DNA from: a virus
Strand: one strand, 5' to 3'
Virus record (IMG/VR): IMGVR_UViG_3300031269_000015
Span: 1 to 62,122 of that record
Length of the DNA stretch: 62,122 bases
The notes below the pieces were generated by a model. It ran no database searches. It saw only the letters and a list, made by a program, of their open reading frames with translations, and was not told the DNA's origin. The position numbers were made by a program, and so were the translations under genes. Numbering within the stretch: the stretch's first letter is position 1; each line of letters begins with the position of its first letter. Below are positions 1 through 62,122 of this stretch, in pieces.

Positions 1-66
1 CGACACAGTTTCACCGCCGACCGCTGGCGTCCACGGGATCGAACGGCTTGTTCCTGTTGTTGATGT
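1..66. repeat. Terminal direct repeat (left copy)
   Basis: These 66 bases recur at 62057-62122 with a single difference: G at base 50 and A at 62106. The same reading frame passes through both copies, so the simplest reading is an overlap left when a circular or circularly permuted genome was linearised. The mismatch changes Val to Ile and points to population variation or a read error rather than a perfect assembly duplicate. A very short physical terminal repeat is possible but less likely. Confidence 0.9.
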
Positions 67-472
67 AACGGTGGACAACTCGAAAACCACACGCACCAAA
101 TCGGCAACGGTTGAAACGGTAGAGGCAGACCGCGTTCTGCGCACGGTAACTGTTTCAGACATGGATATTAAAGACATCCGTGCGAAAAAGTCCATCAGCA
201 AGGGTGATTTTTGTAAACAGCTTATCAACTTTGAGGTGTTATCTAGCTATGACGGAATTTCAGCTTCCAAGGGAAATTGGCCTAATGCAATGGATGAGTT
301 CCTTGAATACATGAGCGACGACCAAAAGGTAAGCGCCCAGATTGAGTGGTCAACGGCACAAAGCGTTGAGCGAATGCACTGGCTAGTATTGTTTATGATT
401 TCAATGGATGTCATGACAGAAACTGCGGTTGATGCTTTGTTTACAGACGAAATGCAGTTTAATGCAAATTGA
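2..472 (+). CDS. Fibre-associated protein, 3' part of a gene split by the window ends
   Basis: The frame is open from base 2. It continues a gene that starts at ATG 61980 near the right end; joined across the 66-base overlap the gene encodes 182 aa. The N-terminal part (MKLAHIKDGKVI, then GDTVSPP) resembles the short proteins found directly after tail-fibre genes, often fibre assembly or capping factors. The C-terminal part (DFCKQLINF onward) shows no domain I know. It closes the adhesin block and overlaps the preferred TerL start (462) by 11 bases, which suggests translational coupling. A GTG at 71 would be the first start visible inside the window, but it is not needed once the ends are joined. 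The function is inference from context. Confidence 0.75.
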   Translation, partial: DTVSPPTAGVHGIERLVPVVDVTVDNSKTTRTKSATVETVEADRVLRTVTVSDMDIKDIRAKKSISKGDFCKQLINFEVLSSYDGISASKGNWPNAMDEFLEYMSDDQKVSAQIEWSTAQSVERMHWLVLFMISMDVMTETAVDALFTDEMQFNAN

Positions 473-1994
473 AACAAAATCATATCCAAAGAATGTAGTA
501 TGGAGACCCATGCCTGGATCTCAAGAAGCGTTCTTGTCTTCCACCCCTGTCTTCGAGGTGTTGTTTGAAGGGACAAGAGGTGGAGGGAAAACAGACTCTC
601 TCCTTATGTCCTACTGTATGCACGTCGGCAAAGGTCACGGCGCTGGGTGGAAAGGTATTCTGTTTCGTCAAACCTACAAGCAGTTGACCGATGTTATCTC
701 GAAGACAAAAAAGTGGATCCCGCAGATCTGGCCTACTGCGAAGTTCAACCACTCCGAGCATACGTGGACTTGGCCAACTGGTGAGCAGCTTCTTCTACGA
801 CAGTTTGCAAAAGAAAATGACTACGATAACTATCATGGTCACGAGTATCCATGGATTGGTTGGGAAGAACTCTGTAACTGGCCTAACGCTAAAGGCTACA
901 AGAAAATGATGTCTACCTGCCGCTCATCTGTGAAGGGTATGCCTCGTATGTGTCGCGCGACAACGAACCCATCGGGTCCAGGTCATAATTGGGTAAAGAA
1001 TCGTTTCAAACCACAGAGCCTCAACATGATAGTTCGTCGTGACCTCATGGATGAAGATGGGGAAAAAGAACCACCGCGTCTCAGCATTAAATCTCACATT
1101 GACGAAAACCTAATACTTCTTGAAGCAGATCCAGAATACAAACAGAAGATTGCCGCATCAGCCGATAACGAAGCCCAGAAGAAGGCTTGGTTAGACGGTT
1201 CATGGGATATCGTATCCGGAGGAATGTTTGACGATGTATGGGATCCTAAGTACAATGTTGTCTTACCGTTTGATATTCCCTTTAATTGGAAGATCACTAG
1301 AAGCTTTGACTGGGGTGCGAGCAAGCCTTTCTCTGTGGGCTGGTGGGCGATCAGCAACGGAGAAGACGTACAGCTACGGGATGGAAGTTGGAGAAGCACC
1401 ATTCGGGGAGATGTATTTCGTATTCGAGAATGGTATGGATGCCATGACAACCGTCCGAACGAAGGGCTTAATATTCTGGCATCAGAGATCTCCGAAGGTA
1501 TTGTCAAGAGAGAAATGGAATGGGGTTGGAGAGAAAGAGGAACAACTTGGTGCCGTGTCCGAGCAGGTGTTGCTGATTCGCAGATATTTGCTGCTGAAAA
1601 CGGAAATTGTATCGCCACGGATATGAAAGCCAAAGTGAGACTAGATGATGGGAACAGATATCCTGGAATTATGTGGAATGCGGCTGATAAACGTCCTGGA
1701 TCTCGTGTAACCGGCTGGACTCAAGTGAGACAACGTATCAGAAACGCTGGTCCCAACGTAAAGAAAGATGAAAAAGGTGAAGTTATCGCTATTTTCCCTC
1801 GGGAGAAGCCTGCTTTATTCGTTTTCACTACGTGTACAGCTTTTATTGAGACTTTACCAGTTCTTCCTCGTGATGAAAAGAACCCAGACGACATAAACAC
1901 TGACGCAGAAGACCATGTCGCTGATGAAGTTCGCTATTTTGTTCGCTTTGTTGGGCAAACTGGAACTTCTGGAACAACGACAGGTGCTCATTGA
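462..1994 (+). CDS. terL: Terminase large subunit
   Basis: ATP-driven packaging motor and nuclease, 510 aa. The ATPase domain carries a Walker A motif (GTRGGGKT, about residue 30) and a Walker B-like segment ending in IGWEEL. The C-terminal nuclease half shows acidic positions typical of the RNase H-like fold: FDWGASKPF, then GVADSQIF, then DHVADEVRYF near the end. I prefer ATG 462; TTG 429 and ATG 432 in the same frame would extend it but run further into the preceding gene. None has a strong ribosome-binding site. The small subunit is not adjacent: it lies at 53956-54594, about 8.5 kb upstream on the circle, with the adhesin genes in between. Confidence 0.95.
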   Translation: MQIETKSYPKNVVWRPMPGSQEAFLSSTPVFEVLFEGTRGGGKTDSLLMSYCMHVGKGHGAGWKGILFRQTYKQLTDVISKTKKWIPQIWPTAKFNHSEHTWTWPTGEQLLLRQFAKENDYDNYHGHEYPWIGWEELCNWPNAKGYKKMMSTCRSSVKGMPRMCRATTNPSGPGHNWVKNRFKPQSLNMIVRRDLMDEDGEKEPPRLSIKSHIDENLILLEADPEYKQKIAASADNEAQKKAWLDGSWDIVSGGMFDDVWDPKYNVVLPFDIPFNWKITRSFDWGASKPFSVGWWAISNGEDVQLRDGSWRSTIRGDVFRIREWYGCHDNRPNEGLNILASEISEGIVKREMEWGWRERGTTWCRVRAGVADSQIFAAENGNCIATDMKAKVRLDDGNRYPGIMWNAADKRPGSRVTGWTQVRQRIRNAGPNVKKDEKGEVIAIFPREKPALFVFTTCTAFIETLPVLPRDEKNPDDINTDAEDHVADEVRYFVRFVGQTGTSGTTTGAH

Positions 1995-2004
1995 CAAAAA
2001 GTGA

Positions 2005-2033
2005 TTGTCAAACCAATTAGATACAGGTATGCT
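2005..2033 (+). promoter_or_regulatory. Promoter-like motif before the portal gene
   Basis: TTGTCA at 2005-2010, 17-base spacer, TATGCT at 2028-2033. It matches the motif that recurs through this genome. It also forms the right arm of an inverted repeat (TTGACAA at 1991, TTGTCAA at 2005). If used, transcription would begin next to ATG 2041, giving a nearly leaderless message. Confidence 0.4.
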
Positions 2034-2040
2034 CTTCTTT

Positions 2041-3549
2041 ATGGATAATTCTCTCACTCAAAATCACCCTTCTTACACGGAACACCTTCCAGACTGGAAG
2101 CAGATGCGTGATACGTACAAAGGTGAGAAGCGAGTTAAGTCTCGAAGTACTGAATATCTTCCTGCTACGTCATCTCACATTTTAGATGGTTATGGAAAAG
2201 AAGCAAAATCCACAGGATCTACCGCTTACGCAGCTTATTTGAAAAGAGCTCGTTATCACAACTTTGTTCGTGAAGCTGTGCAGATGGCAGTTGGTATGAT
2301 GCATAACCAACCTCCGAAAATAGAATTACCTGACGGAATGGAAGACATTCGCTCCAGTAAAGGCGAAAAACTTGAAGACTTACTCCGCCGAATCAATTCA
2401 GAACAGCTTCTTGTTGGCCGCACTGGTATTATGGCAGATTTACCTCTTGTTCCCGGCTCTGGGCCAGATTTACCTATTCTATCGTTGTATGGAGCAGAAC
2501 GTATCATCAATTGGGACGTCGGCACCACTGATCTAAACAAAGACTCACTAAACATGGTGGTCTTAGACGAAACTGCTTATATTCGCAAAAATAACTTCAT
2601 GTGGGATCTCACAACCCAACATAGAGTTCTTATTCTCGGTGAACCAGATGATAACCAACAAATCGGAACTTACAGCCAAGCATTGTTTCGTGACAGCGCA
2701 TTTGACGAAGATGAGTTGAAGAGACCTTCCTACAAAGGTCGAGAACTCAATAAAATTCCGTTTGTGATCGTAAACTCTGTTGATGTTACCGCCGAGCCAG
2801 ATGATCCAGTTCTTTTGGACTTGAGCAACCTTTGTCTCACCCTATTTAGATCAGATGCAGATTATCGTCAAAATTTGTTTATGCAGGGGCAAGATACTTT
2901 CGTTACTACCGGAGCACAACTGGAAGAAGGAGATGCTGTCCGGACCGGTACAGGTGCTCGCTTAGATCTTCCATTGGGTGCGACAGCGGAATTTGTTGGC
3001 GTAGAAGGCAAAGGTCTAACAGAGCAACGTGAGGCTATCGACAAGTTAGAGAGCCGTGCTGGTACTATGGGTGCGAATACTTTAGACAGCACTAGTCGCG
3101 AGCGTGAAAGCGGCGACAGTATGCGAATCCGCGTCGCGAGCCGCACAGCAGACCTCAACCAAGTCGCAGATGCTGGCGCTATGGCACTCGAAGATATTCT
3201 TAAAACATGTGCTGTTTGGATGGGTCTAGACCCAAAAGAAGTAAAAGTCACACCGAACAAAGAATTCGGCGAGACACCACTCACAGGTCAGACGATGGTA
3301 GAGATGGCAACTGCTCGCACCTTGGGTTTCCCAATCAGTGCCTCTTCATTACATACTCTTGCTCGCAAGCGTAAAATCACTGCGCTTACTTTTGAAGAAG
3401 AAATGGCAGCTTCTAAACTAGAGGAAGCTGAAGATCATCCTTTCAGAACACCAGAAACTGGTGATATGGCTGGACCTGATCAAAATTCTACTGGAGACAA
3501 AACAGACGATAAAAAGTCTGCCCGTAACAAAGCTAAGACAGGGGAATGA
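2041..3549 (+). CDS. Portal protein (DUF4055-type)
   Basis: Forms the dodecameric portal ring at the head-tail vertex. The N-terminus (HPSYTEHLPDWKQMRDTY, then STEYLPATS) is characteristic of the DUF4055 portal family. The C-terminal part has the helical segment expected of portal stem and wing regions and ends in a charged tail rich in Asp and Lys. Length is 502 aa from ATG 2041. The frame extends up to TTG 2005 and ATG 2029, but those overlap a promoter-like motif, so I prefer 2041. No strong Shine-Dalgarno sequence is visible. It lies 46 bases after terL, the usual order. Confidence 0.88.
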   Translation: MDNSLTQNHPSYTEHLPDWKQMRDTYKGEKRVKSRSTEYLPATSSHILDGYGKEAKSTGSTAYAAYLKRARYHNFVREAVQMAVGMMHNQPPKIELPDGMEDIRSSKGEKLEDLLRRINSEQLLVGRTGIMADLPLVPGSGPDLPILSLYGAERIINWDVGTTDLNKDSLNMVVLDETAYIRKNNFMWDLTTQHRVLILGEPDDNQQIGTYSQALFRDSAFDEDELKRPSYKGRELNKIPFVIVNSVDVTAEPDDPVLLDLSNLCLTLFRSDADYRQNLFMQGQDTFVTTGAQLEEGDAVRTGTGARLDLPLGATAEFVGVEGKGLTEQREAIDKLESRAGTMGANTLDSTSRERESGDSMRIRVASRTADLNQVADAGAMALEDILKTCAVWMGLDPKEVKVTPNKEFGETPLTGQTMVEMATARTLGFPISASSLHTLARKRKITALTFEEEMAASKLEEAEDHPFRTPETGDMAGPDQNSTGDKTDDKKSARNKAKTGE

Positions 3550-3596
3550 TCCCCACTAACCACGGCCATGGAGCCGTTATATAAAGGAGACCGGAC

Positions 3597-4421
3597 ATGG
3601 ATCCGATCGAACTAGTTTACCAAACAATGGCAGAAGTTCCTGTCACTTTCAAATCTCTTTACACTGAGCAAGACGGCAAAGCTGTGTTGACAGGCGTTAT
3701 TGGCATGAAAACCCAAGTGGACGTAGACCGTGTCCAAGAAGGTCTTCGCAAAGAACGTGAAGACCACGCTAAAACGAAAGCTGATTTAAAGCCGTTCAAG
3801 GGTATGAACGCCGCAGAAGTTCAAGCTACGTTAGATCGCGTCGAAGAGTTGGAAGCCGCAAGTGGGGGCAAGTTGGATGATGAGGCAATCAACAAAATCG
3901 TTGAGTCTCGCATGAAACAGAAAACTGCACCTCTGGAACGGCAGATTGAAGAACTCACAACAGCGAATAGTGAGTTGACCTCAGACAACGATAAGCTGAA
4001 CGGAACTATCACCACAGGCTCTCGTAACGAAGTTGTTCGTAAGATTGCCTCTGAGATGAAAGTTCATGGCACGGCACTCCGCGATATTGAACTCGTGGCT
4101 GCAGACTACCTCGAGAAAGATGAGACTACTGGTAAATGGATTGTTAAGACTGATGCTGATGGAGTCACTCCTGGGGTAGACGTAAAGCAGTTCATGCAAG
4201 AGATGCAGAAACAGCGTCCTCACTGGTGGCCTACATCTACAGGCGGTGGCGCTGTCGGCGGTATGGGTGGTGTCAACGGTGGTAAGAATCCATTCTCAGG
4301 TGATAATTGGAACGTTACTCAACAGGGCAAACTCATCAACTCAGATCGAGAGTTAGCTAATCAACTCGCAACTGCCGCTGGAACATCTATTGGTGGTGCT
4401 CGTCCTGCTTCGAGCAAATAA
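3597..4421 (+). CDS. Capsid scaffolding protein
   Basis: 274 aa, placed between portal and major capsid, where scaffolds normally lie. Residues about 40-150 are highly charged and heptad-like (REDHAKTKADLK; QIEELTTANSELTSDNDKL), so a long coiled coil is likely. The C-terminal third is Gly-rich (GGGAVGGMGGVNGG). Start ATG 3597 follows AAAGGAGAC at suitable spacing. No protease domain is fused to it; the prohead protease candidate is 29 kb away at 33330-33728. Confidence 0.8.
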   Translation: MDPIELVYQTMAEVPVTFKSLYTEQDGKAVLTGVIGMKTQVDVDRVQEGLRKEREDHAKTKADLKPFKGMNAAEVQATLDRVEELEAASGGKLDDEAINKIVESRMKQKTAPLERQIEELTTANSELTSDNDKLNGTITTGSRNEVVRKIASEMKVHGTALRDIELVAADYLEKDETTGKWIVKTDADGVTPGVDVKQFMQEMQKQRPHWWPTSTGGGAVGGMGGVNGGKNPFSGDNWNVTQQGKLINSDRELANQLATAAGTSIGGARPASSK

Positions 4422-4456
4422 CCTGTTGCTATCTTCTGCAGCGTGATGTAAATATA

Positions 4457-4489
4457 TTGTCAAGGGCTTCCATGGGAGGCTCTTGACAA
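4457..4489 (+). promoter_or_regulatory. Strong hairpin upstream of the capsid gene
   Basis: TTGTCAAGGGCTTCC (4457-4471) pairs with GGAGGCTCTTGACAA (4475-4489), 15 positions with two G-U-type pairs, around a 3-base loop. No T-run follows, so it is not a classic intrinsic terminator. It may stabilise or process the capsid message, or lower read-through from the scaffold gene. Confidence 0.6.
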
Positions 4490-4501
4490 ATTCTCTTCGG
4501 C

Positions 4502-4530
4502 TGGTCATGGGACTAGCAATTATCTAGCCA
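4502..4530 (+). promoter_or_regulatory. Promoter-like motif before the capsid gene
   Basis: TGGTCA at 4502-4507, 17-base spacer, TAGCCA at 4525-4530. It fits the phage-wide pattern but with a weak -10 element. Confidence 0.35.
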
Positions 4531-4558
4531 TGAACATCTTAGGAAAGGATCCTCTTCA

Positions 4559-5602
4559 ATGGCCTCTGGACACACTTCAATCTCGGACATCATTGTCCCC
4601 GAAATCTTCACTCCCTACGCTATGCAGGAAACTGAAGAAAAATCTCGCCTCATTCGTTCTGGTGCCGTAGTCTCCGATAGCGACATGGCCGATCTGCTAA
4701 ATGGTGGTGGTCTCACTTTCAACATGCCTTCTTACGACGACCTTGACAACGACGAAGAGCGCGTATCTAACGAGAGTCAGCGAAACACTTTCACTGGAGG
4801 AGTTGTTGACCCCGATCCGAACAAAATCAGCACCCTGACAGAAGTTGCTGTTCGTCTTGAGCGTAACAACTCTTGGACTGCCACTCAACTCGCTAAGTTG
4901 ATGTCGGGCGATGACCCTGCCGCTGCTATCCAATCTCGAGTCGCAGACTATTGGGTTCGTCGTCAACAGGTTGCTTTTGTCAACGTTGTTAACGGGGTTT
5001 TCGCAGATAACGCGGCTGCTCCAGCTGATGCTGAGCACGTTCAAGGTGATATGACCAACGACATCAAAGGTAGCTCTTACGAAGCTGGTGTAACTGACTT
5101 CTCCGCAGAAGCCTTTATCGACACTACGTTGACAATGGGCGACAGCATGGAAGATCTGTCGATGATCATGGTCCACTCAGTGGTCTACGCTCGCATGTTG
5201 AAAAACAACTTGATCGACTTTATCCCTGACAGTATTAACGGACGTGCTATTCAAGTTCCCACCTTCTTGGGTCGTGAAGTTATTGTTGACGATGGTCTTC
5301 CTGCTGCTGGTGGTGTTTACGAAAGCTGGGTCTTCGGCGCTGGTGCGATTGTTTTCGCGCAAGGTTCTCCGGATAAACCAACCGCGATTGACGATCAACC
5401 AGGAGCAGGTAACGGCGCTGGTCAAGAAATCCTCTACAACCGTGTTCGCTGGGGCTTTCACCCCAAAGGCCACGCTTATGAAGGTGCGACTCCAGCTGGT
5501 GGTCCAGCTAACTCGGTTCTTGCTACTGCTGCTTCTTGGAAACGTGTGTTCCCAGAGCGCAAGCAGATCAAGATGGCTCGTCTGATCTCTCGCGAGGCAT
5601 AA
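4559..5602 (+). CDS. Major capsid protein
   Basis: 347 aa coat subunit. The opening (ISDIIVPEIFTPYAMQETEE) is typical of tailed-phage coat proteins whose N-terminus reads 'PEIFTPY'. Further in, DYWVRRQQVAFVNVVNGVF and the C-terminal KRVFPERKQIKMARLISREA fit an HK97-like fold, though I cannot show the fold from sequence alone. A strong ribosome site (AGGAAAGGA) precedes ATG 4559. Upstream are a hairpin and a promoter-like motif, downstream a hairpin terminator, so the gene can be expressed as its own strong unit. Confidence 0.9.
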   Translation: MASGHTSISDIIVPEIFTPYAMQETEEKSRLIRSGAVVSDSDMADLLNGGGLTFNMPSYDDLDNDEERVSNESQRNTFTGGVVDPDPNKISTLTEVAVRLERNNSWTATQLAKLMSGDDPAAAIQSRVADYWVRRQQVAFVNVVNGVFADNAAAPADAEHVQGDMTNDIKGSSYEAGVTDFSAEAFIDTTLTMGDSMEDLSMIMVHSVVYARMLKNNLIDFIPDSINGRAIQVPTFLGREVIVDDGLPAAGGVYESWVFGAGAIVFAQGSPDKPTAIDDQPGAGNGAGQEILYNRVRWGFHPKGHAYEGATPAGGPANSVLATAASWKRVFPERKQIKMARLISREA

Positions 5603-5612
5603 CTGAAAAACA

Positions 5613-5634
5613 GGGCGGAGCTTAGGTTCCGCCC
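5613..5634 (+). terminator. Hairpin after the major capsid gene
   Basis: GGGCGGA (5613-5619) pairs with TCCGCCC (5628-5634), 7 GC-rich pairs with an 8-base loop, 11 bases after the capsid stop. The following AAATCTTAT is only weakly T-rich, so termination may be partial. Confidence 0.6.
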
Positions 5635-5657
5635 AAATCTTATAAAAGGAGAAAACA

Positions 5658-5693
5658 ATGTCTCTACTTGGGCTCTCCTTTCCTCCCTCCTGA
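5658..5693 (+). CDS. Possible 11-residue leader peptide
   Basis: ATG 5658 follows a very good ribosome site (AAAGGAGAAAAC) and is closed by TGA 5691, giving MSLLGLSFPPS. Its codons are pyrimidine-rich (CTCTCCTTTCCTCC) and could pair with the purine-rich ribosome site before it. It ends 12 bases before the next gene (5706). It may be a translational control element or a chance mini-frame. Confidence 0.3.
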   Translation: MSLLGLSFPPS

Positions 5694-5705
5694 AAGGTCG
5701 ATACT

Positions 5706-6263
5706 ATGGAAGATAAAATTATAGAAGCCCTTGGACTGATGGACGCCATGGATGACGAACAATGGACTGCGGACGGTGCGCCCAAGGTAGACTTTGTTGC
5801 CTCCTTGGGTGATTTTGAAAATCTGAAACGAGCTGACATCATCAACGCTGCACCAAAATTCTCACGAGTTAACTTCGACGTTTCCAAAGACGTTGATGAA
5901 GAACAACCTCAGTTAGATGAGGAAGTTGAAGAAAACTCCATGGGTTACGATCACCCAGATATCGTTAAAGCTCAAGAAGAGTTTGATGAAATCGTTTCTG
6001 CAGAAGCAAATTTCAAAGCAGAAAAGAAAAAACGCAGTGATGCACTAGCTGAGGTTACGGCTCGTTTGATGCATCAAAAAATCGATCCTCAAGCCAATCA
6101 ACGCGAGATCATGCGGACCATCGCATCTTCTAATGCTGCTCGTGCCGGTAGAGTCGCTAACTTCCAAAAAAATCGATCCCTATTGCTTGATCAACATCCA
6201 GTGTCTCCGTTGGATCAATCAAAATCAGGTGAGAAGAAAGTTCGTCCGTTGATGAGAAAGTAA
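5706..6263 (+). CDS. Unknown acidic head-region protein
   Basis: 185 aa with no domain I recognise. The first half is acidic (DVDEEQPQLDEEVEEN); the second half is helical and basic (FKAEKKKRSDAL; NAARAGRVANFQKNR). Position directly after the capsid gene and before the connector genes suggests a head-completion or head-internal protein, but that is context only. Start ATG 5706 follows AAAGGTCG. Confidence 0.6.
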   Translation: MEDKIIEALGLMDAMDDEQWTADGAPKVDFVASLGDFENLKRADIINAAPKFSRVNFDVSKDVDEEQPQLDEEVEENSMGYDHPDIVKAQEEFDEIVSAEANFKAEKKKRSDALAEVTARLMHQKIDPQANQREIMRTIASSNAARAGRVANFQKNRSLLLDQHPVSPLDQSKSGEKKVRPLMRK

Positions 6264-6268
6264 TTACC

Positions 6269-6346
6269 ATGAGCACTCTCGGTCAAAAACGCATGGCAGC
6301 GGCATTGTATCATGCTAAAAAGAACAGACTTTCTAAAAATACTTAA
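6269..6346 (+). CDS. Very small protein (25 aa)
   Basis: ATG 6269 to TAA 6344, basic (MSTLGQKRMAAALYHAKKNR). It begins 5 bases after the previous stop and has no convincing ribosome site. It overlaps the decayed gene that follows. Weak support. Confidence 0.25.
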   Translation: MSTLGQKRMAAALYHAKKNRLSKNT

Positions 6347-6481
6347 CAGAGACCTGTTCTCCATAGATGCTCTATTCGCAGGCGGCACTGAAGGTATGAC
6401 CCGTCTGACCTATCCACGATGTTCCAAGATAGCGCAGGCACCACGCCTGTAACGATATCGGGGCACCGATACAATCAATGA
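6312..6481 (+). pseudogene. Frameshifted remnant of a phage structural gene
   Basis: ATG 6312 opens a frame reading MLKRTDFLKILNRDLFSIDA, then LFAGGTEG. At 6395 the next frame takes over with YDPSDLSTMFQDSAGTTPVT, a motif I know as one continuous block in many phage virion proteins (normally LFA.GE.G.WYDPSDLSTMFQDSAGTTPVT-like). The switch needs a lost or gained base near 6393. The second frame stops at 6479, well short of the usual length. A third frame then stays open to about 6560 (GTDTINEEMKLIGVSLINAD). This looks like a gene broken by small indels, not an overlap. Confidence 0.6.
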
Positions 6482-6590
6482 AGAAATGAAATTGATCGGT
6501 GTTTCCCTGATTAACGCTGACACGATCCAAAGCCCGTCACGGGTGTTCTTGTAGAGATACAGCAAGAAGTTTAAGGGAATAGGTGCAATA

Positions 6591-7100
6591 ATGACAATCA
6601 TCGTAGAAGATGCAACTGGACTATCGACTGCTGAGAGTTATCTATCATATTCTGATTATGTTACTTATTGGTCTGATCGTGGAGTCGCAGTTTCCGAGAC
6701 AGAAGCTCAGATTGAAGTTCAGTTACGTCTTACTACGGAGTACATCGATCTTCGCTGGGGTGATAAAGCTCCTGGACTTACGATCTCTGAAACTCAAGCT
6801 CTGTCTTATCCAACGGACTATTTCATAGTTGATCCTGTAGCACTACCTGTTCAGCTCAAGAGAGCTATGGCAGAGTATCTTCGTTATTCTCTTACGAACA
6901 CCTTGTTCATAAACAACACAGCGATCAATGGTCCAGGTATAATCTCTCTTACAGAGAAACTGGGACCGATTGAGACTAGAACTGTTTGGTCTGGATCAGG
7001 AAATGGCTCTGTTGGGCGTAAATATCCAATAGTCCCCAAAGCTGATAGTCTTATGCGTCAAATAACACTGGGAAGTTCTAATGGAGGTGTTATCCGCTAA
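6591..7100 (+). CDS. Head-tail connector, DnaT-like
   Basis: 169 aa. The N-terminus (IIVEDATGLSTAESYLSY, then RLTTEYIDLRWGDKAPG) matches phage proteins annotated as 'DnaT-like ssDNA-binding', which by position act as head-tail adaptor 1. C-terminal residues (PIVPKADSLMRQI) fit the family. Start ATG 6591 after AAGGGAATAGG. Its stop overlaps the next start (TAATG at 7098-7102). Confidence 0.75.
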   Translation: MTIIVEDATGLSTAESYLSYSDYVTYWSDRGVAVSETEAQIEVQLRLTTEYIDLRWGDKAPGLTISETQALSYPTDYFIVDPVALPVQLKRAMAEYLRYSLTNTLFINNTAINGPGIISLTEKLGPIETRTVWSGSGNGSVGRKYPIVPKADSLMRQITLGSSNGGVIR

Positions 7101-7492
7101 TGTTTGATTATTATAAACTCGCAGAAACTTCGGAACGTTTGATCACTGATCGTGGACGTAGCATAACATTTATTCAGAATCCCGAGACACCTGTAGATTC
7201 GACTAAACCTTGGAAAGCCCAAACAGGAGCAGACGTCGTATTTACGACTAAAGCTGTCTTTCTTCCTCCTAGATCAGTTACTCAATTCGGTCTTTCCGCC
7301 CTTGGGCAAGGTACTGAATTTGAAGATTTGATTGCATCATCTGAGTATTTTGCTATCTTCTTTCCTGGAACAATTGATTGCCGTAATTTCATTAAAGTAC
7401 AAGATGGGTTAGAAACATTTGGTATAAAAGCTATTCAGATTCTACAACCCGGAGACGTTCAATTACTTGGACTTGTTGGGATGCGTAGATGA
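7100..7492 (+). CDS. Head closure / neck protein
   Basis: 130 aa, predicted mostly beta-strand. It lies second in the connector run and overlaps both neighbours by a few bases, as head-closure proteins do. Segments such as GRSITFIQNPETP and a C-terminal VQLLGLVGMRR fit an Hc1-like fold, but the assignment rests mainly on gene order. Confidence 0.6.
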   Translation: MFDYYKLAETSERLITDRGRSITFIQNPETPVDSTKPWKAQTGADVVFTTKAVFLPPRSVTQFGLSALGQGTEFEDLIASSEYFAIFFPGTIDCRNFIKVQDGLETFGIKAIQILQPGDVQLLGLVGMRR

Positions 7493-7905
7493 GTCTTACT
7501 TATGAAGAAGCTGTCGACGATATAAATGCAATGATGTTAGCCGCATGGACAACAACTGGATATGTTCTTCGTTGGGATGACGTGCAAAAACAGATAGACT
7601 TATCAAATGATCCATGGGCTACATTCATTACAAGACACGCAACCGGATCTCAGAAAACTCTCGGTGGAGTAGGAAACCGAATGTTTGAGCGAACAGGAAC
7701 AGCTATCGCTTCTATATTCACTCCAACAGGAAATGGCTTGTCAGACTCTTACATCTTAGCTAAAGTAGTGGCCAACGCATATGAAGGTAAATCATCTGAT
7801 AATGGAGTGTGGTTCAAAAATGTTCGCATTCAAGAAATACCCAGTGAAGGTCAATTTCGTCAGTTGAACGTACTCATGGATTTTGAGTACACTGAAACAA
7901 AGTAA
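7489..7905 (+). CDS. Tail terminator / tail completion protein
   Basis: 138 aa. MSLTYEEAVDDINAMML and the C-terminal LNVLMDFEYTETK resemble phage tail-terminator proteins with an alpha-beta sheet fold. It starts inside the end of the head-closure gene (ATGA overlap) and is followed by the tail tube gene, the expected place for a terminator. Confidence 0.65.
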   Translation: MSLTYEEAVDDINAMMLAAWTTTGYVLRWDDVQKQIDLSNDPWATFITRHATGSQKTLGGVGNRMFERTGTAIASIFTPTGNGLSDSYILAKVVANAYEGKSSDNGVWFKNVRIQEIPSEGQFRQLNVLMDFEYTETK

Positions 7906-7916
7906 GGAGGCCTTAA

Positions 7917-9446
7917 ATGGCACAGAAAAATAAAATTGACTCCAATATCACTGGCCTCGCATTCGCTGAGGAAGCTGTACTCGGTAGTCTTCCAGGTGAG
8001 AACGGTCAATCAGGAACTCCTGTTTGGCGATCACTGTCTCCAAACAGTTACAGTGATTTTGGTGGTGAGATTGTTAAGGTTTCGCCAAATCCAATCAATC
8101 CATCTCGTCAACGTCGGAAAGGTGTTACGACTGATCTCAACGCATCTGGTGGTATCAACTCTAACCTGACGTTTTCAAGTCTGACCAATATGATGCAGGG
8201 TGTTATGTTTGCTGACGTGCGAGAAAAAGGTTACGAAGAGCCTAGTGCTGTGACTGGAACACTTTTTGAAGTGACCTCGACTACTGGTTTTCTTGTCGGT
8301 TCTTTGATCAAAGGTCAGAATTTCGCTAACCTCGGTAACAACGCTCTGCAAGTCGCAAGCGCGATTGTATCAGATACATCAGTCGCAGCCGCAGCTACGA
8401 CCGCAGAAGCTTCTCCTCCTTCTACAGCTAACATTCGAGTAGTTGGTTTTGAAGCTGCGACAGCTGACTTAGACGTTGACAACTCAGGAACTCTCCCTGC
8501 AATCACTTCTACTACTCTAGATTTTACAACTCTTGGTATTGTTCCAGGACAGTGGGTTTTTGTTGGTGGTGATCTCGCTGTTGAGAAGTTTGTTAACGCT
8601 GCGAATAATGGTTTCAAACGTATTCGAGCAATCACAGCAAATCGATTGACATTTGATAAATCAGATGTTACTATGGTAAACGAAACTGGTACTTCTCTTG
8701 ATATCCGTTTGTTCTTCGGTGACGTACTTCGTAACGAAACTGGAGCTCTTATCAAACGTCGTTCTTATAACGTAGAACGCCTCTTGGGTGCTCCTGACGA
8801 CAGTTCCGGCAATATTCAAACTGAAGTTCTAGTCGGTGCCGTTCCGAACGAATTCACATTGAATGTACCTTCTGCTGATTTGTTAAATGCAGATATCACA
8901 TGGATGGCAACTGATAACGTTCAACGTGATGCCGACACTGGACCTAAGCAGAGCAGCATCGTCGCACCGTTCACTTCTAAAGAATACAACACTTCTAGTG
9001 ACATCAGTCGTATTCGGTTGTCTGCAGTCTCAGATACTGATGCGGCTCCTGCTGCCTTGTTTGCTTTCGTTACGGAAGCCACGATCTCTATCAATAACAA
9101 CGTAACTCCGAACAAAGCGGTTGGTACTCTTGGTGCGTTTGATGTGACTGCTGGTACATTCGCTGTCTCTGGTAACCTCACAGCTTACTTCTCAAATGTT
9201 TCTGCTGTGCTCGCGGTTCGTAACAACTCAGATGTCTCATTAGATATTGGTTTTGTTCGTGACAATCAAGGTATTATCTTCGATCTTCCCCTTATCTCTC
9301 TCGGTGACGGTCGGCTCTCGGTTGAAATTGATCAACCAATTACCCTGCCTTTGTCAACCGAGGCTGCGTCTGGTGAAGACATTGATGCAACTCTAGATCA
9401 CACGTTGTTGATCACTTACTTTAACTATCTTCCAACAGCAGCTTAA
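7917..9446 (+). CDS. Major tail (tube) protein
   Basis: 509 aa. N-terminal DSNITGLAFAEEAVLG and SPNPINPSRQRRKG, followed by beta-rich Thr/Ser/Val segments, match the large tail-tube proteins of siphoviruses, which often carry Ig-like decoration domains in the second half. A strong ribosome site (AAGGAGGCC) lies before ATG 7917. A stable hairpin after the gene suggests it is a highly expressed unit. No tail-sheath gene is present anywhere, supporting a non-contractile tail. Confidence 0.85.
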   Translation: MAQKNKIDSNITGLAFAEEAVLGSLPGENGQSGTPVWRSLSPNSYSDFGGEIVKVSPNPINPSRQRRKGVTTDLNASGGINSNLTFSSLTNMMQGVMFADVREKGYEEPSAVTGTLFEVTSTTGFLVGSLIKGQNFANLGNNALQVASAIVSDTSVAAAATTAEASPPSTANIRVVGFEAATADLDVDNSGTLPAITSTTLDFTTLGIVPGQWVFVGGDLAVEKFVNAANNGFKRIRAITANRLTFDKSDVTMVNETGTSLDIRLFFGDVLRNETGALIKRRSYNVERLLGAPDDSSGNIQTEVLVGAVPNEFTLNVPSADLLNADITWMATDNVQRDADTGPKQSSIVAPFTSKEYNTSSDISRIRLSAVSDTDAAPAALFAFVTEATISINNNVTPNKAVGTLGAFDVTAGTFAVSGNLTAYFSNVSAVLAVRNNSDVSLDIGFVRDNQGIIFDLPLISLGDGRLSVEIDQPITLPLSTEAASGEDIDATLDHTLLITYFNYLPTAA

Positions 9447-9455
9447 TAAACTCAA

Positions 9456-9484
9456 GAGGATACCTTCGTTGTGAAGGTGTCCTC
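9456..9484 (+). terminator. Hairpin after the tail tube gene
   Basis: GAGGATACCTTC (9456-9467) pairs with GAAGGTGTCCTC (9473-9484), 12 pairs with one G-U, 5-base loop. No T-run follows, so it may be a partial terminator or RNA-stability element that lowers expression of the downstream chaperone genes. Confidence 0.6.
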
Positions 9485-9507
9485 AATAACCAAAGAAGGA
9501 ATATAAT

Positions 9508-9939
9508 ATGGGAATGTACGACACTTTTGAGACGGATCCGGAACTTGAATCCAAAGGCGTTTGGATTGATTATGGGGATTTCCGCGTTCTTCTTGCTTCT
9601 GCTGGGCAAGGTAACAAGAATTATGTCAAGTACGCTGAAAAGAAGCTCAAGCCTGTTCGTCGTGCTCTTGAGTCTGGAGCTCTGAGTAACGATCGTTCTC
9701 AAGCACTCATGGCTGACATATATGCCAAAACAGTTATCCTTGCTTGGGAAACTATGCAAGGTAAAGAGATGAAATCTGGTATCGAAAGCCCAGACGGGAA
9801 AATCCTTCCTTTCAACTCTGCTAATGTCGAACAAGCTCTGTCAGCTCTTCCGCGAATGTTCACAGATATTCAAGAACAAGCTGCTTCTCTTGCCAACTAC
9901 CGCAAGGCAGAGTTGGAGAATGATACAAAAAACTCGTAG
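9508..9939 (+). CDS. Tail assembly chaperone (gpG-like)
   Basis: 143 aa, the short product of the chaperone locus. It precedes the tape measure and ends at TAG 9937 just after a slippery run. Such proteins coat the tape measure during tail assembly and are absent from the virion. Sequence features (DYGDFRVLLASAGQGNKNY) match chaperones of this class. Start ATG 9508 after GAAGGAATATA. Confidence 0.85.
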   Translation: MGMYDTFETDPELESKGVWIDYGDFRVLLASAGQGNKNYVKYAEKKLKPVRRALESGALSNDRSQALMADIYAKTVILAWETMQGKEMKSGIESPDGKILPFNSANVEQALSALPRMFTDIQEQAASLANYRKAELENDTKNS

Positions 9940-10256
9940 AGTTCCTGTGTTATCAGTTAACACAGGGACCTTCTGAACAAGCGATTATTGAGCAATGCAC
10001 TAGGGCGGGTTGGGATCTACCAGAAAAGATAGCCAACGCCCCTAGTCTTCTTCCCGGCCTTGAGTTATACTATATAGGGTTTCATGATCTTATTGCCTCT
10101 AGGCAAATGGGTATGAGTGCTGGACCAATATGGTGGACAACTATTCAAGAGTACTGCGAAAAAAGTGGATGCGACGACGAACAAATAGAGGCGATGCACA
10201 CACATTTGAAAGATATGGACTTAGCTTATCTTAAGCAAATTGGGAAGAAAACTTGA
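9508..10256 (+). CDS. Tail assembly chaperone, -1 frameshift fusion (gpGT-like)
   Basis: A slip back by one base on A-AAA-AAC (9927-9933) joins the first 142 codons to a downstream frame without a good start of its own that stays open from the slip to TGA 10254. The extension adds 107 aa (beginning KLVEFLCYQLTQGPSEQ, later GPIWWTTIQEY). This layout is the conserved lambda G/GT arrangement: a short abundant chaperone and a rarer fused form whose ratio matters for tail assembly. The next gene begins directly after this stop (ATG 10257). Confidence 0.88.
9927..9933 (+). promoter_or_regulatory. Programmed -1 ribosomal frameshift site
   Basis: Classic heptamer A AAA AAC in the correct phase at the end of the gpG-like frame, four bases before its TAG stop. 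An inverted repeat shortly downstream (CCTGTGTTATC / GTTAACACAGG, about 9943-9965) could act as a stimulatory structure. Confidence 0.88.
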
Positions 10257-10709
10257 ATGGCTACTCTAGCTCAATTCTCTAGAAACATCAGGCGGCGGGG
10301 TTCTCAGATTGAGAACTCCGCTTCTCGCATTGTTAAAGCTGTCTCTGTGCGTTCTTTGAAGAGTCTTGTTCGAAACACTCCTGCTGACAAAGGCGTCGCT
10401 CGTTCAAATTGGCGAGTGGGTATTGGTGCTCCTACTAGATCTGTTATCGATGCGTATTCTCCAGGAAAGAATCTTGGTATTGGTGAGAACGCAAATGCTT
10501 CTGCTGCCATCAACGCTGGACGAGCTCGCATAAACTCATTACGATCTTCTACAAGAGGTCTAGAAACTTCTATCTATATCAGCAATGCTGCTCCTTACAT
10601 AGAGAAGCTAAACTCCGGTTCATCTAAACAAGCCTCTGCAGGTTTTATTGAAATTGCTCTGTTGGAAGCTAAGGTCGAAATCGCTGGATTTAGGGTGTTT
10701 GAACGCTAA
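10257..10709 (+). CDS. HK97 gp10-like tail/neck protein
   Basis: 150 aa. It reads like HK97-gp10 family proteins: basic N-terminal helix (FSRNIRRRGSQIENSASRI), LKSLVRNTPADKGVARSNW and YISNAAPYIEKLNSG. In most siphoviruses this gene lies with the connectors, before the tail tube; here it is between the chaperone and tape measure. Start ATG 10257 abuts the gpGT stop; the end overlaps the tape measure start (TAATG). Confidence 0.72.
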   Translation: MATLAQFSRNIRRRGSQIENSASRIVKAVSVRSLKSLVRNTPADKGVARSNWRVGIGAPTRSVIDAYSPGKNLGIGENANASAAINAGRARINSLRSSTRGLETSIYISNAAPYIEKLNSGSSKQASAGFIEIALLEAKVEIAGFRVFER

Positions 10710-13700
10710 TGGTTACTGAGAATGTAGACATCAGATTTCGAGAAACTGGCGCAAGAGTAATCAAGCGCAGGATCGATGAAATAGGCGTAGCAGCCAACTC
10801 TGCTACTCGCGGCATCTTCTTGATGCAACGGGCTTTGTTCGTCTTGGGTGGAGCGGGAATCCTTCGTGGATTAACACGTCAACTTGATACACTAACTGAA
10901 TACGAGAACAGACTTCGTTTGACATCATCTAGTGCAAAAAATCTAGACTCGATACAGCGTCGTTTGTTTCAAACAGCTAGAGATAGTCGTACTGGATTTG
11001 AAGCTGTTGCTGAAATTTATAGCAGGACAGCACTCTCCGTGCGAGAGCTTGGTATCTCTCAAGCTGAAACGATAAGGTTTTCAGAAAGCCTTAGTAAAGC
11101 AACTATCATATCAGGTGCATCAGCCCGAGAAGCTCATGCAGCTCTTGTTCAGCTTGGACAAGGTATGGCCTCAAACACATTGCGGGGAGACGAACTTCGT
11201 TCTGTTCTTGAACAACTTCCATTTGTCGCTGACGTTATATCTAAGAGTCTTGGTGTAACTCGTGGTGAATTACGAATTCTTGGTGAAGAAGGTAAAATTT
11301 CAGCGCTGACTATTCTCAAAGCGTTCCGAGAAGCTGAAACAGAAATAGATCAACTTTTCGCAAACACGATGCCAACTATAAGCCAAGCACTATCAATCGC
11401 CAATACAAACTGGCTAGAGTTTCTAGATAGTATCGATGACTCAACTAATGCTTCTGGAAAACTCGCTCGGGCGATCATAGTTTTATCAAATAATATAGGT
11501 CTTATACTTGGTACAGTAGCAACATTGACTGTGGCTCTCGCTGCTGTATTCACAGGTAAAGCTATCACAGGTATCAGTAACTATATTCTCAGCTTAAGAG
11601 GGGCCGCACTTGCGTCTGGTCGTCTGCTTGAAGTAGAGAATCTCAGATCTTTATCATCAGTTCGTAACAATGCCTTAGTCGTAGCTCAGAATGCCCAGAG
11701 ACAAGTAGAACTTTCTCAGCGTCTAGCTCTCTTGGGTGTACTAAGATCTAATCTTAAACTAACAGTTCTTGATACTCAATTTACGGTGGTTAACGGGAGA
11801 GCTCGTAACATCGCAACAGGTAAATTCGTTGCTCTAGAAGTAGCTAAAACCAATCTCGCTAGAGTAACACAGAAACTTTCTATTGTAGAAAACATTGAAC
11901 TCACGACTGCTGGGAGGCTTGCCACAGCAAGGGCAGCACAAACAGGGGCCACCAACACCCTAGCGGGGGCCAACGCCCGTTTAGCGGGTGCACAAGCGGC
12001 GCAGGGGGCTATGGCGGCAAGGTTAACAGCTCTATTTCCAACTATGGCAGGGGTAATAGGTCGCCTAGCTGCTTCTGTTGGGTCTCTGGTCGCTTTCATT
12101 GGACCTATCGGGTTGATCGCTGTTGCTATCGGTGCGGTAGTAGGCTTGTTCGTTTTACTAGCGAACAAAATAAAGGTCACCGCGGATAATGTGGTCGGTC
12201 TCAGAGATTACGTAGTCTCCGCACTTCAACTTATGAAAGAGGTCATCTCTCCGGTAACGACTCTTATTGTAGAAGGTTTTGGTAGAGCAGTGGGATACGT
12301 TCTAGGTTTCTTTGCTGATCTTTCTACGGTTTTTGTAGAAGCGATGAAATCTTTAATTAAGGCAGCATACGACGCTTTTACATTCATCCCTAGATTAGTA
12401 GTTGCTGTCATTACTGGAATCATCGACGTTTTCCTACAGTTAGGTCCAGGAGCAGGATCAGCTTTAGACGCAGTCGTAGATATATTCGTGACGGGATTCG
12501 AAGCCGTAGGGAATATTGGTGTCGCAGGTATTCAAAAAATCATTGATGCTTTTAATTTATTAGCGAATACTGGCGCTGGTGATTTACTAGGGTTGAGTGA
12601 GATTGATTCTCTTGAAAACATAAATCTCGATAGATTGAGAACTAATTTTGGTGATGGAGGCGTTGGAGCGGGTGAAGCTTTCGCCGCAGGTTTCACTAAA
12701 TCTTGGGAATCTACTTCTTTTGATTCCGCTGCTGAAACAGTTTCTTCTGCTTTACAACCTCTAAATCAAGCAATCATAGATAGAGCACGAGAAAACATGG
12801 CCGCAGCAGAAGCGGAAGCTTTAATGCGACAGACAGAAATTGATACGTTAACTCCAGACAATAGTAATCCAAATAACACTGGTTCTGGTTCTGGTTCTGG
12901 TTCTGATAAGAATTTTGCTTCTATTTTAGCTAACATGAATAAAGAAATTGATCTTCTTAAATTAACTGCACAAGAGAGAACAGTTCTACAGGGTATCTTG
13001 AAAATAGAAGAAGAGCTGAAAAGAAATTTAACTGACCAAGAAAATCTTTTGGCTGTATCAACTCTTAGAAGTCTTGAAGTAGCTAAAGAGTCTGCCTCAA
13101 TATACGAAGAAATCAAAGGTCCATTAGATAGTTACACAACCAGTCTCGAAGCTTTGTATCTTGTACTAGACACAGGAAGAATATCTCAAGATGCGTTCAA
13201 TGTTTCTTTAGCTTCGTTGAATCAAACTATCTTAGAAACTGTGACGCAATCAGGAGATGGTTCGTTCGCGGACGGTTTCCTCTTGGGTATATCTCGAATG
13301 ACAGAAGGAGTTAGAACATTTGCTGCTTCTAGCGGTGAAGTGTTCTCTGACTTCTTTGGTTCTCTCACAACAGGATTCGCTGATAGTGTTGGTAAAGCTA
13401 TCGTTTTCTCAGAAAACTTAGGTCAGGCTTTGAAAAGTGTAGCCCAGAACGCTCTGGCTTCGTTGATCTCAGGGTTAGTGGAGATGGGAATCCAGTGGTT
13501 ACTGAACGCAGCTCTTGGACAGTCAATCGCTGTTGCAGCAACGGCTGCTTCCGTAGCGACTGCCGCCACAACTGCCGCCGCTTGGGCACCCGCCGCTGCT
13601 CTGGCTTCTCTAGCAACTCTAGGAACGAACGCTGCTCCTGCCGCTGCTGCAATCGCTTCAACCGTAGCTCTTAGCACTGGTCTTGCTGCTGCTGGGGGAT

Positions 13701-14122
13701 TTGCAGAAGGTGGTTTAATCACAGGACCAGGAGGTCCGAAAGAAGATAAAATACCAGCTTGGCTATCTAACAGAGAATTCGTGGTAAATGCTGATGCAAC
13801 CTCTAAAAATCTTCCATTGCTAAAAGCCATAAACTCAGGTATGGATGTATCCAGACTTCTACCTTCTTTCGCTTCTGGGTCTAGTAGCGACAAGCCGAGC
13901 ATGACTTCTGGGGGAATGAAAGTTTCTGTTCATAACTATACAGGGCAGAATGTTAAAGTTGAACAGATAAGTAAAGATGAGATAAGGATTATAGCTGGAG
14001 AAGAAGCTGAGAAAAAAATAAACGAGGTAACTCCAGAAATTGTAGCTGGTCAGCTAGTTGATTCGAACAGCACAATTTCATCAGCTTTTTCTGAGAACAC
14101 AACTGCTGAAAGAAGAAGATAA
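10709..14122 (+). CDS. Tape measure protein
   Basis: 1137 aa, the longest gene, as expected for the protein that sets tail length. The N-terminal region (ENVDIRFRETGARVIKRRID; SATRGIFLMQRALFVLGGA) and RGDELRSVLEQLPFVADVI belong to the tape-measure N-terminal domain family. A hydrophobic segment near residues 455-490 (VAFIGPIGLIAVAIGAVVGL) and another Ala-rich one near 920-990 could insert in the host membrane. A short GSGSGSGSD linker lies near residue 730. Bases 11925-12040 are distinctly GC-rich and Ala-coding, unlike the rest, and may be an insertion. Confidence 0.95.
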   Translation: MVTENVDIRFRETGARVIKRRIDEIGVAANSATRGIFLMQRALFVLGGAGILRGLTRQLDTLTEYENRLRLTSSSAKNLDSIQRRLFQTARDSRTGFEAVAEIYSRTALSVRELGISQAETIRFSESLSKATIISGASAREAHAALVQLGQGMASNTLRGDELRSVLEQLPFVADVISKSLGVTRGELRILGEEGKISALTILKAFREAETEIDQLFANTMPTISQALSIANTNWLEFLDSIDDSTNASGKLARAIIVLSNNIGLILGTVATLTVALAAVFTGKAITGISNYILSLRGAALASGRLLEVENLRSLSSVRNNALVVAQNAQRQVELSQRLALLGVLRSNLKLTVLDTQFTVVNGRARNIATGKFVALEVAKTNLARVTQKLSIVENIELTTAGRLATARAAQTGATNTLAGANARLAGAQAAQGAMAARLTALFPTMAGVIGRLAASVGSLVAFIGPIGLIAVAIGAVVGLFVLLANKIKVTADNVVGLRDYVVSALQLMKEVISPVTTLIVEGFGRAVGYVLGFFADLSTVFVEAMKSLIKAAYDAFTFIPRLVVAVITGIIDVFLQLGPGAGSALDAVVDIFVTGFEAVGNIGVAGIQKIIDAFNLLANTGAGDLLGLSEIDSLENINLDRLRTNFGDGGVGAGEAFAAGFTKSWESTSFDSAAETVSSALQPLNQAIIDRARENMAAAEAEALMRQTEIDTLTPDNSNPNNTGSGSGSGSDKNFASILANMNKEIDLLKLTAQERTVLQGILKIEEELKRNLTDQENLLAVSTLRSLEVAKESASIYEEIKGPLDSYTTSLEALYLVLDTGRISQDAFNVSLASLNQTILETVTQSGDGSFADGFLLGISRMTEGVRTFAASSGEVFSDFFGSLTTGFADSVGKAIVFSENLGQALKSVAQNALASLISGLVEMGIQWLLNAALGQSIAVAATAASVATAATTAAAWAPAAALASLATLGTNAAPAAAAIASTVALSTGLAAAGGFAEGGLITGPGGPKEDKIPAWLSNREFVVNADATSKNLPLLKAINSGMDVSRLLPSFASGSSSDKPSMTSGGMKVSVHNYTGQNVKVEQISKDEIRIIAGEEAEKKINEVTPEIVAGQLVDSNSTISSAFSENTTAERRR

Positions 14123-14595
14123 TGGAACATTATAATCTCATCCCAGACGTAAGTGGTTATGGAGCTACTTTCGGAACAGGATTAACATCAATAGATACAG
14201 ATGGAGGTTTTCCTAGACTAAGAGCTGATCAGTTAATTGAACCAACCGAGTTTTCTGTAACTTGGGTCATGACTGTATCACAATACTTAGAGTTTTCTTA
14301 CTTTTTTCAAAGAAAGATTTCTAAAGGTAGTTCTTCATTTACTGTAAATTTGATATCAATTCAAGGTAATGTCGAGCTACATAACGCTCAATTCGTTCCG
14401 GGGTCAGTAAGGCTAACAGATGCCACTGGTCTTAGAAGAATTGTCCAAGCCTCTATCCTCGCTGTTCCTTCAGTTGAATATTCTTCTGTGTTTATTATCT
14501 CAGACAGTATAGGAGAGTTAGCTGATGTAGACCAATGGTTGCTTTCTTTAGAAGAGTTGGTTAATGTTAACACTCAAGGGGGACTAGGTGTCTGA
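14122..14595 (+). CDS. Minor tail protein (distal tail region)
   Basis: 157 aa, first gene after the tape measure. Pattern RLRADQLIEPTEFSVTWVMT followed by FQRKISKGSSSFTVNL resembles phage proteins that cap the tail tube (gpM-like position). Start ATG overlaps the tape-measure stop (TAATG, 14120-14124). Function is from order and partial similarity. Confidence 0.65.
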   Translation: MEHYNLIPDVSGYGATFGTGLTSIDTDGGFPRLRADQLIEPTEFSVTWVMTVSQYLEFSYFFQRKISKGSSSFTVNLISIQGNVELHNAQFVPGSVRLTDATGLRRIVQASILAVPSVEYSSVFIISDSIGELADVDQWLLSLEELVNVNTQGGLGV

Positions 14596-15088
14596 TTACT
14601 CTGAATTCTTTTTATCTTCAGCGAGTTCTGTGGTGCAGCTAGAGACTTTTGAGCTAAGTCATTCTTCTTTCACAGAAACTTATCGTTTCGTAAGAAATGC
14701 GATCGGTGGAGTAACTGTGATTGATGAAAACAGTGTCTCTAAAGTGTTCGAATATTACCCAGCAAAAATAACTCCTCTTGGGAGTTCTGGAACTTTAGAT
14801 CAATCAATAAACATTTCTCTTGGAGACTTAGGTGAGATAATTCCACTGGAGTTAGACGCAGTAAATGCTTCTGATACTTGGGAAGAAAAGCCAAAAGTAA
14901 TCTACAGAACATACAGGTCAGATAATCTAAGCGTTCCTCTTTTTGGTCCAATAGAGTTAGAAGTTTCTAAGCTTAGTTTCAACAAGAAAGGTTCTAGCTT
15001 CGATGCCTCTGCACGTAGTTTTAACAATTTGTCAACCGGTATAATATTCGATTATATCAATTTTCCTGGACTGAGGGGTTATCTGTGA
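14588..15088 (+). CDS. Minor tail protein (DUF1833-like)
   Basis: 166 aa from GTG 14588, overlapping the preceding gene by 8 bases. VVQLETFELSHSSFTETYRF and the mainly beta sequence recall DUF1833 tail-tip proteins, which take the place of lambda gpL. Identification is tentative. Confidence 0.6.
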   Translation: MSDYSEFFLSSASSVVQLETFELSHSSFTETYRFVRNAIGGVTVIDENSVSKVFEYYPAKITPLGSSGTLDQSINISLGDLGEIIPLELDAVNASDTWEEKPKVIYRTYRSDNLSVPLFGPIELEVSKLSFNKKGSSFDASARSFNNLSTGIIFDYINFPGLRGYL

Positions 15089-15453
15089 GTTTAGATTTTT
15101 TGTATTGGCAGGAATATCAAAAAGGAAGTCACACTTGTTGGGATTTCGTAGTGTTAGCTTGGAAAGAGCTAACTGGTATTGATTTGTCTCTACAAGCTGA
15201 CTTTCCGGAAGGTCTCTCTAATCAGATGAGATTTTGGAAAAATCAGAGAAAAAGATTAATTCTTCTGAAAAAACCAAAAGATCCATGTATAGTTTTTCTT
15301 TTTAACGCTAAGAGAAATCCTCATGTTGGTGTATTCCACAAAGGAAGAATCCTTCACTTAGATGAAAACGGACCTACTGCCCAAATGAAATCAACAGTCT
15401 CAATGTTTTATAATAAAATGGAATTTTATGATGCCCCAACTACTGATCAGTGA
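15085..15453 (+). CDS. NlpC/P60-like cysteine peptidase of the tail tip
   Basis: 122 aa from GTG 15085. A likely catalytic Cys sits in SHTCWDFVVLAW and a His in NPHVGVFH, the Cys-then-His order of NlpC/P60 enzymes. Gene order (tape measure, two minor tail proteins, peptidase, hub) equals lambda L-K-I-J, where K is a peptidase thought to help the tail cross peptidoglycan. The end overlaps the hub gene by 26 bases. Confidence 0.75.
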   Translation: MSLDFLYWQEYQKGSHTCWDFVVLAWKELTGIDLSLQADFPEGLSNQMRFWKNQRKRLILLKKPKDPCIVFLFNAKRNPHVGVFHKGRILHLDENGPTAQMKSTVSMFYNKMEFYDAPTTDQ

Positions 15454-17986
15454 CAATCCACTGCAAGTCTCAGATTGGGAAATGGTCAACTGTAAGAGCA
15501 TCGGCGAAGAGTTGTCCAAAAGGTATGATAAAATGCCTGATGGAGCTCGTCTTTTCTTAGGTCAGGTAAGTAATCATACAGATATAACTCCAAGGAATAA
15601 AGAAGGAGTAGAAATTCTTGATTCACTCCCTGAAGACTCTAGAGTCATATTCGTGAACTTTCCCGGTAATCCTGTTTTAATCCTTATAGCTGTGGTTGTC
15701 GCTGTCGCTGTTGCAGTAATTCTTCTGGTACCATCAATACCTACGGTTAACCGTAGAAACTCTCGTCCAGGTTCTTCAACCAATAGTCTAGTTTCAAGGA
15801 CTAATGGTCCAAGACCTCTTGCTAGAATTAACGACTGTTACGGACAAGTAAGGATTATCCCAGATTTGGTTGGTCCGACCCTTACTAGGTACGAAAGTAA
15901 TAAAGAAGTTGAAATTTCCCATCTCGTGTTGGGTCGTGGGGAATATGACATAGCTGATATAAGAGATGGATCAACAGAGTTGGCAAATATATCAGGAAGT
16001 AGTCTTCAAGTCTATGGTCCAGGAACGAGCGCAAGCACTAATATATCAAACTCAGATTCTCCTGTTCTTTCTATCGGGGATAGTATAACCTATGGTGTTT
16101 TTACCGCTCATAGAATGAACGAGGTTAATGGTCAGGAGTTAGAAGCTCCTAACTTAAACACTTTCGTTGGTAACAACAGATTGATTTTTGAATGGCCAGA
16201 TGGAATCAGAGAGTCTGGAACTTCTGGTGCAACTATTGAATTTGATACTTATTTTTCCGCAGGAGATACTATCAGTTTAGACGCTAGCTCAGTAGAAACA
16301 ATTACTTCTGGGGGAAGTGTAGTTTTGAATTTGTCTGGTACTTACGAAATACTAAGTTCTGATGCAGGAGCGATAACTCTCGTGAATCCTTCTTCGGTTA
16401 ATTCTGCGTGGAGTGACATAGGAGACGCTACGACTGATGAAAGCGAAGTTTCTAGCGGAACTTTGATAGGTCTTGTTTCGGATGTATGGGAAGGTCCCTT
16501 CTTCATTGGGCAATATGTTAATCCCACGAGCATTGTCTGTAATTTCACTGCTCCTCAAGGTCTTTATAAAGATAATGGTAGCTTACAGACTTCTACATCA
16601 GTTATTTTACAGGTAGAAATAACAGAGTGTGACTCAACAGGCACTAACACTGGAACTCCTGTAGTTCATGGGGTTACAATCGTTGGAAGTAACAAACTTA
16701 AATCTCAAAGAGCAATTACTTTAGACATAGAAAGTCTTCCAGGAGATAAGTTTTACAACATAAGAGCTAGAAGAACTTCAGATTCGGATTTAGAATTTGA
16801 TGGAACTGTAGTAGATGAAATTAGATGGAGTTCTTGTTTCGGAGTTAAGGATCATCCTGCTCATGTTTACGGAGATGTGACTAGTATAATCGCTAGAACT
16901 CTAGCTACCGCTGGAGCTCAGTCACTTAAAGAGAGAAAATTGAATATGCTATGCACCAGAAAAGTTCCTTCTCGGAACTCTACTGGTGTCGCTGGTTCTT
17001 TAGATATTAGTTCTTCTCCAAGAGAAATTGTTCCTAGTATATTTGAAGATCCAGTTATTGGAAATCAAGACTTATCTAGTTTTGATTTTGAGAGTCTTGA
17101 TCAAGCGTGTACAGATGTAGAAGCTCATTTTGAAACTGGTATCCCACTAATCTATGGAGCTATATTTGATGACGTTAATGTTTCCCTCGAAGAGATGATA
17201 TCTTCAGTGTGTGAAACTTGTTTCATAAAAGCCTACCGAAGAGGTAGTCAATTGATGTTCAGGGCAGAAATTCCAGATGACATTCCAGTTCTTTTGTTTA
17301 ACCATAGAAACAAAAGACCAAACACGGAAAAAAGAACTGTTAGATTTGGAATAAACAATGACTACGATGGGGTAAAAATTGAATGGAGGGATGTTAATGG
17401 AGAACCTTTCTTTAAAGAACTTCCTTCTTCTGGATTAGCCAGACCGAAGACAGTTAATCTGCTTGGGATAAGAAGTTCTCAACATGCTGAACTCCACGCT
17501 CATAGAGCTTGGAATAAGATGCAATATCAGAATTTATCAGTTTCTTTTGATGCTCTACAAGAGGCTGCTCTGATATCGGTTAAAGATGTTGTTATTGTAG
17601 CTGACAACACAAGACCTGATGTCATAACTGGAGAAATTAAATCACAAGACAATCTAACTCTTTCTGTTATCCCAAACAGAGAAATTCCACTCGGAGTCAC
17701 GTACACTTGTCAAATTCAGTTTTATAATGGAATCGTACAATCTGTCGGGGTATCTTCTGTAGAAGCTAGTTCTATTATTCTTTCAGAACCTCTTGCTTAC
17801 CCAATAAACACAACAGACGGTTCTTATGCGAAATCGACTTTCTCTTTAGTTTCAGTACCTTTGTCGAGAACTTCAACTAGAATGATTGTAGGTAAGAAAA
17901 CAGCTAAAGATGGTTTTGTCTATGGTCTAGATCTAATAAATGACGACGATAGATATTATGAGAACGACAAAATGTTTGCTGTTTAA
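15428..17986 (+). CDS. Central tail hub / host-specificity protein (gpI-gpJ-like)
   Basis: 852 aa. The first 60 residues look like a gpI-type segment; then comes a strongly hydrophobic stretch (VLILIAVVVAVAVAVILLV, about residues 79-97), then a J-like body (NGPRPLARINDCYGQVRIIPDL; LVLGRGEYDIADIRDG) as in lambda gpJ hub proteins. The region from about residue 500 (EDPVIGNQDLSSFDFESLDQ) is a likely hub domain. A fusion of I and J roles is inferred. ATG 15428 or 15431 can start it. Confidence 0.82.
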   Translation: MMPQLLISDNPLQVSDWEMVNCKSIGEELSKRYDKMPDGARLFLGQVSNHTDITPRNKEGVEILDSLPEDSRVIFVNFPGNPVLILIAVVVAVAVAVILLVPSIPTVNRRNSRPGSSTNSLVSRTNGPRPLARINDCYGQVRIIPDLVGPTLTRYESNKEVEISHLVLGRGEYDIADIRDGSTELANISGSSLQVYGPGTSASTNISNSDSPVLSIGDSITYGVFTAHRMNEVNGQELEAPNLNTFVGNNRLIFEWPDGIRESGTSGATIEFDTYFSAGDTISLDASSVETITSGGSVVLNLSGTYEILSSDAGAITLVNPSSVNSAWSDIGDATTDESEVSSGTLIGLVSDVWEGPFFIGQYVNPTSIVCNFTAPQGLYKDNGSLQTSTSVILQVEITECDSTGTNTGTPVVHGVTIVGSNKLKSQRAITLDIESLPGDKFYNIRARRTSDSDLEFDGTVVDEIRWSSCFGVKDHPAHVYGDVTSIIARTLATAGAQSLKERKLNMLCTRKVPSRNSTGVAGSLDISSSPREIVPSIFEDPVIGNQDLSSFDFESLDQACTDVEAHFETGIPLIYGAIFDDVNVSLEEMISSVCETCFIKAYRRGSQLMFRAEIPDDIPVLLFNHRNKRPNTEKRTVRFGINNDYDGVKIEWRDVNGEPFFKELPSSGLARPKTVNLLGIRSSQHAELHAHRAWNKMQYQNLSVSFDALQEAALISVKDVVIVADNTRPDVITGEIKSQDNLTLSVIPNREIPLGVTYTCQIQFYNGIVQSVGVSSVEASSIILSEPLAYPINTTDGSYAKSTFSLVSVPLSRTSTRMIVGKKTAKDGFVYGLDLINDDDRYYENDKMFAV

Positions 17987-18040
17987 TGTTGTATAGAAGC
18001 TATTCTTAGTGTAACGTAACAAAAAACAATCGGAGTTATC

Positions 18041-18874
18041 ATGTCCTCAATCACTCAAACAGACATTGACAATGGGAAAAGAGATCTTGATGACCTTGGT
18101 CAAGTTGTCAATGGTGCTGTAGATTTGAACGGTACAGGAACTTTATCTACTAGATTAGGTGTGGTTCTTAAAACTTTGCTTAAACAAGAAGTCTCGACAA
18201 GTGAGGATAGAATAGCTGCTGCTGCATCTGCTGATGAAGCGGAAGCATCCGCTGCTTCTATCAATGTTGATAAAACTGGAAACGCTTTGAGCTACATTCG
18301 CGTTAATGCTGCCGAAAACGCTTTTGAAATTCTCACTCCTGCACAGGTTTTGGCTGCGATTGGTGGGCTTGCTACGGATGGAGACGGTTCAGCACTGACC
18401 GGCGTTAGGGTGATAGGTGAAGTCGCAGCGTTTGCGTTTACTACGGTTCCGACTGGCTGGCTTGAATGTGACGGGTCAACAGTATTACGCACCACCTATT
18501 CAGCGTTATTCACAGCGATTGGGACCACGTTCGGCGCAGGTAACGGGTCAACGACTTTCAAAATCCCCGACCTTCGCGGCGAATTTGTGCGCGGCTGGGA
18601 CGACTCACGCGGTATCGATTCCAGCCGAGCCTTTGGTTCTGCTCAGGCTGATGCACTTGACGCTCACAACCACCTAACGGTTGTAGATACAGCTTCGTCT
18701 GGGGGGTTTTCTTGGGCGGGTGGCGACCACATCCGACAAAGCGGGTCATATGGAGACAGCACCTATAGATTGCAAGGATCAAACGGAACCCCGTCAGAGG
18801 GTCTTACAAGTGACACAGGCGGCAACGAGACACGTCCACGCAACATTGCAATGATGTATTGCATCAAATTCTAA
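18041..18874 (+). CDS. Tail fibre with C-terminal collar domain
   Basis: 277 aa. The N-terminal half has an Ala-rich helical segment (RIAAAASADEAEASAAS). From about residue 125 it is a phage tail-collar domain: GWLECDGSTVLRTTYSALF, TFKIPDLRGEFVRGWD and the C-terminal ETRPRNIAMMYCIKF are hallmarks. The base composition becomes clearly more GC-rich from about 18,400, inside the gene, and stays so through the next gene. This suggests a recombined receptor-binding module. ATG 18041 follows a weak site (CGGAG). Confidence 0.88.
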   Translation: MSSITQTDIDNGKRDLDDLGQVVNGAVDLNGTGTLSTRLGVVLKTLLKQEVSTSEDRIAAAASADEAEASAASINVDKTGNALSYIRVNAAENAFEILTPAQVLAAIGGLATDGDGSALTGVRVIGEVAAFAFTTVPTGWLECDGSTVLRTTYSALFTAIGTTFGAGNGSTTFKIPDLRGEFVRGWDDSRGIDSSRAFGSAQADALDAHNHLTVVDTASSGGFSWAGGDHIRQSGSYGDSTYRLQGSNGTPSEGLTSDTGGNETRPRNIAMMYCIKF

Positions 18875-18884
18875 GGGGAACCCT

Positions 18885-19472
18885 GTGCAGGAATTATACC
18901 ACTATAACGGAGAGACTGGTGAGTTTGTTGGCACATCTTCAGCTCGTCCTGACCCGATGGAAGAGGGCCGCTATCTCGTTCCGGCCAACGCAACAATCAT
19001 TCCCGCCGCCCCCCAGAAGGGCAAGGTTTCTGTTTTTTTGAACGGCGCTTGGTCCAATGTGGACGACAATCGTGGCGACGTTTATTGGCTACCGGATGGC
19101 ACCAAAGTTAAGGTTGATACGCTCGACCACGTAAAGCCGTCCGATGCACTTGTGGTCGAGCCACAAGCGTCCATAGAAGACGAACGCAACAACTCCACCC
19201 TAACCCGTGCTGCGTTCGCAATCGGAGCGGCAAACGCAGGTTGGATAACAGAAACCGAAGCGGAGGAATGGGGTGCAGGTGTGGCAATCCCATCTATCGC
19301 GGCAAACGCTATTGCCGCGCTTCCCGAAGCTGATCGTTTTGCAATGCGAGTGTCCGTTAGAACTCGGCAAAAGATTTGGCGGACTGATACGCTGGTTTTG
19401 ATTTTAATGGCGGCACAAGACCCGAAAGTCACAGCGGAACAGATGGATACGTTTTTCGGGATTGGCGCGTGA
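18885..19472 (+). CDS. Tail fibre assembly protein
   Basis: 195 aa from GTG 18885 after AAGGGG. It follows the collar-domain fibre, the usual place for a fibre assembly chaperone. N-terminal LYHYNGETGEFVGTSSARPD, then the short beta repeat and a helical C-terminus (TRQKIWRTDTLVLILMAAQ) fit such proteins. It shares the GC-rich character of the fibre's C-terminal domain, so the pair was probably acquired together. Confidence 0.7.
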   Translation: MQELYHYNGETGEFVGTSSARPDPMEEGRYLVPANATIIPAAPQKGKVSVFLNGAWSNVDDNRGDVYWLPDGTKVKVDTLDHVKPSDALVVEPQASIEDERNNSTLTRAAFAIGAANAGWITETEAEEWGAGVAIPSIAANAIAALPEADRFAMRVSVRTRQKIWRTDTLVLILMAAQDPKVTAEQMDTFFGIGA

Positions 19473-19512
19473 TCGTGGGCTTTCTAGACAACTAAGATGC
19501 AGGCTACTACTG

Positions 19513-19809
19513 ATGACCGAACAAAATAATAAATCTGACATACGTTTCAGTAATCGTCGACGAATGGCGTGGATATCTTTCTGGTTCATGCTTGTCGTCG
19601 GAGGATGGATGCTGATCTATGGTACAACCCAAGACGCAGCAGCAGAACGTGTCGAGAAACTCTCTTTCCTCTTGGGTTCATTGTTTGGTATGTGTACGAC
19701 TATTATAGTCAGCTATTTCACATCTTCTACTTTGACCCAAATAAACGACACTAAGTTTGGAGCCGTAGAAGACACTGTAGAGGGCAACGATGGTAATGGT
19801 AAGGCATAA
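19513..19809 (+). CDS. Holin-like two-helix membrane protein
   Basis: 98 aa with two predicted membrane helices (MAWISFWFMLVVGGWMLIYG and LSFLLGSLFGMCTTIIVSYF) and a charged C-terminus. It heads the lysis cassette: spanins and endolysin follow. A holin role is inferred from topology and context. The frame extends upstream to 19462, but ATG 19513 is preferred since it removes overlap with the fibre assembly gene. Confidence 0.65.
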   Translation: MTEQNNKSDIRFSNRRRMAWISFWFMLVVGGWMLIYGTTQDAAAERVEKLSFLLGSLFGMCTTIIVSYFTSSTLTQINDTKFGAVEDTVEGNDGNGKA

Positions 19810-19911
19810 CACCCAAACAGGCAAACAGGACCTAAATGGCGGCGCTGTGGTGGTGCTGGTTGCACTGTGGTACACTACCCCAACACTGGCGCGTCTGTAG
19901 AGGTCTAAGTT

Positions 19912-20283
19912 ATGTCATCATTTCTAATTTCGCTGTTCGGAAAACGGGCTGGGGTTGCATTAGTGAAGTTTTTGCCGTATCTTTTGGTTGTGTCAATTGT
20001 CCTTTTGACTCTGTGGTGGGTTGATGGTAACGGCTACGACCGTGGTGTCGAAGCAACAGAACACAAATATCAAACAGCGATTCAAGAGGAACGTTCTCGT
20101 CAATCTGAAGCCAATGAAGAGGCTCTGGCAGAAGCGAGGCAGCGACAACTGAAACTTGAGAGATTACTTCATGAAAGAAATACAGAAATTGAAGAGTTGT
20201 TACTCGAAGGTTCTGAAGACCCTGATGCTGATCGCCGTGCTATTAGCGACGACAGCGTGTTTAGACTCAATCGGCTCCGTTGA
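19912..20283 (+). CDS. Inner-membrane spanin (Rz-like)
   Basis: 123 aa: one N-terminal membrane helix (FLPYLLVVSIVLLTLWWV) followed by a long charged coiled coil (IQEERSRQSEANEEALAEAR) that would extend through the periplasm. The o-spanin frame starts inside this gene, the classic nested Rz/Rz1 arrangement. Start ATG 19912. Confidence 0.82.
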   Translation: MSSFLISLFGKRAGVALVKFLPYLLVVSIVLLTLWWVDGNGYDRGVEATEHKYQTAIQEERSRQSEANEEALAEARQRQLKLERLLHERNTEIEELLLEGSEDPDADRRAISDDSVFRLNRLR

Positions 20284-20485
20284 ACCACCAATTCTAGTAG
20301 ACCCACCTCTTGGGTTCACTGTTGCTTGCGAGCGACCTGTTCTGTTACCTTCTCGATCATTGACTCAAGCAGAGGTAGAATCTTTTTGGATAAGTGATAG
20401 ATCTAATCTTATCAGTTGCGGATTGCAGCTTCAAGCCCTCATCGACTTCTATGTGAAGCGAGATACAAGGATAACTAATACATGA
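20171..20485 (+). CDS. Outer-membrane spanin (Rz1-like lipoprotein)
   Basis: 104 aa, starting inside the i-spanin gene in another frame and running about 200 bases past it. A signal peptide (LKTLMLIAVLLATTAC) ends in a lipobox whose Cys would be lipidated; a Pro-rich stretch (VEPPILVDPPLG) follows. Both are typical of Rz1. Together with the i-spanin it would fuse inner and outer membranes at the last step of lysis of a Gram-negative host. Confidence 0.82.
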   Translation: MKEIQKLKSCYSKVLKTLMLIAVLLATTACLDSIGSVEPPILVDPPLGFTVACERPVLLPSRSLTQAEVESFWISDRSNLISCGLQLQALIDFYVKRDTRITNT

Positions 20486-20757
20486 ATTTTTCTTTCCCTG
20501 AGTTGATTTCCCTGTTGGGTCTACTCTTAATGGCATTGGGTCTTGTGATAACTACGGTCTACAACATCTGGCGAAAAGTCATCGCTAACTCAGAAGCCTT
20601 ATCTGATTTCAAATTGAAAGTAGCCCAAGAATACGTCGGGGCTTCTAGGCTGGTTGCAATGGAACAAAAAATGCTGCTCAGTGAGGAGCGGCTTCACTCA
20701 GCATTAGGAAATCTGGCCTCGCGCATTGACAGACTTCTTGAAAGAATGGAGAAATAA
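20482..20757 (+). CDS. Small membrane protein of the lysis cassette
   Basis: 91 aa: one N-terminal membrane helix (ISLLGLLLMALGLVITTVY) then a helical charged tail. Overlaps the o-spanin stop by 4 bases. It could be a second holin, an antiholin or a pinholin-type partner; topology alone does not decide. Confidence 0.6.
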   Translation: MNFSFPELISLLGLLLMALGLVITTVYNIWRKVIANSEALSDFKLKVAQEYVGASRLVAMEQKMLLSEERLHSALGNLASRIDRLLERMEK

Positions 20758-20758
20758 T

Positions 20759-21265
20759 ATGACTTATTTTCTTGGAGAACGTTCAAAAGAAAATCTCAAA
20801 GGTGTTCACCCAAAGTTAGTGGAGATGGTTGAGGAGTGTATCAAGATCACACCAGTTGATTTTACAATCTTGAATAATGGAGGTCTTCGTACTGCTTCTA
20901 TGCAGATGAAGCTTTTCAAACGAGGTGCCTCAAAACTCGATGGTCGCAACCGAAAGTCAAAACACCAGAAACAAGAAAGCGGCTTCGGTGAAGCTATCGA
21001 TCTGGTTCCGTATGTCGGAGATCCACGTTGGGAATGGCCTTTGATTTACCCGATCGCAGGCTGCATGGCTTGGTTGAGTCGTGAGATGGACGTTGAACTT
21101 CGGTGGGGTGGTGTATGGGACAAAGAGCTCGATGAGTATGCTCCTAAATCTCTGAACAGTCCAGAACAATACGCCAATGCGATTAAAAAAGCTGTTCGTG
21201 CATACACTATTCGGAATCCAGGACCTGACTTTATTGATGGTCCACACTACGAGATGCTGCGCTAA
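20759..21265 (+). CDS. Endolysin, M15-type peptidase
   Basis: 168 aa. It has the L-alanyl-D-glutamate / D-Ala carboxypeptidase-like pattern: GLRTASMQMKLFKRGASK, then SKHQKQESGFGEAIDLVPY (metal-binding His and Asp), then DGPHYEM (third metal-binding His). The family cuts the peptide part of peptidoglycan. No signal peptide, so release depends on a holin. ATG 20759 follows GGAGAA; the upstream in-frame start 20726 lies inside the previous gene. Confidence 0.88.
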   Translation: MTYFLGERSKENLKGVHPKLVEMVEECIKITPVDFTILNNGGLRTASMQMKLFKRGASKLDGRNRKSKHQKQESGFGEAIDLVPYVGDPRWEWPLIYPIAGCMAWLSREMDVELRWGGVWDKELDEYAPKSLNSPEQYANAIKKAVRAYTIRNPGPDFIDGPHYEMLR

Positions 21266-21583
21266 CATACTATTAGGGAAGCCAAGTAGAGTCATCGTTG
21301 TTTTCTATGTTGTTGTTATTACTGCAAAGATTATCGCTGACTTTACTTGCACCCCTGCCACCCCTAGTTTCTAAATTGCTGGGGTTGCTGTGTTTAGCTG
21401 GGGTTATATTTTAGTAAAGTAAGTAAAGTAAGTAGAGTCAATGATAAATAAATATAATAAAAACAAAGGGTTAAGATGCCCTCACTTGGGGTCAAGCGAC
21501 GCTTCACGAATGAAGTCAGTAGAGTCAAAGATGTTGTCATGATAACCCACTTGGGTTAACCTGCAATCAGAAAAGGAGCAAAC
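21266..21583 (+). other. Non-coding gap with iteron-like repeats
   Basis: 318 bases between the lysis and replication blocks with no plausible gene. AAGTAGAGTCA occurs at 21284-21294 and 21430-21440, CAGTAGAGTCA at 21518-21528, and the inverted form of AAGTAAAGTCA at 21338-21348. Tandem AGTAAAGT units run from 21413 into the second copy. The 50 bases after 21440 are very AT-rich (AATAAATATAATAAAAAC). The mix of short repeats plus an AT-rich tract next to helicase and SSB genes fits a replication origin, but this is inference. Confidence 0.5.
21534..21562 (+). promoter_or_regulatory. Promoter-like motif before the helicase
   Basis: TTGTCA at 21534-21539, 17-base spacer, TAACCT at 21557-21562; leads into the 21584 gene, which has AAAAGGAGC as ribosome site. 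Confidence 0.55.
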
Positions 21584-23053
21584 ATGGATATCAAAGATTA
21601 CCCTCACACAGTCAAACCGTTTGATCATCAACTTAGTCACCTCGCAGATCACGTAGAGCAAAAGTCATGGGGCTTACTTTGGGAGCAGGGAACTGCAAAA
21701 ACAAAGCCTATTATTGACACAGCTTGCTTTCTATACGAAAACAAAAAGATAGATGCTTTGGTAGTTGTCGCTCCTCCTGGAGTTGAACGAAACTGGAACA
21801 CAGATGAAATTCCAAAGCATATGCCTCCAGAATATGTGTTCGACACTATGGTATCGGTATTTCTAACAGCTAAGAAAAACACCAAAGCCCACAAACGATC
21901 TATGGAAGCCCTGATTCAATGGGACGGTCTTGCTGTTCTTCTCATTAGTTACAATGCGTTTATGACGAAAGAAGGAAAGGAATTTGTTTGGAAATTCTTA
22001 AAGAAACGGAAGTGCTTGTATGTCCTTGACGAAGCCCACAACGTCAAAACACCTAACGCAAAACGCACCAAGTCAATTGTCGCTTCTGGCAAATATGCTG
22101 ACTATCGCCGTATCCTTACCGGAACTCCCGTGGCTGTCGGACCATTCGACCTCTATAGTCAAATTCGTTTCCTTGACGAATACTTCTGGAAAAACAAAGG
22201 AATCCACGGATCAGTAGAGTTTCGTCAGTTCTTTGGGCGCTGGTTCACTCGTGCTGAACATCAACAACTGCATGGTTTCGATCCTGGGTACGACCAACTT
22301 CTTGAGTATCAGAACATTGATCTACTACGCAAATGGTTGACTGAAATCACTGATCGTGTACTCAAAGACGATGTACTTGATCTACCTCCGAAACTATACT
22401 CTAAGCGTTACTTTGATATGAGTCCTGCCCAGAAAGCGGCATACAAAGAACTTAATGAAGAACTTATGATTGAAGTTGGGGGAGAGGTTATCACTGCCGA
22501 ACTTCCGATCGTTAAATTGCTTCGTCTTCAACAAATCGCCTGTAACTATGTTCCTGTCGGTGAAGATGAACCAGTTCATATGTTTTCTGAAAAGAATCCG
22601 CGACTGACAGTCATGGAAGATATCCGCGACCAGACATTCCAGCCAACTATTGTGTGGGCGCGTTTCACTCATGACGTAGACCAACTGATGGACCTTTTGG
22701 GTAAAGAAGCTGTACGTTACGATGGATCAGTTGATGATGATACTGCCGAGCGTAATAAATTAGCTTTCCAAGCCGGGGACGCTAAATGGTTTGTTGGAAC
22801 AGCCCAAAAGGGAGGTCCGGGACTGACTCTAACTCAAGCGAAAAACATGGTCTACTACTCCAATAGTTTTCGTCTGATTGACAGACTGCAATCTGAAGAC
22901 CGATGTCACCGTGCAGGAATGGACGAGCATCCGGTTAATTATATTGACATTGTAGCAAATGATACAGTCGACAATAACATCGTCGACAATCTCCGAAACA
23001 AAAGAGACGTTGCAGTGGAAATCCAAGGAGACAAATGGAAAGAATGGATCTAA
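21584..23053 (+). CDS. SNF2-family DNA helicase
   Basis: 489 aa superfamily 2 ATPase. Motif I is WEQGTAKTK (a GxGKT variant), motif II is LDEAHNVK (DEAH), motif III is ILTGTPV, and motif VI is RLQSEDRCHRAG. The order and spacing match phage SNF2-like helicases encoded next to replication genes. It probably remodels or unwinds DNA during replication or recombination. First gene of the replication block and transcribed from its own promoter-like site. Confidence 0.88.
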   Translation: MDIKDYPHTVKPFDHQLSHLADHVEQKSWGLLWEQGTAKTKPIIDTACFLYENKKIDALVVVAPPGVERNWNTDEIPKHMPPEYVFDTMVSVFLTAKKNTKAHKRSMEALIQWDGLAVLLISYNAFMTKEGKEFVWKFLKKRKCLYVLDEAHNVKTPNAKRTKSIVASGKYADYRRILTGTPVAVGPFDLYSQIRFLDEYFWKNKGIHGSVEFRQFFGRWFTRAEHQQLHGFDPGYDQLLEYQNIDLLRKWLTEITDRVLKDDVLDLPPKLYSKRYFDMSPAQKAAYKELNEELMIEVGGEVITAELPIVKLLRLQQIACNYVPVGEDEPVHMFSEKNPRLTVMEDIRDQTFQPTIVWARFTHDVDQLMDLLGKEAVRYDGSVDDDTAERNKLAFQAGDAKWFVGTAQKGGPGLTLTQAKNMVYYSNSFRLIDRLQSEDRCHRAGMDEHPVNYIDIVANDTVDNNIVDNLRNKRDVAVEIQGDKWKEWI

Positions 23054-23057
23054 TCTC

Positions 23058-23396
23058 ATGACTGTATTTGCAATTCAACAGCAAATGAAATTTGATGGGG
23101 TAAAGCGTGAGTTGGTTCCACGCTTCCCATCAATTTCCAAAGCCGAAAGGTGGGGCAGTATCGTCTATGTCCTCTCCCCTTCTGCTCACCCCTTCAATCC
23201 TGAACTTATACTTGGTGATATTCATGATAAGTTGTCTGGGTTCAATGATGATGACTTCCTTCTGCTTATCGGTAATCCTGGATTGATAGGAATGTCTACG
23301 GCTGTCGCTGCTTATTACAATGAAGGTAGAGTTAAATTCCTACAGTGGAGCGGACGACACGGAGAGTACACTAAGGTTGTCTCAAAGATATTTTGA
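23058..23396 (+). CDS. Unknown replication-region protein
   Basis: 112 aa, start ATG 23058. Short hydrophobic strands alternate with loops (FDGVKRELVPRFPSISKAER; DDFLLLIGNPGLIGMSTAVA). I know similar proteins from marine phages only as hypothetical. It follows the helicase by 4 bases, so it is probably co-translated with it. Confidence 0.65.
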   Translation: MTVFAIQQQMKFDGVKRELVPRFPSISKAERWGSIVYVLSPSAHPFNPELILGDIHDKLSGFNDDDFLLLIGNPGLIGMSTAVAAYYNEGRVKFLQWSGRHGEYTKVVSKIF

Positions 23397-23398
23397 TG

Positions 23399-23427
23399 TT
23401 GTCACCTGCGGCCACTTGAGCTAGTGT
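23399..23427 (+). promoter_or_regulatory. Promoter-like motif
   Basis: TTGTCA at 23399-23404, 17-base spacer, TAGTGT at 23422-23427; leads into the 23457 gene. Confidence 0.55.
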
Positions 23428-23456
23428 TAACAAACTAACAGCCCAAGGATATAACC

Positions 23457-24005
23457 ATGACAGATGACCCATACGCCGCATTCAAAGATGACGCTATTCC
23501 TGGAAATCTTGAAGTTGTATTGATGCAACTCGCAGATGAACTACAGGAGGCAGACGTTCTGATACTAGAGCTTGAGATAGCTCTTGAAAAAGCCAAAGAT
23601 GCTCGCAAAGATATCGCCGAGCAACGAATTCCAGCTGCTACAGAAGGCATGAACGGGAAGCTTACTCTCAAAGATGGCCGGATACTTGAGGTTAAAGAAG
23701 ACATCCGCTCCTCTATCGCTGGTGAAAAACGTGTTCCCGCTATTAACTGGTTAGATGCAAACGGATACGGTAATCTTCCCAAACGTCAAATTATTGTTGA
23801 GTTTTCTAAAGGAGAAGACAAAGCATTCAAGAAATTCGCAGCAGATTTAAGGCGTCGCAAGTTACCTTTAGTTGTGAAAGAAAATCATACCGTTCACCAT
23901 GCAACTCTAAACGCATGGGTGAAAGAGCAGCTAAAAGAAGGTGTAGAATTACCCAAAGATACCTTTGGTATTTTCCGCCAACGAGTTGCCAAGGTGAAGG
24001 AATAG
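23457..24005 (+). CDS. Unknown replication-region protein with N-terminal coiled coil
   Basis: 182 aa. Residues about 17-60 form a likely coiled coil (LADELQEADVLILELEIALE). The rest is alpha-beta with basic patches (AADLRRRKLPLVVKENHTVH). Its place before the SSB-like gene suggests a DNA-metabolism role. No catalytic motif seen. Confidence 0.65.
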   Translation: MTDDPYAAFKDDAIPGNLEVVLMQLADELQEADVLILELEIALEKAKDARKDIAEQRIPAATEGMNGKLTLKDGRILEVKEDIRSSIAGEKRVPAINWLDANGYGNLPKRQIIVEFSKGEDKAFKKFAADLRRRKLPLVVKENHTVHHATLNAWVKEQLKEGVELPKDTFGIFRQRVAKVKE

Positions 24006-24077
24006 CTTCGGCTACTGGTCCAGAGACTGCCAGAATATAAAGTCTCATCAAACTCTAACGACCTAAGGAATAGCCTA

Positions 24078-24935
24078 ATGGCAAAAGAAGTAGCGAAAGC
24101 TCAAGAACAAGCAGTCGTCAGTTACGACTACGGTGATGCAAAACACGAAGGCTTTGAAGGTGTAAAAGTCACAGACCTTTCTATTCCGTTTATCTCTGTT
24201 ATGCAGAGCAACTCGGTTCTGGTTGAGGACGAAGACAACAACATCAAATCAGGTGATCTTGTAAACTCTGTTACAGGTGAAGTCATCCAACAGCCTTTAA
24301 TCGTGCAGCCGATCCACAAAGATCACCTTTGGGCTGAATGGGTCCCTCGTACTAAAGGTGGTGGTCGCGGTGATTCCCACGAAGACGGTTCTGCTATTGT
24401 TCTGGAAATTCTCAAGAAAAACGGTGGATCACGCATTCCTCCTGAAGACGCAGATGGCAAACGTATGCCGTTCAAAACTCCAGACGGCATGGATCTGATC
24501 GAAACACATTATGTGTACTGTCTCATCCTGGATGAGACAGGAACAGAAACTGTTGGATATTGTGTGCTTCCATTCTCAAGCACTAAGATCAAAGTGCAGA
24601 AAGATTGGTGGACTTCTATGTACACAATCAAAGGTGCTCCACCTTTGATGGCTAACCGTGCCAAGGTATCTACGACCAAACAGACTGCTAAAGGCAAGAG
24701 TTTCTATAACTTGTCTATTCGTCCGTTCGGAGATACTTGGATGAGTTCACTTATCAAGCCCGACGAGGCTGGTATGTTGATGCTGACTGCGGCACGCGAA
24801 TTCCGTGAAATGATCGAAGGTGGATTGGCTAAAGCGGCCACTGAAACCGAAGGTAAGGTCACGGATCAAGGGTCGGGTGACTCCTCGAGTGGTGGTGGTT
24901 CGAGTGCAGACACCGACGAAGATATGCCGTTCTAG
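24078..24935 (+). CDS. Single-stranded DNA-binding protein (phage type)
   Basis: 285 aa. The C-terminus is the strongest evidence: a flexible Ser/Gly-rich linker (SGDSSSGGGSSADTDE) ending in DEDMPF, the acidic-hydrophobic tail by which SSBs recruit partner proteins. The body (IPFISVMQSNSVLVEDEDNN; GYCVLPFSSTKIKVQKDWWT) is a conserved phage family but not bacterial SSB. It lies between two helicase regions and is followed by a terminator-like hairpin. Confidence 0.72.
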   Translation: MAKEVAKAQEQAVVSYDYGDAKHEGFEGVKVTDLSIPFISVMQSNSVLVEDEDNNIKSGDLVNSVTGEVIQQPLIVQPIHKDHLWAEWVPRTKGGGRGDSHEDGSAIVLEILKKNGGSRIPPEDADGKRMPFKTPDGMDLIETHYVYCLILDETGTETVGYCVLPFSSTKIKVQKDWWTSMYTIKGAPPLMANRAKVSTTKQTAKGKSFYNLSIRPFGDTWMSSLIKPDEAGMLMLTAAREFREMIEGGLAKAATETEGKVTDQGSGDSSSGGGSSADTDEDMPF

Positions 24936-24962
24936 GTCGGGCTGACTAAACGGTATATCACT

Positions 24963-24991
24963 GGAGGGTGGCGCTCCCAACGCTGCCCTCC
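24963..24991 (+). terminator. Hairpin after the SSB-like gene
   Basis: GGAGGGTGGCG (24963-24973) pairs with CGCTGCCCTCC (24981-24991), 11 pairs with two G-U, 7-base loop, followed by AAACTTCTTT. Reads as an intrinsic terminator with a short interrupted T-run. Confidence 0.7.
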
Positions 24992-25014
24992 AAACTTCTT
25001 TAGGAGGCCCAACA

Positions 25015-26259
25015 ATGAAATTTAATGACCAACAAAAAGACTCGCTCAGTAAAGTTAATGAGTGGATCAATCATGGAGATTCTCAAGTCTTCCGCTTCTT
25101 TGGGTATGCGGGAACAGGTAAAACCACACTTGCAAAACACCTAGCTGAAGGAATTGATGGCGAAGTCATATTCGCAGCTTACACTGGCAAAGCCGCTCAC
25201 GTCCTACGATCTAAAGGTTGTGAAAATGCCTGTACCATCCACAGCCTGATCTATCATAGTAGAGACAAAAGCCGTGTAAGATTAGTTCAGCTCGAATTAG
25301 AACTAGAGAACTTAATCAAAGAATTATCAGCAGCTAACTTGAAAGCTGATTTCATCGATGATCATCCAAAGGTACGACGTCTTCGATCAGATGTGAAAGC
25401 TGAGAGCGATAATTCAGAACAACCATTCTTCGTACTAAACACTGAAAGTGAAATACGTCAAGCAGAACTTATTATCATTGACGAATGCTCTATGGTCGAT
25501 GAGCGTATGGGTAAAGACCTTCTATCCTTTGGTGTTCCTGTCCTTGTTTTGGGCGATCCTGCACAATTACCTCCAGTCGGCGGCGCTGGGTTCTTCACCG
25601 AGAACGTAAAGCCTGATGTCATGCTTACAGATATCCATCGGCAAGCCGGTGAAAGCCCTATCATCCGCATGGCAACAGAGACTCGCAACCAGATAGCATT
25701 GACAATCGGTGACTACGGTGATAACTGTGTGGTTTACCCAGAGGGAACGAAACTAGAGCCAGAAGCAATGCTTTCTTTTGATCAGATTCTAGTAGGCAAA
25801 AATACCACACGGCGTCTCACTAACAACAAACTTCGTCAGTTAAAAGGTATTGAAGATAAATACCCTGTGGTCGGTGACAGATTAGTTTGCCTTAGAAACA
25901 ATAGTGAACTAGGGTTGCTAAACGGGGCTATCTTCGAAGTATCTGATGTCACTGCGGTCCTAGACCAAAAAGTGTTCATGTCTATGCATCCAGAAGACAG
26001 CATGGCCTCAATCGAAATATCAGCTCACGAACACCATTTCCTAGGTACAGAAGAAAAACTCGCTTGGTATGAAAAGAGAGAAGCTCAAGAATTTGCTTAC
26101 GGGTATGGATTGACGTGTCATAAATCACAAGGTTCACAATGGCGCAGCGTTTGCGTCTTCGACGAGAGTAACTGTTTCCGCAAAGATAAATGGCGGTGGC
26201 TTTATACTGCGATAACCAGAGCAGCAGATGATGTAGCTGTCGTTAGAATGAAAAGGTAA
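25015..26259 (+). CDS. Dda/RecD-like superfamily 1 helicase
   Basis: 414 aa. Motif I GYAGTGKTTLAKHL, motif II IIDECSMVDERM, motif III GDPAQLPPVGG, motif V/VI region LTCHKSQGSQW and YTAITRAADDV. This is the RecD/Dda set; phage members unwind DNA 5'-3' and help start forks or recombination. Strong ribosome site (AGGAGG) before ATG 25015. Confidence 0.9.
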   Translation: MKFNDQQKDSLSKVNEWINHGDSQVFRFFGYAGTGKTTLAKHLAEGIDGEVIFAAYTGKAAHVLRSKGCENACTIHSLIYHSRDKSRVRLVQLELELENLIKELSAANLKADFIDDHPKVRRLRSDVKAESDNSEQPFFVLNTESEIRQAELIIIDECSMVDERMGKDLLSFGVPVLVLGDPAQLPPVGGAGFFTENVKPDVMLTDIHRQAGESPIIRMATETRNQIALTIGDYGDNCVVYPEGTKLEPEAMLSFDQILVGKNTTRRLTNNKLRQLKGIEDKYPVVGDRLVCLRNNSELGLLNGAIFEVSDVTAVLDQKVFMSMHPEDSMASIEISAHEHHFLGTEEKLAWYEKREAQEFAYGYGLTCHKSQGSQWRSVCVFDESNCFRKDKWRWLYTAITRAADDVAVVRMKR

Positions 26260-26262
26260 CAA

Positions 26263-28125
26263 ATGCGAACTCAGGAGAAACGACGAATGGTTGGTCCACA
26301 AAACCCACACTGCGATGCTGTCGGAGCAGAAAAATACCGAGGCAAAAATGAAGATCATAGAGAGGCCACAAATCGGGTAGCTGGTTTCCTTCAAGATAAC
26401 CACGAACATTATATGGCATTTCGAGAATGCACAATGGATCAGCGGTTTATGCCTCCTGGTCGAGTTCAAGCTGGAGCAGGTTCTCTCAAGAACGTAACTC
26501 TATTCAATTGCTTTGTTATGCCAACTATACACGACAGTTTCGTTGATGGTCCAACTGATGAAGAGCGCAAACAATACATTGACTCTATTGATGGAAACAC
26601 TATTAGTTTCAAATTCTCAAACCACCTAGGATTCGCTCCAGAAAGCATAATGGACGTAGCTAAACTGTCGGCAACAACTATGCGACAGGGTGGCGGTGTT
26701 GGTTACGACTTCTCAACTCTACGTCCTTCGGGTGACATCATTAAAGGTGTAGACTCTACCACAGACGGTCCTCTAGTGTTTGCTGGTATCTATGACGCAA
26801 TCTGCAAAGCTACATCATCAGCAGGAAACAGACGCGGCGCACAGATGATGGTTATGCGGTGTGATCACCCAGACATCGAAGAGTTCATTCGTGCAAAGCA
26901 GGTCAGTGATCCAAACATTCCTTGGAACATGCGGCCTCTCCGAGGTTTCAACATGTCAGTGGCTGTTACTGACGAGCTGATGGAGGCTGTCAAATCAGAC
27001 AGCATGTTCACATTGAAATTCAATGGCATTGATTATCGTGAAGTCAATGCTCGTGCTTTGTGGGACATGATCATGCGCAGCACCTACGACTGGGCAGAAC
27101 CTGGAGTCCTGTTCATTGATCGTATCAACGAGATGAACAACCTGTACTATTGTGAAAAGATTGCGGCGACTAATCCCTGTGGTGAACAACCTCTCCCTCC
27201 TTATGGTGCTTGCCTCTTGGGTTCTTTCAACGTTGTTAAATATCTCCACAAAACTCCTAACGGTTCATGGACTTTCGATTGGGAACTTCTCGCACAAGAT
27301 ATTCCGAACGTAGTTCGTGCCATGGATAACGTAATTGATCGGAGCCGCTACCCTCTTCCTGAACAGCGTGTAGAAGCCCACTTGAAACGTCGTATGGGTC
27401 TCGGTCAAACTGGTCTAGCGAACGCCCTCGAAGCTATGGGTATGCCATACGGAACTCCTGAGTTCATTAAATTTCAAGATCGTCTTGGAGAGTTCATTGC
27501 AAATCACTGCTATCAAGCATCAGCTCTTCTTGCTGCTGAAAAAGGTTCATTCCCACTATATGATGAAACTCGTTATCTCTCTTCCAAGTTCGTCTTCTCT
27601 CTTTGGCCGGAAACTATCGATCTCATCAAGAAGCATGGTATTCGCAACAGTCACTTGACCAGCATTGCGCCGACTGGCACTATCTCACTTTATGCTGACA
27701 ATGTATCGTCTGGCGTAGAACCTGTTATAGCCTACAAACAGAAACGTAATGTTATCATGACATCCGGTGTTCAGACAGTAGAGATTCCTGACTACGGCGT
27801 TGCCGTTCTTGGGCATAAGGGTCGCACTGTAACTAACGGAAACATCACTGCTGATGAGCATGTAGCTGTTCTATGTACTGCCCAAAAGTGGAGCGACAGC
27901 GCGGTATCTAAAACGTGTAACGTTCCTTCTGACTTTACGTACGACGAGTTCAAAAACATCTATATGTCTGCTTGGGAAAATGGTGCCAAAGGTCTGACAA
28001 CATATCGTCCTGCCGGTAACTACGATGAGCCTATCAAATCTGCTGATGATGTTCAAGTTGAAGATGCTGGTGGGTCTTGCACTTTAGATGAGTTCGGTAG
28101 AAAAACTGGTGCCTGTGCAGACTAA
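26263..28125 (+). CDS. nrdJ: Ribonucleotide reductase, adenosylcobalamin-dependent (class II)
   Basis: 620 aa. Key landmarks: the active-site loop ATNPCGEQPLPPYGACLLG (with the radical-site Cys), an early Cys in TLFNCFVMP, MRQGGGVGYDFSTLRPSGD, and a C-terminal Cys pair (GGSCTLDEFGRKTGAC) that would shuttle electrons. No separate small subunit gene is present, as expected for class II, which needs vitamin B12 from the host. It makes deoxynucleotides independent of oxygen. B12-type reductases are frequent in marine phages. Confidence 0.93.
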   Translation: MRTQEKRRMVGPQNPHCDAVGAEKYRGKNEDHREATNRVAGFLQDNHEHYMAFRECTMDQRFMPPGRVQAGAGSLKNVTLFNCFVMPTIHDSFVDGPTDEERKQYIDSIDGNTISFKFSNHLGFAPESIMDVAKLSATTMRQGGGVGYDFSTLRPSGDIIKGVDSTTDGPLVFAGIYDAICKATSSAGNRRGAQMMVMRCDHPDIEEFIRAKQVSDPNIPWNMRPLRGFNMSVAVTDELMEAVKSDSMFTLKFNGIDYREVNARALWDMIMRSTYDWAEPGVLFIDRINEMNNLYYCEKIAATNPCGEQPLPPYGACLLGSFNVVKYLHKTPNGSWTFDWELLAQDIPNVVRAMDNVIDRSRYPLPEQRVEAHLKRRMGLGQTGLANALEAMGMPYGTPEFIKFQDRLGEFIANHCYQASALLAAEKGSFPLYDETRYLSSKFVFSLWPETIDLIKKHGIRNSHLTSIAPTGTISLYADNVSSGVEPVIAYKQKRNVIMTSGVQTVEIPDYGVAVLGHKGRTVTNGNITADEHVAVLCTAQKWSDSAVSKTCNVPSDFTYDEFKNIYMSAWENGAKGLTTYRPAGNYDEPIKSADDVQVEDAGGSCTLDEFGRKTGACAD

Positions 28126-28155
28126 CTAAACTATTTGTCTTTACTGGACAATTAA

Positions 28156-28211
28156 GGGTTGCCTCGGATATGGGAATAAGTTAGGCTTAATTATGCCCAA
28201 GCAGAGGCAAC
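28156..28211 (+). repeat. Inverted repeat flanking a promoter-like motif
   Basis: GGTTGCCTC near 28157-28165 and GAGGCAACC near 28203-28211 are perfect 9-base complements separated by about 38 bases. The -35-like TTGCCT lies in the left arm. It could be an operator or an RNA hairpin in the leader of the 28241 gene. Confidence 0.45.
28159..28187 (+). promoter_or_regulatory. Promoter-like motif
   Basis: TTGCCT at 28159-28164, 17-base spacer, TAGGCT at 28182-28187; weaker match to the recurring pattern, before the 28241 gene. Confidence 0.4.
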
Positions 28212-28240
28212 CTTTGATATCAGATAAACGGAGAAATGAT

Positions 28241-28957
28241 ATGAACATCACCTTTAACGATACAGAATACGCTGAAGAAGACTTGGCTCAACTGTCCATT
28301 GAAGACCTTTTGATACTGCGCAATGAAGTGGCCGTCAGCCTCAGCGTCGCAGAAGTCAAAGGTTTCAAAGATCAAGCCGCTGGCGCTGCTCAGACTTGGA
28401 AAGCGCTCCTGCGTCACAACAAGGCTTCTGAAGTACCGAAAGCCAAAGCTGTCAAAGTAAAAGCTGAACCCAAAGAGCGTGGTCTGGCCAAATCTGCTGA
28501 AGCGAAGACGGTCAAACGTCCGAACCAGAAAATGTTTTCAACCATCACCAAAACTGGCGAACACGATGGTACTCAGGGTCGGACACATCGCTGGCCGAAC
28601 TACACTGATGGCATGACCATTGTCGACGTCATTGAAAAAGAAGGCACTGAGCCATGGGACGTCTACAACTGGACTGGTCAAGGTATCATGACCATCACCG
28701 AACCAACCGAAGAAGAGTTCGTTGCTCGCAAAGCGGCTTGGTACACGAAGCATGGTTTGACTGATCCTGAATCTGCAAAAGCTGAAGCGGCTGCCGAACG
28801 AGCAAAAGCGAAAATTGAGCGTGACGAAGCTGCTGCTGTCAAGAAAAAAGAACGCGAAGATGCGAAACTTGCGAAAATCGCTGAGCGTGAAGCTGCTGTC
28901 AAAGCCAAGGCTGACGCGAAAGCCGAAAAAGAAGCTGCGAAAGCTGCTGCTGAATAA
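28241..28957 (+). CDS. Unknown protein with long charged C-terminal helix
   Basis: 238 aa from ATG 28241 (site CGGAGAAAT). The N-terminus (YAEEDLAQLSIEDLLILRNE) is helical. A compact middle part (TQGRTHRWPNYTDGMTIVD) may be a small domain. The last 80 residues are a Lys/Ala/Glu-rich single helix (KERDEA-like and KAKADAKAEKEAAKAAAE). It overlaps the base-hypermodification gene by TAATG and may be co-expressed with it. Frame also opens at 28193. Confidence 0.7.
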   Translation: MNITFNDTEYAEEDLAQLSIEDLLILRNEVAVSLSVAEVKGFKDQAAGAAQTWKALLRHNKASEVPKAKAVKVKAEPKERGLAKSAEAKTVKRPNQKMFSTITKTGEHDGTQGRTHRWPNYTDGMTIVDVIEKEGTEPWDVYNWTGQGIMTITEPTEEEFVARKAAWYTKHGLTDPESAKAEAAAERAKAKIERDEAAAVKKKEREDAKLAKIAEREAAVKAKADAKAEKEAAKAAAE

Positions 28958-29847
28958 TGTCTGAACTTCAGACACAAGCGTTCTTCAGCTTTGTTGAGGA
29001 ACGCGAACAGATCCGCCTGCGAAAGCTGGCGGATTTGCCATTTCCCTGGACCGAAGACCAGATCCTGAGGGATTACAAATTCACCAATGTCCACAGACAC
29101 CATGACCGAACCAGTAATGAACTGAGAGAGCGGTTCTACACTCCACATTTCAACGCCGACCCTGTTACTATTTTAATGAATGCTGCGACATTCCGTTATT
29201 TTGGAACCTATGAGTTCGCTTCTGTTATTGGGTGGACTGAGTCTCAACACATGACCTCTGAACACTGGGATATGGTTAAAGAACTCGCTAGAGACAGACT
29301 AGCGAACAAACAGCGAGTTTTCACTGGTGCCTATGTTATCACGAATCAAGGTATCTCTGCTCCAAAACAAGAAGTGGTAGTTGATTATTTTCTCAAATCT
29401 CTTCAAAAGAAAGCCTCTTTTCTCACTGCAATAGCTAAAGAAACTCAAAGCTGGGAAAAAGTTGCTACTGAGATGCGAAAGATCAACGGTTTTGGCGGCT
29501 CTGGGTTCATGACAAAAGAGATCTTGTTAGATACTACTTACACTGATTTCTGGTCTGATCCTGATGGACTGTTCTCTTTCCCCACTGACTGGAATGATTG
29601 GACACCTATCGGTCCAGGAGCCAGACGTGGTGCGGCTCGTGCTCTGGGAGATGAAACTGCAAAACCACTAAAAGAAGATAAAGCGTTCTCTGTTATCTGG
29701 CAGCTATGGTTTGAGCGTGATAAGTTCATCCCTGATATAGAGATGTGCCTTCATGATGTGCAGTTCCAACTTTGTGAGTTTGACAAGTATGAGCGTGTTC
29801 GTTTGGGTCAAGGACGACCACGGTCTCGATACAAAATACCTAAATAA
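28957..29847 (+). CDS. Putative DNA base hypermodification protein (alpha-glutamyl/putrescinyl thymine pyrophosphorylase-like)
   Basis: 296 aa. The opening FFSFVEEREQIRLRKLADLP, then DYKFTNVHRHHDRTS, matches the family described as 5-hmdU DNA kinase helical domain / alpha-glutamyl-putrescinyl thymine pyrophosphorylase. These proteins act on 5-hydroxymethyluracil in DNA during thymine hypermodification. A glycosylase-like helix-hairpin (INGFGGSGFMTKEILLD) supports this. I see no P-loop, so a kinase activity in this chain is doubtful. It sits in a cluster with a glycosyltransferase and a pyrimidine hydroxymethylase-like gene. Confidence 0.72.
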   Translation: MSELQTQAFFSFVEEREQIRLRKLADLPFPWTEDQILRDYKFTNVHRHHDRTSNELRERFYTPHFNADPVTILMNAATFRYFGTYEFASVIGWTESQHMTSEHWDMVKELARDRLANKQRVFTGAYVITNQGISAPKQEVVVDYFLKSLQKKASFLTAIAKETQSWEKVATEMRKINGFGGSGFMTKEILLDTTYTDFWSDPDGLFSFPTDWNDWTPIGPGARRGAARALGDETAKPLKEDKAFSVIWQLWFERDKFIPDIEMCLHDVQFQLCEFDKYERVRLGQGRPRSRYKIPK

Positions 29848-29853
29848 TCTAAA

Positions 29854-29890
29854 AGAGGGCGACAACTAGCACTTGTCTTTTGCGCCCTCT
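29854..29890 (+). terminator. Nested hairpin between modification genes
   Basis: AGAGGGCG (29854-29861) pairs with CGCCCTCT (29883-29890). Inside, GACAA (29861-29865) can pair with TTGTC (29873-29877), followed by TTTT. A TATTAT at 29892-29897 may be the -10 of a promoter for the glycosyltransferase, but no well-spaced -35 is visible. Confidence 0.6.
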
Positions 29891-29932
29891 GCTATTATGG
29901 TGGTTAAACATAACCTGTTGGAGACAACCCAA

Positions 29933-31204
29933 ATGAAAATATTAGTCGCACTTCATAAGTGCATGGACCTCGGTGGTATTGTTGATCACACCGAACAATT
30001 GATCGGCGGTCTTAAAGAACTAGGTCACACAGTTCAACTTAAAGAACTCGTATGGTCATTCCAAGCATCAGACCAACGCAAAACTGCAGACTGGTCTTTC
30101 GGACCAAGTAACATTCCTCATCACCAAGGCAAAGGCTGGAACTTTGCAAAAACAAATCGCATTCCTTATCGCGGCAGAGCTCACCTTAGCGGTGCCAAGC
30201 AAATTCTGGGCGGGTACGATCTCATTATCTGGACAATGCCTGTTCCAAGCAAAAATCAAGACAATCTAGGTAACAATGACTGGCCTGAATTGTATGATCT
30301 CCCATCCACTACCAAACAAATTGCGTTTGTTCACGATGGTAACGTAGTGAAAGGAGCCGGACATCTTCTGGCTATCCAAGATAAACTTTCTGGGCTTGCT
30401 TGTGTTCACCCTTGTGCTCTCAATGGAGCGGTTTTTGCAGACGTCCCACGAGCATTGGTCTTAAACCCACAGAAAAATCCTGTTCGTACTTATGCTAGAT
30501 GGGACTGGAAGTCTCGCGGTTTCGTAAACATGCAAACTTTCAAAGCGTGGAAACATGCTCATGAACTAGTCGAAGCTATCAGGTATATGCCTAGCAAAAA
30601 GTCCGATGAGATGCGTGAAATAGCCGGCTTAGGCATTGAATATCGCTATATGACCAGTGAAGAAAAGTGCAAAGATGCTTATTTCCATGAAGATGGGACA
30701 AAGTTTTGGGATGCTGCTATAGAAAACGGCATGACTCATCATGACTATTGGGACAAAACTGAAGTTGACAATTATCTTGTTGAATCTCGAGTGCTTGTTG
30801 ATCCATCATGGTCAAACAACTATTCTAAAGTCGGAGGTCATTTTAACCGAGTGGCTGTTGATGCTATGATGCGGGGTTGTGTGGTCGTGGCTCGTCAAAA
30901 AGGTATGGGTTCTGAATTGTTCAAAGCTGGTGAGCATTACATAGCTATTCCAGAAAATGCCGATTCTCAAGAGTATGCTGAAATCGTTCTGGAAGCCGGA
31001 AACCAATCTATCAAAACAGCCCAATGTATGATCGATGCAAATCAAGAACTTTTGCCATTGTTTGAACGGAAAACGGTGGCTCAACGTGTGATCGATCTTG
31101 CAAATGGGAACTGTGATGTAGAAGCAGTCCAGGGAACTGCGACACAAGCAATGAAAGCAAAAGTTGAAGATCAACTGTTTAATCACTTTGGAGTTTTACT
31201 ATAA
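29933..31204 (+). CDS. Glycosyltransferase (GT-B type)
   Basis: 423 aa from ATG 29933 (KILVALHKCMDLGGIVDHTE). The N-terminal GGIVDHTEQLIGGLKELGHT is the acceptor-side Rossmann start of GT4-like enzymes. The C-terminal half has PSWSNNYSKVGGHFNRVAVD and MMRGCVVVARQKGMGSEL, equivalent to the nucleotide-sugar binding region. Placed between the base-hypermodification gene and the hydroxymethylase-like gene, it may glycosylate modified DNA bases, though a surface-polysaccharide role cannot be excluded. In-frame extension to 29873 overlaps a hairpin and is not favoured. Confidence 0.75.
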   Translation: MKILVALHKCMDLGGIVDHTEQLIGGLKELGHTVQLKELVWSFQASDQRKTADWSFGPSNIPHHQGKGWNFAKTNRIPYRGRAHLSGAKQILGGYDLIIWTMPVPSKNQDNLGNNDWPELYDLPSTTKQIAFVHDGNVVKGAGHLLAIQDKLSGLACVHPCALNGAVFADVPRALVLNPQKNPVRTYARWDWKSRGFVNMQTFKAWKHAHELVEAIRYMPSKKSDEMREIAGLGIEYRYMTSEEKCKDAYFHEDGTKFWDAAIENGMTHHDYWDKTEVDNYLVESRVLVDPSWSNNYSKVGGHFNRVAVDAMMRGCVVVARQKGMGSELFKAGEHYIAIPENADSQEYAEIVLEAGNQSIKTAQCMIDANQELLPLFERKTVAQRVIDLANGNCDVEAVQGTATQAMKAKVEDQLFNHFGVLL

Positions 31205-32202
31205 TGCACATTATCAAAGCAAGAAACGTAGAAGACGCTCTTCTGTTGGGTGTTGATATGATCAATGAAACTGGTGTTCAGCGAGACAGCCGTAATGGTC
31301 CAGTGAAGCTAATGCCTCAACCAGTAACAACTGTCTACGAACATCCAAGAGAAAGAGTTATGTTCCTTCCTGAACGTGACTGCAATCCGTTCTTCCACTT
31401 CATGGAATGCCTCTGGATGATGGCAGGTCGTCGTGATGTTGAATGGATTAGTCGCTTCAATAGTGGTATGGTTAACTACACTGACGATGGAGTCAATTTC
31501 CATGGAGCCTATGGCTATCGCTGGCGAAACCACTTCCCAGATGGTGAATTCGTGATTGATCAGCTCGCTACTATAGCAGCCACTCTCAAGTCAAACCCTG
31601 ACGACCGTCGTACTGTTCTGCAAATGTGGGACGCGACATCTGATCTTGGTTTCGAAGGTAAGGACTTTCCATGCAACCTAATCATCACGTTTCGTATCAA
31701 CGTAGCTGGTCATCTCGATATGACTGTGTTCAATCGCAGCAACGATATGATCTGGGGAGCCTACGGAGCCAACGCTGTTCATATGTCATTCATGCAAGAA
31801 GTTATGGCTTCTTGGATTGGTGTCCCTGTTGGGTGTTACTGGCAGATCAGCACAAATTTCCACGCCTATCTCGAAACACTGAAAAAAGTAGAGCCTCTGT
31901 TGTCTCAGTCTGCTGGGTTCACTGATTACGAGCTTGGTAACGTGGAACCTTTCAACATTGTTAACTCTTCAATCGATACATGGTTTAGCGAACTGTCTAT
32001 GTTCATGGAAGATGGCGCTAATGTGATGGGTTACACAGATCCGTTTTTCAAACGTGTTGCTGTACCGATGATGCTTTCTTGGGAAAAATGGAAAGATAAA
32101 GGTAATCCTGATCGTGTTGAAATGGCAATCGCTTCAGCAGAGAATATTGTCGCAACTGACTGGCAGAAGGCTTGTATTGAATGGTTGGAGCGTAGAGCGT
32201 GA
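31204..32202 (+). CDS. Thymidylate synthase-family pyrimidine hydroxymethylase
   Basis: 332 aa. Family landmarks: DDRRTVLQMWDATSDLGF, the nucleophile Cys in DFPCNLIITFRI, and FNRSNDMIWGAYGANAVHMS. ThyA enzymes normally have Cys-His at the active site; here it is Cys-Asn, as often seen in dCMP/dUMP hydroxymethylases. An Asn is kept in GANAVHMS near the base-recognition site, which would favour dUMP, though that alignment is shifted by one residue. With the neighbouring hypermodification gene, 5-hydroxymethyl-dUMP formation is my preferred reading; plain thymidylate synthase is the alternative. Confidence 0.75.
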   Translation: MHIIKARNVEDALLLGVDMINETGVQRDSRNGPVKLMPQPVTTVYEHPRERVMFLPERDCNPFFHFMECLWMMAGRRDVEWISRFNSGMVNYTDDGVNFHGAYGYRWRNHFPDGEFVIDQLATIAATLKSNPDDRRTVLQMWDATSDLGFEGKDFPCNLIITFRINVAGHLDMTVFNRSNDMIWGAYGANAVHMSFMQEVMASWIGVPVGCYWQISTNFHAYLETLKKVEPLLSQSAGFTDYELGNVEPFNIVNSSIDTWFSELSMFMEDGANVMGYTDPFFKRVAVPMMLSWEKWKDKGNPDRVEMAIASAENIVATDWQKACIEWLERRA

Positions 32203-32747
32203 TTTATGAAATAGATGGAATTTTAAGTAAAATAAAATTCACTCGGGAGGCATCGGCAGTCAGTCGGTGTCATACCATTGCTCACCATGGAGAATATCCG
32301 GTAGGTCTCCATACTTTTAATATGTTAGCTACTTTAAGACTAATGTGGCCTGTTGCTCCTCTTGTCTTAGTTTGGGCTATACTAGAGCACGATATCCCAG
32401 AGAGACTTACTGGAGATATTCCTTCTCCACCTAAAGATCATGGAGTTGTAGGTAAAGATCATCTTAATAATTTAGAAATAATGATCAACACTGCTGTTTT
32501 CGGTTGTCACAATTTATCTTCACTAAACCCAGAAGAAACAACATGGTTTAAGGGATTAGATATTCTAGAACTTTATATGTGGTGTAAAGATCAGGAAATG
32601 CTCGGTAACAAAAATATACGAGTAATGATGGCTAGAATTGATAAGTTTTTTAAATTCAATTCTCATAAAGTTGCCAAAGAAATTGTCGACGTATACCACT
32701 TGTGTTATCATGACACTTGGGATATGTGTCACGACCTAGGAGATTAA
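32199..32747 (+). CDS. HD-domain nucleotide phosphohydrolase (YfbR-like)
   Basis: 182 aa from GTG 32199, overlapping the preceding stop. It has the HD pattern: RCHTIAHHGEYPVGLHTFNM, then AILEHDIPERLTGDIPSPPK, as in 5'-deoxynucleotidases. Phage versions remove unwanted dNMPs; here it could deplete dTMP or dCMP so that modified nucleotides are used. Confidence 0.8.
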   Translation: MIYEIDGILSKIKFTREASAVSRCHTIAHHGEYPVGLHTFNMLATLRLMWPVAPLVLVWAILEHDIPERLTGDIPSPPKDHGVVGKDHLNNLEIMINTAVFGCHNLSSLNPEETTWFKGLDILELYMWCKDQEMLGNKNIRVMMARIDKFFKFNSHKVAKEIVDVYHLCYHDTWDMCHDLGD

Positions 32748-32748
32748 A

Positions 32749-33330
32749 ATGAAATCAATTCAAGTAGGTGGAAATCACTACTCCGCAGCTTACCAACACT
32801 GGGATTGGGCGATGGACGTTGACCTTGGTTATTTCGAGGCGGCGGCTTCCAAGTATGCTTTTCGCTGGTACAAGAAAAACGGTCTTGAAGACTTGGACAA
32901 GGCTCGGTCGTATTTAATTAAAGCTAAGGAAGGATATGTGAGTAGAAGAAAGTTTAACAGATGCTATCACGTTCATGTTCTCATGAATTGCCGTGAAAAA
33001 GCTAAAGAAAAGTATCGTAATTTTGTGAACAGTGCAAAGGTACCAGAGGTAGAAGCTGGACTGTGTCTTAGAATTGCTGAATGGCACAACGATACTGACC
33101 TCAGCGTTCTGATTGGCTTAATCAGTGCTTACATGGACGCCGTACAAGTGCAACTGGATGCAGGTGGTACCCTTGGCCCCCTTGCGCCGCTAACGGCCAC
33201 CCAGCGGCAAAAAACAGGGGGTAGCGGACGTTCTAACGGTGCCACCACCCAAGCCACCGCTTCTAGCGCGTCCACAGACGTCGGTATTAATCATCCTTTC
33301 CCATTTGGTTATTGTCCAGGTGATCTCTAA
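32749..33330 (+). CDS. DUF3310 protein with low-complexity tail
   Basis: 193 aa. IQVGGNHYSAAYQHWDWAMD and AASKYAFRWYKKNGLEDLDK are signatures of DUF3310, common in phage nucleotide-metabolism clusters. The last 60 residues, coded by a GC-rich patch (about 33150-33285), are Gly/Ser/Thr/Ala-rich (TGGSGRSNGATTQATASSAS) and look like an inserted or recently coding segment. Confidence 0.78.
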   Translation: MKSIQVGGNHYSAAYQHWDWAMDVDLGYFEAAASKYAFRWYKKNGLEDLDKARSYLIKAKEGYVSRRKFNRCYHVHVLMNCREKAKEKYRNFVNSAKVPEVEAGLCLRIAEWHNDTDLSVLIGLISAYMDAVQVQLDAGGTLGPLAPLTATQRQKTGGSGRSNGATTQATASSASTDVGINHPFPFGYCPGDL

Positions 33331-33728
33331 TGATCATTAAAGGATGGGCATCAGTGTTTGGTGAGATTGATATTGAAAGTGAAGTAATAGTTAAAGGGTG
33401 TTTTAAGAAAGACTTAAAGAAATTAACATTCGCTAGACCAATGCTTCTTGAACACAACACAGATAAAGTTATTGGAAGATGGGATATCATTAAAGAAAAA
33501 GAATATGGTCTATGGTGCGAAGGAACAGTGTTCGATGAAACCACACAGTTTTGGATTGATAAATGTGGAATATCTGGCCTTTCAGTACTTTTAAATGAAG
33601 TTAAAAAGAAAAGAATTAACGGTCTATGGTATCACGTAAAAGGAGAGATAGAGGAAATATCTGTGTGTTGTACCCCTATGAATAGAACAGCAAGAATTGT
33701 GGAAGTCATCAATGGTAAAGCAGACTAA
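33330..33728 (+). CDS. Prohead protease (S78-like)
   Basis: 132 aa. GWASVFGEIDIESEVIVKGC, LLEHNTDKVIGRWD (candidate catalytic His), GISGLSVLL (candidate Ser) and EISVCCTPMN follow the HK97-type prohead protease pattern. The enzyme normally cuts scaffold and capsid during maturation. It lies between DUF3310 and DNA polymerase, 29 kb from the capsid genes, which is unusual. Start ATG overlaps the previous stop by one base. Confidence 0.75.
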   Translation: MIIKGWASVFGEIDIESEVIVKGCFKKDLKKLTFARPMLLEHNTDKVIGRWDIIKEKEYGLWCEGTVFDETTQFWIDKCGISGLSVLLNEVKKKRINGLWYHVKGEIEEISVCCTPMNRTARIVEVINGKAD

Positions 33729-35793
33729 ACAGCAAGAAGCTAAAGCTAGGAACAGCGGAGAGTCCCCGTTGCAAATGTCGATGTTCATGCCCAAAGCAGA
33801 ATGGAGACCTCCCTCTATTTCTGACCTTCCTTCTTGGGCTGGTGCAAAAAGGATAGCTATTGATGCTGAAACAAGAGATCCATCAATCAGTGCTGGACTG
33901 GGAACCGGACAAATGCGAGACGGCTATACCGTTGGATGGGCTTTTGCCATTGATGGAGGACCTAAACACTATTTACCTTTTCGACACGAAGGAGGTGATA
34001 ACCTGGACGAAACAGAAGTCCTTCGATACCTTAGAGATAACATCAAAAATTACCGAGGGGAATTCGTTGGGGCAAATCTTGCCTATGATGTCGACTACGG
34101 ATACAACGATGGATTTGAATGGCATAGAGATGCTAAATTCAGAGATATACAAATCGCCGATCCCCTTATCAATGAACTTGAATGGTCCTACTCTCTCACT
34201 AACATCGGTAAGCGTCACGGAATTGAAGCCAAAGATGAGACGCTTCTTATTGAAGCAGCAAAAGCACATGGACTGGATGCAAAGAAAGGTCTTTGGCGGC
34301 TACCAGCTCGTTTCGTCGGAGCTTATGGTGAACAAGACGTCACCTCTCCACTTGATATCCTACGAATGCAAGAAGAGAAGATTGAGGCGGCGGGATTGCG
34401 TGAGATATGGGACCTTGAAACAGACGTTCTCCCCGTACTCGTAAGAATGCGACGTCGTGGTGTGCGGATTGATTTTGAAAAACTAGAGTCTATTGAAAAA
34501 TGGGCCTTAGACGAAGAGAAAAAAGCGTTAGACCTTGTGAAACGTGAGACAGGCGTCTCTATTGGGTTGGACAACATCTGGAAACCGAACCTCATAGCTC
34601 CTGCTCTTGAAGATATAGGTATGCGACTCAATAAAACTACGACTGGAGCACCACAGATTGATAAAGCTCTGCTCGGAGGTTCAGACCATCCTGTCCCTAA
34701 CGCTATTCTTCATGCACGTAAAGTAAATAAGATCAGGACAACTTTCTCTGCGTCAATCCATAAATATGCTGTCAAAGGTAAAATACATTGTTCTTTCAAA
34801 CAGATTGCAGCAGAAACAGAAAGCGGTGTTCAAAAAGGTGTTCGCTACGGTAGACTATCAGCCATTGATCCTAACTTGCAACAACAACCAAGTCCTGATC
34901 GAGACCCTGTAATCGCCGGTGAATGGAGGAAGATCTTCATACCAGAGGAAGGGGCAATCTGGGGCTGCAACGACTACTCTCAACAAGAGCCTAGGTGGAC
35001 GACACATTTCGCAGCGCTCATGGATTTCCCAAAGGCAAGAGATGCCGCCAAGCGTTATCGTGAAGACCCAAGTACAGACAATCATGAAATGATGACTCGT
35101 ATAGTTAATGGTGACAGCATTGTCGATAAGTGGATGTCGCAAAGCCCAAAGCAATTCAAACTAGAGCGAGGATTCTCTAAGGCTATCTACCTTGGGTTAT
35201 GCTACGGAGAAGGTGGAGCTAAACTCTGCGTGGACATCGGCAAACCTACTCGTTGGGCACATATCTCAGGATGGGGTAAAAAACGCCGCATTGAGTACCA
35301 TGACAGCAAAGAAGATGCGATGTCAGCCCGAATGGATATGGGAACAGGTTACTATAAAGAGATGGCTGGTGAAGAGGGTCAAGAGATACTGGATAAGTTC
35401 GACAGAGAAGCACCTTTCGTTGGAGCCTTGGCGAAAGCTGCGTCAGCAAGGGCTGAAGCTAAAGGATTTGTCAAGACAATATTTAATAGACACCTTCATT
35501 TTGAACAACGAGATGATGGTTCTTACGATTACACCCACAAAGCCCTGAACAGAGTTATCCAAGGTTCTTCTGCCGATCAAACTAAACTTGCCTTGGTAGA
35601 GATTGATAAAACTGACGCCTATCTACAACTACAGGTCCACGATGAGACTGATGGTAGTTACGGATCAGTTGCAGAAGCTGTTGCTGTCGGAGACATAATG
35701 AGAGACTGCGTTCTAAAGCGTTGTCGTCCACTTGTGCCGTTCAAAGTAGACTGTGAAGTTGGGCCTTCGTGGGGAGAAATTAAGAGTGTCTGA
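33712..35793 (+). CDS. polA: DNA polymerase, family A
   Basis: 693 aa with a 3'-5' exonuclease domain (Exo I: RIAIDAETRDP; Exo II around FVGANLAYDVDYGY) and a polymerase domain. Motif A is CNDYSQQEPRWTT, motif B is FSKAIYLGLCYGEGG, motif C is LQVHDETDG. No 5'-3' exonuclease domain. In motif B the residue aligned with E. coli Phe762 is Leu, a type linked in the literature to slower, more accurate polymerases. Frame opens at TTG 33697; ATG 33712 is preferred and overlaps the protease gene by 17 bases. Confidence 0.93.
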   Translation: MVKQTKQQEAKARNSGESPLQMSMFMPKAEWRPPSISDLPSWAGAKRIAIDAETRDPSISAGLGTGQMRDGYTVGWAFAIDGGPKHYLPFRHEGGDNLDETEVLRYLRDNIKNYRGEFVGANLAYDVDYGYNDGFEWHRDAKFRDIQIADPLINELEWSYSLTNIGKRHGIEAKDETLLIEAAKAHGLDAKKGLWRLPARFVGAYGEQDVTSPLDILRMQEEKIEAAGLREIWDLETDVLPVLVRMRRRGVRIDFEKLESIEKWALDEEKKALDLVKRETGVSIGLDNIWKPNLIAPALEDIGMRLNKTTTGAPQIDKALLGGSDHPVPNAILHARKVNKIRTTFSASIHKYAVKGKIHCSFKQIAAETESGVQKGVRYGRLSAIDPNLQQQPSPDRDPVIAGEWRKIFIPEEGAIWGCNDYSQQEPRWTTHFAALMDFPKARDAAKRYREDPSTDNHEMMTRIVNGDSIVDKWMSQSPKQFKLERGFSKAIYLGLCYGEGGAKLCVDIGKPTRWAHISGWGKKRRIEYHDSKEDAMSARMDMGTGYYKEMAGEEGQEILDKFDREAPFVGALAKAASARAEAKGFVKTIFNRHLHFEQRDDGSYDYTHKALNRVIQGSSADQTKLALVEIDKTDAYLQLQVHDETDGSYGSVAEAVAVGDIMRDCVLKRCRPLVPFKVDCEVGPSWGEIKSV

Positions 35794-36193
35794 TGTATGT
35801 AGTGTAAAGGGATGTAATTTCAAAGGAACTCTCAAAGCTGAAATGTGTGGTAAGCATAGAACACATAGCGACAGAAAAAGGTTTAACATGAATTCTCAAC
35901 TTCAGAAACAGGTCCTCGGTTGGGCCGAAGGACAATTCGGAGTAAATCCTGAATTGAAAATCGCAATCCGTGGTAACAAAGAGATGGCTGAACTTGTTTC
36001 AACTATTTCCAACGGAATGGGAAAAAAGTCTATCGGCGAGGAATGTGCTGATGTAGCTTTTTTCCTAATTCAGATTTGCGAGAAAAACGGATTTGACCTA
36101 ATGAAAGAGGTTGAAGCTAAACTCGTAATAAATCGCAAACGAGAATGGGGTATCGCCTCTGATGGTTCCCACCAACATATCGAAGGAACATAA
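35786..36193 (+). CDS. MazG-like nucleotide pyrophosphohydrolase with N-terminal zinc-finger-like segment
   Basis: 135 aa from GTG 35786, preceded by GGGGAGAAA. The first 25 residues carry CSVKGCNFKG and EMCGKHR, a possible zinc ribbon. The rest is MazG/DUF550-like: EMAELVSTISNGMG, then GEECADVAFFLIQICEKNGF with the conserved E..D helix pattern. Such enzymes hydrolyse NTPs or aberrant dNTPs. If ATG 35888 were the start the finger would be lost; the ribosome site favours the longer form. Confidence 0.72.
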   Translation: MSDVCSVKGCNFKGTLKAEMCGKHRTHSDRKRFNMNSQLQKQVLGWAEGQFGVNPELKIAIRGNKEMAELVSTISNGMGKKSIGEECADVAFFLIQICEKNGFDLMKEVEAKLVINRKREWGIASDGSHQHIEGT

Positions 36194-36194
36194 C

Positions 36195-36734
36195 TTGAAA
36201 CACTGTATGATAGACTTAGAAACATTTGGTACCTCAGCGGGTTGTGTCATTCGCTCAATCGGCGCTGTTGCTTTTGATCCTAGAACTCCTCGTTTGGGCG
36301 CAGAGTTCTACAAGAATATTACGGAAGAAGATCAAATTGCATGTGGAGCTTTCAAAGATCCATCCACTATCAAATGGTGGGATTCGCAAGGCGATTCTGC
36401 TAAAGAAATTTTGGAACCAAACCAGATGGATCTAAAAACTGTTGTCAATGGATTCAACAATTTTTGGAAAGAAAATAAGTTAAAATTCGCTTGGTCTCAA
36501 GGATCTAACTTTGATAGTGTCTTATGGGAAGCAACTTGTAAGTTAGTCGGCGTTAGACCACCTTGGCAGTTCTACAATACCCGAGACACTCGAACTGTCT
36601 ACGACATGGCTGGTCTTAACACAAAGACCATTCCTCGCAAAGGAATCTACCATTATGCTTTGGATGACTGCAAACATCAAGTTCGATGTGTTTACAAATC
36701 TTACATGATGCGCGATGGAGTAACTGAACGATGA
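36195..36734 (+). CDS. DnaQ-fold 3'-5' exonuclease (Rv2179c-like)
   Basis: 179 aa. Exo I motif MIDLETFGTSAG; SQGSNFDSVLWE is Exo II-like; YHYALDDCKHQVRCVY is Exo III with its Asp. It resembles the Rv2179c/DUF5051 exoribonuclease family. I use TTG 36195, which follows AAGGA at good spacing; ATG 36207 is the alternative. Confidence 0.75.
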   Translation: MKHCMIDLETFGTSAGCVIRSIGAVAFDPRTPRLGAEFYKNITEEDQIACGAFKDPSTIKWWDSQGDSAKEILEPNQMDLKTVVNGFNNFWKENKLKFAWSQGSNFDSVLWEATCKLVGVRPPWQFYNTRDTRTVYDMAGLNTKTIPRKGIYHYALDDCKHQVRCVYKSYMMRDGVTER

Positions 36735-37186
36735 ATGATGATAAAATGTTTATGAAACACGCAGTTCATGCAAGCAAATTCAGTCCTGATCCTTCCACGA
36801 AAGTAGGTTCAGTGGTTGTTCTTGGGGGCGCTGTGTTCTCCGTAGGCTTCAACCAATTTCCTAGTGGAGTACTAGAAAGTGATGAAAGACTGAACGATCG
36901 TACTCAAAAATACCCAAGAGTAATACATGCAGAAGCAAACGCTCTCGTCGAAGGGGCAAGATTGATGCATCGAGAACGACCACTTCTTGGGTTTGAATGG
37001 GCCACTCTCTACACCACCGAATTTCCTTGCTGTTCCTGCTGTGGGCTGATTATTCAACATGGTATTAAGAGAGTTGTGTCCCAAGATTTAAGTAGTGATT
37101 ACGCCGAAAGATGGGCAGAACAGATTGAAATCTCTAAGTCTATGTTTAGTGAATCTGGCGTAGAACTAGTGGTAATTCCCCGATAA
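36731..37186 (+). CDS. dCMP deaminase-like enzyme
   Basis: 151 aa. The zinc deaminase motif is clear: VIHAEANAL (His and catalytic Glu) and TTEFPCCSCCGLIIQHGI (Cys pair). N-terminal FSPDPSTKVGSVVV is typical for phage dCMP deaminases, which supply dUMP. It would feed the hydroxymethylase/thymidylate synthase-like enzyme at 31204. ATGA-type overlap with the exonuclease gene. Confidence 0.85.
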   Translation: MNDDKMFMKHAVHASKFSPDPSTKVGSVVVLGGAVFSVGFNQFPSGVLESDERLNDRTQKYPRVIHAEANALVEGARLMHRERPLLGFEWATLYTTEFPCCSCCGLIIQHGIKRVVSQDLSSDYAERWAEQIEISKSMFSESGVELVVIPR

Positions 37187-37193
37187 CTAGAGG

Positions 37194-37222
37194 TTGTCAA
37201 TTGCCACCTCAACAGCTAGTAT
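37194..37222 (+). promoter_or_regulatory. Promoter-like motif
   Basis: TTGTCA at 37194-37199, 17-base spacer, TAGTAT at 37217-37222, before the nuclease gene starting at 37236. Confidence 0.6.
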
Positions 37223-37235
37223 AAAGGTTCACGAT

Positions 37236-37658
37236 ATGTCGGAAGCTACCTCACGTTCAAACTTAGTTAAAAGGCTTAAAACGCTTGACGCGGTGTCAAT
37301 CGAGAGTCCTTCTACAGGACTAGGAATTCCGGACGTATTTTTTATCGGCGGGGTGATCGAATGTAAGTGGTTAAGATATTGGCCTAAGACGGCAGATACA
37401 AAACCAGTGAAATTCGGTCACCCTTTATCCAAAGAGCAGCAAGTCTGGCTTTGGCGAAGAGAACATCGAGGAGGATTGGCGCTAGTGTGTGCGCAAGTTC
37501 AGAAGTCTTGGTTCTTTTGGTCAGGAAAGCAGATCAAGGAAGAGAAACTATGGGACAACATGACGAGACCGGAAATGATATCAAAAGCCCTGCTCTATTA
37601 CCCGAACGGACTACAGACAGAAAGCCTCTTGAGCTTTCTCAAGGAGAACGCAGCTTAA
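37236..37658 (+). CDS. VRR-NUC-type nuclease
   Basis: 140 aa. GIPDVFFIGGVIECKWL has the PD-(D/E)xK signature (Asp, then Glu-x-Lys) of VRR-NUC and Holliday-junction-resolvase-like phage proteins; LSKEQQVWLWRREHRGG follows as in this family. Start ATG 37236 is downstream of a promoter-like motif and AAAGG. The 3' end overlaps the next gene by about 110 bases. Confidence 0.75.
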   Translation: MSEATSRSNLVKRLKTLDAVSIESPSTGLGIPDVFFIGGVIECKWLRYWPKTADTKPVKFGHPLSKEQQVWLWRREHRGGLALVCAQVQKSWFFWSGKQIKEEKLWDNMTRPEMISKALLYYPNGLQTESLLSFLKENAA

Positions 37659-37945
37659 TTTATCGACGTCGTATGGGTTTCAGTCAGAAACAAATGGCAG
37701 CTATTTCTGGCGTCAAGCGACGCAAATATAGCGAGATGGAAACACAAGGGGTTGATAGTCTAGCTATCGTAGCTTCTGTTGATCCACTAACCAAAGCTGA
37801 GGAGTGTCTCATAATGAGACGTCGCTCTGGGTGTACCCAACAGTATTGCGCTGACTCTATGGGAATTACTCGATATTGGTACAACCTTATGGAAAACGGC
37901 AAAGCGCCTTCCATTAAACTGGAGGTTTTCTGGAATGAAAGGTGA
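37550..37945 (+). CDS. Helix-turn-helix regulator with two HTH-like repeats
   Basis: 131 aa from ATG 37550 (site CAAGGAAGAGA), largely overlapping the nuclease gene end in another frame. Two related segments occur: YRRRMGFSQKQMAAISGVKR and MRRRSGCTQQYCADSMGITR, each like a Cro/C1 HTH. Could bind DNA at the adjacent promoter. It is the clearest DNA-binding regulator candidate in the window. Confidence 0.7.
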   Translation: MGQHDETGNDIKSPALLPERTTDRKPLELSQGERSLIYRRRMGFSQKQMAAISGVKRRKYSEMETQGVDSLAIVASVDPLTKAEECLIMRRRSGCTQQYCADSMGITRYWYNLMENGKAPSIKLEVFWNER

Positions 37946-40361
37946 GTCACAACGCGCTATAGATTTCCTACAAAAGTTCTACCCAAAGGGACCTTGGCTT
38001 CTCACCTCAATTCAAACAGATCGTAAAGCTATTGACACAAAACCGTTCGGTCCGAAATCAATTGAAGAGTGTATGTTTTGGCTTGAAAAATACAACGGTG
38101 ATCGCAATATATATTTCACGGTCAACCAGCCTAACATTGCTTTTCTAAAGTCAAGTGGAGTCAAAAAACCAAACAAAGAAGACATGTTTGAAGCTCATTG
38201 GTTGCATGTCGATATAGACCCAGCGGAAGCTTCAGCAGACGAAAAAGATATGGATGGTTTCATTAAAATGGAACGAGAGCGTATCCTGAGCGTATTGACT
38301 GATCGTTTACCAAAAGGCATAGAAAAACCAACGGTGATCATATTCTCCGGTGGTGGATATCAGGCTTTCTGGAAATTAGATAAACCTTTCCGAATAGATG
38401 GAACTGAAACAGCGTGGAGTGAATTTGAACTATACAACAAACGTCTAGAACAAGTGTTCGGAGGCGACCACTGCCACAACGTAGACAGGATAATGCGACT
38501 TCCTGGGACAGTTAACGTTCCTGATGCAAAGAAACGCAAAAAAGGCCGCACAGAGCAACTCGCAAAGCTGTTAGAGTTTGACAAGAAAAACTCTTATTCA
38601 ATAGAAAATTTCAAGAAAGCGCAGGCAGTTCAAACTTCAGGTCCTGGACGCCATGATGGTGGTGAGTACGGTATCAAAGTTGATATTCCTGGGAATGTTG
38701 AAAAAATTGCTGACCTAAGTGAATTAGACGTGTGGGAAGTTCCCGATAGAGTTAAGGTTATTATCGCACAAGGACAGCATCCAGATCAACCAAAAGAGGG
38801 TGATAATTCTCGGTCTGCTTGGCTGTTTGATTGCGTGTGTTCGCTGGCCAGATGTAACGTTCCAGACGGTGTTATATTTGCAATTTTGACCGACCCTGAG
38901 TGGGGGATTGCGAGCAGTATTGTTGAGCTCAAAGGAGGTGCTGAAAAGTATGCAATTCGCCAGATCAAGCGGGCAAAAGAGTACAGTGAAGATCCCCATC
39001 TAACAAAGATGAACGACCGACATGCAATTATCGGTAACATTGGAGGAAAGTGCCGCGTCATCGAGGAGATCGAGGATGATGTTCTGCACCGCAGTCGTAT
39101 CACAATGTCAAGTTTCGAAGATGTTCGTAACAGATATGGTAACATTCAAATTCAAATCGGTTCTACTGACAAGGGTGATCCTGTTCATATCCCCTTGGGT
39201 AAGTATTGGATTAATCACCGAATGCGTAGACAATACGACACTATGAAGTTCATGCCTCAGGGTGATCAACCAGGAGTTTATAATTTATGGCGAGGATTTA
39301 ATGTAGAGCCAATTCCCGGCGATTGTTCTATTTATCTAGAGCATCTAAAAGAAAACGTATGCAGTGGAGACAAAGGACATTATGATTACCTCATTAAGTG
39401 GATGGCAAGAGTTGTTCAGACACCTGCAAGTCCGGGAGAAGTTGCGATTGTCCTTAGAGGAGGAAAAGGTACTGGTAAAGGCTATTTCGCAAGAACATTC
39501 GGCAGGCTCTTTGGAAGACACCATCTTCACGTTGCTAATCCTTCACACCTTGTCGGAAACTTCAACGCTCATTTACGAGACGTTATATCTCTGTTTGCGG
39601 ATGAAGCTTTTTTCGCTGGTGATAAGAGACATGAAAGTGTTCTCAAGATGCTTATCACTGAGGACAGTATTCCAATTGAAGCCAAAGGAATTGATACCGA
39701 ACCCTATCCCAACTACGTTCACCTCATCATGGCTTCGAATGACCCTCACGTTATCAGGGCCACAGGGGACGAGCGCCGTTACTTCGTACTAGATATGGGG
39801 GACGGTCGTAAACAAGACTCAGGTTTCTTTAAGTCACTAACTCACCAAATGGATAATGGTGGATATGAAGCTTTACTGTACCATCTACAAAATGTAGATA
39901 TGACTGATTTCGAAGTTCGTAACGTACCTCAAACTGAGGCGCTAAACGAACAGAAACTAATGTCTATGGGTGTTGAAGAAGAATGGTGGTATCACAAACT
40001 CTGGGACGGTTACGTACTAGAAGGTCACGACAGCTGGATGCGTGATGTTCAAACAGAGTTGCTTGAAAAAGACTACACTAATTACGCTGACAAATGGAAA
40101 TTTGCGAGAAGAGGCAACGCCACTCTCTTAGGTCGTTTCTTAAAAAGTGTTATTCCCCACATAAACAAAATGCAAAAGCGAGTTACTGTAGAGGAGTACG
40201 ATCAAGGAACAGGAGGAACCCAGAGAACTAAGAAAAGATTATACCATTACGACCTTGGGAGCTTAGATCAGTGTAGAATATCATGGGACAAAGTTTATGG
40301 TGCTCGTGATTGGCCTTCTCCCGTTGAACTTGATCCAGGAGAGATGGAGGTTCCATTCTAA
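37935..40361 (+). CDS. Primase-helicase (AEP-type primase plus DUF5906/D5-like ATPase)
   Basis: 808 aa. The N-terminal part has an archaeo-eukaryotic primase pattern: HWLHVDIDP (catalytic Asp pair) and FSGGGYQAFWKLD. The C-terminal helicase has Walker A RGGKGTGKGYFARTF, Walker B LFADEAFFAGDK and ASNDPHVIRATGDERRYFVL (sensor/arginine finger region). This combination primes and unwinds at the replication fork. Start ATG 37935 follows GGAGG and overlaps the HTH gene. Confidence 0.88.
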   Translation: MKGESQRAIDFLQKFYPKGPWLLTSIQTDRKAIDTKPFGPKSIEECMFWLEKYNGDRNIYFTVNQPNIAFLKSSGVKKPNKEDMFEAHWLHVDIDPAEASADEKDMDGFIKMERERILSVLTDRLPKGIEKPTVIIFSGGGYQAFWKLDKPFRIDGTETAWSEFELYNKRLEQVFGGDHCHNVDRIMRLPGTVNVPDAKKRKKGRTEQLAKLLEFDKKNSYSIENFKKAQAVQTSGPGRHDGGEYGIKVDIPGNVEKIADLSELDVWEVPDRVKVIIAQGQHPDQPKEGDNSRSAWLFDCVCSLARCNVPDGVIFAILTDPEWGIASSIVELKGGAEKYAIRQIKRAKEYSEDPHLTKMNDRHAIIGNIGGKCRVIEEIEDDVLHRSRITMSSFEDVRNRYGNIQIQIGSTDKGDPVHIPLGKYWINHRMRRQYDTMKFMPQGDQPGVYNLWRGFNVEPIPGDCSIYLEHLKENVCSGDKGHYDYLIKWMARVVQTPASPGEVAIVLRGGKGTGKGYFARTFGRLFGRHHLHVANPSHLVGNFNAHLRDVISLFADEAFFAGDKRHESVLKMLITEDSIPIEAKGIDTEPYPNYVHLIMASNDPHVIRATGDERRYFVLDMGDGRKQDSGFFKSLTHQMDNGGYEALLYHLQNVDMTDFEVRNVPQTEALNEQKLMSMGVEEEWWYHKLWDGYVLEGHDSWMRDVQTELLEKDYTNYADKWKFARRGNATLLGRFLKSVIPHINKMQKRVTVEEYDQGTGGTQRTKKRLYHYDLGSLDQCRISWDKVYGARDWPSPVELDPGEMEVPF

Positions 40362-40663
40362 TGACTTGTACATCACCATGTTTTGATTGTCCTTATTTAA
40401 GAGACTCTGAGAAACTAAAAATCGCCGACACTGTAATATTCGATTTCGTATTCAAACATCACACAATAGATGGAGGACACGAACCTCATATTTGCCCAGA
40501 GCAAGAAGACATCTGCTTTGGGCAGATACAAATGATAGCGAATGGATACAAGACCGGACTAGATCCGTTCTCTGAGATCGGAGAAGCTGTTGAAGAAACT
40601 GCCCCTAATGATAAAGAATATTTCAGCGGTTCTTGGGAATTTATAGCTTACCACGAGCTCTAG
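40361..40663 (+). CDS. Small Cys-rich protein
   Basis: 100 aa. CTSPCFDCPY near the start and HICPEQEDICFG later suggest metal binding. No known family. ATG overlaps the primase-helicase stop (TAATG). Confidence 0.65.
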   Translation: MTCTSPCFDCPYLRDSEKLKIADTVIFDFVFKHHTIDGGHEPHICPEQEDICFGQIQMIANGYKTGLDPFSEIGEAVEETAPNDKEYFSGSWEFIAYHEL

Positions 40664-40719
40664 GGACGCGCTAGATGCCGTTGCTTACCCTGCCCTACCC
40701 CTACAGCATTCAAGGCCGT

Positions 40720-40744
40720 CCCTGCCCCACCGTATAGGGCAGGG
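40720..40744 (+). terminator. GC-rich hairpin in the gap before ligase
   Basis: CCCTGCCC (40720-40727) and GGGCAGGG (40737-40744) are perfect 8-base complements with a 9-base loop. No T-run. It lies in a GC-rich 130-base gap that shares words (GGACGCGCT, CCTACCC) with 52365-52395. Confidence 0.55.
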
Positions 40745-40755
40745 ATACAAAGGTT

Positions 40756-40785
40756 TGGTCAGTTTGGCGGCTACTGTGCTACAAT
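40756..40785 (+). promoter_or_regulatory. Promoter-like motif before ligase
   Basis: TGGTCA at 40756-40761 and TACAAT at 40780-40785 (18-base spacer), followed by the GGAGGCTACC leader and ATG 40810. Confidence 0.6.
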
Positions 40786-40809
40786 AAAGTTCAATTATTG
40801 GAGGCTACC

Positions 40810-41757
40810 ATGAAACCACTATTAGCAGGAAAATTCTTTGAAGAGAAAGTTGCAAAACAGCTTCCTCTTTATGGACAAATCAAATACGATGGAATTCGTA
40901 TTTTTGAGAACCACTCTGGCGTTGCTTCTACTCGATCGTTAAAAGCTGCCAGATCAGAGCAGCTTCAATCTTTCTTTGCTTATAACAAAGATATACTACG
41001 AGGCTTAGATGGTGAGATCATCTGTGGTGATCCATATGCTTCAGGATGCTATTCTCGTACAGACTCTGCTGTCATGTCGTTTAACAAACCTCATGAAGAC
41101 ATGCGGTTCTATGTGTTTGATAAATGGGATGAACCAGGAACTTTTGAAGAAAGAATGAAAGTTGTTGAAGAAATCTGTGACTATTTATGGGTTGGACAAG
41201 TCAAAGTTTTACCTGCTGAGACAACTCTGTTTCATACCATGGAGCAGGTGTGGGAATTCTACGAAGAGCAGACCCTTCTTGGGCATGAGGGGATTATTCT
41301 GCGTCGACCTGACTCCTACTATAAATTTGGCCGAGGTTCTCCAGTGCAATGTGAGTGCATCAAAATGAAAGAAGGAGGCTGGATAGATACAGAAGTTCTT
41401 ATTACAGGCTTTTATGAAGAGAATGAGAATACCAACGAAGCTAAGAAAAATGCTCTTGGGAACACTCAGCGCTCTGGACACAAAGAAAACTTGCTCGGCA
41501 AAGGAACTCTCGGCGGCTTCGAGATATCAGGAAAGTTGTGGGATGGGCGTGACTTTGATGGTCACGTCGGCGGTGGGGAAGGACTTACCCAAAACAGCAG
41601 ACAAGGTTACTGGAATCAACGGGATGAGCTGATCGGTAAAATTGCAAAGATAAAATACTTTAAGATTGGTGTGAAAGATAAGCCGCGTTTTCCTCAGTTC
41701 CTTGGGATCCGAGACCCTCTTGATATGGATGCAGAGCAATTGGATATGTTCAAATGA
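40810..41757 (+). CDS. ATP-dependent DNA ligase
   Basis: 315 aa. Nucleotidyltransferase motif I QIKYDGIRIF (Lys is the AMP-bearing residue), motif III region DMRFYVFDKW, motif IV GHEGIILRRPDS, and IKMKEGG as motif V. Small T7-like architecture with a C-terminal OB-type part. Seals nicks in replication and repair. The leader GGAGGCTACCATG is the shared accessory-gene leader. Confidence 0.9.
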   Translation: MKPLLAGKFFEEKVAKQLPLYGQIKYDGIRIFENHSGVASTRSLKAARSEQLQSFFAYNKDILRGLDGEIICGDPYASGCYSRTDSAVMSFNKPHEDMRFYVFDKWDEPGTFEERMKVVEEICDYLWVGQVKVLPAETTLFHTMEQVWEFYEEQTLLGHEGIILRRPDSYYKFGRGSPVQCECIKMKEGGWIDTEVLITGFYEENENTNEAKKNALGNTQRSGHKENLLGKGTLGGFEISGKLWDGRDFDGHVGGGEGLTQNSRQGYWNQRDELIGKIAKIKYFKIGVKDKPRFPQFLGIRDPLDMDAEQLDMFK

Positions 41758-42002
41758 GTTGGGGACTTTGGATCTATAAGAGTTGTCCAGTAATAGGAGA
41801 TTGGATTAAAGTAGATTGCACATATTCAGATACCTTAGAAACTCGTACGTTCCAAGGTTTAGTGGTTTCAGTATCAGATAATCGGATTGTAGAAATCTGC
41901 CCTAGACCACCAGAAGATAACAAATACTTTGCAAAAAGATGGGCGAAAAAAGCTTTATCTGAAGGTGTTGAAGTCATGAGAAAGGCTACGGTAGACGCAT
42001 GA
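41754..42002 (+). CDS. Unknown small protein
   Basis: 82 aa. Starts in an ATGA overlap with ligase. Beta-rich start (IGDWIKVDCTYSDTLE) then a basic helical tail (YFAKRWAKKALSEGVE). No family recognised. Confidence 0.6.
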   Translation: MSWGLWIYKSCPVIGDWIKVDCTYSDTLETRTFQGLVVSVSDNRIVEICPRPPEDNKYFAKRWAKKALSEGVEVMRKATVDA

Positions 42003-42241
42003 ACCACGAAGAACTCAAACAGAAACTTCTCAAAGGTATGGGTGGGAAACCACCTATGGCTGCTCGAGAGTCATGGGCGGCGTTCCAAAGAGAACGTGCG
42101 ACAGAGTTTTGGTACAACTACGAGTGGATCAAGGTTCCACAGTTCCACGCTTGGGCTTACGATTGTCCAGACGTAGATAATGGTCTCGGTGGATCTCAAG
42201 GAACTACTATAAGAATAATGAATTTTGGAAGACAAAAATAA
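41999..42241 (+). CDS. Unknown small protein
   Basis: 80 aa, ATGA overlap with the previous gene, same unit as ligase. Trp/Tyr-rich middle (FWYNYEWIKVPQFHAWAYDC). No domain seen. Confidence 0.6.
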   Translation: MNHEELKQKLLKGMGGKPPMAARESWAAFQRERATEFWYNYEWIKVPQFHAWAYDCPDVDNGLGGSQGTTIRIMNFGRQK

Positions 42242-42242
42242 T

Positions 42243-42271
42243 TTGTCATTGGTAATTTGTAAGGTTAATAT
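42243..42271 (+). promoter_or_regulatory. Promoter-like motif
   Basis: TTGTCA at 42243-42248, 17-base spacer, TAATAT at 42266-42271; one of the best matches. Drives the 42308 gene. Confidence 0.65.
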
Positions 42272-42307
42272 ACCTTATAAGAATTAAACATAACGGAGAT
42301 AGTAATA

Positions 42308-43051
42308 ATGGCGAAACTTCATGAGTTGTTAGCGGTAATGGCTGACACCACCAACGCAGCGCAAGCGGTGACTACCGAGACTAGTACTGTGTTTGCGAAA
42401 AAACCTGACCATTTTCGCGGTCAGTCCAAAACAGTGAATTTCTTTGAAAGTAGCCGCGAAGGTGAAAACACTGTGGAAAACAAGCAAATGGTGACTACTG
42501 TCGCCGACAAGCTTGATCACGCTTTCAAAAGCATAGGTCGCCATTATGATGCTCTGTTGCAGCTTGAAGAGGCCAATGGACGTGCTCGAGCAGACCTCAT
42601 TGTAGATGGGACCACCATCCTCAAAGATGTCCCAGCGACCTTTCTTTTGGGCATGGAAAGCCGCCTCAAAGCTGTTCGGGAAATGATCCTTAACATTCCA
42701 ACTCTGGAAATGTCTATCAAATGGACACCGGACGCCAATCTTGGTGAAGGTACTTATCGTTCAGAAGCTACTGTGTCTATGAAGACTGAAAAGTCTCTTA
42801 AATCACGAATCCTGGTAGAGCCAACGAAAGAGCATCCAGCCCAAGTGGAGAAATGGAACGAAGACGTTTCCGTAGCTCGTATTGAAACAACTCACACTTC
42901 AAGCATGATCACACCGCACGAGAAATCGGCGATGATTCTTCGGTGTGACAAAATGATCTCGGCTGTCAAGAAGGCTCGCCAACGAGCGAACACTGTTGAC
43001 GTCAAAGATCTAAGCATTGCTAAGGAAATCTTCGGATATATCCAAGGCTAA
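42308..43051 (+). CDS. Conserved phage protein of unknown function
   Basis: 247 aa. Helical start (HELLAVMADTTNAAQAV), then FRGQSKTVNFFESSREGENT and a middle part with strand-like VDGTTILKDVPATFLLGMES. I have seen this type in diverse phages (DUF7873-like) without known function. Strong own promoter suggests early or high expression. It is followed by the gene-free tRNA region. Confidence 0.7.
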   Translation: MAKLHELLAVMADTTNAAQAVTTETSTVFAKKPDHFRGQSKTVNFFESSREGENTVENKQMVTTVADKLDHAFKSIGRHYDALLQLEEANGRARADLIVDGTTILKDVPATFLLGMESRLKAVREMILNIPTLEMSIKWTPDANLGEGTYRSEATVSMKTEKSLKSRILVEPTKEHPAQVEKWNEDVSVARIETTHTSSMITPHEKSAMILRCDKMISAVKKARQRANTVDVKDLSIAKEIFGYIQG

Positions 43052-43057
43052 CTTATT

Positions 43058-43137
43058 GCATCGGGCTATCAGCTCACTCGTGAGGGGAAGTAACTGTCTC
43101 TAAGAATCGGGACAAGTCGGCTCGACCTGATGCACCA
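43058..43137 (+). other. Compact folded element upstream of the split tRNA
   Basis: GCATCGG (43058-43064) pairs with CTGATGC (43127-43133), which is followed by ACCA. Inside are hairpins CTCAC/GTGAG, ACTGTC with GACAAGT, and GTCG/CGAC. The outline recalls a tRNA, but no proper T-arm or D-arm is present, so I do not call it a tRNA. It may be a domain of the surrounding RNA element. Confidence 0.35.
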
Positions 43138-43287
43138 TAGATCCCATAGGGGATAGACTGAGACTGAGACTGAACTATGCGGGTGGAAAAACTCTAAGGA
43201 GTAAACAAATTCCCGTGACTCATATTTGAGAGACTTATGCCCCTCAATGTGAGAAACAAAGTGACTGGAGACAAGAGGTTTCTTAAA
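43138..43287 (+). ncRNA. Possible 3' half of a permuted group I intron
   Basis: Non-coding. GCGGG (43179-43183) can pair with CCCGT (43212-43216) around an inner ACTC/GAGT helix (43191-43202) with A-rich joins, an arrangement like P4-P5. GAGAGACTTATG (43228-43239) resembles the conserved P7 R-element. TGAGGGG (43081-43087) and CCCCTCA further on could form a P3-like helix. A clean P7 partner was not found. This would directly precede the tRNA 3' half if the intron model is right. Tentative. Confidence 0.3.
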
Positions 43288-43375
43288 CAATGAAGTCGCT
43301 GGTTCGAATCCAGCCCCGCCATCCAACACCCTTTAGTTGGACTGCTGGCGGGTAGCTCAGTGGTAGAGCGCATTT
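43288..43375 (+). tRNA. Candidate circularly permuted tRNA (3' half first)
   Basis: 3' half, 43288-43325: anticodon-stem strand CAATG, variable AAGTC, T-arm GCTGG-TTCGAAT-CCAGC, acceptor CCCGCCA, discriminator T, CCA. Linker of 20 bases, 43326-43345. 5' half, 43346-43375: acceptor TGGCGGG, TA, D-arm GCTC-AGTGGTA-GAGC, G, CATT(T). The acceptor strands pair 7 of 7 and CATT pairs with AATG. All invariant positions are present except that the anticodon loop is split, so the anticodon is uncertain (the join gives a loop containing TTCTTAAA). No other partner for either half lies within the gap. Circularisation or end joining would be needed to make a mature tRNA. Confidence 0.55.
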
Positions 43376-43500
43376 GGTAAGATTGACGGAACCTCAGTGG
43401 TCAGAGAGTCATAGGTGCTGCTCTTTATTGAGCACTTGATTTTTAATCAAAGCAACAGGGGTCGATCCATAGGTAGTTGGGTCGGCCCCGACTTTTGTGA
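43376..43500 (+). ncRNA. Possible 5' half of a permuted group I intron
   Basis: Non-coding, directly after the tRNA 5' half. GGTGCTGCTC (43414-43423) can pair with GAGCGCATT (43366-43374) of the tRNA half with one bulge and terminal G-U pairs, like a P1 helix defining a 5' splice site after a U. Further hairpins: CTTGATTTTTAATCAAAG (about 43435-43452) and GGGGTCGA with TCGGCCCC (about 43459-43490). Tentative; depends on the permuted-intron model. Confidence 0.3.
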
Positions 43501-43510
43501 ATAACTAACC

Positions 43511-43539
43511 TTGTCATTTGCCAATCCCCGAGTTACTAT
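43511..43539 (+). promoter_or_regulatory. Promoter-like motif
   Basis: TTGTCA at 43511-43516, 17-base spacer, TACTAT at 43534-43539, followed by AGGAGGCTACC and ATG 43565. Confidence 0.65.
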
Positions 43540-43564
43540 AAATTATAGCAATTAGGAGGCTACC

Positions 43565-43801
43565 ATGCTACCAGAAATTTACGAACATGAACTACAGCAA
43601 GTTGTGAAAATTCTTAAAATCATTAATCCAGGACGATGTTCTGAAAGCTTCATTTTGAGCCGTATAAATATGGAATGGCCGTTTGATAACATCTCAACAG
43701 GTGGATTCGTGGCTTACGCAGAGAGCCCAGACAGAACAAACAAAGTGCGGATCGCGTTGACTCCATACTCTGTTAGTAAGTATCTGTTTCCGACAGGATA
43801 A
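43565..43801 (+). CDS. Unknown small protein
   Basis: 78 aa. Helical N-terminus (IYEHELQQVVKILKIINPGR), then strand-like segments. Has the shared promoter and GGCTACC leader. No family recognised. Confidence 0.65.
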   Translation: MLPEIYEHELQQVVKILKIINPGRCSESFILSRINMEWPFDNISTGGFVAYAESPDRTNKVRIALTPYSVSKYLFPTG

Positions 43802-43808
43802 ATAGAAC

Positions 43809-43837
43809 TGGTCATTGGGTAGTCCTAAGGTTATATT
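43809..43837 (+). promoter_or_regulatory. Promoter-like motif
   Basis: TGGTCA at 43809-43814, 17-base spacer, TATATT at 43832-43837; before the 43864 and 43987 genes. Confidence 0.6.
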
Positions 43838-43863
43838 AAGTAGTATAAACAAAGGATTACTCA

Positions 43864-43980
43864 ATGCACTTTCTAAACCTTTTGCGAGCGTGGGCCGCAG
43901 ATTCTTTTATCCAACTTGGATACACTATTGCTCCTAACCACTACTTAGAGGGTATGATAACTCCAACCGAGGAAGAGTAG
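43864..43980 (+). CDS. Very small protein (38 aa)
   Basis: ATG 43864 to TAG 43978 (FLNLLRAWAADSFIQLGYTI...). Ribosome site AAAGGA lies upstream and a promoter-like motif 27 bases before the start. The stop is followed at once by GGCTACC and the next start, so the two are likely coupled. Confidence 0.5.
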   Translation: MHFLNLLRAWAADSFIQLGYTIAPNHYLEGMITPTEEE

Positions 43981-43986
43981 GCTACC

Positions 43987-44718
43987 GTGAAAAATCAAGA
44001 CATGATCGCAAAAATTGCCGCGCTCAAGGCCAAAATCCCTGAGCGTGGCGCGACTGAAGACGAAGCCATAGCTGCGCTGACCATTGCCGAAAAGCTGATG
44101 GAGAAGCATGGTATCACCGAAGCTGATCTCAAGTCTGTAGAATTCTCACGTGATATGCGTGAAGGGTCTTTTACCCAGAAGCAGAAAATAATTCACCCTT
44201 CTCAGAAATACTGCGCTACGACCATCGGTCGTTTTTGCAATGTGAAACCTTGGACATCTTCCACAAACTCCAAGAAACATCTCAAAATGTTTGGTTTGAT
44301 AAATGATGTCGAGATGGCTGAGTTTCTTCTTGGGCTTATCCACGACAGCATGGATCGAGGCTGGAAAGAGTTCCTCGCTACAAACCCAAAGAGTAGCGCG
44401 AGCCGTCACACGCAATACTGGTCCTTCATGATCGGCTTTTCTGAGCGGGTTAACTATAAGATCAACGAAATTATTGAGAGCAGAACAGTGCAAACAGACA
44501 GCACCGGTAATGATCTCGTGGAAATCAAAATGGCACTTGTAGATCAAGGAATGGAATCCATGCTGCCAGACATTAAACTTCGCAAAAGTAGCTCTCGTAG
44601 CATGAAAGCGAACATGGATGCCTATGGTCAAGGTCAAGCCGCAGGTGATAAAGTCAATATTCAACGACCAATCTCACGTCAACAGTCAACTACGGCGAAA
44701 AGAATCACGAAGAAATGA
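43987..44718 (+). CDS. DUF2786-like protein
   Basis: 243 aa from GTG 43987. The N-terminal IAALKAKIPERGATEDEAIA and ALTIAEKLMEKHGITEADL are the DUF2786 signature, a helical domain found in phage and bacterial proteins, sometimes with metallopeptidase-like C-termini. Here the C-terminus (MKANMDAYGQGQAAGDKVNI) is the usual 'G-x-x-AG' tail. Function unknown. Confidence 0.75.
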   Translation: MKNQDMIAKIAALKAKIPERGATEDEAIAALTIAEKLMEKHGITEADLKSVEFSRDMREGSFTQKQKIIHPSQKYCATTIGRFCNVKPWTSSTNSKKHLKMFGLINDVEMAEFLLGLIHDSMDRGWKEFLATNPKSSASRHTQYWSFMIGFSERVNYKINEIIESRTVQTDSTGNDLVEIKMALVDQGMESMLPDIKLRKSSSRSMKANMDAYGQGQAAGDKVNIQRPISRQQSTTAKRITKK

Positions 44719-44739
44719 TCTGAGATCTGGAGTGTAAAC

Positions 44740-44796
44740 ATGACCCCTCTGCCCACCTACAACGGAATCCCGCCACTGACGGCGCACAAACCCTGA
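44740..44796 (+). CDS. Tiny possible reading frame (18 aa)
   Basis: ATG 44740 to TGA 44794 (MTPLPTYNGIPPLTAHKP). No convincing ribosome site. It begins a GC-richer accessory stretch. Weak. Confidence 0.2.
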   Translation: MTPLPTYNGIPPLTAHKP

Positions 44797-44814
44797 CAGA
44801 AAAGGAATGATGAT

Positions 44815-44943
44815 ATGAAAGAATTTACCGCAGCGGACGCCACCGCCGAAAGCATTGCAGACGCGATGGAAACACTAGACCAGATGCCAGAGGGTCGCGA
44901 AGCCGCGCTTGTGAAAACCAAGCTGCAAGAGGCGATGATGTAG
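44815..44943 (+). CDS. Acb2-like small protein cut by an amber codon
   Basis: 42 aa to TAG 44941 (site AAAGGAATGATG). DQMPEGREAALVKTKLQEAM matches the C-terminal helix pattern of Acb2/Tad1-domain proteins, nucleotide sponges that block CBASS or Thoeris signals; the short form is common in phages. Those proteins usually continue 'MW' plus a few residues. Here the Trp codon position is TAG, and the frame continues for 14 more codons (LNSVRPTRNETDG) to TGA 44983. So either a mutation or recoding has shortened it. The first start of the next gene overlaps. Confidence 0.5.
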   Translation: MKEFTAADATAESIADAMETLDQMPEGREAALVKTKLQEAMM

Positions 44944-44977
44944 CTGAATAGTGTGCGACCAACGCGCAACGAAACCG

Positions 44978-45124
44978 ATGGATGACCTAACGTGCATCAC
45001 GGCCCGCAGCATACTTGAGGCCCGTCTGGGCCTCGCATTGGGGCCGATTAGGACTATGCCGAAAGATATACGCCGCGCCATGTTTTTGCTGGCGCTGCAA
45101 CTCAACAGAAAAGAAACCATTTAA
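44978..45124 (+). CDS. Unknown small protein
   Basis: 48 aa from ATG 44978 (DLTCITARSILEARLGLAL; DIRRAMFLLALQLNRKET). Helical, GC-rich codons. Lies between the Acb2-like gene and 45136 with small gaps. Moderate support from codon pattern. Confidence 0.45.
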   Translation: MDDLTCITARSILEARLGLALGPIRTMPKDIRRAMFLLALQLNRKETI

Positions 45125-45135
45125 GGAACATAAAG

Positions 45136-45447
45136 ATGGACCAACGAAAACTAACAGAGCGATTGCGTGATTCATCGTGGGTAAAGCACTGGTTCGATCA
45201 GGCAGGCGTGCAAGCTGCAGAAAGAATAGAAGAACTTGAAGCGGCACTAAGTGAAGTAAAATCCGCCTTAGAGCACGAGCCTGAATACCACGATCAGGGT
45301 ATGGGCTGCGGCCTTGAGGATCGGAACATCACTGATCGGTACGAGGCTATGAGACACGGATGGGATCAAGCATTTGAACGCATATTCTCAGAAACAATAG
45401 GCGCAGCAAGTGACGTTATCGAAGCCGCTGCACCTTCAAACATTTAA
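45136..45447 (+). CDS. Unknown protein with coiled coil
   Basis: 103 aa. AAERIEELEAALSEVKSAL is a coiled coil of the type often seen in small phage proteins of this accessory kind. The C-terminus is helical (SETIGAASDVIEAAAPSN). Start after AAGGAACATAAAG. Confidence 0.65.
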   Translation: MDQRKLTERLRDSSWVKHWFDQAGVQAAERIEELEAALSEVKSALEHEPEYHDQGMGCGLEDRNITDRYEAMRHGWDQAFERIFSETIGAASDVIEAAAPSNI

Positions 45448-45458
45448 AGGACCAGATT

Positions 45459-45767
45459 ATGCCAACCAGCTTTAGCGTTGTCCACAGAAACTACGGGCAT
45501 TGGGATATTACAAGCCATGAGGTTGGACGCTTGTTTCGCCTGCGTGGTGGACCGGGACAATGGGATGTGATTGATGAGCGTAAGGGCAAGGGGCAGAACT
45601 CGACCATGCCACCACCGTTCAAAGATCAATCCGCAGCAATGTCATTTATCTGCGCGGAACTCATGCATGAATTGCTGACCGTTGAGGGGCAAAAGCCTTA
45701 CGAAATGGAAAGCTGGAATATCAACTTCACCGCCGCCCAAGACCCTATGGGTCCAGTGGATCACTAA
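45459..45767 (+). CDS. Unknown small protein
   Basis: 102 aa, ATG 45459 after AAAGGACCAG. Beta-rich first half (HWDITSHEVGRLFRLRGGPG), helical second half. GC-rich coding like its neighbour, so the 44.7-45.8 kb stretch was probably acquired together. Confidence 0.62.
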   Translation: MPTSFSVVHRNYGHWDITSHEVGRLFRLRGGPGQWDVIDERKGKGQNSTMPPPFKDQSAAMSFICAELMHELLTVEGQKPYEMESWNINFTAAQDPMGPVDH

Positions 45768-45805
45768 ACGACCAATCTCACTTCAACAACTAAGAGGATT
45801 ACATA

Positions 45806-46120
45806 ATGTCACGCATCGCAAAGAAAATAGCGCGTCGTTTTCGTAGGAAAGGAACTCGTCACGAGTCTGATAGTTATAAAATGAACAAGGCTCAGCTTTT
45901 GATCAACAACAACTGGAACATTTCGAACAAATCTCCAGAGCCGGAACGAAACGGACTGTACCGAGCAATCGACCGTTTGACTGCAAAACGCAAGGCGAAC
46001 GCCAAGATCGAATATCCAGAGATTGAGCCTACTCGTCAAGTCTTCCGTCACATGGCTCGCCGCAACGTCAAAATTCATCGTCAGCTCGAGACCGTGAAAT
46101 TTACACGTAAGAACGGATAA
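45806..46120 (+). CDS. Unknown basic protein
   Basis: 104 aa with many Lys/Arg (SRIAKKIARRFRRKGTRHES; RHMARRNVKIHRQLETVKF). Likely nucleic-acid associated. Site GAGGATTAC before ATG 45806. Confidence 0.62.
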   Translation: MSRIAKKIARRFRRKGTRHESDSYKMNKAQLLINNNWNISNKSPEPERNGLYRAIDRLTAKRKANAKIEYPEIEPTRQVFRHMARRNVKIHRQLETVKFTRKNG

Positions 46121-46127
46121 GTAGAAT

Positions 46128-46157
46128 TTGTCATAGGTAGCCTCCATGGTGCATACT
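46128..46157 (+). promoter_or_regulatory. Promoter-like motif
   Basis: TTGTCA at 46128-46133, 18-base spacer, CATACT at 46152-46157, then AAGGAGGCTACC and ATG 46183. Confidence 0.55.
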
Positions 46158-46182
46158 AATTACAGCTAAGGAGGCTACCAAA

Positions 46183-46443
46183 ATGATTTGTCTGAAAACC
46201 GGAGCACATGTCCACCTTATATGTCATGACGAATGGCTTTATGGTGATGTGTTTAAGACTAACGGCGGAGATCTTGTTATGAGAGTTTGTGCTCGAGAGT
46301 TCACACCTATCATACCCATTAAGCATTTCAGCATAATGAACTTTAACGTATGGTTCGACGAAATTAAGACTTCAGGTGAAGTTAACTCTACATTGTTCGC
46401 TGAGGGTTTCATAGAACACAGCTATGAGGGAATTCTGATATGA
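46183..46443 (+). CDS. Unknown small protein
   Basis: 86 aa; shared promoter and GGCTACC leader. Beta-rich start (GAHVHLICHDEWLYGDVF). First of a chain of overlapping genes up to 48316. Confidence 0.63.
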   Translation: MICLKTGAHVHLICHDEWLYGDVFKTNGGDLVMRVCAREFTPIIPIKHFSIMNFNVWFDEIKTSGEVNSTLFAEGFIEHSYEGILI

Positions 46444-46613
46444 CCCCTAAGCAACGAGAACAGCTTCACAACAGAGTCAGAGTAAATCCTAACAAAAAGA
46501 AAGCTAAAGACCCGACAGTTATGCTTTGGATCTTGTTTGGCTTCTGCTTGTTGTTTTTCTGGCCCGCTGCTATCGTAGTTGCGATAGTGATAATTGTAAA
46601 TAAAGGAAAATAA
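46440..46613 (+). CDS. Small membrane protein (57 aa)
   Basis: ATGA overlap with the previous gene. Basic N-terminus (KQREQLHNRVRVNPNKKKAK) then a long hydrophobic C-terminal segment (MLWILFGFCLLFFWPAAIVV) that would span the inner membrane. Role unknown. Confidence 0.6.
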   Translation: MTPKQREQLHNRVRVNPNKKKAKDPTVMLWILFGFCLLFFWPAAIVVAIVIIVNKGK

Positions 46614-46832
46614 ATGAAAGAGTTCGAAATGACTCAAGAGCAGCTAGACAGACTGCTTGATCACATTAAACCTGCACCGATGATCATGCTGCAATGTGGC
46701 TCACCACCTAGCCAACAAGAGATGGCGAACTATGCGTGGCAAGAGCTTGGTAAAGAAATGGGTTTTAGCGCATTTTCTGTTCGACCTTCTAACAAAGGTG
46801 ATCGGTTTTTCACAGCGGAGCCTATTTCATGA
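46614..46832 (+). CDS. Unknown small protein
   Basis: 72 aa directly after the membrane protein stop. Helical (TQEQLDRLLDHIKPAPMIML; SQQEMANYAWQELGKEM). Overlaps the next start by ATGA. No known family. Confidence 0.6.
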   Translation: MKEFEMTQEQLDRLLDHIKPAPMIMLQCGSPPSQQEMANYAWQELGKEMGFSAFSVRPSNKGDRFFTAEPIS

Positions 46833-47845
46833 TTGTTTTTCAAAACGAAGGACTTATGCCGTTAGAAGCGGCGACCACTTTTGGTATCAATGTAAAACTC
46901 GGCGAGAACCCGATTGGTTTCTTTGGTACAGGTCTCAAATATGCGATCGCAGTGACACTTCGCTTGGGCGGCACTTTTCGCCTCTTTTTGGGTAAGGTTG
47001 AATATGAATTCTATGTCAAAGCGGAAGACTTCCGCGGCAAAGAATTCGGGATGATCCGTATGCGAAATCGGAACTCACCGCTAAAACGCTGGTCGTATGA
47101 GAAGCTGGCTTTCACGACAGAGCTCGGCAAGCATTGGGAGCCATGGATGGCTGTCCGCGAGTTGGAAAGCAACACACGTGATGAAGGTGGCTGGTCAAGT
47201 CAATTAGAAGATAGGGTTCTAATAGGATCAGAGAATACTACTAAGATCATCATCGAGTGCGAAGAAATGGAGACAGCTTACAACGAGCAGGTCATATTTA
47301 TGCCTACTGACATGGACTTGATCTACGAAGATGGGTACGTTCAAATCTTCAATCAACCCGCAAATCACATTTTCTTCCGTGGGCTTCGGGTCACTGATTG
47401 TAAACCGACGATGTTTACATACAATTTAACTGGAGGTGTGACACTTACAGAGGATAGGACTTCTAAGTTCTCTTACTCAGACCAAATCTATATCATGAAA
47501 GCTCTGCAGTCTATTACCGACCCTGATAAACTAGATATTATCATGGATTCTGAAGATGAATCCATCTATGAAGCTGATCTTCCTTGGGATGTTGACTACG
47601 GTAGTCAAGGTTCAACTTATGTGGCTCGTGTCTCTTACAGATTCCATTCTGGTGCTCATCTACCAAAAAGAATAAAATCGTTTTACGAAAGTCGTGTTGA
47701 AGAGGATGCCCAAGAGAAGTTTGTAGACGTGAAATTAACTGAGTCTATGATCGAGAGGCTTACGAAAGTACTGAAAGAAGCTGATACAGAGGATATTGAT
47801 AAAAGTATTTTCTTACAGCTTCCTGATGTAGAAATATTGTTTTGA
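46829..47845 (+). CDS. GHKL-like ATPase with motifs in swapped order
   Basis: 338 aa. PIGFFGTGLKYAIAVTLRLG (residues about 28-47) looks like the glycine-rich lid motif of GHKL ATPases, while AVRELESNTRDEGGW (about 109-123) looks like the N-box (E-L-x-x-N-x-x-D). In GHKL proteins the N-box comes first, so the order is reversed here. The rest is mixed alpha-beta (KIIIECEEMETAYNEQVIFM). No HisK or MutL transducer domain. It could be a permuted nucleotide-binding fold with an unknown role. Confidence 0.55.
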   Translation: MIVFQNEGLMPLEAATTFGINVKLGENPIGFFGTGLKYAIAVTLRLGGTFRLFLGKVEYEFYVKAEDFRGKEFGMIRMRNRNSPLKRWSYEKLAFTTELGKHWEPWMAVRELESNTRDEGGWSSQLEDRVLIGSENTTKIIIECEEMETAYNEQVIFMPTDMDLIYEDGYVQIFNQPANHIFFRGLRVTDCKPTMFTYNLTGGVTLTEDRTSKFSYSDQIYIMKALQSITDPDKLDIIMDSEDESIYEADLPWDVDYGSQGSTYVARVSYRFHSGAHLPKRIKSFYESRVEEDAQEKFVDVKLTESMIERLTKVLKEADTEDIDKSIFLQLPDVEILF

Positions 47846-48114
47846 TGGAATGGTTCGTATTTTACGGTCCGTTGGTGATCGTCGGTATTCTGGTTTTCCT
47901 GCCTATTAAACTGGATCCCGCCTTTTGGGCTGCTAGTAAACGTGATGATCCTTTTATCAAACAAGCCAAAATAGATCAACAGAACGCTGATTATCCAGGA
48001 TGCAGACAAGGTTTCATGGAATGTAGATCCACGAGTTGTGGATGCGATGAAGAGAAACCACACTGTGACTTCATAACAGAAAGAGCAAAGAGGTTAAGAA
48101 ATGACAATTCGTGA
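47845..48114 (+). CDS. Small membrane protein with Cys-rich tail
   Basis: 89 aa. N-terminal membrane helix (FVFYGPLVIVGILVFLPI), then CRQGFMECRSTSCGCDEEK, a possible metal site. ATG 47845 overlaps the preceding stop (TGATG). Confidence 0.6.
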   Translation: MEWFVFYGPLVIVGILVFLPIKLDPAFWAASKRDDPFIKQAKIDQQNADYPGCRQGFMECRSTSCGCDEEKPHCDFITERAKRLRNDNS

Positions 48115-48316
48115 TCCAAGTTCACAATACTTGCCGAAGTTCGGCTACTGGTGGCACGTGAAAACCAAAGAACGATACGAGATCTTAGCGTTCGCTATTG
48201 AAGAACACTCTATGATCCCTGTCGTTGTTTACAAAAACGAAGGACCTATGTCTACTACAATATGGACCCGCCCATGTAGTGAGTTCTTCGAGATAGCCCG
48301 CTTTACGCAGGAGTAA
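48101..48316 (+). CDS. Unknown small protein
   Basis: 71 aa, overlapping the previous gene by 14 bases (site AAGAGGTTAAG). Aromatic, strand-rich (FGYWWHVKTKERYEILAF). No family recognised. Confidence 0.6.
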   Translation: MTIRDPSSQYLPKFGYWWHVKTKERYEILAFAIEEHSMIPVVVYKNEGPMSTTIWTRPCSEFFEIARFTQE

Positions 48317-48319
48317 TAC

Positions 48320-48349
48320 TTGTCATTTGCTGTGTCCTTGGGTTACACT
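48320..48349 (+). promoter_or_regulatory. Promoter-like motif
   Basis: TTGTCA at 48320-48325, 18-base spacer, TACACT at 48344-48349, then TTAGGAGGCTACC and ATG 48377. Confidence 0.58.
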
Positions 48350-48376
48350 AGGGGCACAGTAAATTAGGAGGCTACC

Positions 48377-48715
48377 ATGACTAAATTTCACGCAGTGCTT
48401 ACCGACGAATGCGGAAGCGAATTCGGTGCAACCGTTACAGCAGAAAGCCGTGATAGTGCGTATGAAATGCTGCAAGAAGATTACCCAGAAAGCAGAGTAA
48501 TTCAGCTGGAAAGCCCCGAAGAATTCAAGCATTTCGAAATCGCTCAACTGAGAGGACAATGCAGGATCGCGAGCGCAGGTATGACTATTAGAGGTACGAC
48601 CAAGCGAGCTCTCGCTGATGCTGCTGGAGAAATCACTGGTAAGAAATACAAAACCAAAGAACTGCACCAAGCCGCTGAAGATATTACTACTTATTTGAAG
48701 GAGAATTACCGTTGA
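48377..48715 (+). CDS. Unknown small protein
   Basis: 112 aa with the shared leader. ESRDSAYEMLQEDYPESRVI looks like a small alpha-beta domain; the second half is helical and basic (TTKRALADAAGEITGKKYK). No known function. Confidence 0.65.
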   Translation: MTKFHAVLTDECGSEFGATVTAESRDSAYEMLQEDYPESRVIQLESPEEFKHFEIAQLRGQCRIASAGMTIRGTTKRALADAAGEITGKKYKTKELHQAAEDITTYLKENYR

Positions 48716-48999
48716 ATATCACGTTTGAGTTAAAAGAGTTCTGGATTACAGAGCAGATCAAATCAGTTATCTGTGAAGTAGACTTGGTGATGACTGAACG
48801 GTCATCACCTGACATAATGCCTTCGTTGAACGATCCAGGTGAACCTGGACATCCAGCGGTGTTTGAAATTCACGAAGTGCGTCTTATTGATGTTCCTTAC
48901 ACTCTCACACTTTCAGAAACAGAATTTGCCACTTTCTTTGAGAATGGTCAAGACGTGATGAACAGCGCCTACGAATGGGCTTCAGAGCAAAATCTATAG
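48712..48999 (+). CDS. Unknown small protein
   Basis: 95 aa from TTG 48712, preceded by AAGGAG and overlapping the previous stop. Strand-rich with acidic patches (SEQ-like end YEWASEQNL). No family recognised. Confidence 0.58.
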   Translation: MNITFELKEFWITEQIKSVICEVDLVMTERSSPDIMPSLNDPGEPGHPAVFEIHEVRLIDVPYTLTLSETEFATFFENGQDVMNSAYEWASEQNL

Positions 49000-49008
49000 A
49001 AAATGAAG

Positions 49009-49037
49009 TTGTCACCCTACTGTCTTAGGTGATAGCT
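49009..49037 (+). promoter_or_regulatory. Promoter-like motif
   Basis: TTGTCA at 49009-49014, 17-base spacer, ATAGCT at 49032-49037. ATG 49045 would be within a few bases of the transcript start, so the message may be leaderless. Confidence 0.45.
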
Positions 49038-49044
49038 GTAAATC

Positions 49045-49338
49045 ATGGTGAACAATGTGCATATATCAGCTGGACTACGTGTAGGGTTCTGGGTTCAATA
49101 TCCCACAGAGTTCAGGAAACCGTTTACTTGTGTGGGTCATTACAATGGACCTCCCTTGGGTGATCAACTTCCTGGATGGAAAGGCCAGCAAGAGCTCATG
49201 GAAGGAACTCTTAAGTTTAGAGTAGGAGTTCTTTTCCGCCCTGACTTGGGTAAATACAATCGTCTCGAAACAATTATCATTTTAGAAAATCACATCGAAG
49301 AGATGTTTGAGTACGAAGACTGGGAAGCTACAGGATAA
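49045..49338 (+). CDS. Unknown small protein
   Basis: 97 aa. Reads like a small beta-barrel (ISAGLRVGFWVQYPTEFRKP; FRVGVLFRPDLGKYNRLETI). No ribosome site is evident, in line with a leaderless transcript from the motif upstream. Confidence 0.58.
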   Translation: MVNNVHISAGLRVGFWVQYPTEFRKPFTCVGHYNGPPLGDQLPGWKGQQELMEGTLKFRVGVLFRPDLGKYNRLETIIILENHIEEMFEYEDWEATG

Positions 49339-49345
49339 ATAAAGT

Positions 49346-49374
49346 TAGTCGTAACTGTGTCTAAGTTGTATGCT
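49346..49374 (+). promoter_or_regulatory. Promoter-like motif
   Basis: TAGTCG at 49346-49351, 17-base spacer, TATGCT at 49369-49374; the GGCTACC leader precedes ATG 49405. Confidence 0.5.
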
Positions 49375-49404
49375 AATCTTAGTTAAACAAAAAAGGCTAC
49401 CATT

Positions 49405-49803
49405 ATGACTGCTCCCTTTACTCCATTTTTCACACCTCGGCAAATGTTAGAAATAGGCGTCTTCGATGGCGGATATTTTAACGAAAGCCCAGAAGACACG
49501 ATAGGTGTCGTTGCTGCCCCTGAGAATTTTTACGCTCCTAAAGTAGGATCTTCCCGTGCTGAATGGCAATCACGTGGTTGGATTGATGAACGTGATCCTC
49601 TTGGTTGGTTTCAATGGTACATGAGGTATTCTAAAGGTAGAAGAGTTGAATCTTACGATCACTGGCAAATAGGACGATGGTCTTCGTTCGGAGCTCGTCA
49701 CGGCGCTCAGGTGCTGAAAAACGGCAACGGTGATATGACTAAAAGATTACGTCAGCGCCAAGGTCTTCTTCATTGGTCACATAATCCTGAACCCGACAAA
49801 TAA
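49405..49803 (+). CDS. Conserved small protein of unknown function
   Basis: 132 aa. MLEIGVFDGGYFNESPED, then DPLGWFQWYMRYSKGRRVES and the C-terminal RQRQGLLHWSHNPEPDK form a pattern I recall from small uncharacterised proteins in bacteria and phages. Many Trp and Arg residues. Function unknown. Confidence 0.65.
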   Translation: MTAPFTPFFTPRQMLEIGVFDGGYFNESPEDTIGVVAAPENFYAPKVGSSRAEWQSRGWIDERDPLGWFQWYMRYSKGRRVESYDHWQIGRWSSFGARHGAQVLKNGNGDMTKRLRQRQGLLHWSHNPEPDK

Positions 49804-49806
49804 AGT

Positions 49807-49835
49807 TGGTCATAGCTGTGTCTTTAAAGCATAGT
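49807..49835 (+). promoter_or_regulatory. Promoter-like motif
   Basis: TGGTCA at 49807-49812, 17-base spacer, CATAGT at 49830-49835; AAGGAGACTAC precedes ATG 49863. Confidence 0.5.
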
Positions 49836-49862
49836 GGTTACAGGTTAAACAAGGAGACTACA

Positions 49863-50105
49863 ATGTCAAACGAATTTGGAATACCAGAGACAGATTACAA
49901 TCTGTTGCAAGAGCTAGCTTCATCTGAAGGGCACGACGATCCACTTGAGATGATAGAAGAAAACATTCACGACAGTGTTGTTCCTGGGATTTGCGTATCT
50001 TGTAAAGGAACCCAAGAGTGTGAGCCAGATGCTCGCGCTAACTGGTGCAGTGAGTGCGGTACGAGCACTGTTCGCTCTTGCCTTGATTTGGTGGCGATGA
50101 TTTGA
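49863..50105 (+). CDS. Small zinc-finger-like protein
   Basis: 80 aa from ATG 49863. Two Cys pairs (GICVSCKGTQECEPDA and NWCSECGTS) suggest a bound zinc. Acidic N-terminal half. The frame is open upstream to 49806, but the leader sequence marks 49863. Confidence 0.65.
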   Translation: MSNEFGIPETDYNLLQELASSEGHDDPLEMIEENIHDSVVPGICVSCKGTQECEPDARANWCSECGTSTVRSCLDLVAMI

Positions 50106-50284
50106 TTTTTAACCGCACCAAAACTGTTAGACTGCTCACCTCTGGAGAAGTACAGAGGAAGTATTTGCGAAACGGTGAAACAGTGATCTGGAAAACAGTA
50201 GATTGTTTTACGTTATCGCCTAAAGAACAGCCGCGACCATGCCCTACGGGGTACAGGAAACGGCTAGTACAGACCGCATACTAG
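50102..50284 (+). CDS. Possible small basic protein
   Basis: 60 aa from TTG 50102, overlapping the previous stop. Basic (MIFNRTKTVRLLTSGEVQRK). No ribosome site. The 3' end runs into a GC-rich hairpin region. Uncertain. Confidence 0.4.
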   Translation: MIFNRTKTVRLLTSGEVQRKYLRNGETVIWKTVDCFTLSPKEQPRPCPTGYRKRLVQTAY

Positions 50285-50296
50285 CGGTCTGGGACG

Positions 50297-50390
50297 TCCC
50301 TTGCTGCTGGCGGGTGTGGTAGCCTACGGCAGCGGCAAGGTGACAGTCTGGCGGGGCGTTTTTGCGTCCCCCCTGCCAATTTTAACAATA
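50297..50390 (+). terminator. GC-rich double hairpin
   Basis: TTGCTGCTGG-type left arm near 50299 pairs with CAGCGGCAA near 50331. A second stem, GGCGGGGCG near 50353 with CGTCCCCCCTGCC near 50367, closes around TTTTTG, and ATTTTAAC follows. The composition is much more GC-rich than the flanks. Reads as a terminator pair between 50284 and 50410. Confidence 0.5.
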
Positions 50391-50409
50391 GCTACCATAA
50401 GGAAATAAC

Positions 50410-50664
50410 ATGGTGCCGCATTTAGAAGCTCTCTACGAGAAAATGAAGTTAATTGAATTGATATCAAATCGTGCGAAACTAGCCATCATTGGGTTCGAGG
50501 TAGCGGTTGAATCTGAAGATATCAAGAAACAAGAAGAGCTTCGCACTGAAATCCACCAACTGATTGATGATCAACTAGATATTCAATTGGAAATTAAACG
50601 ATTGAAAAATCAAAACGAAAAAGAAATCATGGATAGATTTCGCAACCCAAGAAGGGATAAATAG
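50410..50664 (+). CDS. Small coiled-coil protein
   Basis: 84 aa. Heptad-rich (EALYEKMKLIELISNRAKL; DDQLDIQLEIKRLKNQNEKE). ATG 50410 after AAGGAAATAAC; a GCTACC word lies nearby. Function unknown. Confidence 0.6.
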   Translation: MVPHLEALYEKMKLIELISNRAKLAIIGFEVAVESEDIKKQEELRTEIHQLIDDQLDIQLEIKRLKNQNEKEIMDRFRNPRRDK

Positions 50665-50667
50665 AGT

Positions 50668-50696
50668 TTGTCTCACCCTACCAGCTACACTATACT
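50668..50696 (+). promoter_or_regulatory. Promoter-like motif
   Basis: TTGTCT at 50668-50673, 17-base spacer, TATACT at 50691-50696; one of the strongest -10 matches. Before ATG 50727. Confidence 0.65.
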
Positions 50697-50726
50697 CTGA
50701 GTATAGTTAACAAAAAGGTTACCGAC

Positions 50727-51044
50727 ATGAATATTAACAGGCTACCGACTTCATACAAAGAAACTTCTCATTTGTTGGGTGCGTATGATGCTGAAAACAA
50801 CCGCGTTGTTTGGGCTATTGATGGACAAGCATTTTACACATCCGATATGTTTATAGATGGGACTAACTGGTTCGTGGTTTGGAGAGTGGGTAATGTTATT
50901 CATTGTCAAGCTGCTCAATGGCACTCTCCTTCCGGTGACTTCTGTTTGTTCCTCACTGATGTAACTCCGGATCAAGCAGTAGCTACAGCTTCTCGGGCCG
51001 CGACAGCCGCATGGGATTATATGTGCGAAAATATAAAATTGTAG
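50727..51044 (+). CDS. Unknown small protein
   Basis: 105 aa. Strand-rich with many aromatics (TNWFVVWRVGNVIHCQAAQW), ending in an Ala-rich helix. No family recognised. Leader AAAAAGGTTACCGAC. Confidence 0.62.
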   Translation: MNINRLPTSYKETSHLLGAYDAENNRVVWAIDGQAFYTSDMFIDGTNWFVVWRVGNVIHCQAAQWHSPSGDFCLFLTDVTPDQAVATASRAATAAWDYMCENIKL

Positions 51045-51052
51045 AAATCACA

Positions 51053-51259
51053 ATGACAATGTTTGATCATCCACAAGCCCAAGGGCGTCAAATCATGTAC
51101 TAAGCTGAAAAATGTCAAAACAAAGCCAACCAGCATTGGGAGATGGCAGGTCTCGCTAGGCAAGACGGGGATACTGCTGATGCAGATCGCCATACCAGAG
51201 ATGCTCTTCTTTGGGATCAACGTGCAAAAGATGGAGGACACCCATGCGAGGTATATTAA
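51053..51259 (+). pseudogene. Small gene with an in-frame TAA
   Basis: ATG 51053 reads MTMFDHPQAQGRQIMY, then TAA at 51101-51103. The same frame continues without interruption for 51 more codons (AEKCQNKANQHWEMAGLARQ, later DALLWDQRAKDGGH) to TAA 51257. The downstream part is clearly coding in character (helical, His/Asp/Ala balance). Either the gene is broken, translation restarts (for example at ATG 51143), or the stop is read through. I see no ribosome site for restart at a good distance. Confidence 0.5.
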
Positions 51260-51609
51260 TTAATCCGTACATGCGGACCGTTACAGATGTTATCATTAAG
51301 AAAGGTAACATACAAACAGTTTACGATGCGATGACATGGCTGGCCCACGAGGTTAGCATCGTGCAGGTCGGTTTCATTCTGCCCAACGGTGACAACATGC
51401 TGGTAGATGAAGAAGGTGCTCTCAAACCTGGACGACCTGTCTGGAAGCTGAACGGAATGGCTTTTGTTGGAACAGGTTTGTTCCTCGGGTCAGATGGTGA
51501 TGGTGAATGGAGTAGTGCGAAAATCCTGCTGGGTGACGTTCAGGCTTACGCTTCTTGGACGAACATTGTTTCAACTGGTGAAGATAGGATGCCTCATGAA
51601 GTGGAGTGA
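51244..51609 (+). CDS. Unknown protein
   Basis: 121 aa from ATG 51244 (site ATGGAGGACACCC). Helical and strand segments (IQTVYDAMTWLAHEVSIVQV; NGMAFVGTGLFLGSDGDGEW). No family recognised. Overlaps the end of the broken gene by 16 bases. Confidence 0.63.
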   Translation: MRGILINPYMRTVTDVIIKKGNIQTVYDAMTWLAHEVSIVQVGFILPNGDNMLVDEEGALKPGRPVWKLNGMAFVGTGLFLGSDGDGEWSSAKILLGDVQAYASWTNIVSTGEDRMPHEVE

Positions 51610-51611
51610 TC

Positions 51612-51809
51612 ATGAAATATGTAATGCTTGAAGATGAAATGGGTGGAAAGCATCCTGTGCTCTTCCATGAAAAGTTGATTCATAGTGTTGTTGCTCGCGG
51701 TATTTGCCGTGAGTATCGCAAACAAACTCCAGTTGGATTTTGGACCGTGATTAACGCTGGTTTCTACGACGCAAAACAGTTTACGGTCGTAGTGAAAGTC
51801 TTATGTTAG
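51612..51809 (+). CDS. Unknown small protein
   Basis: 65 aa from ATG 51612 (site GTGGAGTGATC). VMLEDEMGGKHPVLFHEKLI and FWTVINAGFYDAKQFTVVVK form a small alpha-beta pattern. No known role. Confidence 0.58.
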   Translation: MKYVMLEDEMGGKHPVLFHEKLIHSVVARGICREYRKQTPVGFWTVINAGFYDAKQFTVVVKVLC

Positions 51810-51913
51810 ATTCAGCGCCGATAGATGCACATCGTATTGTTTTAGGTTCAGATGTGATTTACCTATCTGACGAGAAACTCTTGACATTGATCAAACTTGA
51901 AAAGGAAAAGTGA
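51803..51913 (+). CDS. Very small protein (36 aa)
   Basis: ATG 51803 inside the end of the previous gene, TGA 51911 overlapping the next ATG 51913. IVLGSDVIYLSDEKLLTLIK. Overlaps on both sides suggest a translated link in the chain. Confidence 0.45.
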   Translation: MLDSAPIDAHRIVLGSDVIYLSDEKLLTLIKLEKEK

Positions 51914-52140
51914 TGGAGATCAAAGAATACTCAAAAGGCAAGTTCAAGGCTGATTGTACAAAGTTCTTGAACGATGCAATCGAGAATGATGACGGAGGCT
52001 GGGAGAAACACACAGAGTTTCATTGGTCTCGTATCGTCGCTGGTAAAAAGCTAGATTACTGGCCTTCTCGCAAGAAGTTTCAATATCTCGGCAAAGTTCG
52101 TCGTGGTAACGTACTAGCGTTTATCGAAAGGAAAAGTTGA
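51913..52140 (+). CDS. Unknown small protein
   Basis: 75 aa, start in TGATG after GAAAAGGAAAAG. EYSKGKFKADCTKFLNDAIE, then basic (KLDYWPSRKKFQYLGKVRRG). Function unknown. Its TGA overlaps the next ATG. Confidence 0.6.
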   Translation: MEIKEYSKGKFKADCTKFLNDAIENDDGGWEKHTEFHWSRIVAGKKLDYWPSRKKFQYLGKVRRGNVLAFIERKS

Positions 52141-52256
52141 TGGAGAAAAATATAATCTGCGCGGCCTTGGCCTAAATAAGAGACGATAAATTCGTTTCCT
52201 CTGGGATATTAGAACCTGAAGACATTTTTCAACGCAGCGATCATTCACATTCATGA
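52140..52256 (+). pseudogene. Small gene fragment with an in-frame TAA
   Basis: ATG 52140 reads MEKNIICAALA, then TAA 52173-52175. The frame goes on as IRDDKFVSSGILEPEDIFQR to TGA 52254. The pattern ICAALx...IRDDKFVSSG recalls small phage proteins that start 'CAALR..DG'. Probably decayed, but it is one of three such cases. Confidence 0.4.
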
Positions 52257-52365
52257 GTTAGATGTTAAAAGTGAAAAGCTGCGGCGCGAGCTCGAGGATC
52301 TGCGTATGCTTTGCACTGGCATGGTGCGCAAAATAAATGCCCAGTTAAACGGGGACAGCTCTTAG
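52213..52365 (+). pseudogene. Coiled-coil fragment without a start
   Basis: From 52213 to TAG 52363 a frame reads a clear coiled coil (IHELDVKSEKLRRELEDLRM), but it lacks ATG, GTG or TTG before the coil. It overlaps the end of the preceding fragment in another frame, so both may be parts of degraded genes. Confidence 0.35.
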
Positions 52366-52410
52366 GACGCGCTGCTTACTGCGCCCTACCCTAACCAGAA
52401 AGGTCCTAAG

Positions 52411-52635
52411 ATGGCCAAAATTGTGTTACCTCCACGTAAGCAAGCTTCGTTGCTCAATGCACAGGCTAAAACGCTTGCTCTGGCTCGTATTCTACAACAG
52501 GCTGCTTTTCTAGCTGAACGACGATTAGCTAAAACTGGTGATTTCAAACCGGCTCCGTTGTATATGACCCAAGCGGAGAACCTTCATAAAGATCAAATGT
52601 TGCGTGTGAAGTTGAAGGCGGTGCTGGATGCGTAA
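52411..52635 (+). CDS. Unknown small basic protein
   Basis: 74 aa, ATG 52411 after AAAGGTCCTAAG. Helical and basic (LLNAQAKTLALARILQQAAF; AERRLAKTG). No family recognised. Confidence 0.6.
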   Translation: MAKIVLPPRKQASLLNAQAKTLALARILQQAAFLAERRLAKTGDFKPAPLYMTQAENLHKDQMLRVKLKAVLDA

Positions 52636-52652
52636 TTTATTGTTCAGAAATC

Positions 52653-52823
52653 ATGATGCTTCTAAGAGAGAGATGTGATGATTCGAGTGTGAATCGCATC
52701 TTGGAACTTTACGGATCACATCATCAAGGTGATCGGTACAATGTCAAACTAGACGGCGTACCTTTGAAGCTAGATTTCATGGGGGAAGAGAGTAGAGTAA
52801 TGGACTCTCTTTCCTCAAGGTGA
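52653..52823 (+). CDS. Unknown small protein (56 aa)
   Basis: ATG 52653 to TGA 52821: CDDSSVNRILELYGSHHQGD, then VKLDGVPLKLDFMGEESRVM. Coherent alpha-beta pattern. No clear ribosome site. Confidence 0.45.
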   Translation: MMLLRERCDDSSVNRILELYGSHHQGDRYNVKLDGVPLKLDFMGEESRVMDSLSSR

Positions 52824-52825
52824 TT

Positions 52826-52933
52826 ATGTTGGGATACTACCCTAGCGCCTATGACGCTAAGATAGCAGAGTATGGAGTTTCCATTGTCGAGGAAAGATCT
52901 AACCCTTTAAGACCTGTTTCGAGGAGCAACTAA
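52826..52933 (+). CDS. Unknown small protein (35 aa)
   Basis: ATG 52826 to TAA 52931 (YYPSAYDAKIAEYGVSIVEE). It follows the previous stop by two bases and overlaps the end of the opposite-strand gene by 35 bases. Moderate support. Confidence 0.4.
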   Translation: MLGYYPSAYDAKIAEYGVSIVEERSNPLRPVSRSN

Positions 52934-53588
52934 ACGATCGAATATCTCTTCGTGTTTTCGGAACCGAGTGGTCTAATCTGCCTTCTTTAGTCATTTTGTA
53001 TTTAACCCAAAGAGCCATCCAGTCAATATTCTCCACTTTCTCAAATGCGTGTTCGTTCATAACCTCTCCGGCGTACAAACTCTCCATATCTCGCACACTG
53101 AGCGCAGCTAAATCATCAAAAATATCAAGCGTCATTTCAGCATGTTGTTCGTTTGTGTTCTTGTGAATATCTTTCCATTGGTTTTCAAGTCTCCATATCC
53201 ACATAGATAACATCCACTCTAGACCATACTGCAACTCTTCTTTGAATCTCCACAGATAACAAGCTGTTGCTTTATCGTTGTCTTTAGTGACACCTTTCAA
53301 CCTTCTTGGGTTGTAGATAGTCGTTTGCAAAATAGTCCTCCCCATGTTACTTTTACTGACAGATGGGAAGTTTGTGAATAAGATGTCTCTTAATTCGGCG
53401 ATTGATACGAAGTTAACGAAATCATTTCTGCACCAATGATAGAGTATCACCTGTGCGGTCATGTTATCTGGGTCATATAACCTGTATCTTGAGTGTGGAT
53501 CATCGATATGTGTGCGGTAAGATAGAGTCTCTCCTTCACTGTTCACTTTGGGTCGTTCTGGTAGAAATCTGTTATATTCGTAAGCCAT
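52899..53588 (-). CDS. Only minus-strand gene, unknown function
   Basis: 229 aa. On the - strand AAAGGAGTATCCA precedes the ATG at 53588; a longer frame to 53648 lacks such a site. The N-terminal half has a segment like a winged helix (RNDFVNFVSIAELRDILFTN, then SKSNMGRTILQTTIYNPRRL); the C-terminal half is helical with many Trp (GLEWMLSMWIWRLENQWKD). No integrase or repressor motif is certain. Its opposite orientation and AT-rich divergent promoter region suggest a regulator or a gene expressed at another time. Confidence 0.7.
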   Translation of the reverse strand: MAYEYNRFLPERPKVNSEGETLSYRTHIDDPHSRYRLYDPDNMTAQVILYHWCRNDFVNFVSIAELRDILFTNFPSVSKSNMGRTILQTTIYNPRRLKGVTKDNDKATACYLWRFKEELQYGLEWMLSMWIWRLENQWKDIHKNTNEQHAEMTLDIFDDLAALSVRDMESLYAGEVMNEHAFEKVENIDWMALWVKYKMTKEGRLDHSVPKTRRDIRSFSCSSKQVLKG

Positions 53589-53614
53589 TGGATACTCCTT
53601 TGTATATAAGGTGA

Positions 53615-53643
53615 AGGATATATTATTCTGTTTACGTTGTAAA
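53615..53643 (-). promoter_or_regulatory. Possible promoter of the minus-strand gene
   Basis: Read on the - strand: TTTACA (53643-53638), 17-base spacer, TATCCT (53620-53615). Differs from the TTGTCA type used on the + strand. Confidence 0.4.
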
Positions 53644-53648
53644 GGCAC

Positions 53649-53925
53649 AATAAAACGGCGGGAGATAATTAATGTTTAGGCCCAAAGGTGGCTGGGTCCG
53701 GTTGTGGGGTAAAGTGGCTGTAGCTACGGTGGAGGGTAGGGGATAGTAGAGTATATAATATTATATTATTATTATTATAAATTAAAGAGTATATTACAAT
53801 AACTTAGGGACTTTATCAGAGAAATAGACTGACTCCCCCTAAATAGAAAGTTGATGTCTGATGAATGGGTGGCTTGCGTTTCTTGGGTTTGGATGGTAAT
53901 TATTTAGTGGGAGATCTCAACGATC
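53649..53925. other. AT-rich divergent intergenic region
   Basis: About 280 bases without a gene between the sole minus-strand gene and TerS. It has a GC-rich part (GGCTGGGTCCGGTTGTGGGG) followed at about 53750-53810 by an almost pure A/T tract (TATATAATATTATATTATTA). It could hold an origin, a packaging start or a regulatory switch. No repeats longer than the AT tract were seen. Confidence 0.6.
53874..53902 (+). promoter_or_regulatory. Possible promoter before TerS
   Basis: TTGCGT at 53874-53879, 17-base spacer, TAATTA at 53897-53902. Weak -35. Confidence 0.35.
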
Positions 53926-53955
53926 TTGGCTCGCCTATACATGATGAGGACTAAG

Positions 53956-54594
53956 ATGAACAACGATAACAACGATAACAACGAAGAAACAGACTACGCT
54001 CAGAAGTACGACGAGCAATTTGCGATGAGACGTCGCCCACGCTCGCTCGTCAGCCGAGGATCCAAGGTCGTCAAGTACGACGTTCAAGATGAAGTCACGG
54101 GAGAGTGGCGAACAGCGATCCGCATGTCCCGCACCAAGTTTGACGAGAAAGCGAAAGAAGTGTTCTTGTTAGAGTATGCGAAATGGGGACGGATGGGAGA
54201 GAGTGCAGCAGCCGCCGGAGTATCGACTCTCACAGTTCGCCGACATATGGAAGAAGACGAAGAATTCGCCGAAGCCTTCTACATGCAGGAAGAAGAATAC
54301 AAAGACAAGCTGATCGGGCATCACCAGAACCTTCTTTTCAATGGTACAATTAAAGAGACTTATGACAGGAATGGTGGACTAGTCAACAAAGAGACGATCT
54401 ACCCTATCCGTCTCATCGAACTGGAACTGAAGAAGCACGACAAGGCATACCGTGAAAAACAAGAAATCGCAGTGAACCATACTGGTGGAGTTCTAGTTGC
54501 TCCAGCTGAAACAGCGAGTATCGATGACTGGGAGACAAGATTTGGATCGGCGACGGACGTAACTCCTGCTCCTGATGAAGACAACGAAGATTAA
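53956..54594 (+). CDS. terS: Terminase small subunit
   Basis: 212 aa from ATG 53956 (site GATGAGGACTAAG; ATG 53941 and 53944 are alternatives). Central HTH-like segment (FLLEYAKWGRMGESAAAAGV, then STLTVRRHMEEDEEFAEAFY) and the following QEEEYKDKLIGHHQNLLFNG and ETIYPIRLIELELKKHDKAY are typical of phage TerS. It recognises the packaging start and regulates TerL. It is not next to terL: the adhesin block lies between them on the circle. Repeats follow directly downstream. Confidence 0.82.
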   Translation: MNNDNNDNNEETDYAQKYDEQFAMRRRPRSLVSRGSKVVKYDVQDEVTGEWRTAIRMSRTKFDEKAKEVFLLEYAKWGRMGESAAAAGVSTLTVRRHMEEDEEFAEAFYMQEEEYKDKLIGHHQNLLFNGTIKETYDRNGGLVNKETIYPIRLIELELKKHDKAYREKQEIAVNHTGGVLVAPAETASIDDWETRFGSATDVTPAPDEDNED

Positions 54595-54678
54595 ATTTTC
54601 GCCGAGTGAGTCTGTCCGATTCTCTGTCTGCAGGAAGGTGTCCTCATCTTCCTCGATAATTCTCAATCGTCTTCCTCT

Positions 54679-54718
54679 TCATCCTCTTCCATAAGATCTT
54701 TGAGATCTCGTAGATCGT
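54679..54718. repeat. 40-base direct repeat, copy A
   Basis: Identical over 40 bases to 55098-55137, beginning TCATCCTCTTCC and containing AAGATCTT and GAGATCTC palindromes. Each copy lies after a TTCGCCGAGT element and before a promoter-like motif, so whole intergenic modules seem duplicated. Confidence 0.8.
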
Positions 54719-54746
54719 AGATGGACCCAGACACGACAAATAGAAT

Positions 54747-54775
54747 TGGTCACACCTTACCACTTATTGCATAGT
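54747..54775 (+). promoter_or_regulatory. Promoter-like motif
   Basis: TGGTCA at 54747-54752, 17-base spacer, CATAGT at 54770-54775, AAAGGCTACC leader, ATG 54806. Confidence 0.55.
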
Positions 54776-54805
54776 AAGGTGTAACCCAAACCGAAAGGCT
54801 ACCAA

Positions 54806-55033
54806 ATGAATTTCTTTGCATGGTACGACTCAAAGACGAACGACGTTATCTTGAAAGAGAAAGCTGATGCTGGAGACGGAGCTCCAGACTACGTCATTAC
54901 CGTAGAAAATGGATACGTAGAAGTTCAGTCTATAAACGGTGAGAAAATCCAACTCAACGAACACATGCAGACCGTAGAAGAAGCAGTCATCCTCTTTACT
55001 ACTTTGTTGGGCCTGAGAGAAGCTGCACGATAA
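54806..55033 (+). CDS. Unknown small protein
   Basis: 75 aa. Beta-rich with acidic residues (DAGDGAPDYVITVENGYVEV), then a helix (TVEEAVILFTTLLGLREAAR). Shared promoter and leader. No known family. Confidence 0.62.
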   Translation: MNFFAWYDSKTNDVILKEKADAGDGAPDYVITVENGYVEVQSINGEKIQLNEHMQTVEEAVILFTTLLGLREAAR

Positions 55034-55097
55034 AATTCAAATTTCGCCGAGTCGGTATATCCGATTCGGCGTCTCTCCGTGGACTTCTTCATCTTCA

Positions 55098-55137
55098 TCA
55101 TCCTCTTCCATAAGATCTTTGAGATCTCGTAGATCGT
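55098..55137. repeat. 40-base direct repeat, copy B
   Basis: Same 40 bases as 54679-54718. Read in reverse the repeat could encode an acidic stretch (DLRDLKDLMEEDE), so it may derive from a gene end. Confidence 0.8.
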
Positions 55138-55160
55138 TCGTAAGCCCAGACAAAAAGAGT

Positions 55161-55189
55161 TAGTCCTAACCTTGGTTACATGCTACCTT
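55161..55189 (+). promoter_or_regulatory. Promoter-like motif
   Basis: TAGTCC at 55161-55166, 17-base spacer, TACCTT at 55184-55189, AAAGGCTACC leader, ATG 55233. Confidence 0.45.
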
Positions 55190-55232
55190 AATTGTAGGCA
55201 TTAACGCCATAAATAAAAAAGGCTACCTCACT

Positions 55233-55517
55233 ATGTCAAATGTTTGTCAAATAAACTACAACGAAGATTCAGCTCAGCTTTTTGCCTTGCTTGCAATCAA
55301 TATGCTAAATGAAGATCTTTGTGCTGGTCCACCACAGTTCAATCCAGCTTCTGGCGCTATCACGCAACTTTATGGTATGTGTCCAATGTCTTCAGGTAGC
55401 ATCTGCACGTTTAGCCCAGTCGGTCCTCTTAGCTGGCATGTTAGCTACCAAGACGAAGAAGATTCTGCTATTCTCACCCTAAGCCAAATTCCCGGCTGGT
55501 TTACCGGCGATTACTGA
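55233..55517 (+). CDS. Unknown small protein
   Basis: 94 aa. Five Cys residues, several in CQINYNED, MCPMSSGSIC. Beta-rich C-terminus (LSWHVSYQDEEDSAILTLSQ). No family recognised. Confidence 0.62.
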   Translation: MSNVCQINYNEDSAQLFALLAINMLNEDLCAGPPQFNPASGAITQLYGMCPMSSGSICTFSPVGPLSWHVSYQDEEDSAILTLSQIPGWFTGDY

Positions 55518-55532
55518 AAATCACACAACTGT

Positions 55533-55554
55533 CCCCGCTGATTTCTCAGCGGGG
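55533..55554 (+). terminator. Intrinsic terminator-like hairpin
   Basis: CCCCGCTGA (55533-55541) pairs perfectly with TCAGCGGGG (55546-55554) around TTTC, followed by ATTTCG. The best terminator stem in the window, 15 bases after the 55233 gene. Confidence 0.75.
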
Positions 55555-55708
55555 ATTTCGCCGAGTCCGTCAATCGGAATCTCTGTCTCTGTGAAGAAGT
55601 TATCCTGTTTGACGATGAAGAGGAAGAAGATTTTCGCCGAGTCCGTCCATCAGAATCTCTGTCTCTCTATTGGTCTATTCATTTTCTTCGCTATCTTCAT
55701 GCCTCCCA

Positions 55709-55793
55709 ATGCTGCATCGCAGCATCCCTTCTATGCTGCATCGCAGCACACGTAACATTGTTGCGTATTTGGTCCTAACAACGCAATAATGTT
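55709..55793. repeat. Tandem palindromes plus a long inverted repeat
   Basis: ATGCTGCATCGCAGCA occurs at 55709-55724 and 55733-55748; each copy is a TGCTGC/GCAGCA hairpin. Next, AACATTGTTGCGT (55754-55766) and ACGCAATAATGTT (55781-55793) form a 13-base inverted repeat with one mismatch. The stretch 55518-55909 otherwise holds no gene apart from a terminator and two TTCGCCGAGT elements. Could be operators or a recombination site. Confidence 0.7.
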
Positions 55794-55909
55794 ATGAGGT
55801 TTTTACTTGGCTTATGCGGGCGGCATATGTAAGGTATATGCAAGGCCAAGCAATAACGCAAACGGCCTAGGGCGCAAACGGCCCGCAAAACCTTAAAGGG
55901 GTTTACACA

Positions 55910-56305
55910 ATGGCTACCACAAACAAAGCACCAAACAAAGCAACCAAAACTAAGCGCACCGCGCCATCCGCCACAGCCGCCACGGGCAGCGCCACAGTGG
56001 CCACCACTAAACAGGCAAAGGGTACTAAGGCAGCACAAGCCGCCGCGCCACAAGCGCCGCTTTTTGTAGCAGGCATTATGCCACCCGTGCGCGGCGGCAC
56101 TCACCGCGCATATGCCCAAGACGTTGCACGTGCGCTTACAACGGCCAACCCCAAGGGCTTTACGTTAGCAGCTTACCGCGACGCGCTTGTAGCAGGCGCG
56201 GCAGCTAGTAGCATAGCGCCACCGCGCGGCGGCTGGGCAGCGCACAATATGCCTACATGGGCGAGCAACGTAGCACAGAGCTGGTTGGTAGCGCCAAGCA
56301 AGTAA
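55910..56305 (+). CDS. Ala/Thr/Lys-rich protein of foreign composition
   Basis: 131 aa from ATG 55910 (site TTAAAGGGGTTTACACA). The first 50 residues are low-complexity (NKATKTKRTAPSATAATGSA), basic and probably disordered. The second part is a compact region (PPVRGGTHRAYAQDVARALT; ANPKGFTLAAYRDALVAGAA). GC-rich codons differ from the neighbours. A DNA-binding or packaged basic protein is possible. No family recognised. Confidence 0.6.
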   Translation: MATTNKAPNKATKTKRTAPSATAATGSATVATTKQAKGTKAAQAAAPQAPLFVAGIMPPVRGGTHRAYAQDVARALTTANPKGFTLAAYRDALVAGAAASSIAPPRGGWAAHNMPTWASNVAQSWLVAPSK

Positions 56306-56325
56306 GGCGACGGACAAGACACAAG

Positions 56326-56347
56326 GGGCAGGGCGCAAGCCTTGCCC
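56326..56347 (+). terminator. GC-rich hairpin with GCAA loop
   Basis: GGGCAGGGC (56326-56334) pairs with GCCTTGCCC (56339-56347), 9 pairs with one G-U, GNRA-type loop GCAA, then TTACTGTTG. It follows the Ala-rich gene by 20 bases. Confidence 0.6.
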
Positions 56348-56361
56348 TTACTGTTGTAATT

Positions 56362-56514
56362 ATGCAACCCGCCCCCATCAACGGGCAGGGTGTTGCATTT
56401 TTGGCACAAGCACCCGCGTACCCAGAGCTAGACCACATCCTCCGTAATCCTCACTTATCGCGACACAAACCACTTGTCACCCTAACCCCGCCCCCTTACA
56501 ATTATAAAGCGTGA
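56362..56514 (+). CDS. Doubtful small frame (50 aa)
   Basis: ATG 56362 to TGA 56512 (QPAPINGQGVAFLAQAPAYP). Pro-rich, no ribosome site, and its 3' end covers a good promoter motif. It shares the GC-rich composition of the preceding gene. Listed for completeness. Confidence 0.2.
   Translation: MQPAPINGQGVAFLAQAPAYPELDHILRNPHLSRHKPLVTLTPPPYNYKA
56474..56502 (+). promoter_or_regulatory. Promoter-like motif
   Basis: TTGTCA at 56474-56479, 17-base spacer, TACAAT at 56497-56502; near-ideal. Before ATG 56562. Confidence 0.65.
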
Positions 56515-56561
56515 CCAAACAAACACTGATTAAAATACCAAAATAAAAGGATCCCAATTAT

Positions 56562-56666
56562 ATGAAACTAATAAAGATGCCCGAAGACATGACAGTTCTC
56601 ATTATGTCGGTAGAGGTAGAACATGTTGATGATGTTTCAACTTCAGACGGAATTGTAGATCATTGA
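56562..56666 (+). CDS. Very small protein (34 aa)
   Basis: ATG 56562 (site AAAAGGATCCC) to TGA 56664: KLIKMPEDMTVLIMSVEVEH. Sits directly under a strong promoter-like motif, so it is probably translated. Confidence 0.5.
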   Translation: MKLIKMPEDMTVLIMSVEVEHVDDVSTSDGIVDH

Positions 56667-56735
56667 GGTCGACAAGCCATTTTCGGATTTTAGACCAAGG
56701 CCCACCCTCTTGGGTTCAATATTGAAAGGAATACC

Positions 56736-56954
56736 ATGAGCGATAACGTAATATCAGGACCTGGATATAACACCCAGCCGAACGAAGTAGTCATCAGCTT
56801 TTTAGAAAAGATGCTAGAAGTGGAGAAATTCAAGGTATCGGATGTGCTCATGTGGACAAAAACATGGTCGCAGCCTACTCAGTCATTGGACTGGTGGGTG
56901 GATACTCTATGCTGGGTGCATCTCAATGTGTGGTTGCAGCGATTACCGAAGTAA
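56736..56954 (+). CDS. Unknown small protein, 3' half overlapped
   Basis: 72 aa from ATG 56736 (site GAAAGGAATACC). The first 38 residues (DNVISGPGYNTQPNEVVISF) look like normal coding. From about 56850 the sequence becomes Trp-rich and odd (SLDWWVDTLCWVHLNVWLQR) while another frame looks better, so the last part may be only an overlap. Confidence 0.45.
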   Translation: MSDNVISGPGYNTQPNEVVISFLEKMLEVEKFKVSDVLMWTKTWSQPTQSLDWWVDTLCWVHLNVWLQRLPK

Positions 56955-56974
56955 ACAGAGAAGCAGAGACATGA
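56852..56974 (+). CDS. Small membrane protein in overlapping frame
   Basis: 40 aa from GTG 56852: VAAYSVIGLVGGYSMLGASQ then a polar end (AITEVNREAET). Looks like a single-helix membrane protein. It ends in ATGA with the next frame. Confidence 0.4.
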   Translation: MDKNMVAAYSVIGLVGGYSMLGASQCVVAAITEVNREAET

Positions 56975-57033
56975 TCAACGAACTAGAACGAGAAAACGGT
57001 CGCATGGTTTACTGCGATGAGAGTGTACTATGA
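56971..57033 (+). CDS. Tiny coupling frame (20 aa)
   Basis: ATG 56971 to TGA 57031 (MINELERENGRMVYCDESVL), overlapping both neighbours by ATGA. Probably exists to couple translation into the HNH gene, or is a small peptide. Confidence 0.35.
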   Translation: MINELERENGRMVYCDESVL

Positions 57034-57314
57034 CAGAATCCAACTATCATAAAACAGCGATGAGAGCGGGAAGCCGCATGAAAGCTCGCGCTTGGGCTAA
57101 TAAAGAATTCTTCTGTCCTTGTTGTGGGGCTAGAATGTACTTTCCAATTCATGAAGAAAAGATAAAAAGAAACAAAGATCCGGAGGGAAGAAAAGCCCAA
57201 GCGAAAAGAATGGCCAGTCTCGATCACATCTTGGAAAAATCTAAGGGAGGAACCAACGAGATACATAATCTGAGAATTATCTGTCAGGGATGTAACACAG
57301 ATAGGTCTCGGTAA
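57030..57314 (+). CDS. HNH endonuclease
   Basis: 94 aa. Zinc pairs CPCCGAR and CQGCNTD, with the core SLDHILEKSKGGTNEIHNLR containing the catalytic His and the Asn/His pair. HNH enzymes near terminase genes often help packaging, but this one lies between TerS and the adhesin block and could also be a homing nuclease. Short, like phage packaging HNH proteins. Confidence 0.82.
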   Translation: MTESNYHKTAMRAGSRMKARAWANKEFFCPCCGARMYFPIHEEKIKRNKDPEGRKAQAKRMASLDHILEKSKGGTNEIHNLRIICQGCNTDRSR

Positions 57315-57376
57315 GTTTTAGGCTTGCTAGTGCGAACAAGAAATGCTAAGTTAAATTTTATCAGAACGAGGATAAA

Positions 57377-57664
57377 ATGCCAATTATTTCTGTTACCAGT
57401 GGATCAGACGCCACGATGCAATTCTTGTTTCAGGATGAAGCTGAGGAGGCTATTCCGATCACGTCTCCGGTGATAATTGAAGCCTCTGGTGATCTAAGTG
57501 GAAAATGCACAACGGCGCTCGTAGACGGACCAAATGGATTAGCTTCCATAACGATTGAAGGTACTTCGATGGTAGCTGTTGGGAAGTATTATCTAAGATT
57601 GCAAGTAGAGCTTTCAAATGGCGACTCTTTAGCCAGTGATAGGGTTGAGGTGCATGTCAGATAA
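57377..57664 (+). CDS. Unknown virion-associated protein
   Basis: 95 aa, first gene of the adhesin block. Beta-rich Ig-like pattern (SGSDATMQFLFQDEAEEAIP; GKYYLRLQVELSNGDSLASD). Resembles small baseplate or fibre-linked proteins. Overlaps the next gene by 11 bases. Confidence 0.62.
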   Translation: MPIISVTSGSDATMQFLFQDEAEEAIPITSPVIIEASGDLSGKCTTALVDGPNGLASITIEGTSMVAVGKYYLRLQVELSNGDSLASDRVEVHVR

Positions 57665-58466
57665 AACAATAATCGTAACTTCCCCAAACTCTGTTACTAT
57701 TGTAATTTCTCAAGTAGGAGTAACTGCCGCGCCAAGGGAGGTCGTTTCGTTACCTACCGCGCCGAAACAGGTTGTCGTTTCGTTACCTGCCGCACCAAGG
57801 GCGGTCGTTTCGTTACCTGTCGCACCAAGAGTCGTTGTGAGTACTCAGGGGGCGCGTGGCACAGACGGCACAGACGGCACAGATGGTACAGACGGCATAG
57901 ATGGCATAGACGGCATAGACGGTACATCTGTCACGATGGATACACGCATAAACATTCTAGGTGATACGTCTTACAATGGGGCAATGGCTTACGCGACAGA
58001 TCACCACGCCATGTATCTATTTGTTGACGGCTGGCAGGAATCTTCCGCGTTAATGACACCACGTTCCGGCCCTGTCGACATGGGCGTAGAGCAGACCAGC
58101 AACCTTTCGGGCTACGGCGCGGACTACATCACAGACAAGCGTTTGAGCAACGTGTCTATCGGGTCCAATGCAAACGAACGTCTTGGCGGGGTTCGCGTGG
58201 TGTTCGCAGCGTCACTGGGCCGCAACCTTACTCAGGTCTATCTCGATGGCGCTTGGCAGACTGTTTTGACTGGCGTAAACATCCAGACGGACAGTGCGGA
58301 GGCCGTCCCCGACATAGAGTTCACCGACTTTTCGCCTTGGGTGCTTTCGCTCATTACGGGAAACAGCGATGCTAAAGACGCAAACGACGTTCCACTTGTG
58401 CAAAACATGAAAATTGACATGGGCGCTTATTCCGCGCCACTTGTTATTGATGGGGGTTCATTTTAA
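57654..58466 (+). CDS. Tail fibre with collagen-like and VSLP repeats
   Basis: 270 aa from ATG 57654. After a short head comes a run of near-repeats of the type VVSLPxAPR (about residues 28-62), then a collagen-like stretch of Gly-Thr-Asp / Gly-Ile-Asp triplets (about 65-92), then a globular C-terminal domain (WQESSALMTPRSGPVDMGVE; LTQVYLDGAWQTVLTGVN). The layout of stalk plus trimeric collagen shaft plus tip domain is typical of phage fibres. Confidence 0.8.
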   Translation: MSDKTIIVTSPNSVTIVISQVGVTAAPREVVSLPTAPKQVVVSLPAAPRAVVSLPVAPRVVVSTQGARGTDGTDGTDGTDGIDGIDGIDGTSVTMDTRINILGDTSYNGAMAYATDHHAMYLFVDGWQESSALMTPRSGPVDMGVEQTSNLSGYGADYITDKRLSNVSIGSNANERLGGVRVVFAASLGRNLTQVYLDGAWQTVLTGVNIQTDSAEAVPDIEFTDFSPWVLSLITGNSDAKDANDVPLVQNMKIDMGAYSAPLVIDGGSF

Positions 58467-59350
58467 TGGCGACTTTTTACCTTGGACCTTCGGGCGATGA
58501 TGCTAATAATGGGTCGGCAGGTTCGCCGTGGCTTAATCTCAATTATGCACTGAGCAACAGCGGAACGACTGACACTATTGTCATTCAAGAAGGTACAATA
58601 AACCAAACTGCCGGAATTTCAAACGTTAGTATTGGTAACAGAATACTTGTTGGGGGCAGCTCCGATAGTTTAAAAAACATTCTTGATTTTAATGGCCTTG
58701 AAATAGAGAGAATAGGCGCAGCTTCCCTTTCGCGCATTGATGGGTTCACTATACAAAATGTCAGGATGTCTAGCGTTTCAAGGCCTATATTTCAAGGTTC
58801 GTTTGAGCCTCAGTCTTTTGACAGAATGGTTCTTAAGGATATTTGGCTGGCGGGGTATGGCAACGGGTCACTTCCGGCGGGTGGAGTTTTCCAAGATTGC
58901 GTTGCAGCAAACATCACGAACAGCCTTTTCATAAACATACGCGGCGTTGATGGATCGGGCGGGTCGTATTCGTTATTCTCTTACGACCGAGACCCCGGGA
59001 CGATTACGCTTAAAAACTGTACGATATACAGCAACACTGCGGCTGTCACTGGTTCTGTGGAGATTGATCGTATTTTTGCAGTTCGTACAGATCCTGGAGA
59101 AACCGTAAATGTAAACTTGCAAAACACTATCATACTGTACGAAAATGATGGGTTTATTAGTGATTTCTTTTTGAAGTTGGGTGCAGGGACAATCAATGTC
59201 ACAGTGTCATCATCCCTGTTTCATAACGTAGCTTACGACCAAGGAGGTTCCGGCGTTATCACGACCGACCCTCTATTCGTTGACGCGCTAAATGGTGACT
59301 TTCGTCTACGCCCTGCAAGCCCGTGCATCGGGACTGGTAGCCTCACATGA
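58466..59350 (+). CDS. Beta-helix receptor-binding protein / possible depolymerase
   Basis: 294 aa. Start LGPSGDDANNGSAGSPWLNL and C-terminus DPLFVDALNGDFRLRPASPC are hallmarks of right-handed parallel beta-helix proteins, with rungs such as FTIQNVRMSS and LKNCTIYSNTA between. Such folds form tailspikes that bind or cut polysaccharides. No catalytic pair can be assigned. Overlaps neighbours at both ends. Confidence 0.75.
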   Translation: MATFYLGPSGDDANNGSAGSPWLNLNYALSNSGTTDTIVIQEGTINQTAGISNVSIGNRILVGGSSDSLKNILDFNGLEIERIGAASLSRIDGFTIQNVRMSSVSRPIFQGSFEPQSFDRMVLKDIWLAGYGNGSLPAGGVFQDCVAANITNSLFINIRGVDGSGGSYSLFSYDRDPGTITLKNCTIYSNTAAVTGSVEIDRIFAVRTDPGETVNVNLQNTIILYENDGFISDFFLKLGAGTINVTVSSSLFHNVAYDQGGSGVITTDPLFVDALNGDFRLRPASPCIGTGSLT

Positions 59351-59712
59351 AGAGCTTAAATAACCATCCGGTTATCATCAGACCTAAAACGGGCCTGAAG
59401 GCGAACATAAACGCAACCGCGACAAAGGCACTTGCGACAGAGGGGGAGCTTCATTGGACAAGTGATACCGCAGAGTTGTTTTCGTTTAACGGAACTGAAA
59501 ACGTCCGCGTTCCTTCCCTTGCGTCGGCTGCGTCTGCGCCGTGGTCCGGTACGTTCACAAATGGTGCCACTGTGACGGTCGAAAATGGCATAACTATTGG
59601 GGCTGCTCCGAGCGCACCAACCATTTCAAGTGATGCTAACAATGGCTTAACAACCGGAACAGATGGAGGTTTATTCGTGACAAATGCGTTAGACCTTGGC
59701 ACTTTCAACTAA
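59347..59712 (+). CDS. Fibre-associated protein
   Basis: 121 aa. NHPVIIRPKTGLKANINATA and GELHWTSDTAELFSFNGTEN resemble the short adaptor domains that bind fibres to the virion. C-terminal part is Gly/Thr/Ala-rich. Start overlaps the beta-helix gene stop (ATGA). Confidence 0.6.
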   Translation: MKSLNNHPVIIRPKTGLKANINATATKALATEGELHWTSDTAELFSFNGTENVRVPSLASAASAPWSGTFTNGATVTVENGITIGAAPSAPTISSDANNGLTTGTDGGLFVTNALDLGTFN

Positions 59713-59732
59713 CAAAACAAAGGAACGATAAT

Positions 59733-60185
59733 ATGCCTTCGATTCAACAAAAACGCGGCCTCTTTGCAAACCTCCCTTCATCGGCCCTCTTGCCTGGTCA
59801 GATATTCGTCACGACTGACCGTCAGACAGCGCACTTCCCGACAGACGCTACCACGATGGTTCCAGTCGTTCCGGCGATTGATGCTTTAAGCGCGATTGGT
59901 ACGGTTGCAGGTGCAGCTGACTTGCTAATCATGCATGATGCCAGTGCAACGGGTCTGAAGGAAAAAAAGATCACGTTCGATGCGTTCAAAACTGCGCTAA
60001 ATATCCCTGCGGGTTCAACAGACGAACTTGTTGCCGTCGTGGACGGCGGCACGGCAGGATTCATCTGGGGAACTGACGGCACTGACGGCATCTTTCGCAT
60101 GAACACGTCAATGTCTTGGTCAAAAGATGCTGGTGACGGTTTCGTCACTTTGGCCGTTGGTGCGGTAGACTGCGGTACATTCTAA
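59733..60185 (+). CDS. Tail fibre protein with Mtd-N-like domain
   Basis: 150 aa. IQQKRGLFANLPSSALLPGQ followed by IFVTTDRQTAHF is the pattern of the major-tropism-determinant N-terminal domain, a virion-anchoring module. Body: SDELV-like and IWGTDGTDGIFRMNTS. It shares its opening with the next gene (VQHKRGTRADL), so the two are diverged relatives. Confidence 0.7.
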   Translation: MPSIQQKRGLFANLPSSALLPGQIFVTTDRQTAHFPTDATTMVPVVPAIDALSAIGTVAGAADLLIMHDASATGLKEKKITFDAFKTALNIPAGSTDELVAVVDGGTAGFIWGTDGTDGIFRMNTSMSWSKDAGDGFVTLAVGAVDCGTF

Positions 60186-61292
60186 ATGCCAGATGTTCAA
60201 CACAAGAGAGGGACTCGCGCTGATCTTGACACACTAGCCGCAGCTGATGGCCTTCTCGTTGGGCAGATTTATGTCATCACAGACGAAGACCGTTTGGCCG
60301 TTGCAAAGACAATCGGAACGTATCAGACAATGGCAAAGGAGGGCGAGGGGTCCGCCGCTCCTTTCTCCTTCTGCCAAGTACGCAACACGGACACATCGAC
60401 TAACATCAATGTAAGCACTGCCGCAAACATCCCGTTCGGCGGAACAAACGACGCAACAGACTCGGACTACACTTTGGCCAGTGACAGCATCACAGTCAAC
60501 TTTGATGGGGTTGTAAGTGTACAGGCGCACATATCCCAAAGCGGGTCAGTAGCGCGATCAAACGTCGGTATCTGGATCACAAATAATAATACTAAGGTCA
60601 GTGGTGTGGGACAGTCGGGTTACATCCGCGCTGCAAGCGGCCATAATGAGTCATCTTCACATGTGAGTGCTACGTTCGCTGTGTCTGACGGAGATGTTAT
60701 CCGCGTTCAGGGCAAACAGCGCGCGGCATCTGGCACCGTTAACCAAATAGCAGGCGAAAGCCAAGTCACGGTGTACCGTTGTGATGGTGTAGCAGGGCCA
60801 GCAGGGCCAGCAGGGCCAGCAGGTGGTTTGCTTGCGTCTAACAACCTGTCAGACGTTGCAAACGCGGGGACATCAAGAACAAACCTCGGCCTTGCGATTG
60901 GCACCGACGTGCAGGCATACGACGCGGACACGCTCAAGGCAGACACGACGGCAAACCTCACGGCAGCGTTCACAGCCGCAATTGATGACGACGGCACGAT
61001 AACGACAGGAACCTACACGCCCACCACGGCGGCAGGGTCGCAATATAAAAAGATCATTGGTGGTGGCGCGTTTACATTGGCACCACCTGTTGTTGCGACC
61101 AACACAGCCACCACGCTTTCCCTGTTCATCATCAATAATTCCAGCGCGGGGGCAATCACGACAAGCGGTTTTGACAAGGTTGCGGGCGACGACTTCACAA
61201 CCACAAACGGGGATAAGTTCTCTTGCCGAATTGAGGTCAATGACATCGGCGGGACGGAGTATTCGACCCTTACTGTGCTGGCAATGCAATGA
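60186..61292 (+). CDS. Tail fibre: Mtd-N-like anchor, jelly-roll and collagen segments
   Basis: 368 aa starting right after the previous stop. Order: Mtd-N-like anchor (residues 1-55), C1q/TNF-like jelly roll (FGGTNDATDSDYTLASDSIT to GDVIRVQGKQ), GPAGPAGPAG collagen triplets near 205, a phage-fibre helix (LSDVANAGTSRTNLGLAIGT), and a beta C-terminus (YKKIIGGGAFTLAPPVVATN). Probable main receptor-binding fibre. The jelly-roll call is from pattern only. Confidence 0.72.
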   Translation: MPDVQHKRGTRADLDTLAAADGLLVGQIYVITDEDRLAVAKTIGTYQTMAKEGEGSAAPFSFCQVRNTDTSTNINVSTAANIPFGGTNDATDSDYTLASDSITVNFDGVVSVQAHISQSGSVARSNVGIWITNNNTKVSGVGQSGYIRAASGHNESSSHVSATFAVSDGDVIRVQGKQRAASGTVNQIAGESQVTVYRCDGVAGPAGPAGPAGGLLASNNLSDVANAGTSRTNLGLAIGTDVQAYDADTLKADTTANLTAAFTAAIDDDGTITTGTYTPTTAAGSQYKKIIGGGAFTLAPPVVATNTATTLSLFIINNSSAGAITTSGFDKVAGDDFTTTNGDKFSCRIEVNDIGGTEYSTLTVLAMQ

Positions 61293-61969
61293 CTTTGATT
61301 TTACCAATGATCGGGTCGGGTTACATCCCAGCGGGCGGGGGTGGCACTCCTAACAGCACAATCTTATCCAGCTTTGCAACGTCTTCATTGCAACCATCTG
61401 GACTAGCTTACGATGGGACTAATCTAATTAGTTGTGATTACTTCTCTGACACAATCTATATTCACGATGGTGTTTCATCAACAATTCTTTCAAGTTTTGC
61501 TTCGCCTTCATCGCAACCATTTGGACTAGCTTACAATGGAGCCAACTTGATTAGTTGTGACAGAAGCGGCAGCACAATCTATATTCACGATGGTGTTTCA
61601 TCAACGATTTTATCCAGCTTTGCTTCGCCTTCATTGCGGCCATATGGACTAACTTACGATGGAGCCAACTTGATTAGCTGTGATTTTGATTCCGACACAA
61701 TTTACATCCACGATGGTGTTTCGTCTACAATCTTATCCAGCTTTGCTTCGCCTTCGTCGCGGCCATCTGGACTAGCTTACGATGGGACTAACTTAATTAG
61801 TTGTGATTTCTTCTCCGACACAATCTATATTCACGATGGTGTTTCATCAACAATTCTTTCAAGTTTTGCTTCGCCCTCATTGCTACCATCTGGACTAACT
61901 TACGATGGAGCCAACTTGATTAGCTGCGACCAACTCTCCGACACAATCTACAAGCATGGAAATTCATAG
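61289..61969 (+). CDS. Five-blade repeat protein (propeller-like) of the adhesin block
   Basis: 226 aa. After 22 residues it consists of five tandem 41-residue units, each beginning STILSSFA and running through GLAYDGTNLISCD to TIYIHDGVS. Such four-strand repeats are typical of beta-propellers. Most units are nearly identical in DNA, but a few positions in each unit (around the P-x-GL and CDxxS points) vary strongly. A receptor or glycan-binding tip is likely. Overlaps the fibre gene by 4 bases. Confidence 0.75.
   Translation: MTLILPMIGSGYIPAGGGGTPNSTILSSFATSSLQPSGLAYDGTNLISCDYFSDTIYIHDGVSSTILSSFASPSSQPFGLAYNGANLISCDRSGSTIYIHDGVSSTILSSFASPSLRPYGLTYDGANLISCDFDSDTIYIHDGVSSTILSSFASPSSRPSGLAYDGTNLISCDFFSDTIYIHDGVSSTILSSFASPSLLPSGLTYDGANLISCDQLSDTIYKHGNS
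61355..61969 (+). repeat. Five tandem 123-base repeats
   Basis: Units begin at 61355, 61478, 61601, 61724 and 61847. Flanking codons are highly conserved, while the codons after CCATCG/TTGCAACCA and after TGTGA differ between units. Such arrays change length easily by recombination. Confidence 0.9.
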
Positions 61970-61979
61970 AGGGTAAACC

Positions 61980-62122
61980 ATGAAACTAGCACACATCAAA
62001 GACGGAAAAGTAATTCGCACTTACCACGGCACGGGGCGGGTGACGTTTGAAAACGGCGACACAGTTTCACCGCCGACCGCTGGCGTCCACGGGATCGAAC
62101 GGCTTATTCCTGTTGTTGATGT
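61980..62122 (+). CDS. Fibre-associated protein, 5' part of the gene split by the window ends
   Basis: ATG 61980 (site AGAGGGTAAACC) opens MKLAHIKDGKVIRTYHGTGR and the frame runs off the right end. The last 66 bases equal bases 1-66 in the same frame, so the gene continues at the left end to 472. Its place after the propeller-like protein suggests an assembly or capping role. Confidence 0.75.
   Translation, partial: MKLAHIKDGKVIRTYHGTGRVTFENGDTVSPPTAGVHGIERLIPVVD
62057..62122. repeat. Terminal direct repeat (right copy)
   Basis: Same as bases 1-66 except A at 62106 (G at 50). Confidence 0.9.

What the first reader, a model, noticed from the sequence alone, without database searches (positions are those of the whole stretch)
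28957..32202. Thymine hypermodification cluster with a glycosyltransferase
A base-hypermodification family protein (28957), a GT-B glycosyltransferase (29933) and a thymidylate synthase-family enzyme with Cys-Asn instead of Cys-His (31204) are consecutive, followed by an HD nucleotidase and, further on, dCMP deaminase. Known phages make 5-hydroxymethyl-dU and decorate it. A sugar-bearing thymine is a plausible product here. I find no obvious hmdUMP kinase, so one step may use a host enzyme.
Basis: partly seen in the sequence, partly recalled or inferred. Interest (0 to 1): 0.72.

Follow-up and report, generated by a model that had tools for sequence, protein, structure and literature searches.

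The report
Phage cluster probably making sugar-coated thymine
This uncultured phage carries a thymine-modification gene cluster in which the usual DNA-base kinase is missing and a sugar-transferring enzyme stands in its place, so its DNA probably contains sugar-bearing thymine, a base I found no report of in phages.

Summary
28957-29847 is an HMUDK_hel protein (PF18723, E 9e-36), 29933-31204 a GT-B glycosyltransferase, and 31204-32202 a thymidylate-synthase-family enzyme with Pro-Cys-Asn, 52% identical to the M6-group dUMP hydroxymethylase. PhiW-14, with established hydroxymethyl-dU chemistry, shares the Cys-Asn. In M6-type phages HMUDK_hel sits beside a P-loop 5-hmdU DNA kinase and an amino-acid:DNA transferase. 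The window has neither. Of 52 loci with relatives of this glycosyltransferase, 49 also hold HMUDK_hel and none the kinase. Among 112 non-redundant HMUDK_hel genes the nearby transferase is this GT-B family, a TAGT glycosyltransferase, the kinase or a methyltransferase. Kinase and glycosyltransferase never share a locus, and the tree needs repeated swaps. The predicted HMUDK_hel fold resembles base-flipping HhH DNA glycosylases. The best structural match of the glycosyltransferase is T4 alpha-glucosyltransferase on hydroxymethyl-U DNA, nearly tied with other GT-B enzymes. Best reading: hydroxymethyl-dU enters the DNA at replication and the glycosyltransferase puts a sugar on it, with HMUDK_hel presenting the base. 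Sugar and product are unproven. New variant of a known kind.

The parts
28193..28957 (+). Lys/Ala-rich protein directly upstream of HMUDK_hel throughout this lineage; weak relatives in MP1412 (DUF3489) and Sonora. Function unknown.
   Evidence: Local HMM hits in the GT loci, MP1412 6e-8, Sonora 8e-6; DUF3489 in the MP1412 relative. Its stop overlaps the next start.
28957..29847 (+). HMUDK_hel (aGPT-PPlase1 type), helical partner of the 5-hmdU DNA kinase in M6-type phages; here proposed to bind DNA and present hmdU to the glycosyltransferase
   Evidence: PF18723 124 bits; AF2 model pLDDT 94.4 resembling HhH DNA glycosylases; 19 invariant positions in 52 relatives with different partners.
29933..31204 (+). 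GT-B glycosyltransferase, proposed DNA 5-hmdU glycosyltransferase
   Evidence: PF00534 32.5 bits; AF2 model pLDDT 88.8; best structural match T4 AGT with hydroxymethyl-U DNA, Z 24.4 over 339 residues; HMUDK_hel in 49 of 52 loci with a relative.
31204..32202 (+). Thymidylate-synthase-family enzyme, proposed dUMP hydroxymethylase (PCN158, N190)
   Evidence: PF00303, phrog_5131 1e-125, 52% identity to the MP1412/M6 enzyme, motif alignment.
32199..32747 (+). HD-domain protein, possible 5'-deoxynucleotidase adjusting the dNMP pool
   Evidence: phrog_6047 2e-31; weak YfbR-like 3.5e-4, below cut-off. Same place in the relatives.
33697..35793 (+). PolA-type DNA polymerase that would incorporate hmdUTP
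   Evidence: phrog_17 5e-89.
35753..36193 (+). Weakly MazG-like protein, possible nucleotide pool enzyme
   Evidence: phrog_9147 2e-13; Pfam MazG-like only 0.037.
36731..37186 (+). dCMP deaminase, source of dUMP
   Evidence: phrog_174 3e-34.

Best explanation
The cluster most likely makes O-glycosylated 5-hydroxymethyl-deoxyuridine in the phage DNA. dCMP deaminase supplies dUMP; the 31204 enzyme converts dUMP to hydroxymethyl-dUMP; host kinases raise it to the triphosphate; the phage PolA incorporates it. After replication the GT-B enzyme (29933) moves a sugar from a host nucleotide sugar to the hydroxymethyl group. HMUDK_hel (28957) binds DNA and presents the flipped-out hmdU to the transferase; I propose the same role for it beside the P-loop kinase of M6-type phages. 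Shown by sequence: gene identities, absence of a recognisable kinase and amino-acid transferase, conserved association, repeated exchange of the partner. Inferred: substrates, the sugar, base presentation, order of steps.
For: HMUDK_hel and GT-B families over their Pfam cut-offs. 52% identity of the TS-like enzyme to the M6 group; PCN and the retained Asn shared with phages of known hmdU chemistry. No PF18748 kinase or PF18724 ADDT in the window or 15 related records, controls positive; no P-loop kinase ORF in the window. HMUDK_hel in 49 of 52 GT loci, kinase in none. Kinase and glycosyltransferase mutually exclusive over 112 non-redundant HMUDK_hel, with forced swaps on the tree. An unrelated glycosyltransferase, TAGT, occupies the same role in other phages. 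HMUDK_hel fold near HhH DNA glycosylases; GT fold nearest T4 AGT with hydroxymethyl-U DNA.
Against: No biochemistry and no virion DNA analysis. The T4 AGT match is within about one Z unit of GT-B enzymes with other acceptors. The HhH match (Z 9.7 or less) is modest for a helical protein and Foldseek gives no significant hit. No HMUDK_hel-transferase fusion was found. PhiW-14 has ADDT but no PF18748 hit, so failing that model does not strictly prove absence of a kinase. One GT relative, L216, lacks HMUDK_hel.
Confidence: 0.6

Rival explanations
1. The GT glycosylates hmdU in DNA unaided, as T4 AGT does with hmC, and HMUDK_hel has a separate job, for example acting with an unrecognised host or phage kinase so that two modifications coexist.
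For: T4 AGT needs no partner (established knowledge), and AGT is the best structural match. Some relatives have genes between HMUDK_hel and GT.
Against: HMUDK_hel is kept in 49 of 52 GT loci without any kinase, and its invariant positions are the same with every type of partner.
Confidence: 0.2
2. The sugar is added to a longer side chain (for instance an amino-type group) built first on hmdU, rather than to hmdU itself; the SP-15 base carries glucose on a dihydroxypentyl chain.
For: Glycosylated long-chain thymine exists in SP-15 (PMC5977210); HMUDK_hel is otherwise part of the phosphorylation route.
Against: No kinase, ADDT, radical SAM, PLP or FAD-lyase gene in the window.
Confidence: 0.08
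3. The GT is a passenger gene that acts on something other than DNA, such as the host envelope or a small molecule, and the phage DNA contains plain hmdU or dT.
For: Among the close fold matches are enzymes acting on lipids, teichoic acid and small thiols, and sequence similarity to solved GT4 enzymes is weak and general.
Against: The association recurs in several HMUDK_hel lineages with the GT before or after HMUDK_hel, and an unrelated glycosyltransferase (TAGT) takes the same role. Only one relative was found in 84,980 species genomes, itself with HMUDK_hel and TS.
Confidence: 0.1

Closest known systems
Thymidine hypermodification clusters of Pseudomonas phages M6/YuA/MP1412 and PaMx11 (Mesyanzhinovviridae)
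   Same: Same gene order around the cluster, orthologous dUMP hydroxymethylase (52% identity), HMUDK_hel, HD protein, PolA, dCMP deaminase.
   Different: They have the P-loop 5-hmdU DNA kinase, ADDT and tailoring enzymes (radical SAM and PLP, or FAD lyase and acetyltransferase); the window lacks all of these and has a GT-B glycosyltransferase.
Pelagiphage TS + aG/PT-PPlase1 clusters, sometimes with a beta-glucosyl-HMC-alpha-glucosyltransferase (PMC9599517)
   Same: HMUDK_hel (aGPT-PPlase1) with TS and, in some, a glycosyltransferase and deoxynucleotidase.
   Different: That glycosyltransferase is named as the T6 enzyme, i.e. TAGT (PF20691, GT-A fold); the window's is GT-B and does not match TAGT.
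T4 alpha-glucosyltransferase (AGT)
   Same: GT-B fold, Z 24.4 over 339 residues to the complex with hydroxymethyl-U DNA.
   Different: 10-12% identity, no AGT family hit in Pfam; AGT's natural substrate is hmC in DNA and it needs no HMUDK_hel partner (established knowledge).
Base J of kinetoplastids and the glucosylated hypermodified base of phage SP-15
   Same: A sugar attached to a 5-substituted uracil in DNA, as proposed here.
   Different: In base J, glucose is added to hmdU already formed in DNA (JGT; PMC6449724, and TET/JBP oxidation from established knowledge), whereas here hmdU would be made as a nucleotide; SP-15 carries glucose on a dihydroxypentyl side chain (PMC5977210).

Membership tests
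M6/ViI-type thymidine hypermodification pathway (amino-acid-derived) | dUMP hydroxymethylase | tested here: met
   By homology and motif only: 52% identity, PCN and Asn190. Activity not testable here.
M6/ViI-type thymidine hypermodification pathway (amino-acid-derived) | 5-hmdU DNA kinase, P-loop part (PF18748) | tested here: not met
   Absent from the window and 15 related records; no P-loop kinase ORF in the window.
M6/ViI-type thymidine hypermodification pathway (amino-acid-derived) | Amino acid:DNA transferase (PF18724) | tested here: not met
   Absent from the window and 15 related records, present in the controls.
M6/ViI-type thymidine hypermodification pathway (amino-acid-derived) | Tailoring enzymes (radical SAM, PLP enzyme, FAD lyase, acetyltransferase) | tested here: not met
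   Permissive local HMM searches of the window, no E-value below 0.2.
HMUDK_hel (PF18723) | Match over the curated cut-off across the domain | tested here: met
   124 bits against 25, residues 7-283, profile 5-276 of 281.
HhH DNA glycosylase fold | Shared fold | tested here: inconclusive
   The rows down to Z 5 are DNA glycosylases and related DUF2419 (best 9.7, 5.0 A; MjOgg 9.5, 4.1 A), but Foldseek E is not significant.
dUMP hydroxymethylase versus thymidylate synthase | Catalytic Cys, the Asn that selects dUMP, and Asn in place of the His after the Cys | tested here: met
   C157, N190, N158; PhiW-14 and LIMEstone1 share Cys-Asn.
GT-B glycosyltransferase, GT4-like (PF00534) | Pfam match and two-domain GT-B fold | tested here: met
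   32.5 bits against 26.4; predicted fold, Z up to 24.4.
GT-B glycosyltransferase, GT4-like (PF00534) | EX7E motif | tested here: inconclusive
   Read by eye on the alignment: the second acidic position is kept (D310, E in one relative); the first Glu appears replaced by an invariant GxH.
T4 alpha-glucosyltransferase family | Sequence match to the T4 AGT family | tested here: not met
   No AGT family among the Pfam hits up to E 1. 'Works like AGT' rests on the fold alone.
TAGT (PF20691) | Match to the TAGT model | tested here: not met
   No match anywhere in the window up to E 1.
Glycosylated hmdU as product (base J-like) | Sugar on hmdU in virion DNA | not testable with these tools
   Needs LC-MS of virion nucleosides.
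Z-genome (aminoadenine) pathway | PurZ (PF00709) homologue | tested here: not met
   None in the window; PolA resembles DpoZ only below the cut-off.

The most novel reading that the evidence does not exclude
HMUDK_hel is a general hydroxymethyl-dU reader that flips out and presents the base, and phages plug different transferases into it: a P-loop kinase, a GT-B or a TAGT glycosyltransferase, or a methyltransferase. The window belongs to a lineage whose DNA carries O-glycosyl-hmdU made by the HMUDK_hel and GT-B pair.
Probability: 0.42. Interest if true: 0.85.

Novelty: new variant of a known kind. Interest (0 to 1): 0.7.

Why it matters
If true, phages make a base J-like thymine by a route that starts at the nucleotide level, and a protein named as part of a kinase is really a reusable base-presenting module. 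The neighbouring transferase would then predict the modification, new enzymes for writing sugars onto thymine would be at hand, and solitary phage TAGT genes, whose role is open (PMC13216743), would get a testable function. [quoted passage not shown] It also bears on escape from restriction enzymes and from DNA glycosylases that excise hmdU.

Tried and rejected
Z-genome reading: the polymerase resembles DpoZ below its cut-off and the HD protein weakly resembles a dATPase, but there is no PurZ. HMUDK_hel fused to a transferase, which would prove partnership: none found. HMUDK_hel as its own kinase: no kinase family match. Relatives of HMUDK_hel or GT in the PDB by single sequence: none convincing; profile searches find only general GT4 similarity for the GT and nothing for HMUDK_hel. 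GT relatives among 50,697 phage records: none at E 1e-5. NCBIfam: no family for HMUDK_hel or GT. Early TTG start of the GT at 29873 set aside in favour of ATG 29933. Kinase hits of my own iterated model in L076, L079, L096 and L106 do not abut HMUDK_hel; the two tested do not match PF18748, and the 1.6-kb adjacency count leaves out L079, L096 and L106. Papers that bear on prior art (gkab781, gkt573, PMC5889632, PMC8989533, PMC11472151) are not held, so earlier mention of HMUDK_hel with glycosyltransferases cannot be excluded.
Full report
What is there. The window is an IMG/VR virus record of 62,122 bases with terminase, portal, major head, tape measure and tail proteins. Its replication region has the layout of Mesyanzhinovviridae siphophages such as MP1412 and PaMx11. 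Between ribonucleotide reductase (26263) and PolA (33697) lie, all on the + strand: a Lys/Ala-rich protein (28193), HMUDK_hel (28957, PF18723, E 9e-36), a GT-B glycosyltransferase (29933, PF00534, E 7e-8), a thymidylate-synthase-family enzyme (31204), an HD protein (32199), a DUF3310-type protein (32749) and a short ORF (33330); dCMP deaminase follows at 36731. Several gene borders overlap by a few bases.

The hydroxymethylase. The 31204 enzyme is 52% identical over its full length to the M6/YuA/MP1412 enzyme. In an alignment of 13 relatives P156-C157-N158 and N190 are invariant. Solved thymidylate synthases align with PCH and Asn, the CMP hydroxymethylase with ACT and Asp. PhiW-14, for which hydroxymethyl-dUMP synthesis is established (PMC5977210), has PCN, and the Ackermannviridae phage LIMEstone1 has VCN. 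The activity itself is inferred.

What is missing. In PaMx11, MP1412, Sonora, Pam3 and Rhizobium phage TM26 the HMUDK_hel gene follows a P-loop kinase gene. The kinase matches PF18748 over its cut-off in MP1412, Sonora and Pam3, weakly in PaMx11, and by my local model in TM26. All five clusters also hold ADDT, confirmed with PF18724 in three and by local model in the others. Published work describes the order: hmdU enters the DNA, is phosphorylated by a 5hmdU DNA kinase and is then derivatised (PMC6449724). The window and 15 related records have neither family, while MP1412 and Sonora do. The Walker A matches in the window are RecD, terminase and a chance-looking one in a 138-aa ORF at 7489; permissive searches for kinase, ADDT, radical SAM, PLP enzyme and FAD lyase give nothing. 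A caveat is PhiW-14, which has ADDT and HMUDK_hel but no PF18748 hit.

What stands in its place. A scan of IMG/VR with the glycosyltransferase found 24 loci, all with the same cassette as far as the contigs reach. A profile scan, together with the one bacterial-genome hit, gives 52 loci, of which 49 hold HMUDK_hel and none a kinase; two exceptions are cut by the contig end, and one, L216, is real. No relative was found among 50,697 phage records, and only one in 84,980 species genomes. In some relatives an FkbM-type methyltransferase lies in the same locus, at times between HMUDK_hel and GT, which may mean further decoration of the sugar.

Partner exchange. A survey of HMUDK_hel genes shows other solutions: a TAGT glycosyltransferase (PF20691), whose fold is GT-A (PMC13216743); a SAM-dependent methyltransferase directly upstream; and a ~345-aa protein that by eye looks like another glycosyltransferase but has no family match. 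After clustering at 85% identity, 112 HMUDK_hel remain. Within 1.6 kb, 34 have this GT, 30 a TAGT (two of them with the 345-aa protein as well), 23 the kinase, 7 the methyltransferase, 5 the 345-aa protein alone, and 13 none. Kinase and glycosyltransferase never occur in one locus. On a maximum-likelihood tree (quick method, SH-aLRT) the labels are strongly clustered, yet well-supported branches force at least 4 changes for the kinase, 5 for GT and 7 for TAGT. All 200 transferase genes counted are on the strand of HMUDK_hel. The sets are biased: the first survey took the 80 best relatives of the PaMx11 protein, and later scans started from glycosyltransferases. The proportions mean little; the mutual exclusion and the swaps are the finding. 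In 45 further records without a local kinase, whole-record searches also found neither PF18748 nor PF18724; many records are fragments.

Structures. The HMUDK_hel model is confident (pLDDT 94.4). Foldseek finds nothing significant. The second look lists queuosine-salvage DUF2419 and HhH DNA glycosylases from Z 9.7 down (MjOgg Z 9.5, 184 residues, rmsd 4.1; Mag1 9.4), with other folds only from Z 3.6. For a helical protein this is suggestive, not proof. Nineteen positions, among them R16, R47, D50, R80, K137, D192, D211, E274, K277 and R280 of the window protein, are invariant in 52 sequences that include kinase, GT, TAGT and methyltransferase partners, so its presumed site is kept whichever transferase is present. 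The GT model (pLDDT 88.8) is a full GT-B fold. T4 alpha-glucosyltransferase with DNA, including hydroxymethyl-U DNA, fills the first four places (Z 24.4 to 23.5), with other GT-B enzymes such as TarM within about one unit.

Mechanism. The simplest pathway is dCMP to dUMP, dUMP to hydroxymethyl-dUMP, phosphorylation by host kinases, incorporation by PolA, and glycosylation in DNA by the GT with HMUDK_hel presenting the base. Shown: identities, absences, association and exchange. Inferred: substrates, sugar, base flipping, order. I put 0.6 on glycosyl-hmdU made with HMUDK_hel involved, 0.2 on glycosylation by the GT alone, 0.08 on a sugar added to a longer side chain and 0.1 on an unrelated target.

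Known and new. hmdU-based hypermodification is known (M6, ViI, PhiW-14). [quoted passage not shown] Glucosylated 5hmdU had not been reported in phages by 2019 (PMC6449724). I found no description of the GT-B variant, of the mutual exclusion with the kinase, or of the repeated exchange, but key papers could not be read. I file the cluster as a new variant of a known kind. It is not a member of the amino-acid-derived M6 pathway, because two defining enzymes were tested and not met.

Noticed in passing
L083:4150-4992, L087:4162-5001, L094, L105 and others: A SAM-dependent methyltransferase (PF13489) directly precedes HMUDK_hel and TS in 23 loci without a kinase, so a methylated hmdU is possible there. 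The HMUDK_hel plus TS pairing resembles that reported for pelagiphages.
   Followed up: partly
L123:5900-6940, L129:5825-7703: HMUDK_hel is followed by a ~345-aa protein without family match that by eye resembles a glycosyltransferase, with a cytidylyltransferase-cupin protein (L129) and a putative radical SAM protein nearby: perhaps a phage-made nucleotide sugar.
   Followed up: partly
L127:7692-9050: A glycosyltransferase-like domain fused to a sulfotransferase (PF17784) downstream of an HMUDK_hel without kinase.
   Followed up: no
L064:5850-6545, L194:5327-6004, L191:12053-12763: FkbM-type methyltransferases accompany the GT-B gene in many relatives but were not found in the window; they might methylate the sugar.
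   Followed up: partly
L128:4968-6700, L130:4938-7703: Two tandem HMUDK_hel genes in one locus.
   Followed up: no
L216:6001-7359: A relative of the GT without HMUDK_hel or TS in its locus, the only such case not explained by a contig end.
   Followed up: partly
L169 (Delftia phage PhiW-14): PhiW-14 has ADDT and HMUDK_hel but no PF18748 kinase match, although its thymine is hypermodified; its hmdU kinase may be divergent.
   Followed up: no
window 33697-35793: PolA resembles the aminoadenine polymerase DpoZ (E 1e-73, below cut-off), but no PurZ gene is present.
   Followed up: yes
window 28193-28957: Lys/Ala-rich protein of unknown function that precedes HMUDK_hel throughout the GT-B lineage and has weak relatives in M6-type phages.
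   Followed up: partly
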